Source: Chryseobacterium ginsenosidimutans (GTDB taxonomy: Bacteria; Bacteroidota; Bacteroidia; Flavobacteriales; Weeksellaceae). From it: DNA of 64,000 bases. The notes below the pieces were generated by a model. It did not search any database, was not told the DNA's origin, and saw nothing but the letters and a program-made list of their open reading frames with translations. Positions 1 to 64,000 of this stretch are shown piece after piece. Where the stretch lies: assembly GCF_030823405.1 (NCBI RefSeq), contig NZ_JAUSXC010000001.1, positions 2,587,001-2,651,000 of the forward strand. The letters run 5' to 3'. Position numbers and translations under genes: made by a program. Every line of letters starts with the position of its first letter. The first letter of the stretch is position 1.

Positions 1-76
1 GAAGGAATTTCTGAAGCCAGTTTTTACCGTTCCAGTTTAAAATTACAACTGCAATATTTTTAGTTTCCTCTGTCAT
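1..76 (-). CDS. Glycosyltransferase family 2, N-terminal fragment
   Basis: Only the first 25 codons lie in the window; the gene runs off the left edge. The ATG (74-76) directly follows the TAA of the upstream acyltransferase gene (77-79), so the two are translationally linked in one operon. The visible peptide contains VVILNWNGKNW, the first beta-strand and nucleotide-sugar binding start of GT2 (GT-A fold) glycosyltransferases. By family it transfers a sugar from an NDP-sugar at the cytoplasmic face of the membrane. With an LpxL-like neighbour, a role in cell-envelope glycolipid assembly is plausible, but that is inference. Confidence 0.7.
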   Translation of the reverse strand, partial: MTEETKNIAVVILNWNGKNWLQKFL

Positions 77-955
77 TTATTCTCCGTCGTAAGTTTTAAT
101 AGAATCCTGATATTTCCACTTTCTATGTGACCAAAGATAATTATCAGGGTTTTTATGAATTGTATTTTCAAGCAATCGATGAAATTTTCTTACCACTTCA
201 TTCTTCACAAACTTTTCTCCATCGGGATAGATCCGATGATAATTTACCTGATAAAAGCCTCTTTTTACCTTCTTCATTTCACAGTAAATGAAAATAAGAT
301 CCATTCGTGTGGCAAGTTTATCATAGCCTATAAAAGCGGGTGTTTTCTGATTAAGAAATTGTAATCCGTAGTTCACATGAGAAACATGCGGAGTCTGATC
401 GGCCACAAACATATAGATTGATTCACCGTCGTTGCTGTTTCTGAAAATATTTAAAATAACTTCATTGGCTTCTAGTGCTTCATTTCCGAATTTATTACGG
501 ACTTTCTTCATCTGATCTTCCCAAAAATTACTATTTACCTTTCTGTAAACGGGATGAGAGTTTTTTTGAGGAGTTATTGTTGCCAAAGCATTCATCCATT
601 CCCAATTGAAGACATGGCCGGCCATTAAAATGATATTTTTACCTTCAGCCTTAGCTTCGTGAAATAAATGCTGATTGACATGTTGCATTCTGACACGGGA
701 TTCCAGCTGAGAAATACTGAATGATTTTACGGTCTCAGCCAAATAATCTGAGAAATTGTGGTAAAACTTTTTTCTGATTTCTTTGATTTCTTCGTCAGAT
801 TTTTCAGGAAAAGAATTTTTTAGATTCTTTGTGATTACATTTTTTCTGTAACCTACAAGGTAATAATTCAAAAAGAATATAATATCCGAAAAAATATATA
901 AAATTTTCAGAGGAAGCTTAGAAATTAAGTATAGTATTTTGATCAGGAAATTCAT
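77..955 (-). CDS. LpxL/HtrB-family lysophospholipid acyltransferase
   Basis: 292-aa protein of the lipid A biosynthesis acyltransferase family, which transfers acyl chains to lipid A precursors or related lipids at the inner membrane. An N-terminal hydrophobic stretch (about residues 4-35) would anchor it. The catalytic HX4(D/E) motif is present as H114-VFNW-E119 in GHVFNWEW, and the length is near the family norm of about 300. The ATG start is preceded by an AT-rich leader. It is followed without a gap by a GT2 gene, a common arrangement in Bacteroidota. The acyl donor and acceptor cannot be read from sequence. Confidence 0.85.
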   Translation of the reverse strand: MNFLIKILYLISKLPLKILYIFSDIIFFLNYYLVGYRKNVITKNLKNSFPEKSDEEIKEIRKKFYHNFSDYLAETVKSFSISQLESRVRMQHVNQHLFHEAKAEGKNIILMAGHVFNWEWMNALATITPQKNSHPVYRKVNSNFWEDQMKKVRNKFGNEALEANEVILNIFRNSNDGESIYMFVADQTPHVSHVNYGLQFLNQKTPAFIGYDKLATRMDLIFIYCEMKKVKRGFYQVNYHRIYPDGEKFVKNEVVRKFHRLLENTIHKNPDNYLWSHRKWKYQDSIKTYDGE

Positions 956-1035
956 AAAACAGGCAAATTTACGGATAATAAAATTATGGTTCTATTTTTG
1001 CTGATAATAACTATTATTTTTTTTATTTTTATGTT

Positions 1036-1608
1036 ATGAAAAAATTATCGTTACTAGCATTTTTGGGATTAAGTTTTTTTGCATTTTCTCAGGAATTAAA
1101 GGATAAACCGGGAGATAGAGATGCAGATAAGACACTATTGGTAAAAGCTGACCATGCAGAGCTTGACGCAAAGAAAAAAGCTGCTGAAGAAAAAGCAAAG
1201 CTGCCCAAACCTTATGATCCGAAAGCGGATGCAGAAAAAGATATTCAAAATCTGATTGCAAAAGCTAAAAAGGAAAAGAAAAATATTATGATTCAGGCAG
1301 GGGGGAACTGGTGTATCTGGTGTTTAAGATTTAATCAATATGTACAAACGACTCCTGAGCTGAAGAATGTTGTAGATAAAAATTATATTTATTATCATTT
1401 AAATTATTCTCCGGAGAATAAAAATGAGAAAACATTCGCCAAATATGGAAATCCTGGAGATAAATTCGGTTACCCCGTTTTTATTGTATTGGATAAAGAT
1501 GGAAAAATGATCCATGTACAGCAAAGTGATGTATTGGAAGAGGGTAAAGGATACAGTCTTGAAAAAGTGAAAGAGTTCTTCAATCAATGGGCTCCTAAAA
1601 AATCATAA
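1036..1608 (+). CDS. Secreted thioredoxin-fold protein
   Basis: 190 aa with a signal peptide (MKKLSLLAFLGLSFFAFSQ), so periplasmic or exported. A charged, Lys/Ala-rich linker (residues 40-85) precedes a thioredoxin-like domain with the redox pair C93-IW-C96 in NWCIWC and a likely cis-proline in FGYPVF. The WCxWC form resembles the Thioredoxin_7/DUF255-like group rather than classical TrxA. Probable role: thiol reductase or oxidase for envelope proteins. It stands alone, divergent from the acyltransferase gene, with a bidirectional hairpin downstream (1777-1802). Confidence 0.8.
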   Translation: MKKLSLLAFLGLSFFAFSQELKDKPGDRDADKTLLVKADHAELDAKKKAAEEKAKLPKPYDPKADAEKDIQNLIAKAKKEKKNIMIQAGGNWCIWCLRFNQYVQTTPELKNVVDKNYIYYHLNYSPENKNEKTFAKYGNPGDKFGYPVFIVLDKDGKMIHVQQSDVLEEGKGYSLEKVKEFFNQWAPKKS

Positions 1609-1776
1609 GATTATTGACGAGCTCTTCAAAAATGATCTTTAAAAGGAGCTATTCTAATATGCAGGCAAACGGCTACTCTAAGAGCCATGTAAGCGTAATT
1701 TAGCCAGAAGGGGAACTAGGAGAGGGAGAGTAATAATGTGATGATTAACTTCAAATACATACATATTCTAAAAAGT

Positions 1777-1802
1777 AAAACCACTTCATTTGAAGTGGTT
1801 TT
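1777..1802. terminator. Bidirectional terminator, thioredoxin / rplI
   Basis: Perfect 12-bp inverted repeat, arms AAAACCACTTCA and TGAAGTGGTTTT, with T-runs on both strands. It lies between the convergent thioredoxin gene (+) and rplI (-), so it can serve both. Confidence 0.85.
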
Positions 1803-1828
1803 ATATATTTAAGAAATTTCTTAAAATC

Positions 1829-2347
1829 TTAAGCTTCTTCAGAAGGAGTTTCTTCTACTTTAGCTGGTTTTGGAGCAGCTGGTTTAGGAGCTTCTACCGG
1901 TGCGTCAGATACGATATCGAATTCGAAATTGTACTCAACATTTCTGTGTAATCTGATGTTTGCAGTTACTTTACCTGTTCTCTTAATAGTGTTTCCAGGG
2001 ATTTTGATATATTTCTTGTCAACAGAAACTCCAGTTTTAGCAAGAGCAGCAGAAAGATCTGCATTGTTGATAGATCCGAATAATTTGTCACCAGAACCTA
2101 CTTTTGCAGGAATAGTGATAGAAGTTTTCTTCAATTGATCTACTACTGCGTTAGCTGTAGCGATTAATTTAGCTTCTTCTTCTTTTCTAGCTTCCAAAGT
2201 AGCTTCAAGAGCTGCCTTGTTTTTAGGTGTAGCTAAAAGTGCAATACCTTGAGGAAGTAAGAAGTTTCTAGCGTAACCAGGCTTTACACTTACTGTGTCG
2301 AATTCAAGACCTAAGTTTTCTACGTCTTTTTTTAGGATAATGTCCAT
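1829..2347 (-). CDS. rplI: 50S ribosomal protein L9
   Basis: 172 aa. The N-terminal L9 domain (MDIILKKDVENLG, then KPGYARNFLLPQG) binds 23S rRNA; a connecting helix and C-terminal domain follow. Residues from about 150 form a Pro/Ala/Glu-rich tail (PKPAAPKPAK) that makes the protein longer than the roughly 150-aa norm, as often seen in flavobacteria. Last gene of rpsF-rpsR-rplI, separated from rpsR by 165 bp containing a hairpin (2473-2498), so its dosage may be set separately. Confidence 0.97.
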   Translation of the reverse strand: MDIILKKDVENLGLEFDTVSVKPGYARNFLLPQGIALLATPKNKAALEATLEARKEEEAKLIATANAVVDQLKKTSITIPAKVGSGDKLFGSINNADLSAALAKTGVSVDKKYIKIPGNTIKRTGKVTANIRLHRNVEYNFEFDIVSDAPVEAPKPAAPKPAKVEETPSEEA

Positions 2348-2472
2348 TGTTGTTGTCCGTTTTTAGTTTTAGAGAAAAGAAAAAAGAAAAAAGATTAAAG
2401 ACAAAATGTCTTAGAAATTATTTCTTTTCTTCAATCTAAAAATCGTTAGAATTAAATTATTTATTCAGCAAC

Positions 2473-2498
2473 AAAAGAAGAGATTGCTCTCTTCTTTT
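2473..2498 (-). promoter_or_regulatory. Hairpin between rpsR and rplI
   Basis: Perfect 11-bp inverted repeat (AAAAGAAGAGA / TCTCTTCTTTT, loop TTGC) in the 165-bp rpsR-rplI spacer. In the direction of transcription the stem is followed by only a weak T-tract, so partial attenuation or an mRNA processing/stability site is more likely than full termination. Confidence 0.55.
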
Positions 2499-2512
2499 AT
2501 TTATTTTTTGTC

Positions 2513-2815
2513 TTATTTCAATAAGTCAGCTACGTAAGGTAGTAAAGAAAGGTGTCTTGCTCTTTTGATAGCAGCAGAAACTTTTCTTTGATATTTTAAA
2601 GAAGTTCCAGTGTATCTTCTTGGTAAGATTTTACCTTGCTCATTTACGAACTGTAATAAGAAATCAGCATCTTTGTAATCAACGTGCTTAATTCCAAATT
2701 TTTTGAATCTACAGTACTTTTTATCAGTTTTTGTATTGATATCAAGTGGAGTAAGGAATTTTACTTCAGATTCTCCTCCAGCTGAGGCTTGTTTAGCCAT
2801 ATCATCTATTGCCAT
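2513..2815 (-). CDS. rpsR: 30S ribosomal protein S18
   Basis: 100 aa; basic core with the S18 signature region ([22 protein letters not shown], given here by its ends RRYTGTS and AIKRAR) and [14 protein letters not shown] at the C-terminus. It binds the 30S platform together with S6. The N-terminal 20 residues, acidic and Ser/Gly-rich, are a Bacteroidota-type extension. Follows rpsF by 30 bp, giving equimolar co-expression of the S6:S18 heterodimer. Confidence 0.97.
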
Positions 2816-2845
2816 GTCTTTGTCTTTTTTAAAATTGGGTTAATA

Positions 2846-3187
2846 TTAAGCCTTAGCTGTTTTTACTTTAGTTCTTCTAGTGATTGCATACTCAATAGCG
2901 TGCTTGTCTAGTTTTGTCGTCAGGTAACGGATTACTCTCTCGTCACGTTTGAATGCCAATTCTAGATCAGCAACTACAGTTCCTTCACCTTTAAACTCGA
3001 TTAAAGTATAGAATCCATTCTTTTTCAATTGAATTGGATAAGCTAATTTTTTCAATCCCCAGTTTTCTTTAGCAACGATTTCGCAGTTCTTTTCTTTGAT
3101 AAGATCTTCAAATTTTTTCACTGCTTCCTCCACCTGTGCGTCAGATAGAACGGGAGTTAAAATGAAAACAGTTTCGTAATTGTTCAT
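2846..3187 (-). CDS. rpsF: 30S ribosomal protein S6
   Basis: 113 aa; starts [14 protein letters not shown], typical S6, and carries the [20 protein letters not shown] strand region that pairs with S18. First gene of the operon; the promoter -7 element TAATTTTG lies at 3222-3229 on the minus strand, leaving a leader of roughly 35 nt. Known bacterial S6:S18 autoregulatory leaders sit in this position, but I could not recognise the conserved motif in so short a leader. Confidence 0.97.
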
Positions 3188-3221
3188 AATGTTAAATGAA
3201 TTTGTTAATTATTTCGAGGTG

Positions 3222-3229
3222 CAAAATTA
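3222..3229 (-). promoter_or_regulatory. Promoter -7 element of rpsF operon
   Basis: TAATTTTG on the minus strand matches the Bacteroidota -7 consensus TAnnTTTG and lies 35 bp upstream of the rpsF ATG. No other promoter-like element is seen in the 214-bp gap up to 3401. Confidence 0.65.
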
Positions 3230-3401
3230 TATATTTTATTTCTAATACGCAATGTATGACTGAAGTATTTGTAAAAAATATTGGTTTTAAAACAAGTATT
3301 TTAGTTTAAAAATCTGATTCATTCAGAAAATTCACTTTCAGTACATTATAAAATCGAATAGCTGCTGAACAGAATTCAAGCAATGGAAGAAACTATTCCT
3401 G

Positions 3402-4832
3402 TTAATTTTTTTTCATTAAATCCTGTATTTTACTAATCATATTCGCGGCATTCGTATTTTTTGGATCTAATTCAAGAGATTTTTTATAATTTTCTAGTGC
3501 CAGTTTATAGTTTTTAGCAGAAAAGTAAACTTCTCCCAAGCTGTCAAAAGCATTTCCGGATTGCGGATGTTCTTTTACATTTAATTCAAAAACTTTTACA
3601 GCTTCATTAATTCTTGAATTTCTCAATAAAATATATCCAGTGTTATTCAACGTGTCTTCAAAATTCCATTTCGGATTTTTTGCTTTAATAGTATAATAAT
3701 TCTTTTCTGCATTGGGATTATCTTTTTTAGAAAATTCAAGAATGATAGATTCTTCGGCTAAAGAATAATCATCCGTTAAATTTTTATCAATGATTGCCGC
3801 AATATGATTAACAATCTGATATTGAGCCGGAAAAAAATTATATCCGTTCGACATCATGATAATTGCCATATTGTTTTGTGGGAAGATCCTGTAAGCGCTC
3901 ACATTTCCACCAGAAAAGCCATAAGACGGAATATTATTCGCTTTGCTGATTTCCCAACCGTAGGCAAAAATATCTTTTTTGTTTCCATATTCAAACGGTT
4001 TCCACATCATTTCTTTCGTTTTTTGATCCAGAAAATCATTTTTACTTAAATGGTTGCTCCATTTTAAAAAAGCGGGAAGGGTAATTGCCAGTCCATTTCC
4101 TGGATATGCCTTTTTCCCTTCGATGTCCGTAGACTTTTCATATTCTTTTGTTTCCGAATTGTAATTATACTTTATAATACGATTCAGAATTTTTTCAAGA
4201 GCATTTGAAGAAAAAACAACTTGATTTTTAGCATCATAAAATTCACTGTTCAAAATGAAGTTTTCAAAAGATTGTCCTGTGATTTTCTCAATAATCATAG
4301 AAAGAAGCATATAATTCGTTTGATTATACCTGTATTCGTTTCCTGTTGTAAAATCCATTTTTTCTTTACTCAAACGCTCAATAGTTTTAGAACTGGAGTA
4401 TTCGGGCAAAATATCACTAAATGCAATAAAATTTGGTATTCCTGAAGAATGAGTCAGGAGATTTTTTACTTTTACATTCTGCCAGTCTTTCGGAAGGTTT
4501 TCAACGTACTTTGAGATGTTGTCTTCTAAAGATAACTTTCCCTGTCCGATCAATTGAAAAATACCTACGTTGGTCATTAGTTTTGAGGTAGAATATATTC
4601 TGAACATTGAAGCTGAACTTACTTTTTTATGGTCTTCCAGATTTTCCGCCCCGTAATATTGTTCAAAAATTATTTTACCGTCTTTTATAATACCAACGGC
4701 CAATCCGGGAATTTGATTTGCTTTAATAGCCTCTTTTAAGTAATTATCAATTAAGTTATATTGATTGTTTTGTTGCGAAAAAGCGACAGTAGAAATATTT
4801 AAAGCTAAAGCTGTTAAGAGAATTTGTTTCAT
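3402..4832 (-). CDS. Secreted serine beta-lactamase-family hydrolase with C-terminal TPRs
   Basis: 476 aa with signal peptide (MKQILLTALALNISTVAFSQ). Residues 30-350 are a class C beta-lactamase/DD-peptidase fold: nucleophile motif S81-TS-K84, second motif Y169-N-Q, and a Gly-rich SGGN segment in place of KTG. Residues 385-470 hold two or three TPR-like units (AFDSLGEVYFSAKNYKLALE region), a protein-binding scaffold. Such proteins (Pfam Beta-lactamase) include esterases and D-aminopeptidases; the substrate is unknown and resistance to beta-lactams should not be assumed. Transcribed alone on the minus strand. Confidence 0.85.
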   Translation of the reverse strand: MKQILLTALALNISTVAFSQQNNQYNLIDNYLKEAIKANQIPGLAVGIIKDGKIIFEQYYGAENLEDHKKVSSASMFRIYSTSKLMTNVGIFQLIGQGKLSLEDNISKYVENLPKDWQNVKVKNLLTHSSGIPNFIAFSDILPEYSSSKTIERLSKEKMDFTTGNEYRYNQTNYMLLSMIIEKITGQSFENFILNSEFYDAKNQVVFSSNALEKILNRIIKYNYNSETKEYEKSTDIEGKKAYPGNGLAITLPAFLKWSNHLSKNDFLDQKTKEMMWKPFEYGNKKDIFAYGWEISKANNIPSYGFSGGNVSAYRIFPQNNMAIIMMSNGYNFFPAQYQIVNHIAAIIDKNLTDDYSLAEESIILEFSKKDNPNAEKNYYTIKAKNPKWNFEDTLNNTGYILLRNSRINEAVKVFELNVKEHPQSGNAFDSLGEVYFSAKNYKLALENYKKSLELDPKNTNAANMISKIQDLMKKN

Positions 4833-4938
4833 ATTTTGAGAATATTGGTCTTGTTTTTAATGTAAGACAGCTGAAAAGCTTATTCTATTACATTGCTTGT
4901 TCGTATTTATTATAAAATGTTACAGCTTTTTCAAACAA

Positions 4939-4964
4939 AAAACCTCCGAAAATTCGAAGGTTTT
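4939..4964 (-). terminator. Terminator of the E2 gene
   Basis: Inverted repeat AAAACCTCCGAA / TTCGAAGGTTTT (one mismatch, loop AA) with flanking A/T runs, downstream of the E2 gene on the minus strand and before the hydrolase gene. Confidence 0.7.
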
Positions 4965-5028
4965 ATATTTTAAAGATATTTAGACAAGCTCAATATGATT
5001 TGAATCATTTATAACTTATCATTCATCA

Positions 5029-6345
5029 TTAAATTTCCGTATTAAGATCCCAGTTTTGAAGGTAATCATGAACGTGTTTCAGCATCATTCCGCCTAAAGA
5101 TCCGTCTACAACTCTGTGGTCATACGAGTGAGACATGAACATCAACTGACGGATCGCGATTACATCACCATCCTTAGTTTCAAGAACTGCCGGTTTTTTA
5201 ACGATAGCTCCGATCGCCATAATAGCAACCTGTGGCTGAGGAATAATCGGAGTTCCCATAAGGTTTCCGAAGCTTCCTACATTAGAAATAGTATATGTTG
5301 CACCTTGAGTGTCTTCAGGTCTTAGTTTTTTGTTTCTTGCTCTGTAAGCCAAATCATTGATCGCTTTTGCTAATCCTGAAAGGGACAACTGATCGGCATT
5401 TTTGATAACAGGAACAATAAGATTTCCGTCCGGTAAAGCGGTTGCCATACCAATATTGATATTTTTCTTTTTAATAATGTTATCACCATTTAAAGAAACG
5501 TTGATCATTGGGAAGTCCTGAATAGCTTTTACAATAGCTTTCACGAAAATAGGCATGAAAGTTAGTTTTTCACCTTCACGTTTTTCGAAAATATCTTTGT
5601 GCTTATTTCTCCATTTTACAACGTTGGTAACGTCTGTTTCGATGAAAGAAGTCACGTGTGGAGCAATATGTTTTGCTTTTACCATGTTTTCAGCAATGAT
5701 TTTTCTCATTCTGTCCATAGGAATGATTTCGTCACCTGCTGCAACAGTAATTGTAGAAGCCGGAGCCGAAGTCGCAACAGGTTGTGGAGTAGAAACTACT
5801 TGCTGTGTTGCCGGAGCAGCTTGTTGAACTGGCTGGTTTCCTCTGTTTTTAACGTATGCTAAAATATCTTCTTTGGTAATTCTTCCTTCTAAACCGCTTC
5901 CTTTGATAGTTTTAAGTTCGGTTTCAGAAATATTTTCCTGTTGTGCGATTGATTTTACAAGTGGAGACAAATAAAGATCTCCTGAAAATTCTGCTGAAGC
6001 AGCTACCTGTAACGGCTGTTCTATTGTTTTTAAAGTGTCAGAATCAGGAGTGGTAGACGGGGTTTCTGTGCTTATTTCTTCTGAAGCTGTATTGCTGCCT
6101 TCTCCTTCAATTTCTAAAATAGCAATGGCTTCACCCACTTTTGCAACCTCGTCTTTCTGCTTAAGAATCTTTACGATCTTCCCCGAAATTGGTGTCGGAA
6201 CATCAGAATCTACCTTGTCTGTTGCAATTTCTACTACGGAATCATCTTCTTTAACACTATCACCTTCGTTGAATAACCAAGTGATAATTGTCGCTTCCAT
6301 AACACCTTCTCCCATGGAAGGAAGCAATAATTTGTACTCTGCCAT
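5029..6345 (-). CDS. 2-oxo acid dehydrogenase complex, E2 acyltransferase
   Basis: 438 aa. Domain order: lipoyl domain (residues 2-78) with lipoyl-lysine K44 in ATDKVDSD; Thr/Ser/Pro-rich linker; E3-binding domain (about 125-168, SPLVKSIAQQ...GLEGRITKEDI); Ala/Pro/Gln linker; catalytic CAT-type domain with the active-site motif DHRVVDG near the C-terminus. It transfers acyl groups to CoA and forms the complex core. E1 and E3 are not adjacent. The DKVDSD lipoyl motif suggests a branched-chain or broad 2-oxoacid complex rather than pyruvate dehydrogenase, but this is not decisive. Confidence 0.9.
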   Translation of the reverse strand: MAEYKLLLPSMGEGVMEATIITWLFNEGDSVKEDDSVVEIATDKVDSDVPTPISGKIVKILKQKDEVAKVGEAIAILEIEGEGSNTASEEISTETPSTTPDSDTLKTIEQPLQVAASAEFSGDLYLSPLVKSIAQQENISETELKTIKGSGLEGRITKEDILAYVKNRGNQPVQQAAPATQQVVSTPQPVATSAPASTITVAAGDEIIPMDRMRKIIAENMVKAKHIAPHVTSFIETDVTNVVKWRNKHKDIFEKREGEKLTFMPIFVKAIVKAIQDFPMINVSLNGDNIIKKKNINIGMATALPDGNLIVPVIKNADQLSLSGLAKAINDLAYRARNKKLRPEDTQGATYTISNVGSFGNLMGTPIIPQPQVAIMAIGAIVKKPAVLETKDGDVIAIRQLMFMSHSYDHRVVDGSLGGMMLKHVHDYLQNWDLNTEI

Positions 6346-6408
6346 TTTTATTTTTTAGATTTTGACAAATATATAAAAAAAAACGATTTTTTTATGAAAT
6401 ATTAAATT

Positions 6409-7236
6409 TTAGAAAAATTCAATGTAAATATTTTCTCCAACGTTTAATCCGAACAAAGATTTTGCACCGTTTTTCTTGCTTCCTTTATAGATCGTTAACT
6501 CTAAAAGCTGACTGTCATTGAAAATTGCCGCAGACTGTCCATGAAATTCTGTCTCTCTTTCCCAATCTGAGACTACTTCCGTATGGCTGGAATAGACTCT
6601 CGAAAGACTTAGATTCCTGAATTTTATGGTAAAATTTTCGTATCCGTTGCCTGTGCTTTCAAAAAAATCTTTGCTGATATTTGATATTATATTTCCGAAA
6701 TTATCAATGTAATTTACTTCCCCGATAATCATCTTTTCAGATTCATTATAGACAGGTTTGGGAAATAAAAGCTGTTTAGCAGAATCAATTTTCCGTCCGA
6801 TAACTTCAGGAAGCCCCCCATTTGCCAAATGTACTGCTGCAGGAACAAAAACATCGGTTGAAGTGAAGTTTACAATATCATCAAATCGATTGTTCAAGGT
6901 AATTTCATAAATAGCTTCAGGCTTGATATCAAAAAATATTAAACTTAAAAGCCCGTTGTCAGCTGCCAAAAAGTAGTGTCCGTTTGCTTTATATAAAATA
7001 TTTTTCCTGGATCTGTTATGAAAACTGTCGACAGAGATAATATGAATGGCCCCTTTTGGAAAGTATTTATAGGCATTTCTTACAATATAAGAGGTTTGTA
7101 CAAGGTTGAAAGCCTGGATGTCGTGGGTAATATCAATAATGTTAACCTTCTGATTCAGAGAAAGAATACTCCCTTTCACAGCGGCGACTCTGTAATCCAA
7201 ATTTCCGAAATCTGAAGTTAGGGTAATAATTGACAT
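6409..7236 (-). CDS. SAM hydrolase / SAM hydroxide adenosyltransferase family
   Basis: 275 aa, DUF62 family (relatives: chlorinase SalL and fluorinase FlA). N-terminal LTSDFG with a following DYRVAAVKG matches the SAM-binding start, and HDI and SVDSFH segments fit the family core. Most members hydrolyse S-adenosylmethionine to adenosine and methionine. The frame is open upstream to a TTG at 7264-7266, but that TTG ends a -7 element (TAAATTTG, 7264-7271), so the ATG at 7234-7236, directly before SIITLTSDFG, is the start. Divergent from phoH. Confidence 0.88.
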   Translation of the reverse strand: MSIITLTSDFGNLDYRVAAVKGSILSLNQKVNIIDITHDIQAFNLVQTSYIVRNAYKYFPKGAIHIISVDSFHNRSRKNILYKANGHYFLAADNGLLSLIFFDIKPEAIYEITLNNRFDDIVNFTSTDVFVPAAVHLANGGLPEVIGRKIDSAKQLLFPKPVYNESEKMIIGEVNYIDNFGNIISNISKDFFESTGNGYENFTIKFRNLSLSRVYSSHTEVVSDWERETEFHGQSAAIFNDSQLLELTIYKGSKKNGAKSLFGLNVGENIYIEFF

Positions 7237-7263
7237 TGGTTGTTTACTAGAATAATAGAATTG

Positions 7264-7271
7264 CAAATTTA
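7264..7271 (-). promoter_or_regulatory. Promoter -7 element of SAM hydrolase gene
   Basis: TAAATTTG on the minus strand, 27 bp upstream of the ATG. Its TTG would otherwise be mistaken for a start codon. Confidence 0.7.
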
Positions 7272-7371
7272 TTTAAAATAAAAAGAAAGCCCGAAAGATT
7301 ATGGAAAAGAATTTGATATAAATTTCAAAAAAAGCTTTAAATTTAAAATCTAAAATTAATAAAAATACTGC

Positions 7372-8331
7372 ATGTTTGAATTAACATATGATTTGGAGGA
7401 TATCGATGCGAAAATCTTCTATGGAGTTAATAACCAATATTTCAATTTAATAAAATCAACTTTTCCAACTATTAAAATTACGGGCAGAGATCACTATATT
7501 TTTGCGATGGGTAATCAGGAAGCTTTGGATATTTTTAAGCAAAAGCTTGATGATATTGTAAAATATATCACAAAAAACAATTCTATCGACCTGAAAGATG
7601 TTGAAAATATTCTGAATATTAAAGATGAAAACGAAAAACAGTTGGTTTTTGATCAGGATATTATTGTAAAAGGAGTAAACGGCAAAATAATAAAAGCTAA
7701 AACTACCAATCTTAAAAAATTAGTAAAGGAAACTGAGAAAAAAGATATGGTTTTTGCAATAGGACCCGCAGGAACAGGGAAAACATATACTAGTGTTGCG
7801 TTGGCAGCAAAGGCTTTAAGAGATAAAACGGTTAAAAGAATTGTTCTCACAAGACCTGCCGTTGAAGCAGGCGAGAGCTTAGGATTTTTGCCGGGAGATC
7901 TTAAAGAAAAGCTTGATCCGTATTTACAGCCTTTATATGATGCTCTTCGGGATATGATTCCTCATGAAAAGCTGGAAGGTTTTATAGAAAAAAAGATCAT
8001 TGAGGTTGCACCATTGGCTTTCATGAGAGGTAGAACTCTTGATGATGCTTTTGTAATTCTGGATGAAGCTCAGAATACAACACATTCTCAAATGAAAATG
8101 TTTTTAACGAGAATGGGAATGAATGCAAAATTCATCATTACCGGAGATCCCACGCAGGTAGATTTGCCGCCAAAACAACAATCGGGGTTGAAAGAGGCAA
8201 TGAGAATTCTGAAAAATGTAAAAGAAATAGGATTTGTACATCTTACTGAAGAAGATGTAGTGAGGCATCCTGTTGTGAAAAAAATTATTCTTGCCTATAA
8301 TGATGAGGATAAAAGACAGAGAAACGATTAA
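7372..8331 (+). CDS. phoH: PhoH family ATPase
   Basis: 319 aa. The N-terminal about 110 residues carry a small KH-like/OB-type nucleic acid region; the PhoH ATPase domain follows, with Walker A GPAGTGKT (131-138), Walker B LDEAQN (230-235) and the family motif RPAVEAGESLGFLPGD after the P-loop. PhoH-like proteins are cytoplasmic P-loop NTPases linked to RNA metabolism and ribosome quality control; the exact role is unsettled. Length is typical. Single gene with a strong terminator at 8351-8386. Confidence 0.92.
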   Translation: MFELTYDLEDIDAKIFYGVNNQYFNLIKSTFPTIKITGRDHYIFAMGNQEALDIFKQKLDDIVKYITKNNSIDLKDVENILNIKDENEKQLVFDQDIIVKGVNGKIIKAKTTNLKKLVKETEKKDMVFAIGPAGTGKTYTSVALAAKALRDKTVKRIVLTRPAVEAGESLGFLPGDLKEKLDPYLQPLYDALRDMIPHEKLEGFIEKKIIEVAPLAFMRGRTLDDAFVILDEAQNTTHSQMKMFLTRMGMNAKFIITGDPTQVDLPPKQQSGLKEAMRILKNVKEIGFVHLTEEDVVRHPVVKKIILAYNDEDKRQRND

Positions 8332-8350
8332 TTTATCGGATAAAATAATC

Positions 8351-8386
8351 ATAAAAGCAGAATAATGAAAATTGTTCTGCTTTTAT
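8351..8386 (+). terminator. Terminator of phoH
   Basis: Perfect 12-bp stem (ATAAAAGCAGAA / TTCTGCTTTTAT) with a 12-nt loop, 19 bp after the phoH stop. Confidence 0.8.
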
Positions 8387-8412
8387 GATAATATGCATAA
8401 AGAGTTACAAAA

Positions 8413-8442
8413 TTTTGATATCTTAAAAAAATACTATTTTTG
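8413..8442 (+). promoter_or_regulatory. Promoter of first beta-barrel gene
   Basis: TTG (8415-8417), 17-bp spacer, TATTTTTG (8435-8442): a full match to the flavobacterial consensus TTG-N17-23-TAnnTTTG, 30 bp before the ATG. Confidence 0.8.
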
Positions 8443-8472
8443 TGGCTTAATTAATAAAAAAAACTTTTAAAC

Positions 8473-9141
8473 ATGAAGAAAATTTTATTTCTTGCAGCAG
8501 CAGCTGTAATGGGAATTAGCGTAAACGCTCAGGAATTTCGATTTGGACCTAAAGTGGGTTTTGCAATGTCAACACTTAAAATTGATGAAAAGCAGGATGA
8601 TCTTGGTAAAAGAAATATGGATCCTAAATATACTTTCTATGTAGGAGGTATGGCAGAATACAAAATCAATGATAATTTTGGTTTTCAGGCGGAAGTTTTA
8701 TACTCTCCACTTGGAGCAAAAGAAAAAATTGATGGGGTAGATGCAGGAGTTATTTATGTAGGTGAGCAAACTAAGGTTACTTTGGGAACACTTTTAGTTC
8801 CACTTTCTGCAAAATATTTTATTACTGAAGGTTTTTCGGTTGCTGCGGGTGCTAACTTTGGAATTATTCTTACAGCGAAGCAAAAAACTGTAATCGGTTC
8901 TGATTTCATTAGCGTAGATGTAGAAGATGAAAATGGTTCAGGTGAAATCGATATTAAAAAAGATATCAAGAAATTAAATATTGCTCCATTTGTAGGTGTC
9001 GAATATATGTTGGAAAATGGACTTTTCTTTGATGCAAGATACAGTTTAGGTGTATCTAATCTTTCTAATGACGGAAGTGGAGGAAAAGTAACGAACAGTT
9101 TTGCGCAAATCGGTGTAGGATTCAAATTCGGAGGTAACTAA
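8473..9141 (+). CDS. Outer membrane beta-barrel protein (PorT/OMP_b-brl type)
   Basis: 222 aa: signal peptide (MKKILFLAAAAVMGISVNAQ), then alternating polar/hydrophobic strands starting FRFGPKVGF and ending FAQIGVGFKFGGN, as expected of an 8-stranded barrel with C-terminal strand. Residues 145-175 form an acidic/Lys loop (DVEDENGSGEIDIKKDIKK). Function unknown; porin-like or adhesin-like by fold. First of four consecutive single-gene barrel units, each with its own terminator. Confidence 0.85.
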   Translation: MKKILFLAAAAVMGISVNAQEFRFGPKVGFAMSTLKIDEKQDDLGKRNMDPKYTFYVGGMAEYKINDNFGFQAEVLYSPLGAKEKIDGVDAGVIYVGEQTKVTLGTLLVPLSAKYFITEGFSVAAGANFGIILTAKQKTVIGSDFISVDVEDENGSGEIDIKKDIKKLNIAPFVGVEYMLENGLFFDARYSLGVSNLSNDGSGGKVTNSFAQIGVGFKFGGN

Positions 9142-9162
9142 AACAATTTTTAGTATAAATAT

Positions 9163-9193
9163 AAAAGCGGTACAAAATTTGTACCGCTTTTTT
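9163..9193 (+). terminator. Terminator of first beta-barrel gene
   Basis: AAAAGCGGTAC / GTACCGCTTTT stem extended inward by AAA/TTT, followed by TT; a strong intrinsic terminator. Confidence 0.85.
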
Positions 9194-9196
9194 CAT

Positions 9197-9224
9197 GATG
9201 AATAGTACCACATTTCTATTCATC
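9197..9224. promoter_or_regulatory. Inverted repeat upstream of second beta-barrel gene
   Basis: Perfect 9-bp arms GATGAATAG / CTATTCATC with a 10-bp loop, 31 bp before the ATG at 9256. No TAnnTTTG is seen here, so this may be an operator or a 5' UTR stem-loop. Confidence 0.4.
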
Positions 9225-9255
9225 CAAATTAATTTCAATATTTAAACTTATTAAA

Positions 9256-9765
9256 ATGAAAAAACTATTATTAGTGGGTGCTTTTGCACTTTTAGGTATT
9301 GGTGTGCAAGCTCAGGAAGGCTTTAGATTGGGAGGTCATGTTGGAGCTCCTCTAGGTGATGCTTCAGATGCAGCAAGTGTTACAATAGGTATAGATGCTG
9401 CTTATATGTGGAATATTACGAAGGGATTAGACATCGGAGCTACGACAGGATATTCTCATTTTTTTGGGAAGGATCATGTAGATGACTTTGGTTTTGTGCC
9501 TATTGCAGCTTCCGGAAAATATAAATTTAATTCGATTCCACTTTTTGTAGGATTGGATTTAGGAGCAGCTATTTCAACCAGAAATTATATCAATAGTGGC
9601 TTATATGTTGCGCCAAGAGTAGGTTATCAAATGAAAAAAGCAGAATTGTATTTAGGATTCCAAAGCATCAGCAGCAAATATAAGGATCATGGCCCTTATT
9701 GGCATGATGACAGCAGACATAACTTTGGTGCCGTTAATTTCGGTGTAAACTTCTTTTTGAAATAA
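9256..9765 (+). CDS. Small outer membrane beta-barrel protein
   Basis: 169 aa with signal peptide (MKKLLLVGAFALLGIGVQAQ). The mature part has amphipathic strands (GFRLGGHVGAPLG, LDIGATTGYSHFFG, YVAPRVGYQM) and ends NFGVNFFLK, a C-terminal barrel strand. Shorter than the neighbouring barrels. Two His-containing loops (KDHVDD, KDHGPYWHDDSRH) could bind metal, but no known motif is present. No clear -7 element upstream; terminator at 9792-9818. Function unknown. Confidence 0.8.
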   Translation: MKKLLLVGAFALLGIGVQAQEGFRLGGHVGAPLGDASDAASVTIGIDAAYMWNITKGLDIGATTGYSHFFGKDHVDDFGFVPIAASGKYKFNSIPLFVGLDLGAAISTRNYINSGLYVAPRVGYQMKKAELYLGFQSISSKYKDHGPYWHDDSRHNFGAVNFGVNFFLK

Positions 9766-9791
9766 GATTTTTTTTAAATCAAATATATAAG

Positions 9792-9818
9792 ACTCCAATT
9801 GCAGAATTGGAGTTTTTT
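9792..9818 (+). terminator. Terminator of second beta-barrel gene
   Basis: ACTCCAATT / AATTGGAGT stem, loop GCAG, then seven T. Confidence 0.85.
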
Positions 9819-9940
9819 TATTCATTTTTTTGTGAATAAATCAAAAACCTTTATTTAGTACGCTTTATTTTCGGAAATTGCCAATATTCATCAATGATAT
9901 TAATCACGTTAACAAATTTTAATATTACGACATACCACTG

Positions 9941-9948
9941 TAAATTTG
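9941..9948 (+). promoter_or_regulatory. Promoter -7 element of third beta-barrel gene
   Basis: TAAATTTG, 29 bp before the ATG at 9978; no clear TTG at the -33 position. Confidence 0.6.
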
Positions 9949-9977
9949 CCCTCAGAAAGTATTAAAATTTTAAAAAA

Positions 9978-10634
9978 ATGAAAAAAGTATTATTAGCAGG
10001 TGCTATTGCACTTTTCGGTTTATCGAATGCTCAAATTGCTAAAGGAACTGCATATTTATCAGGATCTGTTGGATATTCTCAAGTAGAAACTAACAACGGT
10101 AACAATAAAACAGAAAACTTCAACGTACTACCTACAGTTGGATATTTCGTAGCTCCAAACTTAGCAGTAGGTTTAGGAATCGGATACCAGACTCAGAAAG
10201 ATACAAACATCACTACAACACAATTAGGAGGTACTACAATTGTATCTACTAACGAGGTTAAGGAACCAGCTTTCGTTGTTGCTCCTTTCGTAAGAAAATA
10301 TTGGACTTTATCTGATAAATTGTTTATCTTCGGACAATTGGCAGTGCCAATGCAGTTTGGAAAAACTGAAATTGAAAACAGTACTGTAGCTACTTCAGGT
10401 TCTACAACTTCTACATCTTCAACTTCTACTGAAGCTAAATACACTCAAGTTGGTGTTACTGTAAAACCAGGTTTAGATTATTTCTTAAACAAAAACTGGT
10501 CTATCGAAGCTACAATCGGAGAATTTGGTTATAACAACTATAAGCCAAAAGACGGTGATGCAACTAACAATTATAACTTCGGTTTAAACTTATCTTCTGT
10601 AACTTTCGGAGTTAAGTATGTATTTGCAAAATAA
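9978..10634 (+). CDS. Outer membrane beta-barrel protein, paralogue A
   Basis: 218 aa; signal peptide MKKVLLAGAIALFGLSNAQ differs at one residue from that of the next gene. Strands such as SGSVGYSQVET, VLPTVGYFVAPNLAVGLGIGY and the final FGVKYVFAK mark an OMP_b-brl barrel. A low-complexity Ser/Thr loop (residues 136-151, TSGSTTSTSSTSTEAK) is probably surface-exposed. Paralogous with the gene at 10723, from which it has diverged in loops. Role unknown. Confidence 0.83.
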   Translation: MKKVLLAGAIALFGLSNAQIAKGTAYLSGSVGYSQVETNNGNNKTENFNVLPTVGYFVAPNLAVGLGIGYQTQKDTNITTTQLGGTTIVSTNEVKEPAFVVAPFVRKYWTLSDKLFIFGQLAVPMQFGKTEIENSTVATSGSTTSTSSTSTEAKYTQVGVTVKPGLDYFLNKNWSIEATIGEFGYNNYKPKDGDATNNYNFGLNLSSVTFGVKYVFAK

Positions 10635-10655
10635 TAAACATCTAATATAATGTTT

Positions 10656-10685
10656 AAAAGTCCTAAGTTCACTTAGGGCTTTTTC
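10656..10685 (+). terminator. Terminator between barrel paralogues
   Basis: AAGTCCTAAGT / ACTTAGGGCTT stem (one G-T wobble, loop TC) followed by a T-run. Confidence 0.75.
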
Positions 10686-10722
10686 TGCTTATAAAAACAA
10701 TTAAAATTTTAAATAAATAACC

Positions 10723-11367
10723 ATGAAAAAACTATTATTAGCAGGTGCAATTGCACTTTTCGGATTGTCTAATGCTCAAATGACTAAAGGTGACTGGGTA
10801 ATCAGTGGAAATACAGGATTAGGTTTCAACGCAACAAGCTCTAAAGTAAAAGCTAACGGACAATCTCAAGATGGTCCTAAAATCAGCAGCTTTTCTGTGA
10901 CTCCTTCTGTAGGTTATTTCGTAATCGACGGATTGGCTGTAGGAATTGACTTAGGATTTGATAGCAGAACGACTAAGCAGGATGGAGATAAGCTAACTGT
11001 TTCTACATTCTCTGTAATGCCGACTGCAACTTATTATTTCCAGACAGGAAGTAAATTCTTCCCTTTCGTGGGTGTAGGTGCTGGTTATGCATCAAGCAAA
11101 ACAAAATATAGTATTTCGAGCTCAATTATGGATCCTCTACTTTTTGAAGGAGATAGTACAACAGATGGTTTAGCTTGGAAAGCAAAAGCAGGGGTTACTT
11201 ACATGGCAACTCAATCTTTAGGAATCAACTTAGGTGTTGGTTTTGATCAGTTTTACACTAAAGATTCTTTTATGGGAACAGAGATTAAAACTACAACAAC
11301 TAATTTCGGTGTAAATGTAGGTTTCTCTTATTTCATCAAAGGTAAGGCTCAAAAAAGTGATAAATAA
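10723..11367 (+). CDS. Outer membrane beta-barrel protein, paralogue B
   Basis: 214 aa; signal peptide MKKLLLAGAIALFGLSNAQ, then barrel strands (WVISGNTGLGFNA, VTPSVGYFVIDGLAVGIDLGF, FFPFVGVGAGYA, NFGVNVGFSYFIK). Unlike its paralogue it ends with a charged tail (GKAQKSDK) after the last strand, unusual for a BAM substrate, where the final residue is normally aromatic. The first 60 nt are nearly identical to those of the gene at 9978, consistent with a tandem duplication. Confidence 0.83.
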   Translation: MKKLLLAGAIALFGLSNAQMTKGDWVISGNTGLGFNATSSKVKANGQSQDGPKISSFSVTPSVGYFVIDGLAVGIDLGFDSRTTKQDGDKLTVSTFSVMPTATYYFQTGSKFFPFVGVGAGYASSKTKYSISSSIMDPLLFEGDSTTDGLAWKAKAGVTYMATQSLGINLGVGFDQFYTKDSFMGTEIKTTTTNFGVNVGFSYFIKGKAQKSDK

Positions 11368-11394
11368 TTAATTTTATTTAGTATAAAAAGCAAA

Positions 11395-11423
11395 AAAATC
11401 CGGCTCAATTTGAGCCGGATTTT
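11395..11423. terminator. Bidirectional terminator, barrel paralogue B / TM2 gene
   Basis: AAAATCCGGCTCA / TGAGCCGGATTTT perfect stem between convergent genes, A/T runs on both sides. Confidence 0.88.
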
Positions 11424-11447
11424 ATATTTCAATTTAACAATATTGTG

Positions 11448-11723
11448 TTAGAACCATTCTTTTTGGTTTTGAACATATGTTCTGTCAAATTCTTCATCTG
11501 ATTTTGTAAGGTAAATAATTCCTTCAATAATACCAATAATACCAACGGCACCACAAGTTACTAGACTAAGAATAAGTTGGATAATAGCTGTTTTGGTATA
11601 TCCAAGGTAGAATTTGTGAACTGCAAATCCTCCCAGTAATATTCCCAGAACGCCTGCTGCTACTTTCTTCTCAGACTTATAAGGTTGATTGCTGTAATTT
11701 TCTTGTTTTTCGTGAATTTCCAT
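11448..11723 (-). CDS. TM2 domain-containing membrane protein
   Basis: 91 aa. Charged N-terminus followed by a TM2 domain: KKVAAGVLGILLGGFAVHKF, then FYLGYTKTAIIQ and a second hydrophobic segment (LILSLVTCGAVGIIGIIEGI), ending in a polar tail. The G-x-HKFYLG motif between the helices defines the family, whose function is unknown. The frame opens further to a TTG inside the end of ffh, but the ATG at 11721-11723 gives the usual family length. Lies 31 bp after ffh, so possibly co-transcribed with it. Confidence 0.82.
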   Translation of the reverse strand: MEIHEKQENYSNQPYKSEKKVAAGVLGILLGGFAVHKFYLGYTKTAIIQLILSLVTCGAVGIIGIIEGIIYLTKSDEEFDRTYVQNQKEWF

Positions 11724-11754
11724 AATAATATTTTTTAATCGTTTTTTGGTGTGT

Positions 11755-13116
11755 TTATTTTCCAAACATTCCGCCCATTCCAGGCATATTTGGCATTTTG
11801 CTCATCATCTGCATCATCTGCTTTCCTTGAGGTCCCTGCATCATCTTCATCATTTTACCCATCTGGTCAAATTGCTTCATCAGTTGGTTTACATCTTCCA
11901 CTTTTCTACCTGCACCTTTAGCAATTCTGCTTTTTCTCTGCGTATTGATAATAGAAGGTCTTCTTCTTTCGTCCGGAGTCATAGAGTAGATGATCGCTTC
12001 AATATGTTTGAAGGCATCATCACTGATTTCAACATCCTTGATCGCTTTTCCAACCCCAGGAATCATCCCCATCAAATCCTTCATGTTACCCATTTTCTTG
12101 ATTTGATTGATCTGTTTTAAGAAGTCATCAAAACCAAACTCATTTTTAGCAATTTTTTTGTGAAGTTTTTTTGCTTCTTCTTCATCAAACTGCTCCTGAG
12201 CTCTTTCTACCAAGGAAACAACGTCTCCCATTCCCAAGATTCTGTCTGCCATCCTTTCCGGATAGAAAAGATCCAAAGCTTCCATTTTCTCTCCTGTAGA
12301 AATGAATTTGATTGGTTTTTCTACAACCGAGCGAATTGTCAAAGCAGCTCCACCTCGTGTATCACCGTCTAATTTCGTTAAAACAACTCCATCAAAATTT
12401 AAAGCTTCATTAAATGCTTTCGCCGTATTTACAGCGTCCTGACCTGTCATTGAGTCAACAACAAATAACGTTTCATCCGGTTTAATGAAGTAATGAACAG
12501 ATTTAATCTCGTTCATCATCTGCTCATCAATCGCCAAACGTCCTGCTGTATCGACAATCACAACATCATGACCATTCGACTTTGCAAATTTAATTGCGTT
12601 TTCAGCAATCGTAGAAGGATTTGTAGAACCTTCTTCCGTGAAAACAGGAACTCCGATTTGCCCGCCCAAAATTTTAAGCTGGTCAATCGCAGCAGGACGG
12701 TAAACGTCACATGCCACCAAAAGAGGTTTTTTATTTCTTTTTGTCTTTAAATAATTTGCTAATTTTCCAGAGAAAGTAGTCTTACCTGAACCCTGAAGAC
12801 CTGCAATAAGAATTACGGACGGTTTGCCTGAAAGATTAATTCCTTCCTGAGAACCTCCCATTAAGTCTACTAGTTCGTCATGAACAATTTTCGTCATCAA
12901 CTGTCCTGGAGTAAGCGAAGTAAGAACATTCTCTCCCAATGCTTTATCCTGAACTCTTTTCGTAAGATCTTTCGCTACTTTATAATTAACATCGGCATCT
13001 ACCAATGCTCTACGAATCTCTTTTACGGTTTCCGCCACATTGATTTCCGTGATTTTTCCTCTTCCGGAAATATTATGAAGTGCTTTGTCTAATTTATCCT
13101 GTAAACTATTAAACAT
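11755..13116 (-). CDS. ffh: Signal recognition particle protein Ffh (SRP54)
   Basis: 453 aa. N domain (1-90), G domain with G1 GLQGSGKT (106-113), DTAGR (189-193) and TKLD (247-250), then the M domain whose last 50 residues are extremely Met-rich (MKMMQ, MMQMM, MPNMPGMGGMFG), forming the signal-sequence groove. It binds 4.5S RNA and targets nascent membrane and exported proteins to FtsY. The start is supported by a -7 element at 13140-13147, 24 bp upstream. Confidence 0.97.
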   Translation of the reverse strand: MFNSLQDKLDKALHNISGRGKITEINVAETVKEIRRALVDADVNYKVAKDLTKRVQDKALGENVLTSLTPGQLMTKIVHDELVDLMGGSQEGINLSGKPSVILIAGLQGSGKTTFSGKLANYLKTKRNKKPLLVACDVYRPAAIDQLKILGGQIGVPVFTEEGSTNPSTIAENAIKFAKSNGHDVVIVDTAGRLAIDEQMMNEIKSVHYFIKPDETLFVVDSMTGQDAVNTAKAFNEALNFDGVVLTKLDGDTRGGAALTIRSVVEKPIKFISTGEKMEALDLFYPERMADRILGMGDVVSLVERAQEQFDEEEAKKLHKKIAKNEFGFDDFLKQINQIKKMGNMKDLMGMIPGVGKAIKDVEISDDAFKHIEAIIYSMTPDERRRPSIINTQRKSRIAKGAGRKVEDVNQLMKQFDQMGKMMKMMQGPQGKQMMQMMSKMPNMPGMGGMFGK

Positions 13117-13139
13117 ATGTATTGTAAATTATAGGTTTG

Positions 13140-13147
13140 CAAAAATA
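13140..13147 (-). promoter_or_regulatory. Promoter -7 element of ffh
   Basis: TATTTTTG on the minus strand, 24 bp upstream of the ffh ATG. Confidence 0.65.
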
Positions 13148-13255
13148 AGGAATTTTTACTATATCTAAAGTGTTTGATACGTAATATTATATATGAAGGA
13201 TAAATTGTTTGAGATGATAAAAATCAAATCGTATAATAATCCAATAGAAAAAGTC

Positions 13256-13263
13256 TATTTTTG
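13256..13263 (+). promoter_or_regulatory. Promoter -7 element of the gene preceding atpB
   Basis: TATTTTTG, 37 bp before the ATG at 13300; the most upstream promoter of the ATP synthase region. Confidence 0.65.
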
Positions 13264-13299
13264 TCATAATTAAATAAGCCTAATAATCGTTAGGATAAA

Positions 13300-13689
13300 A
13301 TGAATTTTAAAATGAAAGCAAATCCAAATATTCTTGTCACATTATTGTTCTTTTTAACGTTTTTGATTCATTTTTCTTTATGGAAATTCGTTTTTCATTT
13401 GGATGAAATTATAATTGTGAAATTTTATTTATTCCTAAGTGTGATGTTTATGATGATGATTACCATGATCATATTAATTAATAGAGTAGTTCCTGAATTT
13501 TTGGGATTGGCTGTAATTGGCTTAATCCTTTTAAAATTCGGTTTAATGTATTTAATTAGAAAAAAATTGAACTTTGAAGTCATTCCAGGTTATAAATTTC
13601 ATTTTATAATACCCTATTTTGTCCTGACAACACTGCTTACATACTATGCGATTAAGCTAATTAATCATGACAAAAAACAGGAAAATTAA
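13300..13689 (+). CDS. Four-helix membrane protein preceding atpB (DUF6168-like)
   Basis: 129 aa, almost entirely hydrophobic, with four predicted membrane helices (about residues 10-28, 38-60, 66-86, 100-120) and a short charged tail. It resembles the small flavobacterial membrane proteins (DUF6168-type) found just upstream of atpB. By position it may correspond to AtpI-like assembly factors, but there is no clear sequence kinship that I can see. A second in-frame ATG at 13312 is an alternative start. atpB has its own promoter 4 bp after... the stop region, so the gene need not be co-transcribed. Confidence 0.6.
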   Translation: MNFKMKANPNILVTLLFFLTFLIHFSLWKFVFHLDEIIIVKFYLFLSVMFMMMITMIILINRVVPEFLGLAVIGLILLKFGLMYLIRKKLNFEVIPGYKFHFIIPYFVLTTLLTYYAIKLINHDKKQEN

Positions 13690-13692
13690 TTA

Positions 13693-13721
13693 TTGAAAAT
13701 AGAAAAAAAATTATATTTTTG
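13693..13721 (+). promoter_or_regulatory. Promoter of the atpB operon
   Basis: TTG (13693-13695), 18-bp spacer, TATTTTTG (13714-13721), 21 bp before the atpB ATG at 13743. A full consensus match. Confidence 0.8.
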
Positions 13722-13742
13722 CACAACGAAAAAAACCTATCA

Positions 13743-14843
13743 ATGTTTAAGAAATTCGCAGTTTTATTCTACAGTATTTTTGTATTAAACTTAGTGTCTG
13801 CACAGCACGGTGAGGCTACTGCTGACGCAGTTCCGGCTACAGAGCTTTCAGAAAAAGACAAAGTAAGTAAAGAAAACAAAGAGTACATCGATCATCACTT
13901 ATTGGATGCACACGACTTTACATTGATGGTGGATAAAGAAGGTCATCACATTGGTTTTCCTCTTCCTGTTATTTTTTATGATAACGGATTCCATGCTTTC
14001 ATGAGCAACAGTAAAGAAGGTTTCATGCACGGGGAAGTTACTGAAATAGATGGTTCTTATTACAAACTGCACCACGAGAAAATTTTCAAAACTGATGCAT
14101 CTGGAGAGTTAAAACATGGTGAGGATGGTTTTCCTATTAATGAAATGCCTTTAGATCTTTCTATTACAAAGAGTGTGTTTATTCTTTTAGTAGGGTCAAT
14201 CTTTCTTTTGGTATTATTTACCGGAATTGCTAAATCTTATAAAAAGTCTGTTGTTCCTACAGGAGCTGCAAGATTCATGGAGCCGTTGATTATTTTCATA
14301 AGAGACGAAGTAGCAATCCCGAACATCGGTCATAAGTATAAAAGATTCATGGGTTACTTGTTAACGGTATTCTTCTTCATTTTATTCTTAAACGTATTGG
14401 GATTAATGCCTTTCGGAATCAATGTTACGGGGAATATTACAATGACATTCTTCCTGGCAATTCTTACTTATTTAATTACTACATTCTCTGCAAATAAAGA
14501 TTATTGGAAACATATCTTCTGGATGCCTGGAGTACCTGTACCAATGAAATTAATCATGTTGCCAATCGAATTATTAGGAACGATCACTAAACCCTTCGCA
14601 TTGATGATCCGTCTTTTTGCAAACATGACTGCAGGACACATTGTAGTAATGAGTTTGATCGGGTTGATTTATGTATTTAAAAATGTTGCAGCAGGGATTG
14701 CATTCCCGTTCTTAACATTAGTAATCTATTTATTAGAAGTATTGGTAGCATTCTTACAGGCTTATATCTTTACAATGTTGTCAGCGTTGTTCATCGGAAT
14801 GGCAGTACAGGAGCACGAGCATGAACATCATGCAGCTCACTAA
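13743..14843 (+). CDS. atpB: ATP synthase F0 subunit a
   Basis: 366 aa: cleavable signal sequence (MFKKFAVLFYSIFVLNLVSAQ), a His-rich periplasmic domain of about 120 residues, then the membrane a-subunit with the conserved LPIELLGTITKPFALMIRLFANMTAGH segment (key Arg in MIRLFAN, the proton-channel arginine). The long N-terminal extension is typical of Bacteroidota. A TTG at 13719 is in frame but is the end of the -7 element, so the ATG at 13743 is the start. The C-terminal tail is HEHEHHAAH-rich. Confidence 0.96.
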   Translation: MFKKFAVLFYSIFVLNLVSAQHGEATADAVPATELSEKDKVSKENKEYIDHHLLDAHDFTLMVDKEGHHIGFPLPVIFYDNGFHAFMSNSKEGFMHGEVTEIDGSYYKLHHEKIFKTDASGELKHGEDGFPINEMPLDLSITKSVFILLVGSIFLLVLFTGIAKSYKKSVVPTGAARFMEPLIIFIRDEVAIPNIGHKYKRFMGYLLTVFFFILFLNVLGLMPFGINVTGNITMTFFLAILTYLITTFSANKDYWKHIFWMPGVPVPMKLIMLPIELLGTITKPFALMIRLFANMTAGHIVVMSLIGLIYVFKNVAAGIAFPFLTLVIYLLEVLVAFLQAYIFTMLSALFIGMAVQEHEHEHHAAH

Positions 14844-14890
14844 TCAATTATATTTAAATAAAAAGAAACAAATTTTTAAAATTATATATT

Positions 14891-15085
14891 ATGGAAATCC
14901 CTAAAATTGTAGGTGCTGGTATCGTTGTATTAGGTGTTGGTATCGGTCTTGGTAAAATCGGAGCTGCTGCTCTTGAAGCTATCGCTAGACAACCTGAGCA
15001 ATCTGGAAAGATCCAAACAGCTATGCTTATCGCTGCTGCACTTGTTGAAGGTGTTGCGTTTGCTGCTCTATTCGCAGTAAACTAA
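14891..15085 (+). CDS. atpE: ATP synthase F0 subunit c
   Basis: 64-aa proteolipid of two helices joined by the polar loop R33-QPE. The ion-binding carboxylate is E53 in ALVEGVAFAA; the residue after it is Gly and no Gln/Ser sodium ligands are seen, which points to a proton ring. Helix 1 is Gly-rich (GVGIGLGKIG) as required for ring packing. Shorter than the usual 70-80 aa. Followed by a large hairpin (15097-15133) before atpF. Confidence 0.96.
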   Translation: MEIPKIVGAGIVVLGVGIGLGKIGAAALEAIARQPEQSGKIQTAMLIAAALVEGVAFAALFAVN

Positions 15086-15096
15086 TCAAAACAAAA

Positions 15097-15133
15097 AACC
15101 ACTATCCGTAACGGTTGGTTACAGGTAGTGGTT
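15097..15133 (+). promoter_or_regulatory. Intercistronic hairpin atpE-atpF
   Basis: AACCACTA (15097-15104) pairs with TAGTGGTT (15126-15133), with an inner stem CCGTAAC / GTTACaGG (one bulge). It is not followed by a T-run, so an mRNA 3'-end stabiliser or partial attenuator is favoured over termination. Confidence 0.65.
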
Positions 15134-15173
15134 ATTTAAGAAAAAAAGTAATAATTATTTATACATTAATATA

Positions 15174-15671
15174 ATGGAATTAATTCATCAGTTTTCATCA
15201 GGATTATTTATTATCCAGTCTGTTATTTTTCTAGCCCTGTTATTTTTGCTAGGTAAATTTGCTTGGAAACCTATTTTAAAATCTATTAATGATAGAGAAA
15301 CTTCTATTGTTGACGCTCTTAACCAAGCTACATTGGCTAGAAAAGAGATGGAAACTTTAAAAGAGGATAACGAAAGAATTATTCGTGAAGCTAAAATCGA
15401 AAGAGATGCTATCCTTAAAGAAGCTAGAGAAATTAAAGATAGAATCGTAGGTGAAGCTAAAGATGCTGCTAAATCTGAAGGAGATAAATTAATCGAAGCT
15501 GCTAAACAAACGATCAATGCTGAGAAAAATGCTGCAATGGCAGACATTAAAACTCAAATTGGTGCTTTATCTGTAAACATTGCAGAATCTATCTTGCAAC
15601 AAAAGCTGGATAATAACGAAGCTCAAAACGAATTAGTTCAAAATTATTTAAATAAATCAAACCTTAACTAA
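15174..15671 (+). CDS. atpF: ATP synthase F0 subunit b
   Basis: 165 aa: a single N-terminal membrane helix (about residues 9-28, FIIQSVIFLALLFLLGKFAW core) followed by a long charged coiled coil rich in Glu, Lys and Ala, the peripheral stalk that holds F1 against rotation. Length matches family. Ends 2 bp before atpH, so translation is probably coupled. Confidence 0.95.
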   Translation: MELIHQFSSGLFIIQSVIFLALLFLLGKFAWKPILKSINDRETSIVDALNQATLARKEMETLKEDNERIIREAKIERDAILKEAREIKDRIVGEAKDAAKSEGDKLIEAAKQTINAEKNAAMADIKTQIGALSVNIAESILQQKLDNNEAQNELVQNYLNKSNLN

Positions 15672-15673
15672 TA

Positions 15674-16213
15674 ATGCTTACATCTAAAGTAGCTAAAAGA
15701 TACGCACAAGGTTTACTTGATTTTACTAATGAATCAGGGCAAACGGCTACTGTATTTTCTGAAATGAAAGATGTAGTAAAGATCATGTCTGAATCTGAGG
15801 ATTTAAACAAATTCTTCTTTACACCTTACATCGATTCTAAGAAGAAAGTAGAAGTAGCAAAAGAGATTTTCAAAGGTTTGTCAGTTTCTTCACAAAATTT
15901 GATTACTTTGGTCATCAAGCAGGGAAGAGAAAATCAATTGAAAAATATCGCTCAGGAATTCATTAATAAAGTTGAAGATATCAATGGTGTACAGAGAATT
16001 ACTCTTACAACAGCGACTCAGCTTTCAAAAGAGAATCTTGATGAGATATTAAGATCTACAAACTTGGTTAATACAAACTCAAACTTTGATCTTAAGGTAA
16101 ATGTAAAACCTGAAATTTTAGGTGGATATATTTTAAGAGTTGGAGATCAGCAGGTAGATGCATCTGTAAAGTCTAAGCTTAATAGTATTAAAAAAGATTT
16201 TCAATTAAACTAA
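15674..16213 (+). CDS. atpH: ATP synthase F1 subunit delta
   Basis: 179 aa; starts with the OSCP/delta pattern (SKVAKRYAQGLLDFTNE) and carries a C-terminal LGGYILRVGDQQVDASV segment that matches the family signature GGxxxxxGDxxxDxS. It links stalk b to the top of the alpha-beta hexamer. Start 2 bp after atpF. Confidence 0.95.
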   Translation: MLTSKVAKRYAQGLLDFTNESGQTATVFSEMKDVVKIMSESEDLNKFFFTPYIDSKKKVEVAKEIFKGLSVSSQNLITLVIKQGRENQLKNIAQEFINKVEDINGVQRITLTTATQLSKENLDEILRSTNLVNTNSNFDLKVNVKPEILGGYILRVGDQQVDASVKSKLNSIKKDFQLN

Positions 16214-16229
16214 TAATATACACTGTTAT

Positions 16230-16724
16230 ATGAAGAAAATTTTATTTAGTTCAATGTTTGTCATTTCTTGTCTGACCTTTGGACAAAATGTAAAAATGAA
16301 AAAAGGTATTGTAACAATTGATGATAAAGAATGGGCTAAATATGAAGGTTGTGGATTTCTAGATGCAGATTGTTCTATTCAGAAAAATGACGGGGAGGTT
16401 GCAATCATTCTTCATAAGGTTAATGACATTGCGAGCAGAGGTAAATTAAATAAAGATGGTGAGGTATCATGGTGTGAAGTGAAGTTCTTAGGAACAAATT
16501 TGTCTTATGAAATAATTGAAACTAATAAATCTACTGTTAAAACTCTTTACAAAACTGGAGTATTTAATGAAGATGGAAGTTTTAATATGGAGAAAGTTAA
16601 TAAGCTTGTTGAGAAATACGGGCAACAATTTTCTAAAAGATATTACCAAAATAACTCTACTCAGACAGTAATTATTCAAGACACAAGACCCGCAAACGGT
16701 GTTAATATTAGTGTAGGAAAATAA
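16230..16724 (+). CDS. Secreted protein of unknown function inside the atp operon
   Basis: 164 aa with a signal peptide ([19 protein letters not shown]). The mature part has three Cys (in [11 protein letters not shown] and SWCEV), alternating strand-like segments, and a C-terminal region of Lys/Tyr/Asn-rich sequence. I recognise no domain. It sits 16 bp after atpH and 31 bp before atpA in the same orientation with no terminator or promoter between, so it must be transcribed with the F1 genes. No known ATP synthase subunit is secreted, so this is an operon insertion with no obvious functional link. Codon use looks like its neighbours. Confidence 0.75.
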
Positions 16725-16755
16725 AATTATTAAAAAAAGAAAAAACAACCATACA

Positions 16756-18333
16756 ATGGCAGAAATAAATCCGGCAGAAGTATCTGCGATCTTAAAACAG
16801 CAATTGGCCAACTTCGATACTCAATCAAACGTTGAGGAAGTAGGTACAGTTTTAACCATCGGTGATGGTATTGCTCGTGTATACGGGTTAGAAAACGTAC
16901 AATACGGAGAGTTGGTGAAATTTTCTAGTGATGTAGAAGGTATTGTACTTAACCTTGAAGAAGACAACGTAGGTGTTGCTCTACTTGGGGAAAGTAAACT
17001 AGTAAGAGAAGGAGATACCGTAAAAAGAACAAACAGAATCTCTTCTATCAAAGTAGGAGAAGGTATGTTGGGTAGAGTAGTTGATACTCTTGGTAATCCT
17101 ATCGATGGTAAAGGTCCTATTTCTGGGGAATTATACGAAATGCCTTTGGAAAGAAAAGCTCCTGGAGTTATCTTCAGACAGCCCGTAACTGAGCCTTTAC
17201 AAACAGGTATCGTTGCAATCGACTCTATGATCCCTGTAGGAAGAGGTCAGAGAGAGCTTATTATTGGTGACAGACAGACAGGTAAAACTACTGTTGCTAT
17301 CGATACAATCATCAACCAAAGAGAATTTTTTGATGCAGGTAATCCTGTATATTGTATATATGTTGCTATCGGGCAAAAAGCTTCTACAGTAGCACAAATC
17401 GTTAAAACTCTTTCTGATAAAGGAGCTTTGGCATATACTGTAATCGTTGCTGCTAACGCATCAGATCCGGTTCCTATGCAGGTGTATTCTGCAATGGCAG
17501 GTGCATCTATCGGCGAGTTCTTCAGAGACACTGGTAGACCGGCATTGATTATTTATGATGATTTATCTAAACAAGCAGTAGCTTACCGTGAGCTTTCTCT
17601 ATTATTGAGAAGACCACCGGGCCGTGAAGCTTATCCTGGAGACGTTTTCTATCTTCACTCAAGATTATTGGAAAGAGCAGCAAAAGTAATCGCTGATGAT
17701 ACTATTGCTAGCCAGATGAATGATTTACCTGAGTCTTTAAGACCAATCGTAAAAGGTGGTGGTTCATTAACGGCACTTCCAATTATCGAAACTCAAGCTG
17801 GTGACGTTTCTGCATATATTCCAACTAACGTAATCTCTATTACTGACGGACAGATCTTCTTGGAGTCTGATCTATTCAACTCAGGGGTTCGTCCGGCGAT
17901 CAACGTTGGTATCTCTGTATCGAGAGTAGGAGGTAATGCTCAGATCAAATCAATGAAAAAAGTTTCTGGTACGCTAAAATTAGACCAGGCTCAGTATAAA
18001 GAATTAGAAGCGTTTGCTAAATTCGGTTCAGACCTTGATGCTTCTACTTTAGCGGTTATCTCTAAAGGGGAAAGAAACGTAGAGCTTCTTAAGCAGCCGG
18101 TAAATTCTCCTCTTCCTGTAGATAGCCAGGTTGCTATGATCTATGCAGGTACAGAGAACTTGATGAGAAACGTTCCTATCAAAAAAGTAAAAGAATTCCA
18201 AATCGAATATATCGAGTTCTTAAGATCTAAGCATCCTGAAACTATGGCTGCTCTTAAAGCTGGGAAAATCGATGATTCAATCACAGGTGTTCTTAAGCAG
18301 GCTGCTAATGATTTAGCTTCTAAATATAACTAA
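16756..18333 (+). CDS. atpA: ATP synthase F1 subunit alpha
   Basis: 525 aa; Walker A GDRQTGKT (171-178), the conserved [17 protein letters not shown] segment, the [17 protein letters not shown]alker B region and arginine-finger region [14 protein letters not shown]. Catalytic-site partner of beta; atpD is not present in this window, as commonly in Bacteroidota where atpD-atpC are a separate unit. Confidence 0.98.
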
Positions 18334-18336
18334 AAA

Positions 18337-18397
18337 TTCAATGTTTAAGGTTTAAATTCAATGTTTAGACCTTAAACTTTAGACCTTAAACCTTGAA
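18337..18397. repeat. Word-repeat hairpin between atpA and atpG
   Basis: The 20-nt arms 18337-18356 and 18378-18397 are inverted copies with one mismatch and one G-T wobble; the words TTCAATGTTTA and GACCTTAAAC each occur twice as direct repeats. The whole atpA-atpG spacer is made of this repeat. Confidence 0.7.
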
Positions 18398-18405
18398 CCA
18401 AAATA

Positions 18406-19275
18406 ATGGCAAACTTAAAAGAAATACGAGGCAGAATCAGTTCAATTTCATCTACGATGCAAATTACACGTGCTATGAAAATGGTTTCCGCTGCGAAACT
18501 TAAAAAAGCACAGGATGCAATCGTAATGTTAAGACCTTATTCTGAAAAACTACAGGAGCTTATCCAGAATGTGAATTCTAGCTCAGATCCTGATCAGGTT
18601 TCTATTTATGCTCAAAAAAGAGAGGTTAAAAGAGTGCTTTTCATCGCTGTTACTTCCAACAGGGGTTTGGCAGGTGCATTCAACTCTAATATTGTGAAAG
18701 AACTGAACGTTCAGTTTCAAAATAATGCTCAATATGAAGTTGAAGTTCTTTCAATAGGTAAAAAAGCGTACGATGCTGTAAGAAAAACACGTACAGTGTA
18801 TTCTAATGAAAGTGCTGTTTTTGATAATCTGAACTTTGATGCAGTTGCTAATGTTACTGAAGCGGTAATGAGCAGTTTCAGAGAAGGTAAATTTGACGAA
18901 GTTTATGTTATTTATAACAAATTCGTTAATGCTGCCACTCAGGAAGTTACTGCAGAAAAACTTCTTCCTATTACGATGGCTGAAGTTAACGCTGCAGAAC
19001 CTCAGGTAGAAACAGATTATATTTTTGAGCCAAACAGAGCAGAAATCTTGGATAATTTGATTCCTAAATCTATTAAAACTCAGGTTTTCAAAGCTGTTTT
19101 AGATTCTGTAGCATCTGAGCACGGTGCAAGAATGACAGCAATGCACAAAGCAACGGATAATGCGCAGGAGCTGAAAAATGATCTTGTAATCTTCTACAAC
19201 AAAGCAAGACAGGCTGCAATTACAAACGAGATCTTAGAGATCGTTTCAGGAGCAGAAGCCTTAAAGAATTCTTAA
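18406..19275 (+). CDS. atpG: ATP synthase F1 subunit gamma
   Basis: 289 aa; N-terminal IRGRISSISSTMQITRAMKMVSAAKL and C-terminal ASEHGARMTAMHKATDNA plus NKARQAAITNEILEIVSGA are the two long helices of the rotor shaft (motifs given by short ends only). Last gene of the operon; a strong terminator follows at 19298. Confidence 0.97.
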   Translation: MANLKEIRGRISSISSTMQITRAMKMVSAAKLKKAQDAIVMLRPYSEKLQELIQNVNSSSDPDQVSIYAQKREVKRVLFIAVTSNRGLAGAFNSNIVKELNVQFQNNAQYEVEVLSIGKKAYDAVRKTRTVYSNESAVFDNLNFDAVANVTEAVMSSFREGKFDEVYVIYNKFVNAATQEVTAEKLLPITMAEVNAAEPQVETDYIFEPNRAEILDNLIPKSIKTQVFKAVLDSVASEHGARMTAMHKATDNAQELKNDLVIFYNKARQAAITNEILEIVSGAEALKNS

Positions 19276-19297
19276 AGAATTATTTTAACATAATATT

Positions 19298-19326
19298 AAA
19301 GCATCGTGGTATACGATGCTTTTTTT
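19298..19326 (+). terminator. Terminator of the atp operon
   Basis: AAAGCATCGT / ACGATGCTTT stem followed by a T-run, 22 bp after the atpG stop. Confidence 0.9.
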
Positions 19327-19343
19327 GTTATTTTTATTTTATA

Positions 19344-19351
19344 TATCTTTG
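19344..19351 (+). promoter_or_regulatory. Promoter -7 element of the CorC/HlyC gene
   Basis: TATCTTTG, 26 bp before the ATG at 19378. Confidence 0.65.
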
Positions 19352-19377
19352 TATCAATAAATTTATATTATTTCTAA

Positions 19378-20736
19378 ATGGACTCGGACATAGTCAGGCT
19401 TTTGTTGGCATTATTTCTTGTATTATTAAATGGCTTTTTCGTAGCCGCAGAATTTTCGATTGTTAAAGTTCGTTATTCACAAATCCAGTTAAAAGCAGCC
19501 GAAGGTAACTCTATGGCAAAGCAGGCAGAGCATATCATCAAACATCTTGATGAGTATCTTTCTGCAACACAGCTTGGTATTACGTTAGCATCTCTTGCAT
19601 TAGGTTGGGTGGGTGAAAGTGCCTTACATCACGTGGTGGAAAATACTTTCCATTCGTTGAATATTGAATTAGCCCAGACAACAATTACCACCATATCCGT
19701 GGTTACCAGTTTTGTATTAATCACCGTAATGCACATTGTATTTGGTGAACTTATCCCAAAATCTATTGCAATCCGAAAATCGGAAGCTACTACAATGGCG
19801 ACTGCCGTGCCGTTGAGAGTTTTTTATACTATTTTCAAGCCATTTATCTGGTTGATGAATTTAATGTCTAATACTTTTTTAAGATTAGTAAAAATTCACC
19901 CGGCATCAGAGCAGGAAATTCACTCTACAGAAGAGCTTCAGCTTTTGGTAAAACAAAGTGCTGACAGTGGAGAAATAGAGGAAGAGAATTATGAGATCAT
20001 CAAAAATGCATTTGATTTTACAGATCATTCTGCAAAACAGATCATGGTTCCGCGCCAGAACATTACATCAATTGATTTTGAGGAAGATATTAACGATATT
20101 ATCAATAAAATCATGGACAGCGGGTATTCTCGTATTCCCGTCTATGTAGATTCAATCGATAACATCACCGGTATTTTATATACAAAAGAAATTATCCGTG
20201 AATTTGTCAGAAGAAAAGGCGAAATTAATCATGAAGATTTAAAAGAATTAATGCGTGATGCATTTTTCGTAGTCGGAAGCAAGAAAATTTCAGATTTATT
20301 GAAAATTTTCCAACAGAAAAAGCAGCATTTGGCCATTGTTATTGATGAATTTGGTGGTACAGAAGGTATTATCACGCTTGAAGATATTTTAGAAGAATTG
20401 GTAGGAGAAATTCAGGATGAAGAGGATGACGAAGAAAAGATTGTAGACAAAATAGGGCATAATACCTATTGGGTTCAGGCAACACAGCCTTTAGACGAGA
20501 TTAATGAATTCTTGCCTAAAAGGTTATCTCTCTCGGAAGAAAGCGAGTACAATTCATTAGCAGGATTCATTCTCCATGCTCTGGAAGACATTCCGGAAGA
20601 AAATCAGGAGTTTGATCTTGAAAATTATCATTTTAAGATTCTAAAAATGAATAATAAAAGTGTGGAGTTGGTAGAGTTGGTGTATGATGAGCCAAATAAT
20701 ATAAATGACCTTGCAGATAAAATAGGAGAAGTTTAA
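19378..20736 (+). CDS. Hemolysin/CorC family membrane protein (CNNM-CBS)
   Basis: 452 aa. Domain order: CNNM/DUF21 membrane domain (1-190) with three or four helices and the conserved GWVGE and FGELIPKSIAIRKSE elements; two CBS domains (about 210-335; IMVPRQNITSIDF, SRIPVYVDSIDNITGILYTKE, VIDEFGGTEGIITLEDILEELVGEI); CorC_HlyC domain at the C-terminus. The family exports or regulates Mg2+/Co2+ at the inner membrane. Followed by clpS after 22 bp, probably co-transcribed. Confidence 0.92.
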   Translation: MDSDIVRLLLALFLVLLNGFFVAAEFSIVKVRYSQIQLKAAEGNSMAKQAEHIIKHLDEYLSATQLGITLASLALGWVGESALHHVVENTFHSLNIELAQTTITTISVVTSFVLITVMHIVFGELIPKSIAIRKSEATTMATAVPLRVFYTIFKPFIWLMNLMSNTFLRLVKIHPASEQEIHSTEELQLLVKQSADSGEIEEENYEIIKNAFDFTDHSAKQIMVPRQNITSIDFEEDINDIINKIMDSGYSRIPVYVDSIDNITGILYTKEIIREFVRRKGEINHEDLKELMRDAFFVVGSKKISDLLKIFQQKKQHLAIVIDEFGGTEGIITLEDILEELVGEIQDEEDDEEKIVDKIGHNTYWVQATQPLDEINEFLPKRLSLSEESEYNSLAGFILHALEDIPEENQEFDLENYHFKILKMNNKSVELVELVYDEPNNINDLADKIGEV

Positions 20737-20758
20737 TAAACTTTTAAATAAAATTAAA

Positions 20759-21064
20759 ATGATTTTTTATAACAGTATAAAAGATTACGAAGATCCTAAA
20801 CGTCAGTACGAAGAAGAAGTTCTCGTTTTAGACGATACGGACGAAATTTACAAATTGGTCTTACATAACGATGATATTCATACTTTCGATTATGTGATAG
20901 ATTCTTTAATTGAAATTTGTAAGCATACGTTAGAACAAGCTGAGCAATGTACAATGCTGGTGCATTACAAAGGAAAATGCACGGTAAAAACCGGCTCAAT
21001 TGATATTCTTAAACCAATGCACGAGAAATTAATTTCAAGAGAATTAACAAGCGAAATAGTATAA
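20759..21064 (+). CDS. clpS: ATP-dependent Clp protease adaptor ClpS
   Basis: 101 aa; core YKLVLHNDDIHTFDYVIDSL matches the ClpS signature in which the Asn-Asp pair and downstream hydrophobic residues bind N-degrons, followed by A-x-x-C-T-M-x-VHYKGKC. It delivers N-end rule substrates to ClpAP or ClpCP. Length and order are typical. Terminator at 21104-21134. Confidence 0.93.
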   Translation: MIFYNSIKDYEDPKRQYEEEVLVLDDTDEIYKLVLHNDDIHTFDYVIDSLIEICKHTLEQAEQCTMLVHYKGKCTVKTGSIDILKPMHEKLISRELTSEIV

Positions 21065-21103
21065 TTAATTTGTAATTATCAAATAAAAATTAACTGAAAA
21101 AAT

Positions 21104-21134
21104 AAATCCGGTGTTTATACACCGGATTTTTTCA
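21104..21134 (+). terminator. Terminator after clpS
   Basis: AAATCCGGTGT / ACACCGGATTT perfect stem, loop TTAT, then a T-run. Confidence 0.92.
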
Positions 21135-21156
21135 TGGAAGAAATTCAGCTTTCATT

Positions 21157-21180
21157 ATTTTAGTTGCATCCAACTAAAAT
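21157..21180. promoter_or_regulatory. Operator-like dyad over the udk promoter
   Basis: Perfect 10-bp inverted repeat ATTTTAGTTG-CATC-CAACTAAAAT overlapping the -33 region and spacer of the udk promoter. The TAGTTG/CAACTA arms look like MarR-type operators; the regulator is not identified. Confidence 0.6.
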
Positions 21181-21190
21181 AGTATATTTG
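21164..21190 (+). promoter_or_regulatory. Promoter of udk
   Basis: TTG (21164-21166), 16-bp spacer, TATATTTG (21183-21190); ATG at 21216. Confidence 0.7.
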
Positions 21191-21215
21191 TAAAACTATA
21201 AAGAAATAAAAAAGA

Positions 21216-21830
21216 ATGCTTGTAATAGGAATTGCAGGAGGTACAGGATCCGGCAAAACTACGGTTGTTGACAAGATACTCCAACAGCTTGATGTAGAAG
21301 GAATGAATATCCTTTCTCAGGATAATTATTATCATGATAATCATAATCTTACACTTACGGAAAGAGAGGCTTTAAACTACGATCATCCAAAGTCTATCGA
21401 TTTTGATTTATTAATAAAACACATAAAAGCTTTAAAGAATAATGAGCCGATTGAGCAGCCGATTTACAGCTTTGTTACGCATTCCAGAACCGGAGATCAT
21501 GTAACTGTAGAACCTAGAAATGTATTGGTTGTAGAAGGAATTTTGGTGCTTACAAACAAAGAATTGTTAAAAGAATTTGATTTGAAAGTGTTTGTTCATG
21601 CAGATTCTGACGAAAGACTGATCCGAAGAATCCGAAGAGATACGCAGGACAGAGGAAGAGACCTGGGAGAAGTTTTGCACCGTTATCAGACGACTTTGAA
21701 GCCGATGCATCAGGAATTTATTGAGCCTTCAAAAAATGAAGCCGACCTTATTATTCCCAATATGAGGCAGAATTCCGTAGCGATTGATTTTTTAACTACT
21801 GTTATTAAAAATTCGTTGAGAAAACATTAA
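21216..21830 (+). CDS. udk: Uridine kinase
   Basis: 204 aa. Walker A GGTGSGKTT (residues 8-16), QDNYY(H) after strand 2, YDHPKSIDFD substrate region and RRIRRDTQDRGR lid match bacterial uridine/cytidine kinase. It phosphorylates uridine and cytidine with ATP or GTP in pyrimidine salvage. First gene of a likely operon: the next ATG is 3 bp after its stop. The dyad at 21157-21180 suggests regulated transcription. Confidence 0.95.
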   Translation: MLVIGIAGGTGSGKTTVVDKILQQLDVEGMNILSQDNYYHDNHNLTLTEREALNYDHPKSIDFDLLIKHIKALKNNEPIEQPIYSFVTHSRTGDHVTVEPRNVLVVEGILVLTNKELLKEFDLKVFVHADSDERLIRRIRRDTQDRGRDLGEVLHRYQTTLKPMHQEFIEPSKNEADLIIPNMRQNSVAIDFLTTVIKNSLRKH

Positions 21831-21833
21831 AAA

Positions 21834-22190
21834 ATGAAAGAAAACAAACTTATTAAGGACATCCAGCCAAAGTCTGAAACTTTTAAAGTTATTCAAAAAT
21901 ATTTTTTGAATAAATACACCATTACGATCTGTATGTTTCTGATCTGGATGATTTTCTTTGATAAAACGTCGTTTTTGGTAATTAATGAGTTGAACGGTGA
22001 GATCAACAAATACGAAGAACAGCTACAATATTATAAAACGGAATACGAAAAAAATGATACGTTTTATAAAAAATTGATGAATAATAAATCTGAAAAAGAA
22101 AAATACGCAAGAGAAAATTATTTTATGAAAAAACCGGATGAAGAGATTTTTATTCTGGTGGTTGACAGCGCAAATGTTGCCAAGAAATAA
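21834..22190 (+). CDS. FtsB/DivIC-family cell division protein
   Basis: 118 aa: cytoplasmic N-terminus, one membrane helix (about residues 30-49, ITICMFLIWMIFFDKTSFLV), a coiled coil (50-90, rich in Glu, Lys, Tyr) and a short C-terminal domain with YARENYFMKKPDEEIF, the FtsB/DivIC signature. Part of the FtsQ-FtsL-FtsB divisome bridge at the septum. Placed next to udk, which is common in flavobacteria. Confidence 0.85.
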   Translation: MKENKLIKDIQPKSETFKVIQKYFLNKYTITICMFLIWMIFFDKTSFLVINELNGEINKYEEQLQYYKTEYEKNDTFYKKLMNNKSEKEKYARENYFMKKPDEEIFILVVDSANVAKK

Positions 22191-22231
22191 TATCATAATT
22201 AATACCTCTACAACTTATAATTCTACACTAA

Positions 22232-23392
22232 ATGTCAAATAATACATTTCCAAACTGGGAAAATTTAGTAAAAAAACAACTTAAAACCGACGATATTTAT
22301 TCTGTTCTGAAAAAAGAAAATTTAGAAGGGATCGATGTGAAACCTTTCTATGATTCAGTTCAGAAACCTTTGGTAAACCTCCCGAAAATTGAAGAAAGTA
22401 CCCACTTGGTTGCCACATATCACGAAAGTCTGGAAGAAGATGTTTTTGCATTTATTCTAGACCGAAATGTAGAAAATCTTGAAGAGAAAACAATTTTCGT
22501 TAATAATGTTGATTTGGCAGGACACATCAGTCCGAAGGAAGAAGATCAGTATTTTTCATTAGTAGATGTTTTTGATGAAAAAAATGCTGTGATTGACAAT
22601 CAGTTGGTGAAAGAATTATTAGCAAAACAATTCAGAAGAAATATTTGTGTAGATATTTCTCTTCATCAGAATGCGGGAGCTTCAATTTACCAGCAATTAG
22701 GGATTGCTTTGGCAAAAACAAAAGAATTGGTTGAATTGTATGGCCCTGAGATTTTAAATAAATTGATTTTCAAAATTGCTGTCGGAGGAAATTACTTCTT
22801 TGAAATGGCGAAATTGAGAGCTTTTAAGATGGTTTTCAATCAACTTTCAAAAGAATATGATTTAAACGAGATTCCATATATTTTTGCAGAAACTTCTTTG
22901 AGAAATAAGGCTGTTGCTGACAGTGAAAATAATCTGATCCGCTCGACTTTAGAATTGGCTTCTGCAATGATTGGCGGAGCTGATGCAGTTTTCAGTAATA
23001 ATTATCTGGTTGACAGAAGTACAGATATTTCGGAAGAAATTTCTTTCAAGCAACAGATTGTTTTGGCTTACGAAAGTATCATCAATGTTTTTGAAGATGC
23101 TTCAAACGGAAGTTATTATGTTGAAGACATCACACAGCAAATCGCGGAAAAATCTTGGGCGTTTTTTGTTGAAATTGAAGAAACAGGAGGTTATCTGGAA
23201 CTTTTAAAACAAGGAATTATCCAGAAAAAGATATACGATCATGCTATTGAAGAACAAAAATGGGTTGAAGAAGGGAAAATAAAGCTGATCGGAGTTAATT
23301 TATATCCAAAATTAGACGTTAAAAAATCAGTTGATGATCTTTACAATGAAAAAGAAATAAAAGCCGTTCGTTGGGCTGAAATGTTTGAGTAA
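22232..23392 (+). CDS. Methylmalonyl-CoA mutase small (beta) subunit-like protein
   Basis: 386 aa resembling the TIM-barrel part of the methylmalonyl-CoA mutase small subunit (FPNWENLVKKQLK at the start; FAETSLRNKA and LASAMIGGADAVF later). The usual small subunit is much longer and ends in a degenerate B12-binding domain, which is missing. The large subunit that binds B12 is not next to it in this window. By family it pairs with the large subunit in the succinyl-CoA/methylmalonyl-CoA interconversion. Overlaps the DinB gene start by 1 bp (TAATG). Confidence 0.8.
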   Translation: MSNNTFPNWENLVKKQLKTDDIYSVLKKENLEGIDVKPFYDSVQKPLVNLPKIEESTHLVATYHESLEEDVFAFILDRNVENLEEKTIFVNNVDLAGHISPKEEDQYFSLVDVFDEKNAVIDNQLVKELLAKQFRRNICVDISLHQNAGASIYQQLGIALAKTKELVELYGPEILNKLIFKIAVGGNYFFEMAKLRAFKMVFNQLSKEYDLNEIPYIFAETSLRNKAVADSENNLIRSTLELASAMIGGADAVFSNNYLVDRSTDISEEISFKQQIVLAYESIINVFEDASNGSYYVEDITQQIAEKSWAFFVEIEETGGYLELLKQGIIQKKIYDHAIEEQKWVEEGKIKLIGVNLYPKLDVKKSVDDLYNEKEIKAVRWAEMFE

Positions 23393-23832
23393 TGAAAGAA
23401 AAACTGGTTGATTTATTTGAATATACCTATCATTTCAACAAAGAAATGATTACAGTTATTTCTGAAAATCTTGAAAAGATTGATGAAAAAACAATCAGTT
23501 TAATTAATCATACGTTGAATGCTCAGCAGGTTTGGAATTCAAGGATTTTGGGTGAAAAATCTTTTGAAGTCTGGCAAATTAATCCGTTTGAAAATTTAGA
23601 AGAAATTAATTATCAAAATTATTTGAAAAGTATTCAGATTGTTGAAAATTCAGATTTCGACCAAAGAGTTGAGTATCATAATTCAAAAGGCACTAAATTT
23701 GAAAACACTATTTTTGAGATGCTTTTTCAGGCGATCAATCATTCAACTTATCACAGAGGACAGATCAATTCGTTGCTGAAACAAAGCGACATTGATCCTA
23801 TATTGACCGATTATATTTTTTATAAAAGATAA
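23392..23832 (+). CDS. DinB-like four-helix protein
   Basis: 146 aa, all-helical, with His in INHTLNAQQVW and in QAINHSTYHRGQI, placed as in the DinB/YfiT metal-binding superfamily (three His). Family members act as thiol transferases or metal-dependent hydrolases; the substrate is unknown. Translationally coupled to the mutase gene through TAATG. The downstream GTG-started methyltransferase is 36 bp away. Confidence 0.78.
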   Translation: MKEKLVDLFEYTYHFNKEMITVISENLEKIDEKTISLINHTLNAQQVWNSRILGEKSFEVWQINPFENLEEINYQNYLKSIQIVENSDFDQRVEYHNSKGTKFENTIFEMLFQAINHSTYHRGQINSLLKQSDIDPILTDYIFYKR

Positions 23833-23868
23833 ATAAAACGTAATCATCGTGTAAATCTGAGAAAATCT

Positions 23869-25017
23869 GTGGTTAAAGAAGTTTTAAAAGAAGAAATTCA
23901 AAAATATATCAACGCAAATCTACACGTAGATCTGCACTCATTACTATTAAAAAAATCCCCGTTTCCAGAAGTTTCAATACAGGAAATTGTTCAGCAGATC
24001 AAAGGAAAACAGGTCGCCCAGAAAAAGTTTCCATTTTTATTAAAGGAAGGAATTATTTTTCCACCACAATTAAATTTAGAACAATCTTCATCTGAAAAAA
24101 CAGCACTTTACAAATCGGAAATTTTAAAAGGAAAAAAGTTTATTGATCTGACAAGCGGTTTCGGAATTGATGCGTACTATTTATCTCAAAATTTTGAAGA
24201 TGTTACTTTGGTTGAACAAAATTCAGAACTTTTAGAAATTGTTGAAAATAACTGGCATATTTTAGGTAAAAAAGCAACATTTATCAATCAGAAACTGGAA
24301 AATTTTTTAAATAAAAATAAAGAAACATTTGATGTCATTTATCTTGATCCGGCTCGAAGAGATCAGAATAAAAATAAAGTCTTTCTTTTGGAAGATTTAT
24401 CACCAAATATAATAGAAATTCAGAAAAAGCTGCTTTCTATTTCAAATAAAGTGGTAATAAAATTATCGCCGTTAATCGATTTAAAATATCTGATTTCAGT
24501 ATTGCCAAATATTGTCAGAATTGAAATTATTGCAGTTAAAAATGATGTAAAAGAAGTGGTCATCTTCTTGTCAAATGAAAATTCGGGACAAATTATTTGC
24601 AATTGCGTGAATCTCGAAAATGAAGAATCGAATTTTACTTTTAAGTTTGGAGAAGAAGAAAATGCTCATGCAGAATATTCTGAACCAGAAAAGTTTATTT
24701 ATATTCCCAATAATTCTATTTTAAAAGCGGGAATTTTCAATTTAATTTCAGAAAAATTTAAGTTAAAAAAACTTCATCCAAATTCTCATTTTTATACCTC
24801 AAATGATAAATTATATAACTTTCCCGGAAGAGTTTTTGAAATAGAAGTGATTGATGCTAAGCAGATTAAAAAGAAAAGTCAGTTTAATATTATTTCAAAA
24901 AATTATCCATTAAAACCGGAAGAGATCAAGAAAAAGTATGGCTTAAAAGATGGTGGAAAAAGTTATCTTATTTTTACACAATCCAAAAAAGGTAAAATAA
25001 TATTAAAATCAGTATAA
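23869..25017 (+). CDS. Class I SAM methyltransferase with THUMP-like C-terminal domain
   Basis: 382 aa. An N-terminal helical region (SLLLKKSPFPEVS, SSSEKTALYKSE) precedes a Rossmann methyltransferase domain with the SAM loop IDLTSGFGIDAYYLS and catalytic-type motif YLDPARRD. The C-terminal part matches the THUMP-like/ferredoxin-like region of this Bacteroidota family (PG_1098 type). A role in RNA modification is inferred. The start is GTG at 23869; no in-frame ATG exists between the DinB stop and the conserved region, so start confidence is moderate. Confidence 0.8.
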   Translation: MVKEVLKEEIQKYINANLHVDLHSLLLKKSPFPEVSIQEIVQQIKGKQVAQKKFPFLLKEGIIFPPQLNLEQSSSEKTALYKSEILKGKKFIDLTSGFGIDAYYLSQNFEDVTLVEQNSELLEIVENNWHILGKKATFINQKLENFLNKNKETFDVIYLDPARRDQNKNKVFLLEDLSPNIIEIQKKLLSISNKVVIKLSPLIDLKYLISVLPNIVRIEIIAVKNDVKEVVIFLSNENSGQIICNCVNLENEESNFTFKFGEEENAHAEYSEPEKFIYIPNNSILKAGIFNLISEKFKLKKLHPNSHFYTSNDKLYNFPGRVFEIEVIDAKQIKKKSQFNIISKNYPLKPEEIKKKYGLKDGGKSYLIFTQSKKGKIILKSV

Positions 25018-25022
25018 AAATG

Positions 25023-25053
25023 TTGCCGTAAAATGCAATATTTCTTAATTTTG
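25023..25053 (+). promoter_or_regulatory. Promoter upstream of the 21-codon ORF
   Basis: TTG (25023-25025), 20-bp spacer, TAATTTTG (25046-25053), 19 bp before the ATG at 25073. Confidence 0.65.
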
Positions 25054-25072
25054 GGCAATCAAAAATTGAAAC

Positions 25073-25138
25073 ATGAAATCGCTTGCTGGTAAATTAAGCA
25101 GAACCGACTACAATAATGCGATTCCATATGACCTTTAA
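25073..25138 (+). CDS. Putative 21-aa peptide
   Basis: ATG to TAA, 21 codons; peptide begins MKSLAGKLSRTDYNN and ends AIPYDL. It has a consensus promoter directly upstream and ends 16 bp before the start of the lipoprotein gene. No hydrophobic stretch or Cys. It could be a leader peptide, a small free-standing protein, or chance; I recognise no family. Confidence 0.35.
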   Translation: MKSLAGKLSRTDYNNAIPYDL

Positions 25139-25154
25139 AAAATAAATTTTGCAT

Positions 25155-25457
25155 ATGAAAAAATTAGTTATATGTTTAGCTCTTGCAACTGTTGCTGTAA
25201 GCTGTAAAAAAATCCAGGCTGGCGGAAATAAAGATGTTATTAAGCTGGAAGAAGGAGTAGAGAGATATTCTGACGATGAGCAGACAAGCGGTGAGCAGGA
25301 TGATCTTTCTAAATACAGAGGAGACGCACATGACGGGCACGAAACGCCTGCGAAAACAGATACTGCGGGTGCTGTACAGCATAAACCAGAGGACGGAAGA
25401 CATTCTGATGCTACTCCTATACCGGAAGGGTCTCAGAATCCTAAGGCTGAACACTAA
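25155..25457 (+). CDS. Small lipoprotein, hydrophilic
   Basis: 100 aa: lipoprotein signal MKKLVICLALATVAVSC (lipobox VAVSC, Cys17 lipidated), then a highly polar, disordered-looking segment rich in Asp, Glu, Gly, His, Lys and Thr (DAHDGHETPAK, KPEDGRHSD). Probably anchored to the outer or inner membrane; the charged Cys+1 residues (KK) do not settle which. An in-frame TTG at 25149 lies in TTTTG and is unlikely to be the start. Terminator follows at 25475. Confidence 0.75.
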   Translation: MKKLVICLALATVAVSCKKIQAGGNKDVIKLEEGVERYSDDEQTSGEQDDLSKYRGDAHDGHETPAKTDTAGAVQHKPEDGRHSDATPIPEGSQNPKAEH

Positions 25458-25474
25458 TTACCGAAAATAAAAAG

Positions 25475-25505
25475 AATGTCCTGCAGAAATGCGGGATATT
25501 TTTTT
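25475..25505 (+). terminator. Terminator of lipoprotein gene
   Basis: Stem ATGTCCTGCA / TGCGGGATAT with G-T wobbles, loop GAAA, then eight T. Confidence 0.75.
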
Positions 25506-25614
25506 GCAATAAATAATTGCTTCAGTTCAACGATAAAAGGAATCAGGGAAAATTATATGATTTTTCTTGTTGCTGCGGGGCAATTTTTTTACTTTTAACA
25601 AAATAAATTTTAGA

Positions 25615-26994
25615 ATGCAAGAGACATTAAATTACATCAACGAAAACAAACAACGTTTCGTAGATGAATTATTTGAATTATTGAGAATTCCTTCTATTTC
25701 TGCAGATCCTGCCTATAAAAATGATGTATTAAAATGTGCAGATGTTGTAGCAGAATATCTTAAAAATGCAGGTGCCGACAATGTAGAAGTTTGCCAGACA
25801 AAGGGATATCCCATCGTTTATGGGGATAAAATTTTAGATAAAAGCTTACCGACGGTTTTGGTTTATGGGCATTACGATGTTCAGCCTGCTGATCCGTTAG
25901 AATTGTGGACAAAACCACCTTTCGAGCCTTATATTGAGAAAACTGAGCTTCATCCGGATGGGGCAATTTTTGCTAGAGGTTCTGCGGATGATAAAGGCCA
26001 GTTCTTCATGCATTTAAAGGCTTTTGAAGCGATGATGAAGACGAATGCTCTTCCTTGTAATGTTAAATTTATTTTGGAAGGTGAAGAGGAAGTTGGTTCT
26101 GTAAGTTTAGGAGATTTTGTTAATGAAAATAAAGAGAAATTATCTTGCGATTGTATTTTAATTTCCGATACTCATATTTACAGTAATGAGCAACCGACTG
26201 TTACAACAGGTCTAAGAGGTTTAAGTTATGTAGAAGTTGAAATTGAAGGTCCGAACAGAGATTTACATTCAGGGCTTTACGGTGGCGCGGTTCCAAACCC
26301 GATTCATGTGCTTTCAAGAATGATTGCTAAGCTGATTGATGAAGATGGCCATATAACTATCGACGGATTCTACGATAACGTAGAAGCTGTTTCTGATGCC
26401 GACAGAGCAGATATGAATAAACTGAAAGATAATCCTGAAGAATTCAAAAAATCTATCGGATTGAGTGGAGTTGAAGGTGAAAAAGGATATACAACGTTGG
26501 AAAGAACATCTATCCGTCCGACTTTAGACTGCAACGGAATTTGGGGCGGTTATACAGGAGAAGGTGCAAAAACAGTGATTCCTTCTAAAGCTTCCGCTAA
26601 GATTTCAATGCGTTTGGTTCCTTATCAGACTCCGGAAGAGATTACAGAGAAATTCACGAAATATTTTGAAAAAATTGCTCCTGAAAATGTAAAAGTGAAA
26701 GTTACGCCACATCACGGAGGAATGCCTTATGTTTTACCAACGGATACAAAGGAGTTCTTGGCTGCAAAACAGGCGATGGAAACTGCTTTCGGTAAAGAAG
26801 TTCTTCCTTACAGAGGTGGCGGAAGTATTCCTATTACTGCAATGTTCGAACAGGTTTTAGGAGCTAAATCTGTATTAATGGGCTTCGGATTAGATTCTGA
26901 TGCGATCCATTCCCCGAATGAGCATTACGGATTATTCAATTTTTATAAGGGAATTGAGAGTATTCCTTTGTTTTTTGAGAATTATTCAAAATAA
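25615..26994 (+). CDS. M20-family dipeptidase
   Basis: 459 aa. Metal ligand and catalytic motifs: YGHYDVQPAD, GSADDKGQ, EGEEEVGS and a C-terminal IHSPNE (zinc-binding His). The lid/dimerisation domain lies at about 200-390 (GLRGLSYVEVEI, RDLHSGLYGG). The family cleaves dipeptides or N-acyl amino acids with two Zn ions in the cytoplasm. The start is ATG 25615 (MQETLNYINENKQRF); an in-frame TTG at 25567 would add unrelated residues. Confidence 0.93.
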   Translation: MQETLNYINENKQRFVDELFELLRIPSISADPAYKNDVLKCADVVAEYLKNAGADNVEVCQTKGYPIVYGDKILDKSLPTVLVYGHYDVQPADPLELWTKPPFEPYIEKTELHPDGAIFARGSADDKGQFFMHLKAFEAMMKTNALPCNVKFILEGEEEVGSVSLGDFVNENKEKLSCDCILISDTHIYSNEQPTVTTGLRGLSYVEVEIEGPNRDLHSGLYGGAVPNPIHVLSRMIAKLIDEDGHITIDGFYDNVEAVSDADRADMNKLKDNPEEFKKSIGLSGVEGEKGYTTLERTSIRPTLDCNGIWGGYTGEGAKTVIPSKASAKISMRLVPYQTPEEITEKFTKYFEKIAPENVKVKVTPHHGGMPYVLPTDTKEFLAAKQAMETAFGKEVLPYRGGGSIPITAMFEQVLGAKSVLMGFGLDSDAIHSPNEHYGLFNFYKGIESIPLFFENYSK

Positions 26995-27016
26995 TATTTA
27001 ATTTTATAAATAATTG

Positions 27017-27049
27017 ATTCCTAAGATGTTTTCTTAGGAATTTTTTTTT
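27017..27049 (+). terminator. Terminator of the M20 gene
   Basis: ATTCCTAAGA / TCTTAGGAAT stem, loop TGTTT, long T-run. Confidence 0.88.
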
Positions 27050-27079
27050 AATTTAGTAAAATATTAAAAGAAGAATATT

Positions 27080-28027
27080 ATGAAAAAAAATCTACTTTCT
27101 CTGCTGGCTTTGGCTGTAGCAGGTCTTATGAATTCACAAGTTATTACACAGAATTCAACACCTAATACAGTTGCTGCGACAGGTGCAGTTTCTTGTGCGA
27201 GTAGCTCTACAAGCACTGATTATTATACTGCTGATAACTCTTATTTAAGACTGTTTAAGCTGTCAGATTATGGCATTAATTACAATTACAGAATCACCAA
27301 TATTGCTTTTGGTGTGCAATTGGCATCAAAAACAGTTTCAGGAAGTTCTACAAATGTTGGAGGTGCTTTTCCTGTTGAAGTTTGGCTTTATACTACATCG
27401 GGTACTACACCGGGTGCAGGTATGACTTCGGTTTCTGGAACTAATCCACTTACTACTGTAAGTGTTTCTTCTGCTAATAACGGAGCAATGGTAAATACCG
27501 GTACAAGCGTAAATCAAGTTATTCCTGCAGGAAGTAATTTTGTTGTTGAAGTCTGGCATGATGGTAATACAGATCATGATGGTACGGCTGCGAACCCATT
27601 TGAAAGGTTTTATATGGGAACTAATGCAGGAGCTCAAACAGGACTATCTTATTTATCATCAGAAACGTGTGGTATTTTGACACCTATAGCAACTGGGACG
27701 GGAGCTTTAGCATCTTTTGCTTCGGCTAGATGGGTAATGACGATTACAGGACAAAATTCTACTTTAGGAACTACTGAAGTTATTAATTCAAGAGATTTAC
27801 AGATTTATCCAAATCCTGTTAAAGATATCTTGAGATTTAAGTTTGGAAATAATTTAAAGTCTGAATCAATAGAAATTTATGATTTAAATGGCAGAGCTCT
27901 TACTTCAATAAGCAACAGTAAAAATGTGAATGAAGTAAATATGTCTTCTTTTGTGAAAGGTAATTATGTATTAAGAGTTAAAGCCAGTGATGGTAAAGTA
28001 TATATAGAAAAAATCATTAAAGAATAA
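27080..28027 (+). CDS. Secreted protein with T9SS type A sorting domain
   Basis: 315 aa: signal peptide (MKKNLLSLLALAVAGLMNSQ), a Ser/Thr/Gly-rich beta-rich body, and a C-terminal Por secretion sorting domain (about 245-315) with IYPNPVKD, EIYDLNGR and GNYVLRVK motifs. T9SS moves such cargo across the outer membrane and attaches it to A-LPS or releases it. The passenger has no domain I recognise. A similar passenger and tail occur in the gene at 45165. Confidence 0.87.
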   Translation: MKKNLLSLLALAVAGLMNSQVITQNSTPNTVAATGAVSCASSSTSTDYYTADNSYLRLFKLSDYGINYNYRITNIAFGVQLASKTVSGSSTNVGGAFPVEVWLYTTSGTTPGAGMTSVSGTNPLTTVSVSSANNGAMVNTGTSVNQVIPAGSNFVVEVWHDGNTDHDGTAANPFERFYMGTNAGAQTGLSYLSSETCGILTPIATGTGALASFASARWVMTITGQNSTLGTTEVINSRDLQIYPNPVKDILRFKFGNNLKSESIEIYDLNGRALTSISNSKNVNEVNMSSFVKGNYVLRVKASDGKVYIEKIIKE

Positions 28028-28051
28028 TTACTGATAAATATTAGTAGTAAT

Positions 28052-28078
28052 AAAACGCTCCAATTGGGGCGTTTTTAT
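28052..28078 (+). terminator. Terminator of T9SS cargo gene
   Basis: AAAACGCTCC / GGGGCGTTTT stem (one wobble), loop AATT, T-run. Confidence 0.85.
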
Positions 28079-28107
28079 TATTTTTAAGAACTTAAATCTA
28101 GAATATT

Positions 28108-28815
28108 ATGTTGGAAAATAAAGTTGCTTATATAACAGGCGGAACAAAAGGAATAGGTTTCGGGATTGCAAAAATTTTACTTGAAAATGGAGTTTCGGTT
28201 GCATTTTCAGGGAGAAAAAGAGATGATGTGGAAAAAGCCGAGCAAGAATTAAAAAGCTATTCAGAAAATGTTTTAGGAATCGTTTCTGACGTAAGAAATC
28301 TTGAAAGTGAAGAAGAAGCCGTAAAATATATCAAAGAAAAATTTGGGAGACTGGATTTTGTTATTGCTAATGCAGGTTTAGGAATTTTCAAGTCGGTAGA
28401 TCAATTATCTTCTGAAGAATGGAATGATATGATTGAAACCAATTTAACGGGAGCTTTCTATACTTTGAAAGCATCTGTTGAAGAATTGAAAAAAACGGAA
28501 GGGTACTATATCACTGTCTCAAGTTTGGCAGGAGCCAATTTCTTTGAAAACGGAACTGGTTATAATGCTTCAAAATTCGGAGTTGTAGGCTTTACACAGG
28601 CTGCAATGATTGATTTAAGAAAATATAATATTAAAACAACAGTAATTATGCCCGGTTCGGTAGCCACAAATTTCAATGGAAACATCCCTTCTGAAAAAGA
28701 TAGCTGGAAAATTCAGCCGGAAGATATGGGAAATCTGGTTTTGGATATTTTAAAAATGAATCCGAGGGTTTTACCGAGTAAGATTGAATTTAGGGCATCA
28801 CAACCAGGCAAATAA
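28108..28815 (+). CDS. Short-chain dehydrogenase/reductase
   Basis: 235 aa. Classical SDR: cofactor motif T10-GGTKG-I-G17, NAG (88-90), Ser138/139 and catalytic Y152-NAS-K156, followed by PGSVATNF. Oxidoreductase using NAD(H) or NADP(H); the Arg/Lys after strand 2 (SGRKRDD) favours NADP. Substrate unknown. Monocistronic. Confidence 0.92.
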   Translation: MLENKVAYITGGTKGIGFGIAKILLENGVSVAFSGRKRDDVEKAEQELKSYSENVLGIVSDVRNLESEEEAVKYIKEKFGRLDFVIANAGLGIFKSVDQLSSEEWNDMIETNLTGAFYTLKASVEELKKTEGYYITVSSLAGANFFENGTGYNASKFGVVGFTQAAMIDLRKYNIKTTVIMPGSVATNFNGNIPSEKDSWKIQPEDMGNLVLDILKMNPRVLPSKIEFRASQPGK

Positions 28816-28848
28816 TACTTTTAATGCGTTGAATAGTAAATTAATAAG

Positions 28849-28866
28849 TATTATGCATGCATAATA
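28849..28866. promoter_or_regulatory. 18-bp palindrome upstream of etfB
   Basis: TATTATGCATGCATAATA, a perfect palindrome 97 bp before etfB; no TAnnTTTG is visible in this 147-bp gap. Also present is an imperfect stem with arms at 28908-28918 and 28928-28942 in the probable leader. Confidence 0.45.
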
Positions 28867-28962
28867 TATTTTTTATTTATATTAGCGAAAATTAATTAAA
28901 ACAAAATCTCTGTATAAATTCCCTAATTTTTATACAACAGAGAAACAATAAATATAGTACAC

Positions 28963-29709
28963 ATGAAAATATTAGTTTGTATAAGTAGTGTTCCGGATAC
29001 TACTTCCAAGATTAACTTTACGGCAGACAAATCTGCTTTCGACAAAAACGGAATTCAGTGGGTAATCAACCCGTTAGATGAATTTGCGTTGACAAAAGCG
29101 ATTAAACTTCAGGAGTCTCAAGGTGCTACTGTAACCGTAATTAACGTTGGTGATGCTGTTACGGAGCCTGTTATAAGAAAAGCATTGGCAATCGGTGCAA
29201 ATGATGCAGTAAGAGTAAATTTAGACCCTAAAGACAGTTATTCTACAGCAAAAGAAATTGCTGCTGTTGCTCAAAACGGTGGTTACGACTTAATTCTTTG
29301 CGGTAAAGAATCAATTGATTATAATGGTGGTTCTGTTCCAGGAATGGTTGCTCAATTATTAAACCAGCCTTTCGTAAACGCATCTGTAGGTTTAGACGTA
29401 AACGGAAGCGAAGCGACTGCTGTAAGAGAAATTGAAGGAGGTAAAGAAACTATTTCGGTTAAATTACCAGCTGTAATTGCTGGTCAGAAAGGATTAGTAG
29501 ACGAAAAGGATTTGATTATTCCAAATATGAGAGGAATTATGTCTGCAAGAACAAAACCTTTGCAGGTTGTTGAGCCCACTTCTTCTGATGTGAAAGTTCA
29601 GGGAGTTTCTTATGACAGTGTTCCTCCGAGAGCTGCTGTGAAATTGGTTTCTCCTGATAATTTGGATGAATTAGTAAGATTACTTCACGAAGAAGCTAAA
29701 GTAATCTAA
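28963..29709 (+). CDS. etfB: Electron transfer flavoprotein subunit beta
   Basis: 248 aa; starts MKILVCISSVPDTTSKI and holds the ETF-beta AMP-binding segment (GKESIDYNGGSVPGMVAQ by its ends GKESID and MVAQL) and LPAVIAGQKGL with IMSARTKPL. Pairs with EtfA to pass electrons from acyl-CoA dehydrogenases to the quinone pool. The thiolase at 36430 shows fatty acid-type metabolism in the same region, though not the same operon. Confidence 0.95.
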   Translation: MKILVCISSVPDTTSKINFTADKSAFDKNGIQWVINPLDEFALTKAIKLQESQGATVTVINVGDAVTEPVIRKALAIGANDAVRVNLDPKDSYSTAKEIAAVAQNGGYDLILCGKESIDYNGGSVPGMVAQLLNQPFVNASVGLDVNGSEATAVREIEGGKETISVKLPAVIAGQKGLVDEKDLIIPNMRGIMSARTKPLQVVEPTSSDVKVQGVSYDSVPPRAAVKLVSPDNLDELVRLLHEEAKVI

Positions 29710-29720
29710 TATTGAGGCCA

Positions 29721-29751
29721 AGGCTAAATTAGATTTTCATAATCTTAGCCT
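29721..29751 (+). promoter_or_regulatory. Intercistronic hairpin etfB-etfA
   Basis: AGGCTAA / TTAGCCT outer stem with inner AGATT / AATCT; no T-run, so not a terminator. Confidence 0.5.
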
Positions 29752-29784
29752 AAACCTAAACATTTAACTTTAAATAAAAAAATA

Positions 29785-30732
29785 ATGGCAGTATTCGTAT
29801 ACGCAGAAAATATAAACGGAGTTTACAAAAAAGCGGCTTTTGAAGCAGTTTCTTATGCTAAAGCTGTTGCAGATCAGGCTGGAGAAACCGTTACGGCAAT
29901 CTCTGTAAACCCAACAGATTCTTCAGATTTATTATATAAATATGGAGCATCAAATGTTATTAATATCAAAGATGAAGGTCTTAAAAGCTTCTCGGCTAAA
30001 GCATATGCTCAGGCTGTAAGCGAAGTGGCAAACGGAAATATTATTGTTTTCCCTCACACTACTGATGCTTCTTCAATCGCTCCGATGTTGGCGATCATGA
30101 ACGGACATTCATTAATTACCAATACTTTGGCAGCTCCGGAAAGTCTTTCTCCGTTTCAGGTGAAAAGAAAAGCTTTTTCAGGAAAAGGTTTTATGCATGC
30201 AAAATCTGAAGCACCAGGTGTTATTTTGACAGTTTCACAAAATGCTTTCGGAGTTAAAGAAAATGTAGTTTCAGGTTCTGAAGAAGTAAAAAATTTATCT
30301 GTGGCTAATGAAGATACTAAAGTGATTTCTCATGAGCAAAGTTCAGGAAAATTGGATCTTAAGGAAGCTGAAATTGTAGTTTCTGCAGGTAGAGGATTGA
30401 AAGGTCCTGAAAACTGGGGAATGGTAGAAGAATTGGCAAATGTTTTGGGCGCTGCTACAGCTTGTTCTAAGCCGGTTTCTGATATTGGTTGGAGACCTCA
30501 CACAGAGCACGTAGGACAGACTGGTAAAGCGATTTCTCCAAATCTTTATATTGCTATCGGTATTTCTGGTGCAATTCAGCATTTAGCAGGAGTAAACTCT
30601 TCTAAAACGATCGTTGTAATCAACAGTGATGCTGAAGCTCCTTTCTTCAAATCAGCTGATTACGGTGTAGTAGGAGATGCTTTTCAGATTATTCCTGCAT
30701 TAACAGAGAAAATTAAAGCTATCAGAGGATAA
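29785..30732 (+). CDS. etfA: Electron transfer flavoprotein subunit alpha
   Basis: 315 aa; the C-terminal FAD domain shows GRGLKGPENWG, CSKPVSDIGWRPHTEHVGQTG (given by ends CSKPV and VGQTG), AIGISGAIQHLAG and VINSDAEAPFF, all EtfA hallmarks. Forms the FAD-binding heterodimer with EtfB. The spacer to etfB (75 bp) carries the hairpin at 29721-29751. Confidence 0.96.
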   Translation: MAVFVYAENINGVYKKAAFEAVSYAKAVADQAGETVTAISVNPTDSSDLLYKYGASNVINIKDEGLKSFSAKAYAQAVSEVANGNIIVFPHTTDASSIAPMLAIMNGHSLITNTLAAPESLSPFQVKRKAFSGKGFMHAKSEAPGVILTVSQNAFGVKENVVSGSEEVKNLSVANEDTKVISHEQSSGKLDLKEAEIVVSAGRGLKGPENWGMVEELANVLGAATACSKPVSDIGWRPHTEHVGQTGKAISPNLYIAIGISGAIQHLAGVNSSKTIVVINSDAEAPFFKSADYGVVGDAFQIIPALTEKIKAIRG

Positions 30733-30840
30733 GAAAGTGAATTATGAGTTGTCAATGACTCTGTTTGTTAATTTTTAATTAACTTATTCACTACGAGTTA
30801 AATTCACTATTGACCTTTGACAGTCATCAATAATACAGAT

Positions 30841-30870
30841 AAAAGCTCGGCTTTCCGGGCTTTTATTTTT
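30841..30870 (+). terminator. Terminator of etfBA
   Basis: AAAAGCTCGG / CCGGGCTTTT stem (one wobble), loop CTTT, T-rich tail. Confidence 0.85.
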
Positions 30871-30904
30871 GTCTAAAATTAGAATCTACAATAAAAAATT
30901 AATT

Positions 30905-30912
30905 TATATTTG
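30905..30912 (+). promoter_or_regulatory. Promoter -7 element of bifunctional nuclease gene
   Basis: TATATTTG only 5 bp upstream of the ATG at 30918; the transcript would be leaderless or nearly so. Confidence 0.6.
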
Positions 30913-30917
30913 TAGTT

Positions 30918-31517
30918 ATGGATTATAAACAGTTAATTATTCGCGGAATATCGTACAGCCAGACACAATCCGGGGCGTACGCATTGTTATTGGAACATGA
31001 AGAAACACATATAAAATTACCTGTTGTTATAGGAAATTTCGAGGCACAATCCATTTCTCTTGGTTTGGAGAAAGATATTCATCCGCCTCGTCCTCTTACG
31101 CATGATTTATTCACAAAATTTATAGTTACTGCTAATTATGAATTGATCTCTGTGATCATTTATCAGATTGTGGACGGAGTTTTCTTCTCAAATATTAACT
31201 TTAAAAATAGAGCTACGGAAGAAGAAATGATTCTTGATGCCAGAACTTCTGACGCTGTGGCAATGGCAGTAAGATTTGACGCTCCTATTTTTACAACTCA
31301 GCAAGTCCTGAACGAAGCAGGAATTCTTCTGGAATTGGAAGATGTAGCCAAAGAAGAACAGCCATTTTCAGAAACTATTTCTACGGAAGACAGTTTAACA
31401 ACAATTTCAATGGAAGAGCTTCAGAAACTATTGGAAGAAGCTGTAAAAGAAGAAGATTATGATACTGCCTTAGAAATTCAGGAAGAAATCAAAAGGAGAA
31501 AAAAAAGAATTGATTAA
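30918..31517 (+). CDS. Bifunctional nuclease family protein (DUF151) with UVR motif
   Basis: 199 aa. BFN domain (about 1-135) with LPVVIGNFEAQSISLGLE and DARTSDAVAMAVRF, as in bifunctional nucleases acting on RNA and DNA. The C-terminus (160-199, MEELQKLLEEAVKEEDYDTA core) is a UvrB/UvrC-type helix pair for protein contacts. The pairing is typical for Bacteroidota. The MFS gene begins 20 bp downstream. Confidence 0.9.
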   Translation: MDYKQLIIRGISYSQTQSGAYALLLEHEETHIKLPVVIGNFEAQSISLGLEKDIHPPRPLTHDLFTKFIVTANYELISVIIYQIVDGVFFSNINFKNRATEEEMILDARTSDAVAMAVRFDAPIFTTQQVLNEAGILLELEDVAKEEQPFSETISTEDSLTTISMEELQKLLEEAVKEEDYDTALEIQEEIKRRKKRID

Positions 31518-31537
31518 AGAGATATTTTACACTAATT

Positions 31538-32920
31538 ATGAATTTAAAATTACGACTTACCATCCTCAGTTTTCTCCAGTTCTTCGTTTGGGGAGCATGG
31601 CTGATTACGATGGCTAACTTTTGGTTCGGTACAAAACATTGGGACGGAGCACAGTTTGGAGCTGTTTTCGGAACAATGGGGATTGCATCCATCTTTATGC
31701 CGACCATTACCGGAATTATTGCCGACCGCTGGGTAAATGCGGAAAGAATTTTTTCGGTTTTACAGATCCTTTATGGTTTGGTTCTTTTCTTTTTGCCACA
31801 TACCGAGAATCCTGACTCTTTTTATTACGTAATGCTGGTTGCGATGTGCTTTTATATGCCAACAATCGCATTGGCAAACTCTATATCTTACACTGTTTTA
31901 AAGAACAGTAATCTGGATGTCGTTAAAGATTTCCCCCCGATTCGTGTTTGGGGAACAATCGGTTTTATTGTTGCCATGTGGGTTACTAATCTTACAGGAA
32001 ATAAAGCGACGGAAGGGCAGTTTTATATTGGAGGAGTAGCAGCTATTATATTGGGAATCTATGCGTTGACTTTACCAAAATGCCCGCCACAGAAACTAAT
32101 AGATAAAAGTGCACCTATAGTTGAACAATTAGGTCTAAATGCATTCAAGCTATTCGGTAATTATAAAATGGCTCTGTTCTTTGGTTTTTCTATGCTTTTG
32201 GGAGCTGCATTGCAGTTAACAAATGCTTATGGAGACGTTTTTCTTAGCGAATTTTCTCATTTTCCTAAATATGCAGATTCTTTTGTAGTTCAGAGATCAA
32301 CGATTGTCATGTCTATTTCTCAGGTTTCTGAGACCTTATTTATTTTGGCGATTCCTTTCTTTTTAAAGCGATACGGGATTAAAAAAGTAATGTTGATTTC
32401 AATGTTTGCATGGGTGTTAAGATTTGCATTTTTTGCTTATGGAACTCCGGAAGGATATGGTGTTTCATTAATTATTTTATCTTGTATTGTTTATGGGATG
32501 GCTTTCGATTTCTTTAATATTTCGGGATCACTTTTCGTAGAAACTACCACAGACAGAAAGATCCGTTCTTCTGCACAGGGATTATTTATGATGATGACGA
32601 ATGGTTTCGGAGCGTATTTCGGCAGTAATATTGCAGGTTGGGCAATTGATAAATTCTTCACGCACAAATTCACAAGTGCTACGCAGTTATCAGCATATTT
32701 GGATACAACACCAAATAATCCTACTTTTCTTGAAATTCTTAAAAATACACTCAATTCGACAATAAATACAGATGGAACTCTATCATCTGCTGTAATGCTG
32801 AGAGACTGGCAGAACATCTGGCTGGCTTTTGCCGCTTATGCTTTGGTTCTTGCTGTTTTGTTTGCTGTTTTATTTAGACATAAGCACAATCCGGCAGAAA
32901 TTTCAGAGGTAAAACACTAA
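31538..32920 (+). CDS. Nucleoside:H+ symporter family MFS transporter
   Basis: 460 aa, about 12 membrane helices. The start LRLTILSFLQFFVWGAWLIT and the FPPIRVWGTIGFI loop match the NupG/XapB nucleoside symporter family. By family it imports nucleosides with protons across the inner membrane, which fits with udk salvage elsewhere in the window. Probably co-transcribed with the nuclease gene. Confidence 0.9.
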   Translation: MNLKLRLTILSFLQFFVWGAWLITMANFWFGTKHWDGAQFGAVFGTMGIASIFMPTITGIIADRWVNAERIFSVLQILYGLVLFFLPHTENPDSFYYVMLVAMCFYMPTIALANSISYTVLKNSNLDVVKDFPPIRVWGTIGFIVAMWVTNLTGNKATEGQFYIGGVAAIILGIYALTLPKCPPQKLIDKSAPIVEQLGLNAFKLFGNYKMALFFGFSMLLGAALQLTNAYGDVFLSEFSHFPKYADSFVVQRSTIVMSISQVSETLFILAIPFFLKRYGIKKVMLISMFAWVLRFAFFAYGTPEGYGVSLIILSCIVYGMAFDFFNISGSLFVETTTDRKIRSSAQGLFMMMTNGFGAYFGSNIAGWAIDKFFTHKFTSATQLSAYLDTTPNNPTFLEILKNTLNSTINTDGTLSSAVMLRDWQNIWLAFAAYALVLAVLFAVLFRHKHNPAEISEVKH

Positions 32921-32946
32921 ATTTATATCATTGATTTTTAAATATT

Positions 32947-32980
32947 AAATTGCATTTTCAAAAAAAGTGCAATTTTTTTG
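32947..32980 (+). terminator. Terminator of the nuclease-transporter unit
   Basis: AAATTGCA / TGCAATTT stem with a 13-nt A-rich loop, followed by T-run. Confidence 0.75.
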
Positions 32981-33034
32981 TTTTTTGAGGCAACGTTTTA
33001 AAAAATCTTTCGTCTTATAAATAGAAACTGATAA

Positions 33035-33580
33035 ATGAAGAATTTAGAAGAGAATTTTAAACTGGCAAAAAAGCAGGATCGGAGAGGGCAGAAAGCTCTT
33101 TACGATATGTTTTCGGCGAAAATGCTTGCCATTGCAAATTCTTATGTCAATAATCTTCATGATGCGGAAGATATTTTAATGAATTCTTTTTTTACCTGTT
33201 TTTCGAAAATTGATGAGTGCAGGGAATGGAAAAGCTTCCAGTTTTGGTTAAGGAAAATTGTGGTCAATAATTCGATCAATTTTATCAGAAAGAGAAAGAA
33301 TATTCTTTATACGGATGTTGAAGTGAATGAAATTGAAGATATAGCAGACGATTGGGCAGATGAAACAGAAGAACTCAATATGGATGAGATTTTTTCTAAA
33401 ATGCCGGATGGATACAGACTGATTTTTAATCTTTACGTTTTTGAAGAAAAAAAGCATCACGAAATTGCAGAAATTCTCAATATTTCTGAAGGTACAAGCA
33501 AAAGCCAGCTGAGTAAATCTAAGAAATGGATGGTAGATTTTTTAAAAAGAAAGAAAGATGAAAAACAATATGCTAAATAA
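33035..33580 (+). CDS. ECF-type RNA polymerase sigma factor
   Basis: 181 aa: sigma region 2 (about 15-90; AEDILMNSFFTCFSKI, FWLRKIVVNNSINFIRK) and region 4 (115-175; AEILNISEGTSKSQLSKSKK helix-turn-helix). Length is usual for ECF factors. Overlaps the next gene by 23 bp, the classical sigma/anti-sigma arrangement. The promoter it recognises, probably its own operon or the OMP gene downstream, is not known. Confidence 0.92.
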   Translation: MKNLEENFKLAKKQDRRGQKALYDMFSAKMLAIANSYVNNLHDAEDILMNSFFTCFSKIDECREWKSFQFWLRKIVVNNSINFIRKRKNILYTDVEVNEIEDIADDWADETEELNMDEIFSKMPDGYRLIFNLYVFEEKKHHEIAEILNISEGTSKSQLSKSKKWMVDFLKRKKDEKQYAK

Positions 33581-34244
33581 ATTAAAGTCTGACTATGAAG
33601 AGCTTGAAATAAAGCCTTCATTGGGACTTTGGGACAAACTGGACCAAAAGCTGGACGGAACTCCTGAAATTGTTACAAAAACATCTTTTCAGTGGTGGAA
33701 ATATGCAGCGGTTGTTTTGCTGTTGATTTCTGTAGGAACTTTTATCTATTTTAATATCAATAAAAATAGTTTTAATTATAAAAAAACAGATCATATCGTT
33801 AAAAAAGACTTGCCAAATACAGTTAATCCAATAAATCCGGAATTTGAAACCCAGCCTGATATTTCAAATGATGAAAGAATAGAAGAAAATGAAGTAAAAG
33901 TTGTTGTTAAAAATCAAAATGTTAATTCTGAAAAAGTCTTTGTTCCAACAAATGAAAAGGAAATCATTCAACCTCAAATTCCTGAATTCAAAACGCCCCA
34001 AATTGCAATCAAACAACCTGAAAATATTGAAGATAATAATCCCAACCTTCCGATAATTGCAGAAGTCAGGAAATCAAAACCAAGCTATATCAATTCCAAT
34101 GAGCTTCTTTTGGGTAGGGAATTTGATAAAGCCCGCGAGAACACGTATAAAAATGATGTGAAATTCGGAATTTTTAATTTTGATAAGCCTAAAATAGATA
34201 ATGTGACGGTTTTGGGAGTAACTGTTTATATCGATTCCAAGTAA
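33558..34244 (+). CDS. Putative anti-sigma factor (single-pass membrane protein)
   Basis: 228 aa: short cytoplasmic N-terminal region with the LWDKLDQKLDG segment common to Bacteroidota sigma-partner proteins, one membrane helix (about 48-66), then a polar periplasmic part rich in Asn, Pro, Glu and Lys. Starts inside the sigma gene (23-bp overlap), implying coupled translation. Its anti-sigma role is inferred from position and topology; no ZAS zinc motif is seen. ATG 33570 is an alternative start. Confidence 0.75.
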   Translation: MKNNMLNKLKSDYEELEIKPSLGLWDKLDQKLDGTPEIVTKTSFQWWKYAAVVLLLISVGTFIYFNINKNSFNYKKTDHIVKKDLPNTVNPINPEFETQPDISNDERIEENEVKVVVKNQNVNSEKVFVPTNEKEIIQPQIPEFKTPQIAIKQPENIEDNNPNLPIIAEVRKSKPSYINSNELLLGREFDKARENTYKNDVKFGIFNFDKPKIDNVTVLGVTVYIDSK

Positions 34245-34324
34245 TTTTAAAACTTTAAATGTAAAAAATACTGTTCATTAAAAACGGACAGCGCTAAAAT
34301 AGTGTCTAAAATAATTAAAAATAC

Positions 34325-35419
34325 ATGAAAACAAAAATCGCTTTAATGGCTGCTGTGATAGCTTTTTCTTATGCTTCTGCGCAGGAAAATCCGCATACTG
34401 ACTCACAATTAAAAAATTATTCCAGAAAAATTGACAGTATTGTTGTTTCAGAAAAAATAAAAATGAATCAAGAGCTTGATGATGTTGATAAAAATTTCAA
34501 TAACAAAAAAATCAATATTGATGAAAAGCAAAAACAAAGAGCCGAAATTGCTTCAAAATACGAACTGAGCATTAATGAAAAAGTTGATTCGCAGAAATCT
34601 GAATTAGAAGATGCAACAAGAGAAATGGTAAAAGATGCTGTTTTAAGACCGAATGATTCATTAAGAAACTCCAAAAACCAAATGATGTTTGGACTTGGAG
34701 GTATAAAAATTGATATGGATACGAATAAAAAAACACCCAAAGATTATCTGCATACTATAGGATACTCAATATATTTAGTCGGTGTCGGTTTTACTTCAAA
34801 AGACAAGCCTTTTAAGTTTTTTGATAAAGATTCTGATGTAAAAAACACGGTTTTTAATTCTTCCAGTTTTGTATTTAGATATGAAAATCAGCTTGGAGGG
34901 TTCAAAAGTCCCTTATTTTATCGCGTTGGAATTGGTTACCGTTGGGATCAGTCGAAACCGAAATATGGCAGAGTATTTTCTCAGGACAATAATATGTTAA
35001 CAGTTAAAGATTTTACCAAAGGTAATTTGAAAGAAACACATCTTGATAATCATTATATTTTTGTTCCGGTTGATTTCAGATTTGTTTTAAATCCCAAGTA
35101 TATTGAGTATGAAGGGGTGAAATATTTGGATAACCAAAAGAGCCAGTTCAATCTCATTGCAGGAGTTTATGGAGGATTTAGAGTGGTAAGCAATATTTAC
35201 AATAAATATTCTAATGAATTCGATAACAGGATTGTAGAAAGAGAAAGACTGACACATGGTGTAAATGATTTTGTGGTGGGTGGAAAGTTGGGAATCAGTT
35301 ATGGAGGATTCAATTTATACGTTCAGAAAGATTTTACACCGACGTTTAATAATAATGCTAATCTGACACACAAATATGGACTTCAGATCGGTATACAAAT
35401 AATGAATGTTAATTTTTAA
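34325..35419 (+). CDS. Outer membrane barrel protein with coiled-coil N-terminus, ECF-linked
   Basis: 364 aa: signal peptide (MKTKIALMAAVIAFSYASAQ), a 110-residue charged, helical segment (SRKIDSIVVSEKIKMNQE, QKQRAEIASKYEL), then a beta-barrel (GVYGGFRVVSNIY, FNLYVQKDFTPTF, KYGLQIGIQIMNVNF). Third gene of the ECF unit after an 80-bp gap, so it is the likely effector or reporter of that envelope response. Function unknown. Confidence 0.8.
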   Translation: MKTKIALMAAVIAFSYASAQENPHTDSQLKNYSRKIDSIVVSEKIKMNQELDDVDKNFNNKKINIDEKQKQRAEIASKYELSINEKVDSQKSELEDATREMVKDAVLRPNDSLRNSKNQMMFGLGGIKIDMDTNKKTPKDYLHTIGYSIYLVGVGFTSKDKPFKFFDKDSDVKNTVFNSSSFVFRYENQLGGFKSPLFYRVGIGYRWDQSKPKYGRVFSQDNNMLTVKDFTKGNLKETHLDNHYIFVPVDFRFVLNPKYIEYEGVKYLDNQKSQFNLIAGVYGGFRVVSNIYNKYSNEFDNRIVERERLTHGVNDFVVGGKLGISYGGFNLYVQKDFTPTFNNNANLTHKYGLQIGIQIMNVNF

Positions 35420-35513
35420 ATTATCAATAATATTTATTATTTTTTATGAATTGTTAAATTTTATTTTGAATTTTTTATTATTAACAATTGGTTAATTGTA
35501 AATTACTATATTT

Positions 35514-35545
35514 AAAATACACTTAAAATAAGTGTATTTTTTTTT
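35514..35545 (+). terminator. Terminator of the ECF module
   Basis: AAAATACACTT / AAGTGTATTTT perfect stem, loop AAAAT, then a T-run; 95 bp after the OMP stop. Confidence 0.8.
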
Positions 35546-35567
35546 GTATTTTGGCACTTTAAGTATT

Positions 35568-35951
35568 ATGAAAAATATTCAGTTAATAGGATTGTTATTA
35601 GTTGTCTTAGGAAGCTTTCTGCCATTAGTTCACGTTCCCATTATAGGAAACTGGAATTACTGGAAGCTGGATCATTATTTAGCCATAACATGTTGGATTT
35701 TCTCTGCAGGAGTACTGTTTGGGATAATAAACAATAGCGTGAATATGGCAAAGATTTTTGCGATTCTTTTAATCCTTTTATTCGGCTTTACTTTATTTGC
35801 TGTAAAAATGCAGTCTTTAGAATACTTTAGTTTTATGCCTTTTAAATCCTGGCAGGAAAAACTAGCAGGTATTGTAAAATTAAGATGGGGTTGGATCGTA
35901 GAATTTTTAGGAGCATTCATCATCATTTTAGCAAAGAATAATAATAAATAA
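35568..35951 (+). CDS. Small membrane protein, four helices
   Basis: 127 aa with hydrophobic segments at about residues 5-24, 33-52, 56-76 and 105-123. Unrecognised. The frame opens upstream to a GTG (35532) that lies in the terminator/promoter T-tract; the ATG at 35568 gives a membrane-insertable start (MKNIQLIGLLLVVLGSFLPL). Followed 8 bp later by a secreted-protein gene and then thiolase, so an operon of three is likely. Confidence 0.7.
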   Translation: MKNIQLIGLLLVVLGSFLPLVHVPIIGNWNYWKLDHYLAITCWIFSAGVLFGIINNSVNMAKIFAILLILLFGFTLFAVKMQSLEYFSFMPFKSWQEKLAGIVKLRWGWIVEFLGAFIIILAKNNNK

Positions 35952-35959
35952 ACACATAT

Positions 35960-36412
35960 ATGAACTTTTTAAAGGTATTTTCGGCAACGGTATTACTTTT
36001 TTGTGTTTCCCAAATTAATGCACAGAAAAAAGAAGCTACTAAGCCTAAAACAGAAACTGTAAAACAGAAACCGTTAGATAATCCTGTAAAATGCGGCAAT
36101 ATCAAAGAAGGAACTTTTTTGCGTATTAATTATCCTAAAAACCTTTGGTATATGACTGTGAAAGATAATGTTCAGACAGAATATTATAATGATGGGAAAG
36201 ATTTCATAAAATCCAGCATGGTTTTTCTTGATGACTGTAATTATAAAGTAATTGTATTGGAAAAATCCGAGAAAGATAATCCTGTAAAAATAGGAGATGT
36301 TTATTCGAATAAAATATTTGCAAGTCAGGACAATTTTTTAAGAATTGAAAGTGTAATGAATGGCGATAAATATGATTTGCCATTAGAGAAAATAATAGAA
36401 AATAAAAAATAG
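35960..36412 (+). CDS. Secreted protein of unknown function
   Basis: 150 aa; signal peptide MNFLKVFSATVLLFCVSQINAQ, then a Lys/Thr-rich linker (EATKPKTETVKQKP) and a domain with two Cys (VKCGNIKEG and LDDCNYKV), which may form a disulfide. No domain recognised. Same orientation as and 17 bp before the thiolase gene. Confidence 0.7.
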   Translation: MNFLKVFSATVLLFCVSQINAQKKEATKPKTETVKQKPLDNPVKCGNIKEGTFLRINYPKNLWYMTVKDNVQTEYYNDGKDFIKSSMVFLDDCNYKVIVLEKSEKDNPVKIGDVYSNKIFASQDNFLRIESVMNGDKYDLPLEKIIENKK

Positions 36413-36429
36413 AAATAAAGTATATACAC

Positions 36430-37608
36430 ATGAAAGAAGTATTCATCGTTTCCGCAGTAAGAACTCCGATGGGAAGTTTTTTGGGAAGTTTATCAGCTGT
36501 TCCTGCTACTAAGCTAGGATCTGTTGCTGTAAAAGGAGCATTAGACAAAATCGGTCTTGATCCGAAATCGGTTCAGGAGATCTACATGGGGAACGTTTTA
36601 CAGGCTGGAGAAGGACAGGCTCCAGCTCGTCAGGTTGCTTTAGGAGCAGGGCTTTCAAACGGAACTATCGCTACAACGATCAATAAAGTTTGTGCTTCAG
36701 GAATGAAGGCTGTAACGATGGCTGCACAGGCAATCAAAGCTGGTGATGCAGATGTAATTGTTGCTGGAGGTATGGAAAACATGTCTGCAGTGCCTCATTA
36801 TTATAATGCAAGAAACGCTACAAAATTAGGTGACGTTAAAATGCTGGACGGAATGGTTTTAGACGGTCTTACAGACGTTTACAACAAGGTTCATATGGGA
36901 GTTTGCGCAGAAAAATGTGCTACAGATTATAGTATTTCAAGAGAAGATCAGGATAATTTTGCCATCGAATCTTACAAAAGAGCTGCAAAAGCTTGGAGCG
37001 AGGGGAAATTCGCTGAAGAAGTTGTTCCTGTATCAATTCCTCAGAGAAAAGGAGATCCGATCGTTTTCGCCGAAGATGAAGAATATAAAGCGGTAAATTT
37101 CGACAGAATACCTACACTGGCTACAGTTTTCAAAAAAGAGGAAGGAACGGTAACTGCTGCGAACGCATCTACTCTTAATGATGGTGCTTCTGCATTAATC
37201 CTTGTTTCTAAAGAAAAAATGGAAGAATTGGGATTAAAGCCACTGGCAAGAATCATTTCTTATGCTGATGCTGCTCAGGCGCCTGAGGATTTTACAACTT
37301 CACCGTCAAAAGCATTACCGATTGCTCTTAAAAAAGCAGGTTTAGAGCTTACAGATATTGATTTCTTCGAATTTAACGAAGCATTTTCTGTAGTTGGCTT
37401 AGCAAATAACAAAATCTTAGGATTGGACGCTTCTAAAGTGAACGTTAACGGTGGAGCAGTTGCTATCGGGCATCCACTGGGAAGTTCAGGTTCTAGAATT
37501 ATCGTCACTTTGATCAATGTTTTAAAGCAAAACAATGCAAAATATGGTGCTGCAGCTATCTGTAATGGTGGTGGTGGTGCTTCGGCGATTGTTATTGAGA
37601 ATATGTAA
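36430..37608 (+). CDS. Acetyl-CoA C-acyltransferase (thiolase)
   Basis: 392 aa, standard thiolase length. Nucleophile C88 in NKVCASGMKA, catalytic His in GGAVAIGHPLGSSG and second Cys in AICNGGGGASA. Reversible Claisen condensation/thiolysis of acyl-CoA; either acetoacetyl-CoA synthesis (feeding the mevalonate pathway, whose kinase is at 41869) or beta-oxidation. The N-terminus VFIVSAVRTPMGSFLG is of the AtoB type. Confidence 0.95.
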   Translation: MKEVFIVSAVRTPMGSFLGSLSAVPATKLGSVAVKGALDKIGLDPKSVQEIYMGNVLQAGEGQAPARQVALGAGLSNGTIATTINKVCASGMKAVTMAAQAIKAGDADVIVAGGMENMSAVPHYYNARNATKLGDVKMLDGMVLDGLTDVYNKVHMGVCAEKCATDYSISREDQDNFAIESYKRAAKAWSEGKFAEEVVPVSIPQRKGDPIVFAEDEEYKAVNFDRIPTLATVFKKEEGTVTAANASTLNDGASALILVSKEKMEELGLKPLARIISYADAAQAPEDFTTSPSKALPIALKKAGLELTDIDFFEFNEAFSVVGLANNKILGLDASKVNVNGGAVAIGHPLGSSGSRIIVTLINVLKQNNAKYGAAAICNGGGGASAIVIENM

Positions 37609-37630
37609 CATTTGTTTTAAAATAATATTT

Positions 37631-37661
37631 AAATCCGGAAGTTATGCTTTCGGATTTTTTG
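37631..37661 (+). terminator. Terminator of thiolase gene
   Basis: AAATCCGGAAG / CTTTCGGATTT stem (one wobble), T-run. Confidence 0.85.
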
Positions 37662-37757
37662 TTTAGAATATAATAAAAAGGACTAACTCTTATTTTAACT
37701 AAACAATAAAATTTACTCTAAACAAAATAAAAACCACCGAATGTTCAATGGTTTTTA

Positions 37758-37765
37758 TATTTTTG
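37758..37765 (+). promoter_or_regulatory. Promoter -7 element of UMF1 transporter gene
   Basis: TATTTTTG, 21 bp before the ATG; just upstream an inverted repeat AAAAACCA / TGGTTTTT (37729-37756) covers the -33 region. Confidence 0.65.
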
Positions 37766-37786
37766 TGCAACTAATATTTATTTGAA

Positions 37787-39316
37787 ATGTCTGAAATTGA
37801 GAATCAACAACCTCAAAACATAAAGAATAATCCAAAGATCATGAAAGCCTGGGCAGTGTATGACTGGGCAAATTCTGTTTATTCTTTGGTAATTACTTCT
37901 ACTATTTTCCCAATCTATTATTCTATTCTTACCACTGCGTATGAAAAAAAAGAATACGTTGTGGCAACAAAATCCTGGATCAATGTTCCTGTGCGACACA
38001 TGATTAAGATTTTTGGTAAAGAATACCAGCCGGATGCAGTTTACGGATATTCATTAACCATCTCATTCTTCATTGTTGTTTTATTGTCGCCATTTTTATC
38101 TTCTTTGGCAGATACAATTGGGAATAAAAAATCATTTTTGCAGTTTTTCTGTTATTTGGGAGCAACTTCTTGTATGGGATTGGCGATGTTTACGGGAATG
38201 CACAATGTATTTCTAGGGCTTTTATTCAGTATTACGGCAAGTGTCGGGTTCTGGGGAAGCTTAGTTTTTTACAATTCCTTTTTACCGGATATTGCGACGC
38301 GGGATAAACAGGATGCGCTTTCTGCAAAAGGATATGTTTACGGATATATCGGTTCTGTAGTTTTGGTGGTGATCTGTTTGATATTAATTCAGGTTTTTGC
38401 TAAAACTCCGGCTCAGCAGTTATTGTTTACACGAATCAGTTTCCTTTTAACGGGAGCTTGGTGGTTCGGATTCTCTCAATATACTTTCAAACATTTGCCT
38501 CAGTTTGGTGATGTTAAAGAAAAACTTCCGAAAGATTTAGTATTATTAAACTATAAAAATATCTTCAAAAAACATGAAGAACAGGGCGGATTTTTTGAAG
38601 TTTTAAAAGATAACTTCAGTTTCTATAAAGATATTGCAAAAGAAAGTTTTCACGAACTTTTTAAAGTGGGAAGAGAGCTTTTTAAAGATAGAAACTTAAA
38701 ATTCTTTTTATCAAGTTTTTTCTTTTACAGTGTTGGAATGCAAACTATTTTCTTGATGGCAACGTTGTTCGGAAAAAGTGAAATCAATCTTGCTCAGGAC
38801 AAATTAATAGGAACGCTTTTAATCATTCAGATTGAAGCTATTATTGGTGCTGTTGTTTTCTCAAGACTGTCAAGAAAAATTGGAAATAAAAATGTAATTT
38901 CAATTGCAGTGGTTTTATGGATTGTTGCCTGTATCTGGGCGTATTTCCTGAACAAAGAAAATCCTACGGTTGAATACCAGTTTTATGGAGTAGCAGCTGT
39001 TGTAGGTCTTGTAATGGGTGGGCTTCAGGCGATGTCTAGATCTACGTATTCGAAACTTCTTCCGGAAAATTCTATGGAAAACACCACATTTTTCAGCTTT
39101 TACGATGTACTGGAAAAAATTGCTATTATTGTAGGAACATTTGTTTTTGCATTATTTATAGATAAATATGACTCATTAAGAGATATTTTTGCTAAAATTG
39201 ATGTAATGCTTCCTTCTGCCTCAGGAATGAGATTTGCAGCCTTTTCTATGGCATTGTTCTTCTTAGTAGGTTTAATTCTTATTAGATTTTTAAAGCTTAA
39301 TTCTCAGAAAAAGTAA
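37787..39316 (+). CDS. MFS transporter, UMF1/Atg22-like
   Basis: 509 aa, about 12 membrane helices. AWAVYDWANSVYSLVI at the start and SRSTYSKLLPEN later are the UMF1 family marks. Long cytoplasmic loop in the middle (residues about 235-300). Proposed efflux or export roles; substrate unknown. Monocistronic with a terminator at 39339. Confidence 0.88.
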   Translation: MSEIENQQPQNIKNNPKIMKAWAVYDWANSVYSLVITSTIFPIYYSILTTAYEKKEYVVATKSWINVPVRHMIKIFGKEYQPDAVYGYSLTISFFIVVLLSPFLSSLADTIGNKKSFLQFFCYLGATSCMGLAMFTGMHNVFLGLLFSITASVGFWGSLVFYNSFLPDIATRDKQDALSAKGYVYGYIGSVVLVVICLILIQVFAKTPAQQLLFTRISFLLTGAWWFGFSQYTFKHLPQFGDVKEKLPKDLVLLNYKNIFKKHEEQGGFFEVLKDNFSFYKDIAKESFHELFKVGRELFKDRNLKFFLSSFFFYSVGMQTIFLMATLFGKSEINLAQDKLIGTLLIIQIEAIIGAVVFSRLSRKIGNKNVISIAVVLWIVACIWAYFLNKENPTVEYQFYGVAAVVGLVMGGLQAMSRSTYSKLLPENSMENTTFFSFYDVLEKIAIIVGTFVFALFIDKYDSLRDIFAKIDVMLPSASGMRFAAFSMALFFLVGLILIRFLKLNSQKK

Positions 39317-39338
39317 TTATAAAATATTTATAAAAAAT

Positions 39339-39366
39339 TAAGGCGCTGTTTTCAGCGTCTTTTTTA
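39339..39366 (+). terminator. Terminator of UMF1 transporter gene
   Basis: AGGCGCTG / CAGCGTCT stem (one wobble), loop TTTT, then TTTTTT. Confidence 0.85.
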
Positions 39367-39509
39367 TTTGGATAAATTGACATTATAAACTTTATAATTT
39401 ATTCTTGTTTCTGATGTAATTCTTATTTTTAAATTGCGTAAAAAGCATGATAAATTTCACTCTATCTATATTTTTTTGTTTATTTGCAAATTGTAAATAT
39501 ATAGTAATA

Positions 39510-41675
39510 ATGATTAAAAAACTCCTAACTCTCTGCATTTTACAATACGCAGTCTTTGGTTTTTCTCAAAACATGAAGCCCGTTGCTCAAAAAGTTTCGG
39601 AATATCATGCTCAAAAGAAAAATTTTGAAAAGTATGATTTATTCACAGTTAACAAAACGTCAGAAAAATTAGCCGAATACAAAAGAGCGGCCACTGACAT
39701 TTCAGTCATTAATGTTGATGCTAAACAATTAAAAAAACTTGTTTACGAAAAACCTGAATATCTTGAAATTTCCTTTCCTTTTGACGGAAAACAGATTACT
39801 TTAGAACTTTATAAAAATCAAATTTTCACTAATGATTTTAAAGTTACAACCAATAAAGGAGAAATAGTAAATTATACTCCCGGAGCTTATTATCAGGGAA
39901 TTGTGAAAGGTGATAATCAATCTATTGTAGCGTTCAGTTTCTTTAATAATGATATTGTGGGAGTTGCTTCTACAATGGAATTGGGAAATGTAATTTTAGG
40001 AAAAGTTAAAAATTCTACCGATTTTGTAAGTTACTCAGATGCAAAATTAACGGGTTTGAATCCTTTCATTTGCGGAGTTGATGAATTGGCAGAAAACCAG
40101 AAGCAGAAAGTTTCTTTTGATCCTAATGCTCAAAAAAATACAGGAAAAGTATTAACGCAGAACTGTGTAAGAATTTATTATGAAGTTTGCTACACACCTT
40201 ATGTGAATAACGGTTCTAGTACAACAACAACATCCAATTGGCTGACTGCAATTCACAATAACATCTCAACACTTTATAATAATGATGATATCAGAATTGC
40301 TTTAAATGAAATAAATATCTGGACAACTGCTGATCCTTACACAGGAACTCCAAACGCAAACCTGGCGAGTTTCAGAGCCAACAGACAGACTTTTAACGGA
40401 GATTTGGCGCATTTGGTAAACCAACCTTCTACAACGAGTGTTGCTTATGTAAATTCTCTTTGTACAACAAGCAGACATGCTTATTCGGGAGCTTCTCAGA
40501 CGTACAGCAACGTTCCTGTTTATTCTTGGACGATTGAAGCAATGACACACGAAATGGGGCACAGTTTAGGATCGCCTCATACCCACGCATGTGCATGGAA
40601 CGGAAATTCTACAGCAATTGACGGTTGTGGTCCTGCAGCAGGTTACAGTGAAGGTTGCAATGGTCCGTTACCTTCTTCAGCTGTGAAAGGAACGATTATG
40701 AGCTACTGCCACTTAGTTTCAGGAGTTGGGATTAATTTTGCGAACGGGTTTGGTCTTCAACCCGGTGCTTTGATAAGAAACACGGTTGATTCTAAAGCTT
40801 GTTTGGGAACGGATTGCACAACAGCTTGTACAACAACCGTTACGGGAATGTCAATTTCAAATATTACACAAAGCTCTGCGAGTGCTGCATTCACAGATGC
40901 AACTTCAACGTCATGGAAATACAAACTGACAAAATTTGACGGAACTCCAGTAACAACAGGAACAACGACAACTCAGTCATTCAGTTTTTCGAATCTTCAG
41001 CCGGCAACCTATTATCTCTTATCTGTTGGTACAGAATGTTCTGCAGCATACCAAAGAACACAGCTGTTCTTGACAGATGCAGATTGGTGTAACGGATTTC
41101 AGTTCACAGATACCGGGGGAGCAACAGCAAACTATGGTGATAACCAAACGATCGTAAAAACTTTTTATCCAAACTCTGGAGCTTTAACAATGACATTTAC
41201 AGAGTTTGGTCTGGAGCAGGATTATGATTTTATGTATATTTATAATGGTCCGTCTACGAGTTCACCGATGTTTGCTACAGGAAATGCTTTAACGGGGACT
41301 ACTTTACCGGGATCATTTACCTCTACACATCCTTCCGGAGCGATTACTGTAAGATTTGTTTCCGATCCTGCTGAAAATGGTATCGGCTGGAAGGCCAACT
41401 TCTCTTGTGCCGTTTTAGCTGTAGAAGATGTAAATACGAAAGATAATTCGGTAAATATTTATCCGAATCCGGCAAAGAATCTGATTACAATTTCTTCAAA
41501 AGATGCTTTAAAATCATTTAAAATTTATGATGAAGCCGGAAGATTAATTAAATCGGGATCATCTTTAAAAGGAACTAAATTTGACGTTAATATTTCCTCA
41601 ATACAAACCGGAAACTATGTTGTAACGGTAGAAACGGAAAAGCAAAAAGTTACCAAGAAATTAATAAAACAATAA
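39510..41675 (+). CDS. Secreted zinc metalloprotease with T9SS sorting domain
   Basis: 721 aa: signal peptide (MIKKLLTLCILQYAVFGFSQ), propeptide-like region (20-200), reprolysin-like (M12B-type) catalytic domain with HEMGHSLGSPH beginning at residue 347 (metzincin HExxHxxGxxH), a downstream methionine-turn candidate TIMSYCH, an FnIII-like region, a CUB-like domain (QDYDFMYIYNGPSTSSPMFA) and a T9SS type A tail (IYPNPAKN, YDEAGRLIKSG, GNYVVTVE). It should be exported across the outer membrane and degrade proteins. The start is the ATG at 39510; the longer frame from 39447 would put the signal peptide inside. Confidence 0.93.
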   Translation: MIKKLLTLCILQYAVFGFSQNMKPVAQKVSEYHAQKKNFEKYDLFTVNKTSEKLAEYKRAATDISVINVDAKQLKKLVYEKPEYLEISFPFDGKQITLELYKNQIFTNDFKVTTNKGEIVNYTPGAYYQGIVKGDNQSIVAFSFFNNDIVGVASTMELGNVILGKVKNSTDFVSYSDAKLTGLNPFICGVDELAENQKQKVSFDPNAQKNTGKVLTQNCVRIYYEVCYTPYVNNGSSTTTTSNWLTAIHNNISTLYNNDDIRIALNEINIWTTADPYTGTPNANLASFRANRQTFNGDLAHLVNQPSTTSVAYVNSLCTTSRHAYSGASQTYSNVPVYSWTIEAMTHEMGHSLGSPHTHACAWNGNSTAIDGCGPAAGYSEGCNGPLPSSAVKGTIMSYCHLVSGVGINFANGFGLQPGALIRNTVDSKACLGTDCTTACTTTVTGMSISNITQSSASAAFTDATSTSWKYKLTKFDGTPVTTGTTTTQSFSFSNLQPATYYLLSVGTECSAAYQRTQLFLTDADWCNGFQFTDTGGATANYGDNQTIVKTFYPNSGALTMTFTEFGLEQDYDFMYIYNGPSTSSPMFATGNALTGTTLPGSFTSTHPSGAITVRFVSDPAENGIGWKANFSCAVLAVEDVNTKDNSVNIYPNPAKNLITISSKDALKSFKIYDEAGRLIKSGSSLKGTKFDVNISSIQTGNYVVTVETEKQKVTKKLIKQ

Positions 41676-41692
41676 TTAAAAAATATTTAATA

Positions 41693-41721
41693 AAAAAAGC
41701 CTGATTATTTCAGGCTTTTTT
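41693..41721 (+). terminator. Terminator of metalloprotease gene
   Basis: AAAAAAGCCTGA / TCAGGCTTTTTT perfect stem. Confidence 0.9.
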
Positions 41722-41841
41722 GCTACCTTTAAGATTGATAAACACCAATTTAAGATTTTAATTTAAAGTTTAAACTCTTTTCGCTGTTAAGGTATGGTAG
41801 AATTCGGCGCGAATTTTGCTTACATTCAGCGGAATAATTTT

Positions 41842-41849
41842 TAAATTTG
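41842..41849 (+). promoter_or_regulatory. Promoter -7 element of mevalonate kinase gene
   Basis: TAAATTTG, 19 bp before the ATG at 41869; a structured repeat (41779-41834) lies just upstream. Confidence 0.7.
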
Positions 41850-41868
41850 CAAAAAATTTATTGTCAAA

Positions 41869-42795
41869 ATGACGAACCCTCTATTTTACGCTAAAATAAT
41901 TCTTTTCGGAGAATATGGAATGATCGAAGACTCGCAAGGTCTTGTAGTTCCGTATAGCTTTTATAAAGGAACTTTAAAATTCTTTGAAACCAAATCAGAA
42001 TTTGAAATAAAATCGAACGGACATCTGCAGAAATATTCTGATTATCTTGCAGATTTACAGCTTTCTGATGATTTTAAATTAAATGTAGAAAGTTTCAAAC
42101 AAGATATTTCAAACGGACTTTTCTTTGATTCTAATATTCCTCAAGGATATGGAGTGGGAAGTTCAGGAGCTTTAGTAGCTGCTATTTTCGAAAAGTATTC
42201 TCTGAAAAAACATGATCCTGAAAATATATCTAAAGATAATTTAAAAAATCTGAAGGCTGTTTTTGGTGAAATGGAAAGCTATTTTCATGGAAAAAGCTCA
42301 GGAATGGATCCGTTGATCTGCTATATGAATCTTCCTATTCTGATAGAAAATAAAGAAAATTTAGACAAAGTTGCCATTCCTAATGGCGAAAAAGGAAAAG
42401 GAGCTATTTTCCTGATCGATTCAGGAATTACAGGAGAAACAGGACCGATGATTCAGATTTTCTTCGAAAAAATGAAAACTGAAGGTTTCAGAAAAACATT
42501 AAAAGAAGAATTTATCCGTTATAATAACGCCTGTATCGATTCTTTCCTTAAAAAAGATATGAATCCTTTCTTCAGAAACCTGAAAAAACTTTCATATTGG
42601 GCTTATGAACATTTCCGTCCGATGATTCCGGAAAGTATTTTTAATATCTGGAAAAAAGGGCTGGATTCTAATGCTTATTATTTAAAACTCTGCGGAAGCG
42701 GTGGTGGCGGTTATATTTTAGGTTTCACCAAAGACTATGAGAAAGCTGAAAAAATGCTTGACGGCTTCCATAAAGAAGTGATTTACAGATTTTAA
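41869..42795 (+). CDS. Mevalonate kinase (GHMP family)
   Basis: 308 aa. Motif 1 KIILFGEYG, ATP loop P91-QGYGVGSSG100, and C-terminal motif CGSGGGGYILGF match GHMP kinases; the FGEYG start and length fit mevalonate kinase, which phosphorylates mevalonate in isoprenoid synthesis, the pathway used by flavobacteria. Other GHMP kinases remain possible. The UbiA prenyltransferase 10 bp downstream supports an isoprenoid role. Confidence 0.85.
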   Translation: MTNPLFYAKIILFGEYGMIEDSQGLVVPYSFYKGTLKFFETKSEFEIKSNGHLQKYSDYLADLQLSDDFKLNVESFKQDISNGLFFDSNIPQGYGVGSSGALVAAIFEKYSLKKHDPENISKDNLKNLKAVFGEMESYFHGKSSGMDPLICYMNLPILIENKENLDKVAIPNGEKGKGAIFLIDSGITGETGPMIQIFFEKMKTEGFRKTLKEEFIRYNNACIDSFLKKDMNPFFRNLKKLSYWAYEHFRPMIPESIFNIWKKGLDSNAYYLKLCGSGGGGYILGFTKDYEKAEKMLDGFHKEVIYRF

Positions 42796-42805
42796 TTACG
42801 TTGGA

Positions 42806-43735
42806 ATGAATTCTGAAAAAGAAACTTTCCAGCAGAAAAACTATATACAAAAATCTTTTTTTTACAGATTTTCACAATTCGTGGGCTTTCTTTTGGGAGC
42901 TCGCTTTTTTGTTGCTGCTCTGCTTACTTTTGCACTGTATGTTTCGACATTTTTCCTGTTCAATCAGGACGAAACTTTTAGAAAATTCGTCTTCGACTTT
43001 AAAGTTCACGGTATTATTTTCTGTACTGTTTTGACGATTTTAGCAGGTGGCATTATTAATCAATTTTATGATTTTGAAAAAGACCATATTGTAAAACCTT
43101 TCAGAACGAGGATACAGAGCTTTATCAAGCAGAAATATTTTCTGTATGCTTATTTGATCTTAAGTATAATTTCTTTAGGTGTTGCATGGATGATTTCACA
43201 TAAGGTTTTTGCATTTTTCGTTGTCTACCAATTCTTTATGTGGTTTTATAGCCATAAATTAAGTCGGATTTTAATCTTAAATAACCTCACATTTGTCAGC
43301 CTGACTTTATATCCTTTTTTCGGGATGATGGTGTATTATGAGACCTTTTCAAAGAAAGTTTTACTGATGGCCGTTTTTCTTTTCCTGATTCTTTTATGTA
43401 TTGATATTGTGAAAGATACATTAACGAAAAGTGTTGATAAAGCTTTTGGCTACATTACAATCCCCAATTATTTTAAAAGTAAAACAACCAAAGGAATCAT
43501 CATTTCTTTATTGATTATTACAATGGCTGTATCTATGAAACTGATTCTGCGAACTGGGATTTCAGGATTTTTGGCTTACTACTTTACAGGCGGATTGTTT
43601 GTCTTCATTCTTTGCATTTATTTACTTTTAAATCATTCGAGACGAAGTAAATTTATAACACTTACTATTTTAAGATTTTGGGTTTTTGTAGGAATTATTG
43701 CCATGCTTTTAAATGGATTGGAAGGTAAATTATAG
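42806..43735 (+). CDS. UbiA-family prenyltransferase
   Basis: 309 aa, 7-9 membrane helices. First Asp-rich motif NQFYDFEKD and second DIVKDTLTKSVDKAFG, which bind the Mg-pyrophosphate of the prenyl donor. Annotated relatives are called geranylgeranylglycerol-phosphate geranylgeranyltransferase-like; the actual acceptor (quinone head group or glycerol phosphate) cannot be told. Coupled with mevalonate kinase, 10 bp apart. Confidence 0.85.
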   Translation: MNSEKETFQQKNYIQKSFFYRFSQFVGFLLGARFFVAALLTFALYVSTFFLFNQDETFRKFVFDFKVHGIIFCTVLTILAGGIINQFYDFEKDHIVKPFRTRIQSFIKQKYFLYAYLILSIISLGVAWMISHKVFAFFVVYQFFMWFYSHKLSRILILNNLTFVSLTLYPFFGMMVYYETFSKKVLLMAVFLFLILLCIDIVKDTLTKSVDKAFGYITIPNYFKSKTTKGIIISLLIITMAVSMKLILRTGISGFLAYYFTGGLFVFILCIYLLLNHSRRSKFITLTILRFWVFVGIIAMLLNGLEGKL

Positions 43736-43766
43736 AAAAATTTCTTAAAAAAGACTTACATTTTAT

Positions 43767-43774
43767 TACCTTTG
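43767..43774 (+). promoter_or_regulatory. Promoter -7 element of proline dehydrogenase gene
   Basis: TACCTTTG, 26 bp before the ATG at 43801. Confidence 0.65.
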
Positions 43775-43800
43775 CAAAACCTTAAATTTATATAAAAGTA

Positions 43801-44973
43801 ATGCCCATTTTTAACGATACTAAAGTCGCATTTGCAGATAAATCTGATGCACAGTTAAGAAAAGCGTATTGGATGTTCAAGATGATTGAGCAGCCTTCAC
43901 TTACAAAAGTCGGAACTTCTGTTCTTAATTTTTCCATTCATAATAATTTTCCGTTTGTTACCGGAATTGTAAAGAACACCTTGTTTGAACAGTTTTGTGG
44001 TGGTGAAACGCGCGAAGAAAGTATGAAAGTAGTGAAGCAGCTTTTCAAAAGAGGAGTTGGAAGCATTTTCGACTATTCTATTGAAGGTAAGGAAGATGAA
44101 GCAACTTTTGATGCAGTTTGCCAGGAGATTAAAGATATTGTAAGGTTTTCTGTAGGAAATCCTGCCATTCCCTTTATAGTTTTTAAGCCTACAGCTTTTG
44201 GTAGAATTGATTTGTATGAAGCTGTCGGAAAAAATGCAGAACTTACTTCCAGTCAAAAAGAAGAATGGGAAAGATTGGTAAAAAGGTTTGATGAAGTGTG
44301 TAAATTATGTCATGAAAATGACAAGAAAGTAATGGTTGATGCAGAAGAAACCTGGATGCAGGATGCCGCAGATCACCTTTGTGAAGAGATGATGGAAAAA
44401 TACAATCAGGAAAAACCTATCGTTTGGAATACAATCCAGATGTACAGAACCGGAAGATTGGAATATATGGAAGGGCATCTTCAAAGAGCAAGAGAAAAAG
44501 GGTATTTTATTGGTTATAAGATTGTTCGTGGTGCTTACATGGAGAAAGAAAGAGCCAGAGCAGCAGAAAAAGGGTATGCAGATCCAATCCAACCAAACAA
44601 AGAATCTTCAGATAAAAACTACAATGCAGGAATTGATTTTGTAATGAACCATCTGGACAAAGTATCAGCATTTTTCGGTACTCATAACGAAATTTCTTCT
44701 GAGCTCGTAATGGATAAAATGAAAACTGCTTCATTAGAAAATGGCAATCCACATATATATTTTGGACAACTTTACGGGATGAGTGATAATATTACATTCT
44801 ATTTGTCTGATAAAGGCTATAATGCAGCAAAATATCTTCCTTACGGACCTGTAAAAGATGTAGTTCCGTATCTTACAAGAAGAGCGCAGGAAAACACTTC
44901 TGTTGCAGGGCAAACGGGAAGAGAACTTGGTTTGATAAAGAAAGAGCTTGAAAGAAGAAAAAGCAGTAGATAA
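43801..44973 (+). CDS. Proline dehydrogenase
   Basis: 390-aa FAD TIM-barrel of the PRODH family: VMVDAEETWMQDA (substrate/FAD strand), YFIGYKIVRGAYMEKERA, FFGTHNEISSEL and YLPYGPVKDVVPYLTRRAQEN, the last holding the conserved Arg-Arg that clamps proline. Oxidises proline to P5C and passes electrons to the quinone pool. The separate P5C dehydrogenase is not adjacent, as is usual for Bacteroidota. Not fused. Confidence 0.92.
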   Translation: MPIFNDTKVAFADKSDAQLRKAYWMFKMIEQPSLTKVGTSVLNFSIHNNFPFVTGIVKNTLFEQFCGGETREESMKVVKQLFKRGVGSIFDYSIEGKEDEATFDAVCQEIKDIVRFSVGNPAIPFIVFKPTAFGRIDLYEAVGKNAELTSSQKEEWERLVKRFDEVCKLCHENDKKVMVDAEETWMQDAADHLCEEMMEKYNQEKPIVWNTIQMYRTGRLEYMEGHLQRAREKGYFIGYKIVRGAYMEKERARAAEKGYADPIQPNKESSDKNYNAGIDFVMNHLDKVSAFFGTHNEISSELVMDKMKTASLENGNPHIYFGQLYGMSDNITFYLSDKGYNAAKYLPYGPVKDVVPYLTRRAQENTSVAGQTGRELGLIKKELERRKSSR

Positions 44974-44994
44974 GTTTTTTTTACTTTAAAATAT

Positions 44995-45027
44995 AAAAGC
45001 CTCACAAAAACTGTGAGGCTTTTTTTA
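44995..45027 (+). terminator. Terminator of proline dehydrogenase gene
   Basis: AAAAGCCTCACA / TGTGAGGCTTTT perfect stem, loop AAAAC, T-run. Confidence 0.92.
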
Positions 45028-45132
45028 TGTTTGAACCTGTTTATTAAATATTGATAATTACTAATTATTAATTGATGTATTAATTATTTTTAAAATATAT
45101 TGTTTTTTATTGATAATTTAATATCAATTTCT

Positions 45133-45140
45133 TATATTTG
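45133..45140 (+). promoter_or_regulatory. Promoter -7 element of T9SS cargo gene
   Basis: TATATTTG, 24 bp before the ATG at 45165. Its TTG is in frame with the gene but is not the start. Confidence 0.7.
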
Positions 45141-45164
45141 GTTATAACCAAGAAAAAACAGTTT

Positions 45165-46181
45165 ATGAGTAAAACTTTATTTATTGCTATAGCATTAATA
45201 GCAAACTTTACATTTGCACAAACCTTTAATAATGGAGGTTTAAGTACAGGAGCTACTTCTAAAAGTGGTACAGCGGCACCAACTGGATATACATGGTCTG
45301 AAGCCCAGAATAATACAGGAAATACAACAGAGTCGAACACAAATGCAGGATATGGAGGAACTTACAGTTCTGCAACGGTAAGTTTTTTTATAGCAGATGA
45401 TTTCACAATTCCGACAGGTCAGATCTGGAATATAACAGCTATTGACTTTTTTGCTTATCAGACGGGTTATACAGGAGCTACTTCTCCGTTTAATACGGCC
45501 AGAGTCAATATTTTTAGTTCAGATCCATCGGTAGCAGGAGCAGTAAGTGTTTTTGGAAATGATACCACAAACAGATTCAGTTCAAGTGTTGATTCTAATA
45601 TGTATAGAATTTTTAACAGCCAAGTACCTACGGCTTCTACACCAGGAACAACAAGAAAAATTTGGAAAATTACAGCATCTACACCAGTCACTTTAACGGC
45701 GGGAACCTATTGGGTTAAATATCAGTTACAGAATGTAACAGTCGCAAATGCGGGCTTTCTTCCGCCTGTAACGATTCCAGGGACGAGAGGATTAGCAGGT
45801 TGGAATGCTAAACAAAACGATGCCATCGGAGGAACTTGGATTTCACTAATTGATGATGGAAATCCCTCAACTGCACAAGATTATCCAATGGATATGCCTT
45901 TCATTATTACTTTTACCAATACAGGTTTAGGTACAAAAGAAGTAATGCAGTATGATAACAGAATGCAGATATATCCTAATCCTGTAAAAGATGTTTTCAA
46001 AATTAACAATCCTGAAAAAAATAAAATTTCAGAAGTTGAAGTTATGGATATGTCAGGAAAGATTATAAAAACTTTAAAGGGTTCAGAAGAATATAATGTT
46101 TCAGATTTAGTGAAAGGAAATTATATTTTAAAAATTAAAAGCACTGAGCCTACAAAAATTGCAAAACTTATAAAGCAATAG
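45165..46181 (+). CDS. Secreted protein with T9SS type A sorting domain
   Basis: 338 aa: signal peptide (MSKTLFIAIALIANFTFAQ), beta-rich Thr/Ser/Gly body, and a C-terminal sorting domain (about 265-338; IYPNPVKDVFKI, EVMDMSGKIIK, GNYILKIK). Similar in layout to the gene at 27080; both may bind polymers or glycans, but no known domain is seen. Start set at the ATG after the -7 element; terminator shared with the convergent XRE gene. Confidence 0.87.
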   Translation: MSKTLFIAIALIANFTFAQTFNNGGLSTGATSKSGTAAPTGYTWSEAQNNTGNTTESNTNAGYGGTYSSATVSFFIADDFTIPTGQIWNITAIDFFAYQTGYTGATSPFNTARVNIFSSDPSVAGAVSVFGNDTTNRFSSSVDSNMYRIFNSQVPTASTPGTTRKIWKITASTPVTLTAGTYWVKYQLQNVTVANAGFLPPVTIPGTRGLAGWNAKQNDAIGGTWISLIDDGNPSTAQDYPMDMPFIITFTNTGLGTKEVMQYDNRMQIYPNPVKDVFKINNPEKNKISEVEVMDMSGKIIKTLKGSEEYNVSDLVKGNYILKIKSTEPTKIAKLIKQ

Positions 46182-46209
46182 CTTTAGTTTTCTTCTTCAA
46201 ATATTTTAG

Positions 46210-46238
46210 CCTGATCATTTTCCTTGATCAGGTTTTTT
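46210..46238. terminator. Bidirectional terminator, T9SS cargo / XRE regulator
   Basis: CCTGATCA / TGATCAGG perfect 8-bp stem followed by T-run on the plus strand; it reaches the last base of the XRE stop codon. Confidence 0.78.
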
Positions 46239-46773
46239 ATGGCTCAAAACTTTCGAATTTTCCATTTTCGTAGAAGATAACAATACGTTTTATTTTATCT
46301 TTCTGATTTACAATTGGTTGACTTATTGTTTGATCATTAGAGTTTTCTAATCGCTGAGAATCGGATATTTTTGTCTTTGCTGTACTTTGATCTGCTATAA
46401 AAGATTCTGGAGTAGCAGTTTTTGGAGTCTCAATTTCTTTTTCCTCAGTTCCAAAATTCTCATCGCTATTGATCATTGTAAAAAGATCGGGTAGAGAAGT
46501 CGTTTTCGGTTTTTCTTCTTCATAAATATCTTCAGACACTTTCAGATCCGGAAGCTCAGACTTTAGCATTTCACCTTCGCCTGTTACCAACCAGTCCCAA
46601 AGAATTTCAGGAAAACGTGATTTTATTTTTATAATAAATTCAAGAGACGGCTTGTTTCTTCCCGAAGTAATATGAGAAATAGAAGATCGCTGCACATCTA
46701 TTTCATCTGCAAATTCAGATGACGTAAGATTGGAATACTCTATAACTTTGGAAATTCTCTCGTTTAAACTCAT
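46237..46773 (-). CDS. XRE-family transcriptional regulator
   Basis: 178 aa. N-terminal HTH (about residues 3-62): NERISKVIEYSNLTSSEFAD, then SSISHITSGRNKPSLEFI, a typical Cro/CI-like helix-turn-helix, then WDWLVTGEGEML. The rest (75-178) is a low-complexity acidic linker and a short terminal strand (RIVIFYENGKFESFEP), which may be a dimer or effector region. Its start is preceded by an array of repeats (46796-46873) that also contain TAnnTTTG, so it probably autoregulates. The partner M14 peptidase lies across a 790-bp gap. Confidence 0.87.
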   Translation of the reverse strand: MSLNERISKVIEYSNLTSSEFADEIDVQRSSISHITSGRNKPSLEFIIKIKSRFPEILWDWLVTGEGEMLKSELPDLKVSEDIYEEEKPKTTSLPDLFTMINSDENFGTEEKEIETPKTATPESFIADQSTAKTKISDSQRLENSNDQTISQPIVNQKDKIKRIVIFYENGKFESFEP

Positions 46774-46795
46774 AAAACTATTTTCTAAGGTTGTT

Positions 46796-46873
46796 ACAAA
46801 TGTAAAAAATATAATTTACAAATGCAAATTATAGCAATAAACAAATGTAAACTATAGTTAAATACAAATGTAA
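46796..46873. repeat. Four 10-bp iterons spaced 22-23 bp
   Basis: ACAAATGTAA at 46796-46805, 46841-46850 and 46864-46873, with variant ACAAATGCAA at 46818-46827. On the minus strand each contains TACATTTG or TGCATTTG, i.e. the -7 promoter consensus. Confidence 0.85.
46797..46827 (-). promoter_or_regulatory. Promoter of XRE regulator gene
   Basis: On the minus strand: TTG (46825-46827), 20-bp spacer, TACATTTG (46797-46804), 23 bp before the ATG. Both elements lie inside iterons. Confidence 0.7.
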
Positions 46874-47534
46874 ACATAATAACTTTATATAAACTAGCTG
46901 TTTGCATATATAATCTAATATTTTACAAAAGTTTATCAATAATTGTATTCCTAAATTTCATGTAATATAGATCACAAAGTCGATAACTTATGGATAACTT
47001 ATTTTGAATAAATGTGAAGATTTATCTAATAAAGTTATTTTTGCAAAGGTTTATGTTAGCATAGAGTAGTTGAGTATTTAATGCTTAATAAACCTCTTAA
47101 ACAGGCATTAAAAGGAGGTTTACGATTGTAAAAAGATAACTTAAATTCAATTAAGCCACTGATGTATATATAATAGATGTTGTAATTAAAACACTATTTA
47201 TAACAGTTTACATAATTAAACTATATCAACAATATTATATTCGAAATGAAAATTTAGATTAATTTACATTTGTATACCGTAATTATTTATATAGTTTTCC
47301 ACATTATATACGTTTAATAAAGTTACTCCTAAACACTCTTAAAGATGACGTTATCTACTTAAAGTAATATTAAAATAATTATTTAGATAGATTTTTTAAT
47401 TATTTGATTATTAGCATTTTGTTTATATGTAATTTAATTATTATCAATCCACAATTTTATCCACAGACATTTTGACAGTTGATTCTGTTTAATGAAATAA
47501 CAAATGTAAATTTTATTTTTCTGTCAAAATTCGT

Positions 47535-47542
47535 TAAATTTG
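47535..47542 (+). promoter_or_regulatory. Promoter -7 element of M14 peptidase gene
   Basis: TAAATTTG, 21 bp before the ATG at 47564; an iteron copy (47500-47509) sits 25 bp upstream. Confidence 0.7.
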
Positions 47543-47563
47543 ACTCTTGTAAACTACTATGTA

Positions 47564-48673
47564 ATGAACTTTGAACAGATTTATTCACCTAATCCTAATT
47601 TCCCAAATCGTTATATTTCCCCTGAAAAATTATTTTCTTACCTACAGACGGATCTCAGTGGTCATATTAAGGAAATCGGAAAATCGTATTTAGAAAAACC
47701 TATTTATCAATTGACAGTCGGAACCGGTGATATTAATATTCTCGCCTGGTCGCAAATGCACGGAAACGAATCAAACGCTACTCATGCAATGTTAGATTTA
47801 TTAATGAGTTTAGATAAAGCTCCCAAACTGAAGGAAGAATTATTGAGTAAGATAAAACTCGATTTTATTTTTATGTTAAATCCCGATGGTTCCGAAAGAT
47901 GGACAAGATTGAATGCTGTCGATATTGATTTGAATCGAGACTTCCACAATGAATCAAGTAAAGAAATAAAATTCCTGAAAAATCTGGCAGCTTCTAAAAA
48001 ATATGATTATGCTTTGAATCTTCATGAGCAAAGAACAATTTTTACAACAGACGGAATTCATCCTGCCACACTGTCTTTTCTTGCTCCCTCCGAAGATTAT
48101 GAGCGAACTGTTACCGATAACCGCAAAAAATGTATGGCGGTAATTGCCGAAGTTTATAATCATTTGAAAGAATTAATCCCAAATCAGATCGGAAGATATT
48201 CTGATGAGTTTTATCCGACTTCTACAGGTGATAATTTTATCAAAGCAGGAATGCCAACGATTCTTTTTGAAGGAGGACATTTTGTAAATGACTATACAAG
48301 AAAAGGAACGAGGAAATATTACACGATTGCATTGTATTATGCACTGAAAGCCATCAGTGAATTAAACCATGGTATTGAAGGTTGGGAAACTTACCTCGAT
48401 ATTCCCGAAAACAAAGAAACGCATTACGATATTATTTACAGAAATGTAAAACTTAATACAGATCACGAATGTATTTTGGACGTCGCCGTTCAATACCGTG
48501 AAATAAAAGAGGAAGGAAAAGACGAAATATCTTTTGTCCCTTTCGTGATGGAAGTGGGAGATGTAAAACAACGAAAAGGTTGGCTGGAAATAGACTGTAC
48601 CGGAAAGAAATTTGTTTCAGAAACCAAATATCCAAAATTAGATGCTGAAGTAAATTTTAAAATAGAAGACTAA
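47564..48673 (+). CDS. M14-family zinc carboxypeptidase
   Basis: 369 aa. Zinc ligands H66-GN-E69 (MHGNES), DLNRDF substrate region, H153 in LNLHEQ, and a C-terminal FEGGHF. Cytosolic (no signal peptide), of the small M14 group that trims peptides or processes amino acid conjugates. The frame opens to a TTG at 47540 that is part of the -7 element, so the ATG at 47564 (MNFEQIY) is used. Regulated possibly by the XRE protein, whose iterons flank its promoter. Confidence 0.9.
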   Translation: MNFEQIYSPNPNFPNRYISPEKLFSYLQTDLSGHIKEIGKSYLEKPIYQLTVGTGDINILAWSQMHGNESNATHAMLDLLMSLDKAPKLKEELLSKIKLDFIFMLNPDGSERWTRLNAVDIDLNRDFHNESSKEIKFLKNLAASKKYDYALNLHEQRTIFTTDGIHPATLSFLAPSEDYERTVTDNRKKCMAVIAEVYNHLKELIPNQIGRYSDEFYPTSTGDNFIKAGMPTILFEGGHFVNDYTRKGTRKYYTIALYYALKAISELNHGIEGWETYLDIPENKETHYDIIYRNVKLNTDHECILDVAVQYREIKEEGKDEISFVPFVMEVGDVKQRKGWLEIDCTGKKFVSETKYPKLDAEVNFKIED

Positions 48674-48704
48674 AAAAGCGGAACAATTTGTTCCGCTTTT
48701 ATTT
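48674..48704 (+). terminator. Terminator of M14 peptidase gene
   Basis: AAAAGCGGAACA / TGTTCCGCTTTT perfect stem, loop ATT, directly after the stop. Confidence 0.9.
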
Positions 48705-48714
48705 ATAAAGAATA

Positions 48715-48764
48715 TCATTTCGATGAGAGAAATCTAGATAGATTCTTCACATTATTTGAAATGA
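48715..48764. repeat. Imperfect 50-bp inverted repeat, MITE-like
   Basis: TCATTTC (48715-48721) and GAAATGA (48758-48764) terminal arms; internal GAGAAATCTA / TAGATTCTTC inverted pair around the centre. Confidence 0.55.
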
Positions 48765-48770
48765 CAAAAA

Positions 48771-49280
48771 TTAGTTCACAACTTTAATTCCGGTGGCTAC
48801 AAATCTGATTTCCTCTTTCGGAGTTGTAATCGCATCAATTTCAGCTTGAGGTTTCTTCGCATCTTCTGCGTAATGTTTTTGTTCGTCAATAGAAGTTACT
48901 TTTCTTTCGGCAGTTCCGTCTAATACAACAGTTTTACCTTTTAAAGCAGTCGGAACGAAGAAGGCATAATCTTTCATTTTTACAAAAAACTGAGAATTAT
49001 CTTCAGTCTGAATCGTTAACCAACATCCTTTTTTCTCACAAACGTCTGTTACTTTTCCTTTAACAGCTACGTTTTCTACTTTTTTATTATCTTTTTTTAG
49101 TTTTTTGCTTAATTTATCTACTGAGATTGCTTTAGATTCTGTTCCTGAAGCTACAGCACTTCCATATGTATCGCCTACCAATGCATTTCCTGCAGGAGGT
49201 CCAAATTTTTTAGTTTCCTGTGCAAAAGCCAAAGATGAAGCACTTATAGCTACTGCAAATAATATCGCTTTGAATTTCAT
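48771..49280 (-). CDS. DUF4920 exported protein
   Basis: 169 aa with signal peptide (MKFKAILFAVAISASSLAFAQ). The mature part starts FGPPAGNALVGDTYGS and has an OB-fold-like core with VKGKVTDVCEKKGCWLTI (Cys pair) and FFVKMKDYAFFVP, as in DUF4920 proteins of Bacteroidota. The two Cys may bind metal or form a disulfide. Function unknown. Starts behind a -7 element at 49297. Confidence 0.88.
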   Translation of the reverse strand: MKFKAILFAVAISASSLAFAQETKKFGPPAGNALVGDTYGSAVASGTESKAISVDKLSKKLKKDNKKVENVAVKGKVTDVCEKKGCWLTIQTEDNSQFFVKMKDYAFFVPTALKGKTVVLDGTAERKVTSIDEQKHYAEDAKKPQAEIDAITTPKEEIRFVATGIKVVN

Positions 49281-49296
49281 TTTTAATATTTTTTTT

Positions 49297-49304
49297 CAAA
49301 ATTA
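49297..49304 (-). promoter_or_regulatory. Promoter -7 element of DUF4920 gene
   Basis: TAATTTTG on the minus strand, 16 bp before the ATG. Confidence 0.65.
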
Positions 49305-49400
49305 CTAATAAAATTTGAATCACAAATCGTTAATTAACCGATAAAAGAAGGTCAATTTCTAAATTCCTGATAAATTTAAAAATAAAACCGCATATTTATT

Positions 49401-49408
49401 TATATTTG
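49401..49408 (+). promoter_or_regulatory. Promoter -7 element of amino acid permease gene
   Basis: TATATTTG, 16 bp before the ATG at 49425. Confidence 0.65.
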
Positions 49409-49424
49409 ATATCTATTCAAAATT

Positions 49425-50840
49425 ATGCAAAAAAAACTAAAACTTTGGGACGCCATTATGCTCGTAATGGGATCCATGATCGGTAGTGGAATTTTCATTG
49501 TAAGCGCCGATATGATGCGGAATCTCGGTTCCGGATACTGGCTGATCGTCGTTTGGATGATAACGGGAATTATGACCGTTGCAGCGGCAATCAGTTATGG
49601 CGAACTTTCAGCATTGTTTCCAAAAGCAGGCGGACAATACACTTATCTCAAAGAAATCTTCGGTAAAAAGATGGGTTTCCTTTACGGATGGGGATTGTTT
49701 ACTGTAATTCAGACAGGAACGATTGCAGCGGTTGCCATGGCTTTCGGAAAATTTACAGCGTATTTGGTTCCGGCATTAAATGATGCAGCTCCAATTATCC
49801 AAAGTGGAGAATTTAAGATCACATGGATCCAGATTTTAGCCATCGGGACAATTATTTTATTGACGTATTTTAACACAAGAGGAGTAGAAAGCGGTAAAAT
49901 ATTACAAAATGTTTTTACAGGTTCCAAAATCATCGCCATATTAGGTTTAATTGCTGCCGGATTTATTTTGGTTGATTTTTCTCATTTGGCTGAAAATTTC
50001 AGTTTAGGATATGATTCTTTTAACAATCTTAAAAAAGACAATCTTGGAAATTTCCTGAAAGAAGGTTGGGAACCAATCGGCGGAATGACTTTACTGGGCG
50101 GAATTGCAGCCGCAATGGTGGGTTCAGTATTCAGTTCTGTAGCTTGGGAAAGTGTAACTTTTGTTTCAGGGGAAATTGAAAATCCAAAGAAAAACGTTGT
50201 AAAATCAATGATCTACGGAACAACTGCCGTAATGATCCTATATCTTGCCGTGAATTATGTTTACTTAAATGCCTTAGACAGAGACTCTATCGCTTTTGCA
50301 GAAAATGACAGGGTAGCAGTTGCGGCTTCACACTTTATTTTTGGAAGTGCAGGCACGGTGATTATCGCTGTTTTAGTCATGGTTTCTACTTTTGGATGTA
50401 ATAATGGATTGATTTTAGCCGGAGCAAGAGTTTTCCAGACGATGGCAAAAGACGGAATGTTTTTTAAACAAGCCGAAAAAAACAACAAAAATGAAGTTCC
50501 GGCCAATGCACTATGGATGCAGGGAGTTTGGGCTTCTTTGCTGTGTTTAAGCGGTCAGTACGGTAATCTTTTGGATATGATCTCTTTCGTGATTGTGTTA
50601 TTCTACATGATTACCGTTTTTGGAGTTATTTATTTAAGATTTAAGCAACCAAACTTAGAAAGACCTTATAAAACTTGGTTATATCCGGTTACGCCAATCA
50701 TTTATTTACTGATCGGAGCAGGTTTCTGTATTTTATTGTTAATTTACAAACAACAATATACCTGGCCAGGATTCCTGATGGTTTTACTAGGACTTCCGGT
50801 CTACTATTTTATCAATCGAAATAAGAAAATTGAAGAATAA
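49425..50840 (+). CDS. APC-family amino acid permease
   Basis: 471 aa, 12 helices. MGSMIGSGIFIVSADMM and SYGELSALFPKAGGQYTYLKE are APC superfamily hallmarks (helix 1 G-S-G-I motif binds the amino acid alpha groups). Resembles SteT-like exchangers. Imports or exchanges amino acids at the inner membrane. Alone between two promoters; followed by the GC-rich palindrome. Confidence 0.9.
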   Translation: MQKKLKLWDAIMLVMGSMIGSGIFIVSADMMRNLGSGYWLIVVWMITGIMTVAAAISYGELSALFPKAGGQYTYLKEIFGKKMGFLYGWGLFTVIQTGTIAAVAMAFGKFTAYLVPALNDAAPIIQSGEFKITWIQILAIGTIILLTYFNTRGVESGKILQNVFTGSKIIAILGLIAAGFILVDFSHLAENFSLGYDSFNNLKKDNLGNFLKEGWEPIGGMTLLGGIAAAMVGSVFSSVAWESVTFVSGEIENPKKNVVKSMIYGTTAVMILYLAVNYVYLNALDRDSIAFAENDRVAVAASHFIFGSAGTVIIAVLVMVSTFGCNNGLILAGARVFQTMAKDGMFFKQAEKNNKNEVPANALWMQGVWASLLCLSGQYGNLLDMISFVIVLFYMITVFGVIYLRFKQPNLERPYKTWLYPVTPIIYLLIGAGFCILLLIYKQQYTWPGFLMVLLGLPVYYFINRNKKIEE

Positions 50841-50845
50841 ATTTC

Positions 50846-50880
50846 AAAAGCTGTTTGACTAGGTCGAGCAGCTTTTTTTA
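50846..50880 (+). terminator. Terminator of permease gene
   Basis: AAAAGCTG / CAGCTTTT outer stem with an inner TTGAC / GTCGA pair, followed by a T-run. Confidence 0.75.
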
Positions 50881-50912
50881 TTTGAAGCTTGATCCCGCTT
50901 TCCGCACTCGCT

Positions 50913-50965
50913 ATTTTTTCTTTTCGGCGGCGGCGGCAAAGCCGCCGCCGCCGAAAAGAAAAAAT
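50913..50965. repeat. GC-rich almost perfect 25-bp palindrome
   Basis: Arms 50913-50937 and 50941-50965 are exact inverted copies separated by AAA; each contains CGG repeats (CGGCGGCGGCGGC on the plus strand) flanked by T6/A6 tracts. The stable GC stem stands out in an AT-rich chromosome. Surrounding words (ATCCCGCTTTCCGC, TCAATCGGGGCTA) look like the ends of a larger repeat unit from about 50886 to 50996. Confidence 0.85.
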
Positions 50966-51254
50966 GAGCTCAGACAATTGCTTCAATCGGGGCTATGGTT
51001 GTAGTCATTTTCTCAACACTGTAATGTAATACTAAACATGCAGTTTGTCATTCCGGAGAAATCTAGGCTCAAATTTATTATAATGTAATTCTGGAAACGG
51101 TTGTAAACTTTCAACTTAATTCTCGATAAAAACCTCAGAAAGAATTTTAAACAACAATTTAAATTCTTACAATACTCTATTTCGTGAAAAATGATTAATT
51201 TGGTATTTCGTTTCAAGTAAACGATACGATGACGTAAAATAAAGAAGCTGAATC

Positions 51255-51695
51255 ATGGATACACCAAATTACAGAATGCCTTTTGTTCCATCGACATTAA
51301 TGACGGAGGGAGGAAGTATCGACACCTGCGACATGGGTGAAAGTATTGCCCACAACATTATGTTGCTGATCACGACAAAAAAAGGCGAAAACAGATACGA
51401 TGAAAATTACGGAAACGACGTTTGGAACCTGGAATTCGATAACGGAATTACAAGTGCCGTTTGGGAAACTGTTTTCATAAAAAGTTTGAAAAGACAGATA
51501 CAGGAATACGAACCCCGAATTGTTCAGCCGCAGATTGAAGCATATATACAAATTGTAGAACACAGCTACGACACAAAAGAACATACCGAAATCAAAAAGA
51601 AAGTACGAATTGCCATCAATGCAAAAATGGAAGAATCGGGAGAACGTTTCAGTTTTTCTACGGAACTCTTTCTGAGCCCGATGTCGATTGATTAA
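51255..51695 (+). CDS. tssE: T6SS baseplate protein TssE (gp25-like)
   Basis: 146 aa, gp25/GPW family: MGESIAHNIMLLITTKKGENRYDENYG with the family's EnRYDexYG core, then a helix-rich region and final strands (FSFSTELFLSP). In T6SS it is the sheath-initiating wedge component of the baseplate. The 27-bp gap to tssF implies an operon. The rest of the T6SS cluster is not here. Confidence 0.83.
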   Translation: MDTPNYRMPFVPSTLMTEGGSIDTCDMGESIAHNIMLLITTKKGENRYDENYGNDVWNLEFDNGITSAVWETVFIKSLKRQIQEYEPRIVQPQIEAYIQIVEHSYDTKEHTEIKKKVRIAINAKMEESGERFSFSTELFLSPMSID

Positions 51696-51721
51696 ATCTT
51701 TTAAAACTGTAACCAGAACTT

Positions 51722-53605
51722 ATGAACTTAGACCAGAATATATATTCCAAAGAATCTGTAAAAGCGAGAATGCTTCAGAATGCTACCAAAGTGTGGGGAC
51801 TGAAAAGTCCGCAATCTCTTGATCCGTTTGTGAAATTACTGATCGATGCATTCAGCACTGAAATTTTCAAAGCAAATAACGAAATACAGAGTGTAAACGC
51901 CAGGATTTTAGAGAAATTAGCAAAACTGTTAACACCTTCAATTTATACACACCCGATCCCGTCTCATGCAATTGCCTTTACGCAGCCTTATGAATCGTCG
52001 GAAATTCTGTTGGAACACACCGAATTCTTTTTCAGGAAACAAATGACTTCCACGATAAAATCGGAGTCGGATAAACAGATCAATATTCCTTTTACACCGA
52101 TTGGGAATGTCAGAATTAATAAAGTTCAGACTTCCATCATGTTTGTAGGAAATACCTGCTACAGCGTTGATGACAGACTGAATAAAATTCCTATTGCAAG
52201 ATTTCAGGGGAAACCGGAAGATTATAGAAAAGTAACAATCGGAATTGATGTTACGAAGTATTCAAATGAAACTTTTCCTAAAAGTATAAGTATTTATTGC
52301 TCAAATCCTGCCTTTGAACATTTGGATTTTACCTATAAATTGTTGCCTTACATTACTGTTTCAAGCAATGGAAATCCTCTGTTTGTAAAAGAAGGCTTAA
52401 CGTATTATAAAAATACCCAAGCCGATGGGTACGAACAAATGTTCCGCGAGCAGTCCATTCAGAATAAGCTGATTGAAGATGTAAAAAGCATATATAATCA
52501 CAAATTTATTGAGGTAAGCGGAATTTCAAACTCATTATTCTCTGAGCCTGGGAAACTTCCCGAAAATCTTGATTTTGTTGATTATAAAGAAGAAATCATA
52601 AAATATATCGACGGAAAACGTTATTTATGGCTGGCTTTCGAGTTTCCGCCACAGTTTTCTGCTGAAATTTTAGATAATTTTTCTTTTGTACTGAATGCTT
52701 TTCCGATTTATAACCGAGGCTGGAAGAAAACGGAATACAGTTTAGACATTATGGGGAATAATATTCCGTTGGTGACTGATGAGGGCGAACATTTTTTATA
52801 TGTTGATGAGGTTCAGGATGGGGACGGAAGACGATATACCGAAATTCCGTTTACCCCGAATGATGATTTAAGAAAAGGCTTATATACCGTAAGAAAAGGC
52901 GGAATGGAACGTTTTACCAACAGAAATGCAGTCGATATGATTGCCAATGTTCTGGAATTAACGAGAGACGAAATTGCAGCATTTTCTTTATTAAATCGAG
53001 ATAATGTGAAAGGCGTTTTAAGCGAAATGTCCGATAAGATGAAATCGATGGTTCAGAAAGTGAATAATGCGAAAAGAAGTATTAAACAGGAACTGAATTA
53101 CGTAATCATGGAACCTGTCGACAAAACAGATCATACCTACGCCTCATTTTGGATTACCCATTCTACGCTGGCCAATCATATGCGCCCCGGAACTGAACTT
53201 TCAAATCAATTAAAATCGCAGATGCTGGTACTTTTAACAGAAACGATTGGCGGAGCGGAAGAACAAAAAGGAACCGACAGCATTCAGGCGTATAAATACG
53301 CTTTAACGACGAGAGATAAAATTATTTCTCTGGAAGACGTAAAAAACTATTGCAGAATGGTTTTAAAAGACGAATTGAAAGATGTAAGAGTTACGCGCGG
53401 AACAATGATCAGTAATAAACCAAAAGAAGGATTCATCCGAACGGTTGAGGTTGAAATTATTCCGCAAAATTATTCTTTCTACGGAAGAGCTTATTGGGAA
53501 AATATGGCGAATATCCTCAGAAATCAAATCATTTCAAAAGCCATCGACGGAATTGAATATATTGTGAAAATCACGAACGAAGATTCAGATTTTGGAGATA
53601 ATTAG
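51722..53605 (+). CDS. tssF: T6SS baseplate protein TssF
   Basis: 627 aa. The N-terminal NIYSKESVKARMLQNATKVW and the ILEKLAKLLTPSIYTHPIPSHA segment match Bacteroidota TssF, a large baseplate wedge protein that dimerises and binds TssG and TssE. No membrane segment. Downstream only a strong hairpin (53613-53645), so the transcript ends here and tssG and others must be elsewhere or missing. Confidence 0.85.
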   Translation: MNLDQNIYSKESVKARMLQNATKVWGLKSPQSLDPFVKLLIDAFSTEIFKANNEIQSVNARILEKLAKLLTPSIYTHPIPSHAIAFTQPYESSEILLEHTEFFFRKQMTSTIKSESDKQINIPFTPIGNVRINKVQTSIMFVGNTCYSVDDRLNKIPIARFQGKPEDYRKVTIGIDVTKYSNETFPKSISIYCSNPAFEHLDFTYKLLPYITVSSNGNPLFVKEGLTYYKNTQADGYEQMFREQSIQNKLIEDVKSIYNHKFIEVSGISNSLFSEPGKLPENLDFVDYKEEIIKYIDGKRYLWLAFEFPPQFSAEILDNFSFVLNAFPIYNRGWKKTEYSLDIMGNNIPLVTDEGEHFLYVDEVQDGDGRRYTEIPFTPNDDLRKGLYTVRKGGMERFTNRNAVDMIANVLELTRDEIAAFSLLNRDNVKGVLSEMSDKMKSMVQKVNNAKRSIKQELNYVIMEPVDKTDHTYASFWITHSTLANHMRPGTELSNQLKSQMLVLLTETIGGAEEQKGTDSIQAYKYALTTRDKIISLEDVKNYCRMVLKDELKDVRVTRGTMISNKPKEGFIRTVEVEIIPQNYSFYGRAYWENMANILRNQIISKAIDGIEYIVKITNEDSDFGDN

Positions 53606-53612
53606 AAATAAA

Positions 53613-53645
53613 AGTTTCGGGCAAACCTTTGGTTTGCCCGAAACT
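53613..53645. terminator. Strong hairpin between tssF and ABM gene
   Basis: AGTTTCGGGCAAACC / GGTTTGCCCGAAACT, perfect 15-bp stem, loop TTT. T-rich only on the minus-strand side, so best as terminator of the ABM gene but able to stop tssF too. Confidence 0.85.
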
Positions 53646-53659
53646 CATTAAAAACATAG

Positions 53660-53959
53660 TTAAAACAACCGATTCATAAGAATCACCTCTCTATTTTCCA
53701 GTAACTGAACCACCTGCTCCAAGACTATATTTTTGAAATGCTCAGAATTGCGGTGTGTTTCCAAAGCATCAGCATTTATATATCCTTCATATAAAATAAT
53801 CATATTCTGGCTTTCCTGACTTTGATGCAGCTTATAAAATAAATTTCCTTCTTCCTGAGTACTTCTTTCTCCGACTTCCTTCATTAATTGAAGAACAGTA
53901 TCCAGTTTTCCTTCTTTTACCTGCCATTTGGCATGAACAAATACTGTATTTTGATCCAT
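53660..53959 (-). CDS. Antibiotic biosynthesis monooxygenase (ABM) domain protein
   Basis: 99 aa, ferredoxin-like ABM fold with VFVHAKWQVKEGKLDTVLQL and YEGYINADALETHRNSEHF, typical of putative quinol monooxygenases (YgiN-like). Small cytoplasmic protein, often linked to redox or electrophile stress. 22 bp downstream of the DJ-1 gene on the same strand, so co-transcribed. Confidence 0.85.
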   Translation of the reverse strand: MDQNTVFVHAKWQVKEGKLDTVLQLMKEVGERSTQEEGNLFYKLHQSQESQNMIILYEGYINADALETHRNSEHFKNIVLEQVVQLLENREVILMNRLF

Positions 53960-53981
53960 TTTTTTTAATTTTAAAGTTATA

Positions 53982-54662
53982 TTAAGCTTTTTTAGCTTCC
54001 AAAAGAGCTACGATTTTTTCACCAACACCTTTTGCAGAGGCCGGGTTTTGGCCTGTTACAAGATTTCCGTCCGTGATACTGTTGGCAGACCAAGGTTCAG
54101 CAGCATGGAAAATAGCCCCTTGTTCAGTCAATGCTGTTTGTAAATCGAAAGGAACATCCGGCCTTGCATAATTGTCTTCTTCTTCAGTAGTGAAAGACGT
54201 AATATTTTTACCATTGATCAAATAGCTTCCATCGCTCAATTTTACATTTAAAAGAGAAACCGGACCGTGACAAACTGCTCCGACAATACGATTACTTTCA
54301 TAAAATTCCGCAATCACTTTTTTAAGTTCATCAGCTTCCGGCATATCAACCATCGGCGCTAAACCTCCAGGAACAAAAACTGCATCATAAGAATTAAGAT
54401 CAACATTAGAAAGTTTTGTCGCATTATGCATATTTTCCCAACCTTTTCCGGTTAAGAATTTTAAATTATCTGGGTCATCAGCTAAATTTAAAGCATCTAA
54501 AAATGGAGATTCACCCGTTAAGCTTGCAAAATCGATCTGATAACCTGCTTTTTCAAATTCTGCATAAGGATGTGCTACTTCTGATAAGAAAGTTCCTGTT
54601 CTTCTATGGTTGGGTCCGATTGAGTGGGCATTGGAGACAATGATTAATACTTTTGCATTCAT
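53982..54662 (-). CDS. DJ-1/PfpI family protein (Hsp31-like)
   Basis: 226 aa. Nucleophile C131 in AVCHGP with H132, and acidic partner around E111 (MPEADE); the TGTFLSEVAHPYAEF start is Hsp31-like. Such proteins act as glyoxalase III or chaperone/deglycase against reactive carbonyls. Co-transcribed with the ABM gene; together a small electrophile-defence unit. A -7 element lies 67 bp upstream at 54730-54737. Confidence 0.88.
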   Translation of the reverse strand: MNAKVLIIVSNAHSIGPNHRRTGTFLSEVAHPYAEFEKAGYQIDFASLTGESPFLDALNLADDPDNLKFLTGKGWENMHNATKLSNVDLNSYDAVFVPGGLAPMVDMPEADELKKVIAEFYESNRIVGAVCHGPVSLLNVKLSDGSYLINGKNITSFTTEEEDNYARPDVPFDLQTALTEQGAIFHAAEPWSANSITDGNLVTGQNPASAKGVGEKIVALLEAKKA

Positions 54663-54729
54663 GACGTTACATTTTATAGTTAATTAAATATTTTGTTTGA
54701 TCTTTTGAAATTGTTCTAAATTTCTATAG

Positions 54730-54737
54730 CAAATGTA
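54730..54737 (-). promoter_or_regulatory. Promoter -7 element of DJ-1/ABM operon
   Basis: TACATTTG on the minus strand, 67 bp before the DJ-1 ATG; the CRP-like dyad (54780-54801) is 43 bp further upstream. Confidence 0.6.
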
Positions 54738-54779
54738 GGCCGATCCGACGCCCGAACAGAAGGAGTGAAGTCACAAAAA

Positions 54780-54801
54780 AAGTGTGATCGAAATCACACT
54801 T
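54780..54801 (-). terminator. Terminator of Crp/Fnr gene, CRP-site-like dyad
   Basis: AAGTGTGAT-CGAA-ATCACACTT, perfect 9-bp stem followed on the minus strand by seven T: an intrinsic terminator. The same sequence contains TGTGATCGAAATCACA, the CRP-type consensus TGTGA-N6-TCACA. Confidence 0.75.
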
Positions 54802-54803
54802 AT

Positions 54804-55376
54804 CTATTTATTGCTGTTTGAATATAATCTGCTGAGCGTTTCCCTGCTTACGCCCAGATATTCCGCGACATATTTTTTTGGAATTTGTGTGATGAGGTCT
54901 GGGTACAATTTTGAAAATTCTTCATACCGTTGTTGAGGCGTGCTGGATAATAAAAGCATAATTCTTTGCTGTAAAGCAATGTAGCCATTCATTAATTTTA
55001 TTCTGAAAAAATGTTCCATCTTATGAAGTTCCAGAGATAATTTCTCTCTTCCTTCCAGCGTGAGACAGACAACCGCTCCGTCCTGCAGGCATTCTACAAA
55101 CATGGTTGCATTTTTTTGCTTAAAAAACCCGATATAATCTGTCATCCACCAATTCTTTTTCGCAAACTGCAGAATATGTTCTTTTCCGTTTTCGTCAATA
55201 TAAAATACTTTATAAATTCCATCCAAAGTCAGGAATTCATATTTTACTTCATCGCCTTCATGAACCAGAAACTGATTTTTACGAACATTTTTAAGGACAA
55301 AAAAGTTTTTGATATAATCAAATTCTTCGTCTGTCAATGGAGTTATGGCTTCAATATGTTCTCGCAGTCTGTTCAT
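54804..55376 (-). CDS. Crp/Fnr family transcriptional regulator
   Basis: 190 aa. N-terminal cyclic-nucleotide-binding-like beta-roll (20-105, FLVHEGDEVKYEFLTLDGIYKV) without the conserved cAMP-binding Arg-Ser pair that I could confirm, a dimer helix (about 110-135), and a C-terminal HTH (VAEYLGVSRETLSRLYS). This Bacteroidota group often lacks known effector binding. No Cys cluster for Fe-S. Upstream of the DJ-1/ABM operon on the same strand, so a likely local regulator. Confidence 0.87.
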   Translation of the reverse strand: MNRLREHIEAITPLTDEEFDYIKNFFVLKNVRKNQFLVHEGDEVKYEFLTLDGIYKVFYIDENGKEHILQFAKKNWWMTDYIGFFKQKNATMFVECLQDGAVVCLTLEGREKLSLELHKMEHFFRIKLMNGYIALQQRIMLLLSSTPQQRYEEFSKLYPDLITQIPKKYVAEYLGVSRETLSRLYSNSNK

Positions 55377-55483
55377 GCTTGTATTTTATGAAGTGTAAAT
55401 TTAATTAATTCAAAAGAAAACTTTTGCAGTTTCTGACTAATTAATCTAACAATTTTTAACACAAAAAATTCCATAAAATTCCG

Positions 55484-55491
55484 TAATTTTG
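55484..55491 (+). promoter_or_regulatory. Promoter -7 element of uvrA
   Basis: TAATTTTG, 35 bp before the ATG at 55527. Confidence 0.65.
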
Positions 55492-55526
55492 CACATCGTG
55501 ATTTTCAGGTAAAGTCACACCAAATT

Positions 55527-58355
55527 ATGAGTAAATCAACAGAATATATAGAAATTTACGGAGCCAGAGAACATAATCTTAAAAACATTAATGTCAAAAT
55601 TCCGCGCAACGAATTGGTTGTAATTACCGGACTTTCGGGAAGCGGGAAATCATCATTGGCTTTTGATACGATTTTTGCGGAAGGTCAGCGCCGTTATATC
55701 GAAACGTTTTCTGCCTATGCAAGACAGTTTTTGGGAGGTTTGGAACGTCCTGATGTCGATAAAATTGAAGGATTGTCTCCTGTAATTGCCATTGAACAGA
55801 AAACAACCAACAAAAATCCACGTTCAACGGTAGGAACTGTTACGGAACTGTACGATTATCTGCGTCTTTTATATGCAAGAGTTTCAGATGCATATTCTCA
55901 GACTACAGGAAAGAAATTGGTCAGCTATACTGAAGATCAGATCCTGGAAGCGATCAAAGAAAATTATAAAGGCGAAAAAATCATGTTGATGGCACCTGTT
56001 GTTCGTTCCAGAAAAGGACATTATCACGAACTTTTTGTTCAGATGGCGAAGAAAGGGTACGGACAGGCGAGAATTGACGGAGAATTACAGGACATTGAAT
56101 ACGATTTAAAACTGGACCGTTACAAAACCCACGACATCGATATTGTGATCGACCGTTGGATTATCGGCGAAAGCGCGTCCGAAGGCAGAATGGAAAAATC
56201 GTTGCGAACAGCAATGGAAATGGGAGAAGGATTAATTGGAATTCAGAAACTTGGAAGTACAGAGATTGAATATTTCTCTAAAAATTTGATGGATGCCGAA
56301 ACGGGTCATTCATTAGCTTTACCGGAACCGAATACATTCTCATTTAACTCTCCGAAAGGAAGCTGCCCAAGTTGTAAGGGATTAGGAACTATAAAAGAAA
56401 TCAATACCGATTATTTTGTTGAGAATCCGAAATTGTCAATCAATCAGGGAGGTTTGTTGCCTTTGGAAGATATTAAATCTAACAAATGGATCTTGTCTCA
56501 GATTAAAAGTATTCTTGAAATTTTCGGTTTAGGATTAGCAACTCCTTTTAAAGATATTCCGGAAGAGGCGTTGGATTATATGTACAACGGCTGCCACAAA
56601 GAATTCAATAAAGATTTAAAATACGCAGGAATTACCAAAAAAATTAAAATTAGTTTTGATGGTTTGATTCCTTTTATGGAAGAACTGATTGAGGAAAGAG
56701 AATCTTACGAAGCGATTCTGCTGGAAAGACATTTCACAACGGAAGAAACTTGTCCGGAATGTAAAGGAGCCCGTCTTCAGCCCGGAAGTTTAAGCTTTAA
56801 GATTGACGGAAAAAATATTGCTGAGGTTAACGGGTTGAGTTTATCAGATTTAAAAGAATGGTTAGCTGATATTAAAGATAAATTCTCCGAAAAGAACGCA
56901 ATTATTGCTCATGAAATTTTAAAAGAGATCGAAACTCGACTTCAATTCTTATTGGATGTAGGTTTGGATTATTTAAGTTTGAGCAGAAGTTCAAAAACAC
57001 TTTCGGGAGGAGAATCGCAAAGAATTCGTCTGGCGACACAGATCGGTTCTCAGTTGGTGAATGTTCTTTATATTCTGGATGAACCAAGTATTGGGCTTCA
57101 CCAAAGAGATAACGAAAGATTAATTAAATCATTAAAAAATCTTCGTGACATCGGAAACTCTGTTTTGGTTGTTGAACACGACAAAGATATGATTCTGGAA
57201 GCCGATGAGGTATTGGATATCGGTCCGAGAGCCGGAAAATTTGGTGGAGAAATTCTTTGGCAAGGAAAACCGAAAGATTTATTAAAAGCTGATACAATTA
57301 CGGCTCAATACATCAACGGGAAAAGAAAGATTGCTGTTCCGGAAGTAAGAAGAGCCGGAAATGGTAAAAATATATTGTTAAAAGGTGCTACCGGAAACAA
57401 TCTTAAGAATGTAACCCTTGATATTCCTTTGGGAAAATTGGTGGTGGTTTCAGGAATTTCAGGAAGCGGAAAATCTTCTCTGATTAACGGAACGTTGTAT
57501 CCGATTCTTAATAAACACTTTTACAGAGCGGTTCAGGAACCTTTGCCATACAAAAAAATCGAAGGACTTGATAACATTGATAAAATTGTTGATGTAGACC
57601 AAACGCCAATCGGTAGAACGCCACGATCAAATCCTGCGACCTACACGGGAATGTTTACAGACATCAGAAATTTATTTTCAGAGTTGCCGGAAAGTAAAAT
57701 ACGTGGGTATAAGCCTGGAAGATTTTCATTTAACGTAAAAGGCGGAAGATGTGAAACGTGTCAGGGAGGTGGTTTGAAAGTGATTGAAATGAATTTCCTG
57801 CCGGACGTTTATGTTCACTGCGAAACCTGCAACGGAAAACGTTTCAACAGAGAAACTTTGGAAGTCCGTTACAAAGGAAAATCTATTTCCGATGTTTTGG
57901 ATATGACCATTGATGAAGCAGTAGATTTCTTTCAGCCGATTCCTAAGATTTTTGCGAGGGTAAAAACTTTACAAGATGTTGGGTTGGGATATATCACAAT
58001 GGGACAGCAGTCTACAACGCTTTCAGGTGGAGAAGCTCAACGTATCAAATTAGCAACAGAACTCGCAAAAAGACAAACCGGAAATACATTATATATTCTT
58101 GATGAACCGACTACCGGACTTCATTTTGAAGATGTAAAAATTCTGATGGAAGCTATTAATAAATTGGTGGAATTAGGAAACTCCTTTATCATCATCGAAC
58201 ATAATATGGATGTCATAAAATTAGCAGATCATATTATCGACGTAGGTCCCGAAGGTGGAAAACACGGCGGACAGATTGTTGCGCAAGGAACTCCTGAAGA
58301 AATTGTGAAGTCTAAAAAAAGTTTGACGGGTAAGTTTCTGAAGAGAGAATTGTAA
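55527..58355 (+). CDS. uvrA: Excinuclease ABC subunit A
   Basis: 942 aa, full length. Two ABC modules: Walker [10 protein letters not shown] near residue 35 and GISGSGKSS in the second half, signatures [12 protein letters not shown] and [12 protein letters not shown], and zinc Cys clusters CPSCKG, CPECKG and CETCQGG/CETCNGK. Dimeric UvrA finds DNA lesions and loads UvrB in nucleotide excision repair. Good start context with the -7 element upstream; SOS control is not evident, as no LexA box was seen. Confidence 0.98.
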
Positions 58356-58391
58356 TTGGTATTATATTTGTGATCTTGTAATAAAAGAGAT

Positions 58392-58571
58392 ATGAAGTCA
58401 CTTAAGATTTATTTAGCAATCGCTGCCTTTTCACTTAATTTTATTTCTTGTGAATTAAGGACAGGGACGAGTATAAGAACTTCGAATTCAAAATCGATTC
58501 CACCAGGACAGGCTAAAAAGATTTATGGTACAAAATCAGCTAGACCTTTTGCTCCGGGACAAAATAAATAA
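58392..58571 (+). CDS. Small lipoprotein with conserved Gly/Lys tail
   Basis: 59 aa: MKSLKIYLAIAAFSLNFISC is a lipoprotein signal (lipobox FISC, Cys20), then Arg/Thr/Ser-rich residues and the C-terminal PPGQAKKIYG and FAPGQNK motifs. Very short proteins with this tail (sometimes mislabelled quinol oxidase subunit 4) are common in Chryseobacterium. No enzymatic role is evident. Lies 36 bp after uvrA, possibly on its transcript; terminator at 58619. Confidence 0.65.
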   Translation: MKSLKIYLAIAAFSLNFISCELRTGTSIRTSNSKSIPPGQAKKIYGTKSARPFAPGQNK

Positions 58572-58618
58572 TTTGATTATTAAATAAAAGAGTTGTTATT
58601 TATAATTCAAATTCAATA

Positions 58619-58651
58619 TCAAGCTATAACGAAAGTTGTAGCTTTTTTTAT
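58619..58651 (+). terminator. Terminator after the small lipoprotein gene
   Basis: AAGCTATAAC / GTTGTAGCTT stem (one wobble) followed by seven T. Confidence 0.82.
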
Positions 58652-58810
58652 TAGTTTAGGTCTAATTAATCTTTTTTTATACTTAAATAATAACTCCCAA
58701 TATTAAATTTTCAATTATTTTAAAAATTTATTTAATTGATAATCAATTATTTATATTCTAATGTTAACCCAATGTTAACTGTATGTGAAATTAATGTAAA
58801 TTATTTTTAA

Positions 58811-58818
58811 TAACTTTG
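58811..58818 (+). promoter_or_regulatory. Promoter -7 element upstream of 58867 gene
   Basis: TAACTTTG, 48 bp before the ATG; a 17-bp palindrome (58733-58749, TAATTGATAATCAATTA) lies about 60 bp further upstream. Confidence 0.6.
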
Positions 58819-58866
58819 GTTATGAGTTACAAAATAAGTTTAATATATACTTAAAATCAAAGAGTT

Positions 58867-59268
58867 ATGAAAAATAAAATTCAAATATTTATTGCTGCAC
58901 TTTTCGTTTGCGGATTTACGTCTGTTATGAATACTGTTAAAGCACAAACTGCAAATAATACAATTGAGGAAATCCAGTTAACTAAAAATGATACCTTTAA
59001 CGATATAAGAAGTCGACTGATGGAAAACTTTGATCTTTCCAATATTGATTATAAACAGGGAACTGTAAATTCGGTAGTGAAGTTTGATATTGCAAAAAAC
59101 GGGAAAATAGTAAATGTTCATTCTAACGGCGACTGCAAAAACGTAAGCAAAGAAATTGAAACTGTTCTAAATGAACTTGATTATAGAGTAGACCGTAAAA
59201 AAGTAAATGAAAATATGGTAGCCTATACTTATGTAATGCCTGTAACGGTAGAAATTAACAACAGATAA
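58867..59268 (+). CDS. Secreted protein with TonB C-terminal-like domain
   Basis: 133 aa: signal peptide (MKNKIQIFIAALFVCGFTSV start, cut after VKAQ), then residues 55-133 with the pattern VVKFDIAKNGKIVNVH, KEIETVLNELD and a closing YVMPVTVEI, which resembles a TonB C-terminal fold (FxVxxxGxIxxxx). It lacks the usual membrane anchor of TonB, so it may be a free periplasmic partner or unrelated. Own promoter. Confidence 0.7.
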   Translation: MKNKIQIFIAALFVCGFTSVMNTVKAQTANNTIEEIQLTKNDTFNDIRSRLMENFDLSNIDYKQGTVNSVVKFDIAKNGKIVNVHSNGDCKNVSKEIETVLNELDYRVDRKKVNENMVAYTYVMPVTVEINNR

Positions 59269-59342
59269 TATTCTTAGATCTTCATATTGAGTGATACAGG
59301 TTCTGTTATGCTTTTAAATGTAAATCGTGAAAAATTTTGACA

Positions 59343-59350
59343 TAAATTTG
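59343..59350 (+). promoter_or_regulatory. Promoter -7 element of bacteriocin-like gene
   Basis: TAAATTTG, 53 bp before the ATG at 59404. Confidence 0.6.
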
Positions 59351-59403
59351 TAATATTTCAAAGAGATTTTCGTTATAAATTTAATTCACAAAATCTAAAC
59401 AAT

Positions 59404-59538
59404 ATGAAAAATTTAAAGAAACTAAACAAAACAGAACTAAAATCAGTCTACGGCGGACAGCCAAAGCAATACTGCGTTTACTGTGAAAGGTTGAATAAAA
59501 CAGTTTGCAGTCCGGTTCCGATCGCACAATGTCCTTAA
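59404..59538 (+). CDS. Bacteriocin-like peptide with double-glycine leader
   Basis: 44 aa. Leader MKNLKKLNKTELKSVYGG has the GG-type shape (LKKLxxxELxxVxGG) cut by C39-peptidase ABC exporters; the mature 26-residue peptide starts QPKQY and has four Cys (CVYC, VC, QC), able to form two disulfides. This fits the Chryseobacterium bacteriocin-like family. No exporter or immunity gene is adjacent, so it depends on a transporter elsewhere. Own -7 element and terminator. Confidence 0.75.
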   Translation: MKNLKKLNKTELKSVYGGQPKQYCVYCERLNKTVCSPVPIAQCP

Positions 59539-59544
59539 CAATCT

Positions 59545-59575
59545 AAACCGCTTTTTACGAGGCGGTTTTTTATTT
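59545..59575 (+). terminator. Terminator of bacteriocin-like gene
   Basis: AAACCGC / GCGGTTT stem followed by T-run, 6 bp after the stop. Confidence 0.85.
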
Positions 59576-59664
59576 TGTTGAGGTTTTTGTACAGTAAATA
59601 TTTTATGTCTTAAATCTGGCTTCAAAAACCGTATTCTTTTCTCTAACCAACACAAAAAAATCGA

Positions 59665-59672
59665 TACATTTG
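59665..59672 (+). promoter_or_regulatory. Promoter -7 element of DUF421 gene
   Basis: TACATTTG, 18 bp before the GTG at 59691; it supports that GTG as start. Confidence 0.6.
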
Positions 59673-59690
59673 ATGATCTAAAAAATTATC

Positions 59691-60200
59691 GTGAATTCCA
59701 TTCTTGATGTTGTTGTCCGCTCACTCTGTGTTTACCTTTTCATGGTAATTGCTATTCGTCTTTTTGGTAAAAACCAACTTTCTCAGCTCAATGCGGGAGA
59801 TGTCGTTCTTCTTTTGTTGATTTCAAATGCGGTTCAGAACGCTATGGTTGGCCCGGATACCTCTTTGCAGGGTGGTCTCATTGCAGCTTTGGTACTTTTT
59901 ATAGCTAATTTTACACTAAAAAGATTGATGTTTTCCAACTCGAAATTCAAAAGTTTTATGGAAGAAGATCCTGTGATTTTGGTAAAAGACGGAGTTGTTA
60001 ATAAAAAAGCTTTAGATAAGGTTAAAATAAGCGAAGATGAGATCGAAGAAGCAATAAGAGAACACGGTGTAGATGGAATTGAGAACGTAAAGCTGTCGAT
60101 TCTTGAAGTAGATGGGAATATCAGTGTAGTTTCTGAAGATGAAAATAAGCAAACCCATTATTCCAGAATCAAAAGAAAAAATAAACGTAAATACTATTAA
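59691..60200 (+). CDS. DUF421 membrane protein (YetF type)
   Basis: 169 aa, starting at GTG (first codon after the -7 element). Three N-terminal helices (about 7-26, 38-52, 60-78) with RLFGKNQLSQLNAGDVVLLLLIS, the DUF421 signature, then a cytoplasmic domain (PVILVKDGVVNKKAL, ISEDEIEEAIREHGV). Function unknown; related proteins affect spore or stress membrane traits. The GNAT gene starts 6 bp later. Confidence 0.88.
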   Translation: MNSILDVVVRSLCVYLFMVIAIRLFGKNQLSQLNAGDVVLLLLISNAVQNAMVGPDTSLQGGLIAALVLFIANFTLKRLMFSNSKFKSFMEEDPVILVKDGVVNKKALDKVKISEDEIEEAIREHGVDGIENVKLSILEVDGNISVVSEDENKQTHYSRIKRKNKRKYY

Positions 60201-60206
60201 TATACA

Positions 60207-60698
60207 ATGAATTATGAACTCAGAGAAATGCTTCCCCATGACGAAGCGAAAGTTTTAGAAATATTCAAACAGGGTATTGATGGAGGAGTTGCCACTTTCG
60301 ACACATTAATTCCTACAGCTGAAGCCTGGAATATGGAGTTTCTCAACGATTGCAGATGGGTATTGGAGAACGAAACCAATGAAGTTGTCGGTTGGTGTGC
60401 TTTGAGGTCAGTAAGTAAAAAAGAATGCTTCAAAGGTGTTGCAGAAGTTAGCATTTACTTTGACAATAATTATCAGGGTAAAGGTTTGGGTTCGGTTTTG
60501 CTTAAAAAGATGATTTTGGATAGCGAGAGCCACGGATTCTGGACTTTACAAGCGAATATCTTCCCTGAAAATGAAGCTTCAATAAAATTTCATCAGAAAA
60601 ATGGTTTTCGAATAGTAGGTACAAGAAAAAAAATTGGAAAACTCAACGGTGAATGGAAAGACCTTATCATGTTTGAAAAAAGAAGCGAGATAATTTAG
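60207..60698 (+). CDS. GNAT N-acetyltransferase
   Basis: 163 aa; acetyl-CoA loop QGKGLGSVLL and C-terminal FHQKNGFRIVGTRKKIG. The pattern IFKQGIDGGVATFDT and WVLENETNEVVGWCAL is like phosphinothricin/methionine sulfone acetyltransferases (PAT/MddA group). Substrate unknown; amino-group acetylation of an amino acid analogue is the family trend. Translationally close to DUF421 (6 bp). Confidence 0.88.
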   Translation: MNYELREMLPHDEAKVLEIFKQGIDGGVATFDTLIPTAEAWNMEFLNDCRWVLENETNEVVGWCALRSVSKKECFKGVAEVSIYFDNNYQGKGLGSVLLKKMILDSESHGFWTLQANIFPENEASIKFHQKNGFRIVGTRKKIGKLNGEWKDLIMFEKRSEII

Positions 60699-60806
60699 TC
60701 ATAAAAAATAATAAAGTTTCTTAAAAGTTCTTTAGAATTTAATAATAATACATTATTGGCATTGGTCTTGTAAGTTTTTGTATTGTAATTTGAAAATATT
60801 TTATTT

Positions 60807-61079
60807 ATGAAAATTTTGACTAAAATAATAGGGTTATTCTTAATTGTTTTTTCCTTTGCTTATTACGATGCGTCACCGCTGCAGAGGGGTCATCGTCATG
60901 GTCCGCCGAAACATCATTATTCGGGGCCGCACAGACCGCATTACCGAAAGGTTGTTTATCACAGACCTCCGGGACATTATTACAAAAAACATTATTACAA
61001 ACCTGTAAGACACAGATATTATTCTCACAGACCTCACCGCGTTTATCACAGCAGACCGGTAGTTGTCGTAAGGTTATAA
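60807..61079 (+). CDS. Small secreted His/Tyr/Pro/Arg-rich protein
   Basis: 90 aa: signal peptide (MKILTKIIGLFLIVFSFAYY), then an extremely basic, repetitive segment of His, Arg, Tyr, Pro and Lys (RGHRHGPPKHHYSGPH, HYYKKHYYKPVRHRYY). Sixteen or more His suggest metal or polyanion binding, but no family was recognised. Could be a periplasmic metal buffer or surface coat peptide. Monocistronic, strong terminator. Confidence 0.65.
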   Translation: MKILTKIIGLFLIVFSFAYYDASPLQRGHRHGPPKHHYSGPHRPHYRKVVYHRPPGHYYKKHYYKPVRHRYYSHRPHRVYHSRPVVVVRL

Positions 61080-61080
61080 A

Positions 61081-61115
61081 TAAAATAGGCTATCCATATG
61101 AGATAGCCTATTTTA
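61081..61115 (+). terminator. Terminator of the His-rich gene
   Basis: TAAAATAGGCTATC / GATAGCCTATTTTA perfect 14-bp stem, loop CATATGA. Confidence 0.9.
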
Positions 61116-61220
61116 TGCATTTGCTCTTTTGTAATTCTTTAGGAATCAAATAAATTTTTTAATAATATTTCTAAAATAGAAGGAGATATTTCTATGGATT
61201 GAAATGAATGATAAATGCAA

Positions 61221-61535
61221 TTAAAGCCTCGATTTCTTCGGATTCAGGAACGTATTGAAGATCATTACTTCCTGTCCAAATTTTTTCTCAACTATTTCGG
61301 CAATATTCAGCATTTCGCTTTTGATAAAATCTTCACGAACATCTTCATTATAGAAAATTAAAAGAAGATTATAGTTTTTGCCGTCTTCGATATAATCACT
61401 GTGAACCTCAGAAAGAATATATTTATCTACATCCATCAGGTTTTCCGTCATCAAAACCAGTGTTTCGTCCATATAATTTTCCCATTCTTCTAGATTATCT
61501 TTCGTACAGTGGAAAGTTATACTTAATACGCTCAT
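61221..61535 (-). CDS. DUF4286 family protein
   Basis: 104 aa, ferredoxin-like small protein: SVLSITFHCTKDNLEEWENYMDE start, VDKYILSEVHSD and YNLLLIFYNED strands, and a C-terminal FGQEVMIFNTFLNPKK segment. Fits the Bacteroidota DUF4286 family of unknown function. Cytoplasmic. Divergent from gyrA with a 148-bp gap. Confidence 0.78.
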   Translation of the reverse strand: MSVLSITFHCTKDNLEEWENYMDETLVLMTENLMDVDKYILSEVHSDYIEDGKNYNLLLIFYNEDVREDFIKSEMLNIAEIVEKKFGQEVMIFNTFLNPKKSRL

Positions 61536-61683
61536 ATTTTATGAATTTTTAAGATTTTTTGGATAAATTCTACGGCAAAAATCGACAAATTTTTCGTAAA
61601 TTAGCCCGTTATTAAAAATTGAGAATAGATAATTTTCAGACACATATCTAAAGGTCTGACAATCATTATAATAAAATTTGTTT

Positions 61684-64000
61684 ATGCAAAAAGAAGGAGA
61701 AAGATTGATTCCTATCAACATTGTTGATGAAATGAAATCATCTTATATCGATTATTCGATGTCTGTTATTGTTTCCAGAGCATTACCGGATGTAAGAGAT
61801 GGTTTAAAACCCGTTCATAGAAGAGTGCTTTATGGTATGTATGGATTAGGGGTTTTTTCTAATAGAAAATATTTAAAATCTGCGAGAATTGTTGGGGATG
61901 TTTTAGGTAAATATCACCCGCATGGAGACTCCTCCGTATATGATGCAATGGTAAGAATGGCTCAGGATTGGAGCTTACGTTATCCTCAGGTTGACGGACA
62001 GGGGAACTTCGGTTCTATGGATGGTGATCCGCCTGCAGCAATGCGTTACACGGAAGCAAGATTGAAAAAAATCTCTGATGAGATACTTTCAGATTTAGAT
62101 AAAGAAACGGTAGATTTCCAGAATAACTTCGATGATAGTTTAACTGAACCCACAGTAATGCCTTCGAAAATCCCAAACCTATTGGTAAACGGGACTTCGG
62201 GTATCGCGGTAGGGATGGCGACAAATATGGCTCCTCACAATTTAACGGAGGCTGTAAATGCTATTTGTGCATATATCGACAACAGAGAAATCACGATTGA
62301 TGAATTGATGCAGCATATCATCGCACCAGACTTCCCAACTGGGGGAATTATTTACGGTTACGATGGTGTTAGAGATGCTTTCCATACAGGAAGAGGCAGA
62401 GTAGTTCTTAGAGCTAAAGTTGCTTTTGAAGAAATTGGAAACAGAAATGCAATTATCGTTAGCGAAATTCCTTTTCAGGTAAATAAAGCCGAAATGATCG
62501 CAAGAACGGCAGAACTTGTGAAGGATGAAAAAATTCCCGGTATTTATGAGATCAGAGATGAGTCGGACAGAAGAGGTCTGCGTATTGTTTATGAATTAAA
62601 AAATGATGCGATTCCTAATGTTGTCTTAAACTTATTATATAAATATACTTCACTTCAGACATCTTTTAGTGTTAATAATATTGCTTTGGTACATGGTAGA
62701 CCGGAACAATTGAACTTAAAAGATATTATTCACCATTTCGTAGAGCACAGACATGAAGTAATTGTAAGAAGAACTCAGTACGAGCTTAAAAAAGCCAAAG
62801 AAAGAGCTCATATCTTAGAAGGTTTCATGAAAGTGATCGGAACTCAGGATTCTTTAGATAAAGCAATCTCAATCATCCGTCACAGTGCAAATCCACAGGC
62901 TGCGAAAGAAGGAATTATTGAGGAATTTGATTTGTCTGATATTCAGGCTCAGGCTATTCTAGATCTTCGTCTTGCTCGTTTGACAGGAATGGAGCTTGAT
63001 AAAATCCGTGATGAGTATGATGCAATCATGAAAGAAATTGCAGATTTAGAAGATATTTTGACAAATGAACCAAGAAGATTCCAGATCATTAAGGACGAAT
63101 TGGTTGAAGTAAGAGAAAAATATGGTGACGAAAGAAGAACGGAAATCGATTATTCAGGCGGAGAAATGTCTATTGAAGATATTATCCCGAATGAAGCGGT
63201 AGTTCTTACGATTTCTCATGCAGGGTATGTAAAGAGAACATTGCTTTCAGAATACAAAATCCAAAGTAGAGGCGGTGTTGGAAACAAGGCGGCAACAACA
63301 AGAGATTCAGATTTCCTTGAGTATATTGTTTCTGCGACCAACCACCAGTATATGTTGTTCTTCACAGAAAAAGGAAGATGTTACTGGCTAAGAGTATTCG
63401 AAATCCCTGAAGGTTCTAAAACAGCAAAAGGAAGGGCTGTTCAGAATTTGATTAACATCGAACCGGATGATAAAATTAAAGCATATATCAGAACTAATAA
63501 CTTAAAAGATTCCGAATACGTGAATCAAATGAGTGTTGTGATGGTTACTAAAAATGGTACTATCAAAAAAACATCATTAGAGGCGTATTCAAGACCAAGA
63601 GTTAATGGTGTAAATGCTATTGAAATTAGAGATAATGACCAATTGTTAGGTGCTTATTTAACAAACGGAACTTCTGAGATCATGATTGCTACGAAAAATG
63701 GTAAATGTATCCGTTTCCCTGAAGAAAAAGTAAGAGAAGTAGGTAGAGGTTCTATCGGGGTTCGTGGTATCAGCATGGAAGATAATGATGAGGCAATTGG
63801 TATGATTGTTGTGAATGATGTCGAGAATGAAACAGTTCTTGTGGTATCTGAAAAAGGATATGGAAAAAGAACAGCAGTAGAAGATTACAGAATTACCAAC
63901 AGAGGAGGAAAAGGAGTTATTACTCTTAATATCACCGAGAAAACAGGAAATCTTATTGCTATTCAAAATGTAACAGACGAAGATGGATTGATGATTATCA
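61684..64000 (+). CDS. gyrA: DNA gyrase subunit A, 5' part (runs off the window)
   Basis: About 772 codons of a gene that continues beyond the right edge. Starts [18 protein letters not shown]; the breakage-reunion domain has [20 protein letters not shown] and the catalytic Tyr122 in [10 protein letters not shown] (same number as in E. coli GyrA). The beta-pinwheel shows a GyrA-box NRGGKG, which separates it from ParC. Supercoils DNA with GyrB. Residues 83 and 87 are Ser and Asp, the quinolone-sensitive type. The upstream element is TAAAATTTG, one base off the -7 consensus. Confidence 0.97.

Follow-up and report, generated by a model that had tools for sequence, protein, structure and literature searches.

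A predicted autoregulatory operator array before a conserved XRE regulator gene of Bacteroidia

A row of short dyads lies directly upstream of a gene for an XRE regulator in the window, the 64,000-nucleotide stretch of Chryseobacterium ginsenosidimutans DNA analysed here. These repeats most likely form an array of operators of the type TTACAWWTGTAA before the regulator gene. We consider it very probable that they are operators of the XRE protein itself, serving autorepression through phased, cooperative dimers and reaching to a divergent gene for an M14 carboxypeptidase. The sites, their class-wide conservation with the gene, their phasing and their overlap with the promoter consensus are seen directly in the sequences compared. 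The features are as follows.

46237..46773, minus strand: XRE regulator, presumed binder of the array; 178 aa, a member of Pfam HTH_3 (PF01381; 29.9 bits against a gathering cut-off of 23)
46794..46805, minus strand: site 1, reading TTACATTTGTAA in gene orientation and containing the -7 box TACATTTG (46804-46797); identical in 53 of 53 genus loci
46816..46827, minus strand: site 2, reading TTGCATTTGTAA in gene orientation; the TTG at 46827-46825 forms the -33 element and is separated by 20 nt from the -7 box
46839..46850, minus strand: site 3, reading TTACATTTGTTT in gene orientation, at -77, though most genus loci compared (39 of 53) have it at -68
46862..46873, minus strand: site 4, reading TTACATTTGTAT in gene orientation, at -100; 50 of the 53 genus loci have a scoring site here
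47264..47275, plus strand: site TTACATTTGTAT; opens a conserved block of about 234 bp that ends at the next site
47498..47509, plus strand: site TAACAAATGTAA; precedes the start codon of the M14 gene by 55 bp and stands just upstream of the likely -7 box
47535..47542, plus strand: TAAATTTG, which is likely to be the -7 box for M14, judged by its sequence (consensus TAnnTTTG, PMC9723704) and its conservation in the alignment
47564..48673, plus strand: gene for a divergent M14 zinc carboxypeptidase, 369 aa long when counted from the ATG; Peptidase_M14 34.6 bits against a cut-off of 21.6

Anatomy of the array and its promoter

Copies of the repeat start at 46796, 46818, 46841 and 46864 on the plus strand, so that successive starts are 22, 23 and 23 bp apart; a further pair lies at 47264 (inverted) and 47500. 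All six positions, and the regularity of 22-23 bp reported in the first-pass annotation, were confirmed in the window sequence. That annotation had also read a TTACA-AA-TGTAA dyad in every copy, which is true of 46794-46805, a perfect TTACAAATGTAA, and of none of the other three in the array: 46816-46827 (TTACAAATGCAA) and 46862-46873 (ATACAAATGTAA) are imperfect dyads, and 46839-46850 (AAACAAATGTAA) has a poor outer left arm. The copy at 46818 reads ACAAATGCAA, which differs from the annotated word, and on the minus strand TGCATTTG, without the TA of the -7 consensus. At 47120-47131 the window has TTACGATTGTAA; in close relatives (L010-L014, L019, L021 and L055) a TTACNNNNGTAA whose centre differs stands at roughly this position, and it may be an additional site in which the centre is free to vary.

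The exact word ACAAATGTAA occurs five times in the window, all inside one 714-bp stretch, and 31 times in the whole genome (4.3 Mb), compared with 35 for a reversed control word. Because the genome count is close to control and all five window copies fall together, what is enriched is the clustering and not the word. TACAWWTGTA was found at 51 places in the genome against 27 for its control, and among the places listed the array was the only spot with at least two within 1 kb. Elsewhere, dyad-like sites reached a maximum of two per 90 bp, as counted in 400 kb sampled from the same genome and in the remainder of the window.

Such counts bear on the idea that some other global regulator, or a nucleoid protein, binds the array together with many other genes. 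The extension of the sites past the promoter to the M14 side would suit a protein of this kind, but across 40 genomes of the genus the strict dyad is not in excess, with two to eight places in each and 181 in total against 169 for the control, and the sites track one XRE family across the class. Since strict dyads are so few per genome, and one stands just before the XRE gene in all 16 genomes for which the places were listed, we regard a global binder as very unlikely. A wider regulon of the XRE protein was also considered and rejected; besides the TACAWWTGTA count given above, the same genome has 5 places for TTACAWWTGTAA against 4 for the control, and 104 for TTACNNNNGTAA against 187. Four other strict sites are found there: one in a frame that, by likeness, we take to be an aspartate-semialdehyde dehydrogenase, two inside long open frames and one between genes. 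The last, at G000:C1:3869844-3869855 (L212), is, apart from the array, the sole strict TTACAAATGTAA between genes in this genome and lies 83 bp before an open frame, presumably a response-regulator-like gene; it may be another target of the protein or simply a -7 box.

The array overlaps the likely promoter of the regulator. In PMC9723704, the sigma-A -7 consensus is given as TAnnTTTG, and the -7 box spans -12 to -5 relative to the start site. Site 1 retains an asymmetric TACATTTG, which fits this consensus, and site 2 retains a TTG 20 nt before it. A promoter TTG-N20-TACATTTG built from sites 1 and 2, as first proposed from the window alone, was upheld by the comparison of 53 genus loci, in which site 1 is constant while the other sites vary at their centre. 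Site 2 was scored in 44 of these loci (reading TTGCATTTGTAA in 37 of the 44), site 3 in 48 and site 4 in 50, with a centre of AA in 31, TT in 18 and AT in one; an extra site at -154, which the window lacks, was scored in 30. Over all 113 homologue regions described below, the last 50 bp before the gene hold a site in 108, and it reads TACATTTG toward the gene in 95 of the 108.

By contrast, the first-pass claim that every copy is a -7 box was not supported, as the box is constant at site 1 only and site 2 retains the TTG without the TA. This also bears on a regulator-free alternative, namely that the copies are strong -7 boxes of tandem promoters with several start sites. The fit of TACATTTG to TAnnTTTG (PMC9723704) speaks for tandem promoters, as does the resemblance to -7 boxes of lone copies elsewhere in the genome, for example in the L005 region described below. 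However, besides the missing TA at site 2, the AA centre of site 4 in 31 of the 50 loci means that TTTG is not read toward the gene there; the right arm GTAA is kept, though a -7 box needs none; and both the helical phasing and the tie to one gene family would be left unexplained. We judge tandem promoters to be very unlikely. Because sites other than 1 and 2 are kept as dyads with a freer centre, an operator need appears to have preserved them rather than a promoter need, and in our reading operator is the better name for the repeats, with one of them probably doubling as a promoter box.

The constancy of site 1 also bears on the sign of regulation. The XRE protein could bind the array and activate its own gene or the M14 gene, and some sites do lie far upstream, at -154 and beyond. 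However, the best-conserved site is the -7 box itself, the same in every one of the 53 loci, and a protein bound there would block polymerase. We hold activation to be highly improbable.

The distance from the -7 box to the ATG is 22-25 bases in the genus and 3-5 bases in genera g4, g11, g20, g23, g26, g32 and g33; individual loci of g2 and g9 share the shorter distance. At L083, L084, L094, L095, L098, L104, L110 and L119, 4-5 bases separate the end of the -7 box in site 1 from the ATG. With the box spanning -12 to -5 relative to the start site (PMC9723704), a gap of 3-5 bases predicts that the XRE mRNAs of several genera are leaderless or nearly so.

Conservation with the XRE gene and helical spacing

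The XRE regulator has a match in 147 of 148 genomes of the genus (the window's own genome is 4.30 Mb), in 186 of 197 genomes of the family at E 0.001, some of these matches being weak, and in 87 of 296 genomes of the class. Its top NCBIfam match, over residues 1-89, is the RstR family of filamentous-phage repressors (NF041951), with 34.2 bits against a cut-off of 80, a likeness below membership. Pfam found no CI-type peptidase domain in the protein, and comparison with solved structures gave weak matches only. Eleven PHROG phage families, mostly regulators, match the XRE protein, a likeness that does not fix its origin.

Conservation in relatives, which the first-pass annotation had proposed as a check, was looked for in 113 upstream regions of homologues. 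These comprised 53 loci from the genus and family searches, 40 loci chosen for spread, all but three of which (37) belong to other genera, and 20 loci from eight other families of the order. The 53 were the best-scoring loci that the searches returned, and the rest were hand-picked for spread; loci L123-L139 entered no count. The site matrix was trained on 112 of the 113 scored loci, leaving out the window's own, so that only the class-level counts are out of sample.

Dyad-like sites averaged 3.21 per 150 bp before the start codon, compared with 0.18 in dinucleotide shuffles of the 113 regions. At least one site was present between -150 and -1 in 111 of the 113 regions, and at least two in 100. 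By group, every one of the 56 genus loci and of the 37 loci from the family's other genera had at least one site, as did 18 of the 20 loci from other families of the order; the two remaining order loci had no site in the 150 bp. We also scored a class set of 20 loci, hand-chosen from the 87 matching genomes among 296 and kept out of the training, in which 17 of the 20 loci, drawn from 16 other families, carry at least one site, with a mean of 1.4 against 0.03 expected. Five XRE paralogues of other kinds had no site in 400 bp. The tie between the array and this XRE gene was thus supported by the comparison, and a lack of conservation among related genomes, which the first-pass annotation had named as a refuting result, was not what we found.

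Distances between sites were mostly 12-13, 20-24, 32-35, 45-47 and 52-57 bp; the sites tend to be one, two, three or four helical turns apart. Taking one count per genus and spacing, phasing reached an R of 0.70, compared with a maximum of 0.39 in 5000 uniform draws, and a looser threshold weakened it to 0.52, compared with a null maximum of 0.33. The best period was 11.4 bp in the home family (n=59, R 0.74), 11.1 bp in the other families of the order (n=15, R 0.65) and 10.8 bp in the class-level set (n=11, R 0.74), and two-turn spacings are 22-26 bp in the order and class sets. Projected on the phase of the home family, the order set gave p 0.004 and the class set p 0.07, values that are optimistic because of shared ancestry.

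Site 3 appears to have moved by one such turn. Among the 53 genus loci it lies at -77 in eight, the window included, at -68 in 39, at neither position in six and at both in none, a shift that is 10 bp when measured from site 1. On a tree of the regulator, all eight loci with the -77 state fall inside a single 14-row group whose support is modest (80/82); that state needs three changes on the tree, and the loci with neither state are scattered. These placements suggest that one site has moved by one helical turn in the window's clade.

The divergent M14 gene and the intergenic spacer

A spacer of 790 bp separates the XRE gene from the M14 gene. All 52 genus loci tested carry a divergent M14 gene. 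Such a gene lies within 1200 bp in four of 37 loci of other genera of the family, and was found by tblastn in 12 of 20 loci of other families of the order, plus L168 by eye. None of the 20 class-set loci has one within 700 bp. Since M14 is absent beside the class-set loci and seldom found in other genera of the family, control of this gene would be a feature of the lineage. The top NCBIfam match of the M14 gene is the murein tripeptide amidase MpaA (NF007897), an M14-type likeness at 26.2 bits, below the cut-off of 157.

The suggestion that the array reaches the divergent gene gained support from sites at M14 promoters in other genomes. A site lies within 130 bp of the M14 start chosen by script in 10 of 13 order loci; this automatic choice was wrong for L157 and doubtful for L118. 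Seven of the order loci, each from family f3, have a pair of sites spaced 24 bp from one another, and the site closer to the gene starts 18 to 28 bp upstream of the ATG; five of seven home-family loci examined likewise have a site on the M14 side. In Flavobacteriales the neighbour is often a divergent M14 carboxypeptidase gene with the same sites at its promoter.

The block of about 234 bp between the M14-side sites (47264-47509) is strongly conserved in the genus and contains DnaA-box-like words. Within it, AATCCACAWTTTTA is found in 47 of 53 loci, TTTTAYYMACAGACA in 49 and GTTTTCCACA in 25, and ATCAACAGACA lies upstream of the M14-side site in several other genera too. The intergenic region is AT-rich, is partly conserved in the genus and includes two words resembling DnaA boxes, TTTTCCACA (47295) and TTATCCACA (47457), which would agree with replication iterons or an origin. 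However, the locus lies at 2.63 Mb within the positive GC-skew arm, with positive skew on both sides, and dnaA is at 3.25 Mb. GC skew, computed in 20 sampled stretches, changes sign at 450-645 kb and at 2.68-2.80 Mb, which places the origin at 0.45-0.65 Mb. With no skew switch at the array, we rejected an iteron-bearing origin, a reading with virtually no chance of being correct, and the word iteron, used of the repeats in the first-pass annotation, is wrong in its replication sense.

Three side observations belong here. The stretch L005 1464-2019 (G000:C1:628175-628730) is intergenic, rich in DnaA-box-like words and inside a GC-skew sign-change interval; it lies between genes that we take to resemble rpiB and pgk, and it is possibly the chromosome origin. 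A search of 46000-48000 for known RNA families returned three matches, none near its gathering score. The stretch 51255-53605 holds two reading frames that, from their translations, are presumably type VI secretion baseplate parts.

A predicted repressor circuit

From the arrangement of the sites, we infer a circuit in which a dimer of the XRE protein would bind each TTACAWWTGTAA dyad. Site 1 includes the -7 box and site 2 the -33 TTG, so that bound protein would exclude sigma-A RNA polymerase; because sites 1 and 2 overlap promoter elements in this way, binding should shut out polymerase and result in negative autoregulation. Further sites, roughly whole helical turns away, would let more dimers bind on a similar face of the DNA and help one another, sharpening the response. 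The same protein would act on the divergent M14 carboxypeptidase gene through the sites at its promoter.

The repressors of lambda (CI), 434 and P22 (c2) act on the tandem operators OR1-OR3. Like them, the system here pairs an HTH_3-type protein with tandem dyad operators two turns apart (22-24 bp) and has its promoter inside the operators. The several dyads beside the regulator's own gene (in 111 of the 113 regions, with at least two in 100), one of them holding the -7 box, agree with the lambda type, as does their helical register (R 0.70 against at most 0.39), which is weaker in the class-level projection. Unlike those phage repressors, the regulator here is a core chromosomal gene of a whole class, its operator is fused with the Bacteroidota -7 box and its sites lie one to four turns apart, and, unlike lambda CI, it has no CI-type peptidase domain by Pfam. 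The best reading is thus of a putative lambda-OR-like autorepressor circuit fused to a Bacteroidota promoter, in which site 1 would be operator and -7 box at once.

A broader picture is tentative, and we would not yet lean toward it: the circuit may be among the oldest transcription circuits recognisable in Bacteroidia, with an operator made from the lineage's -7 box, such that sigma-A and repressor share 12 bp, and with sites that stay in register with the helix while single ones jump by whole turns. In Flavobacteriales it may have become a two-promoter switch with M14; this switch might respond to cell-wall peptides, with a substrate or product of the peptidase being sensed by the conserved C-terminal tail of the XRE protein.

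Our search of the open-licence PMC literature found no paper on the XRE regulator or its operator. The analysis gives a widely kept, unnamed regulator of Bacteroidia a predicted DNA site, a predicted promoter and, in one order, a predicted partner gene. An operator fused with the unusual -7 box of the phylum, together with what appears to be a natural one-turn move of a site, would bear on the helical-phase rules of cooperative binding.
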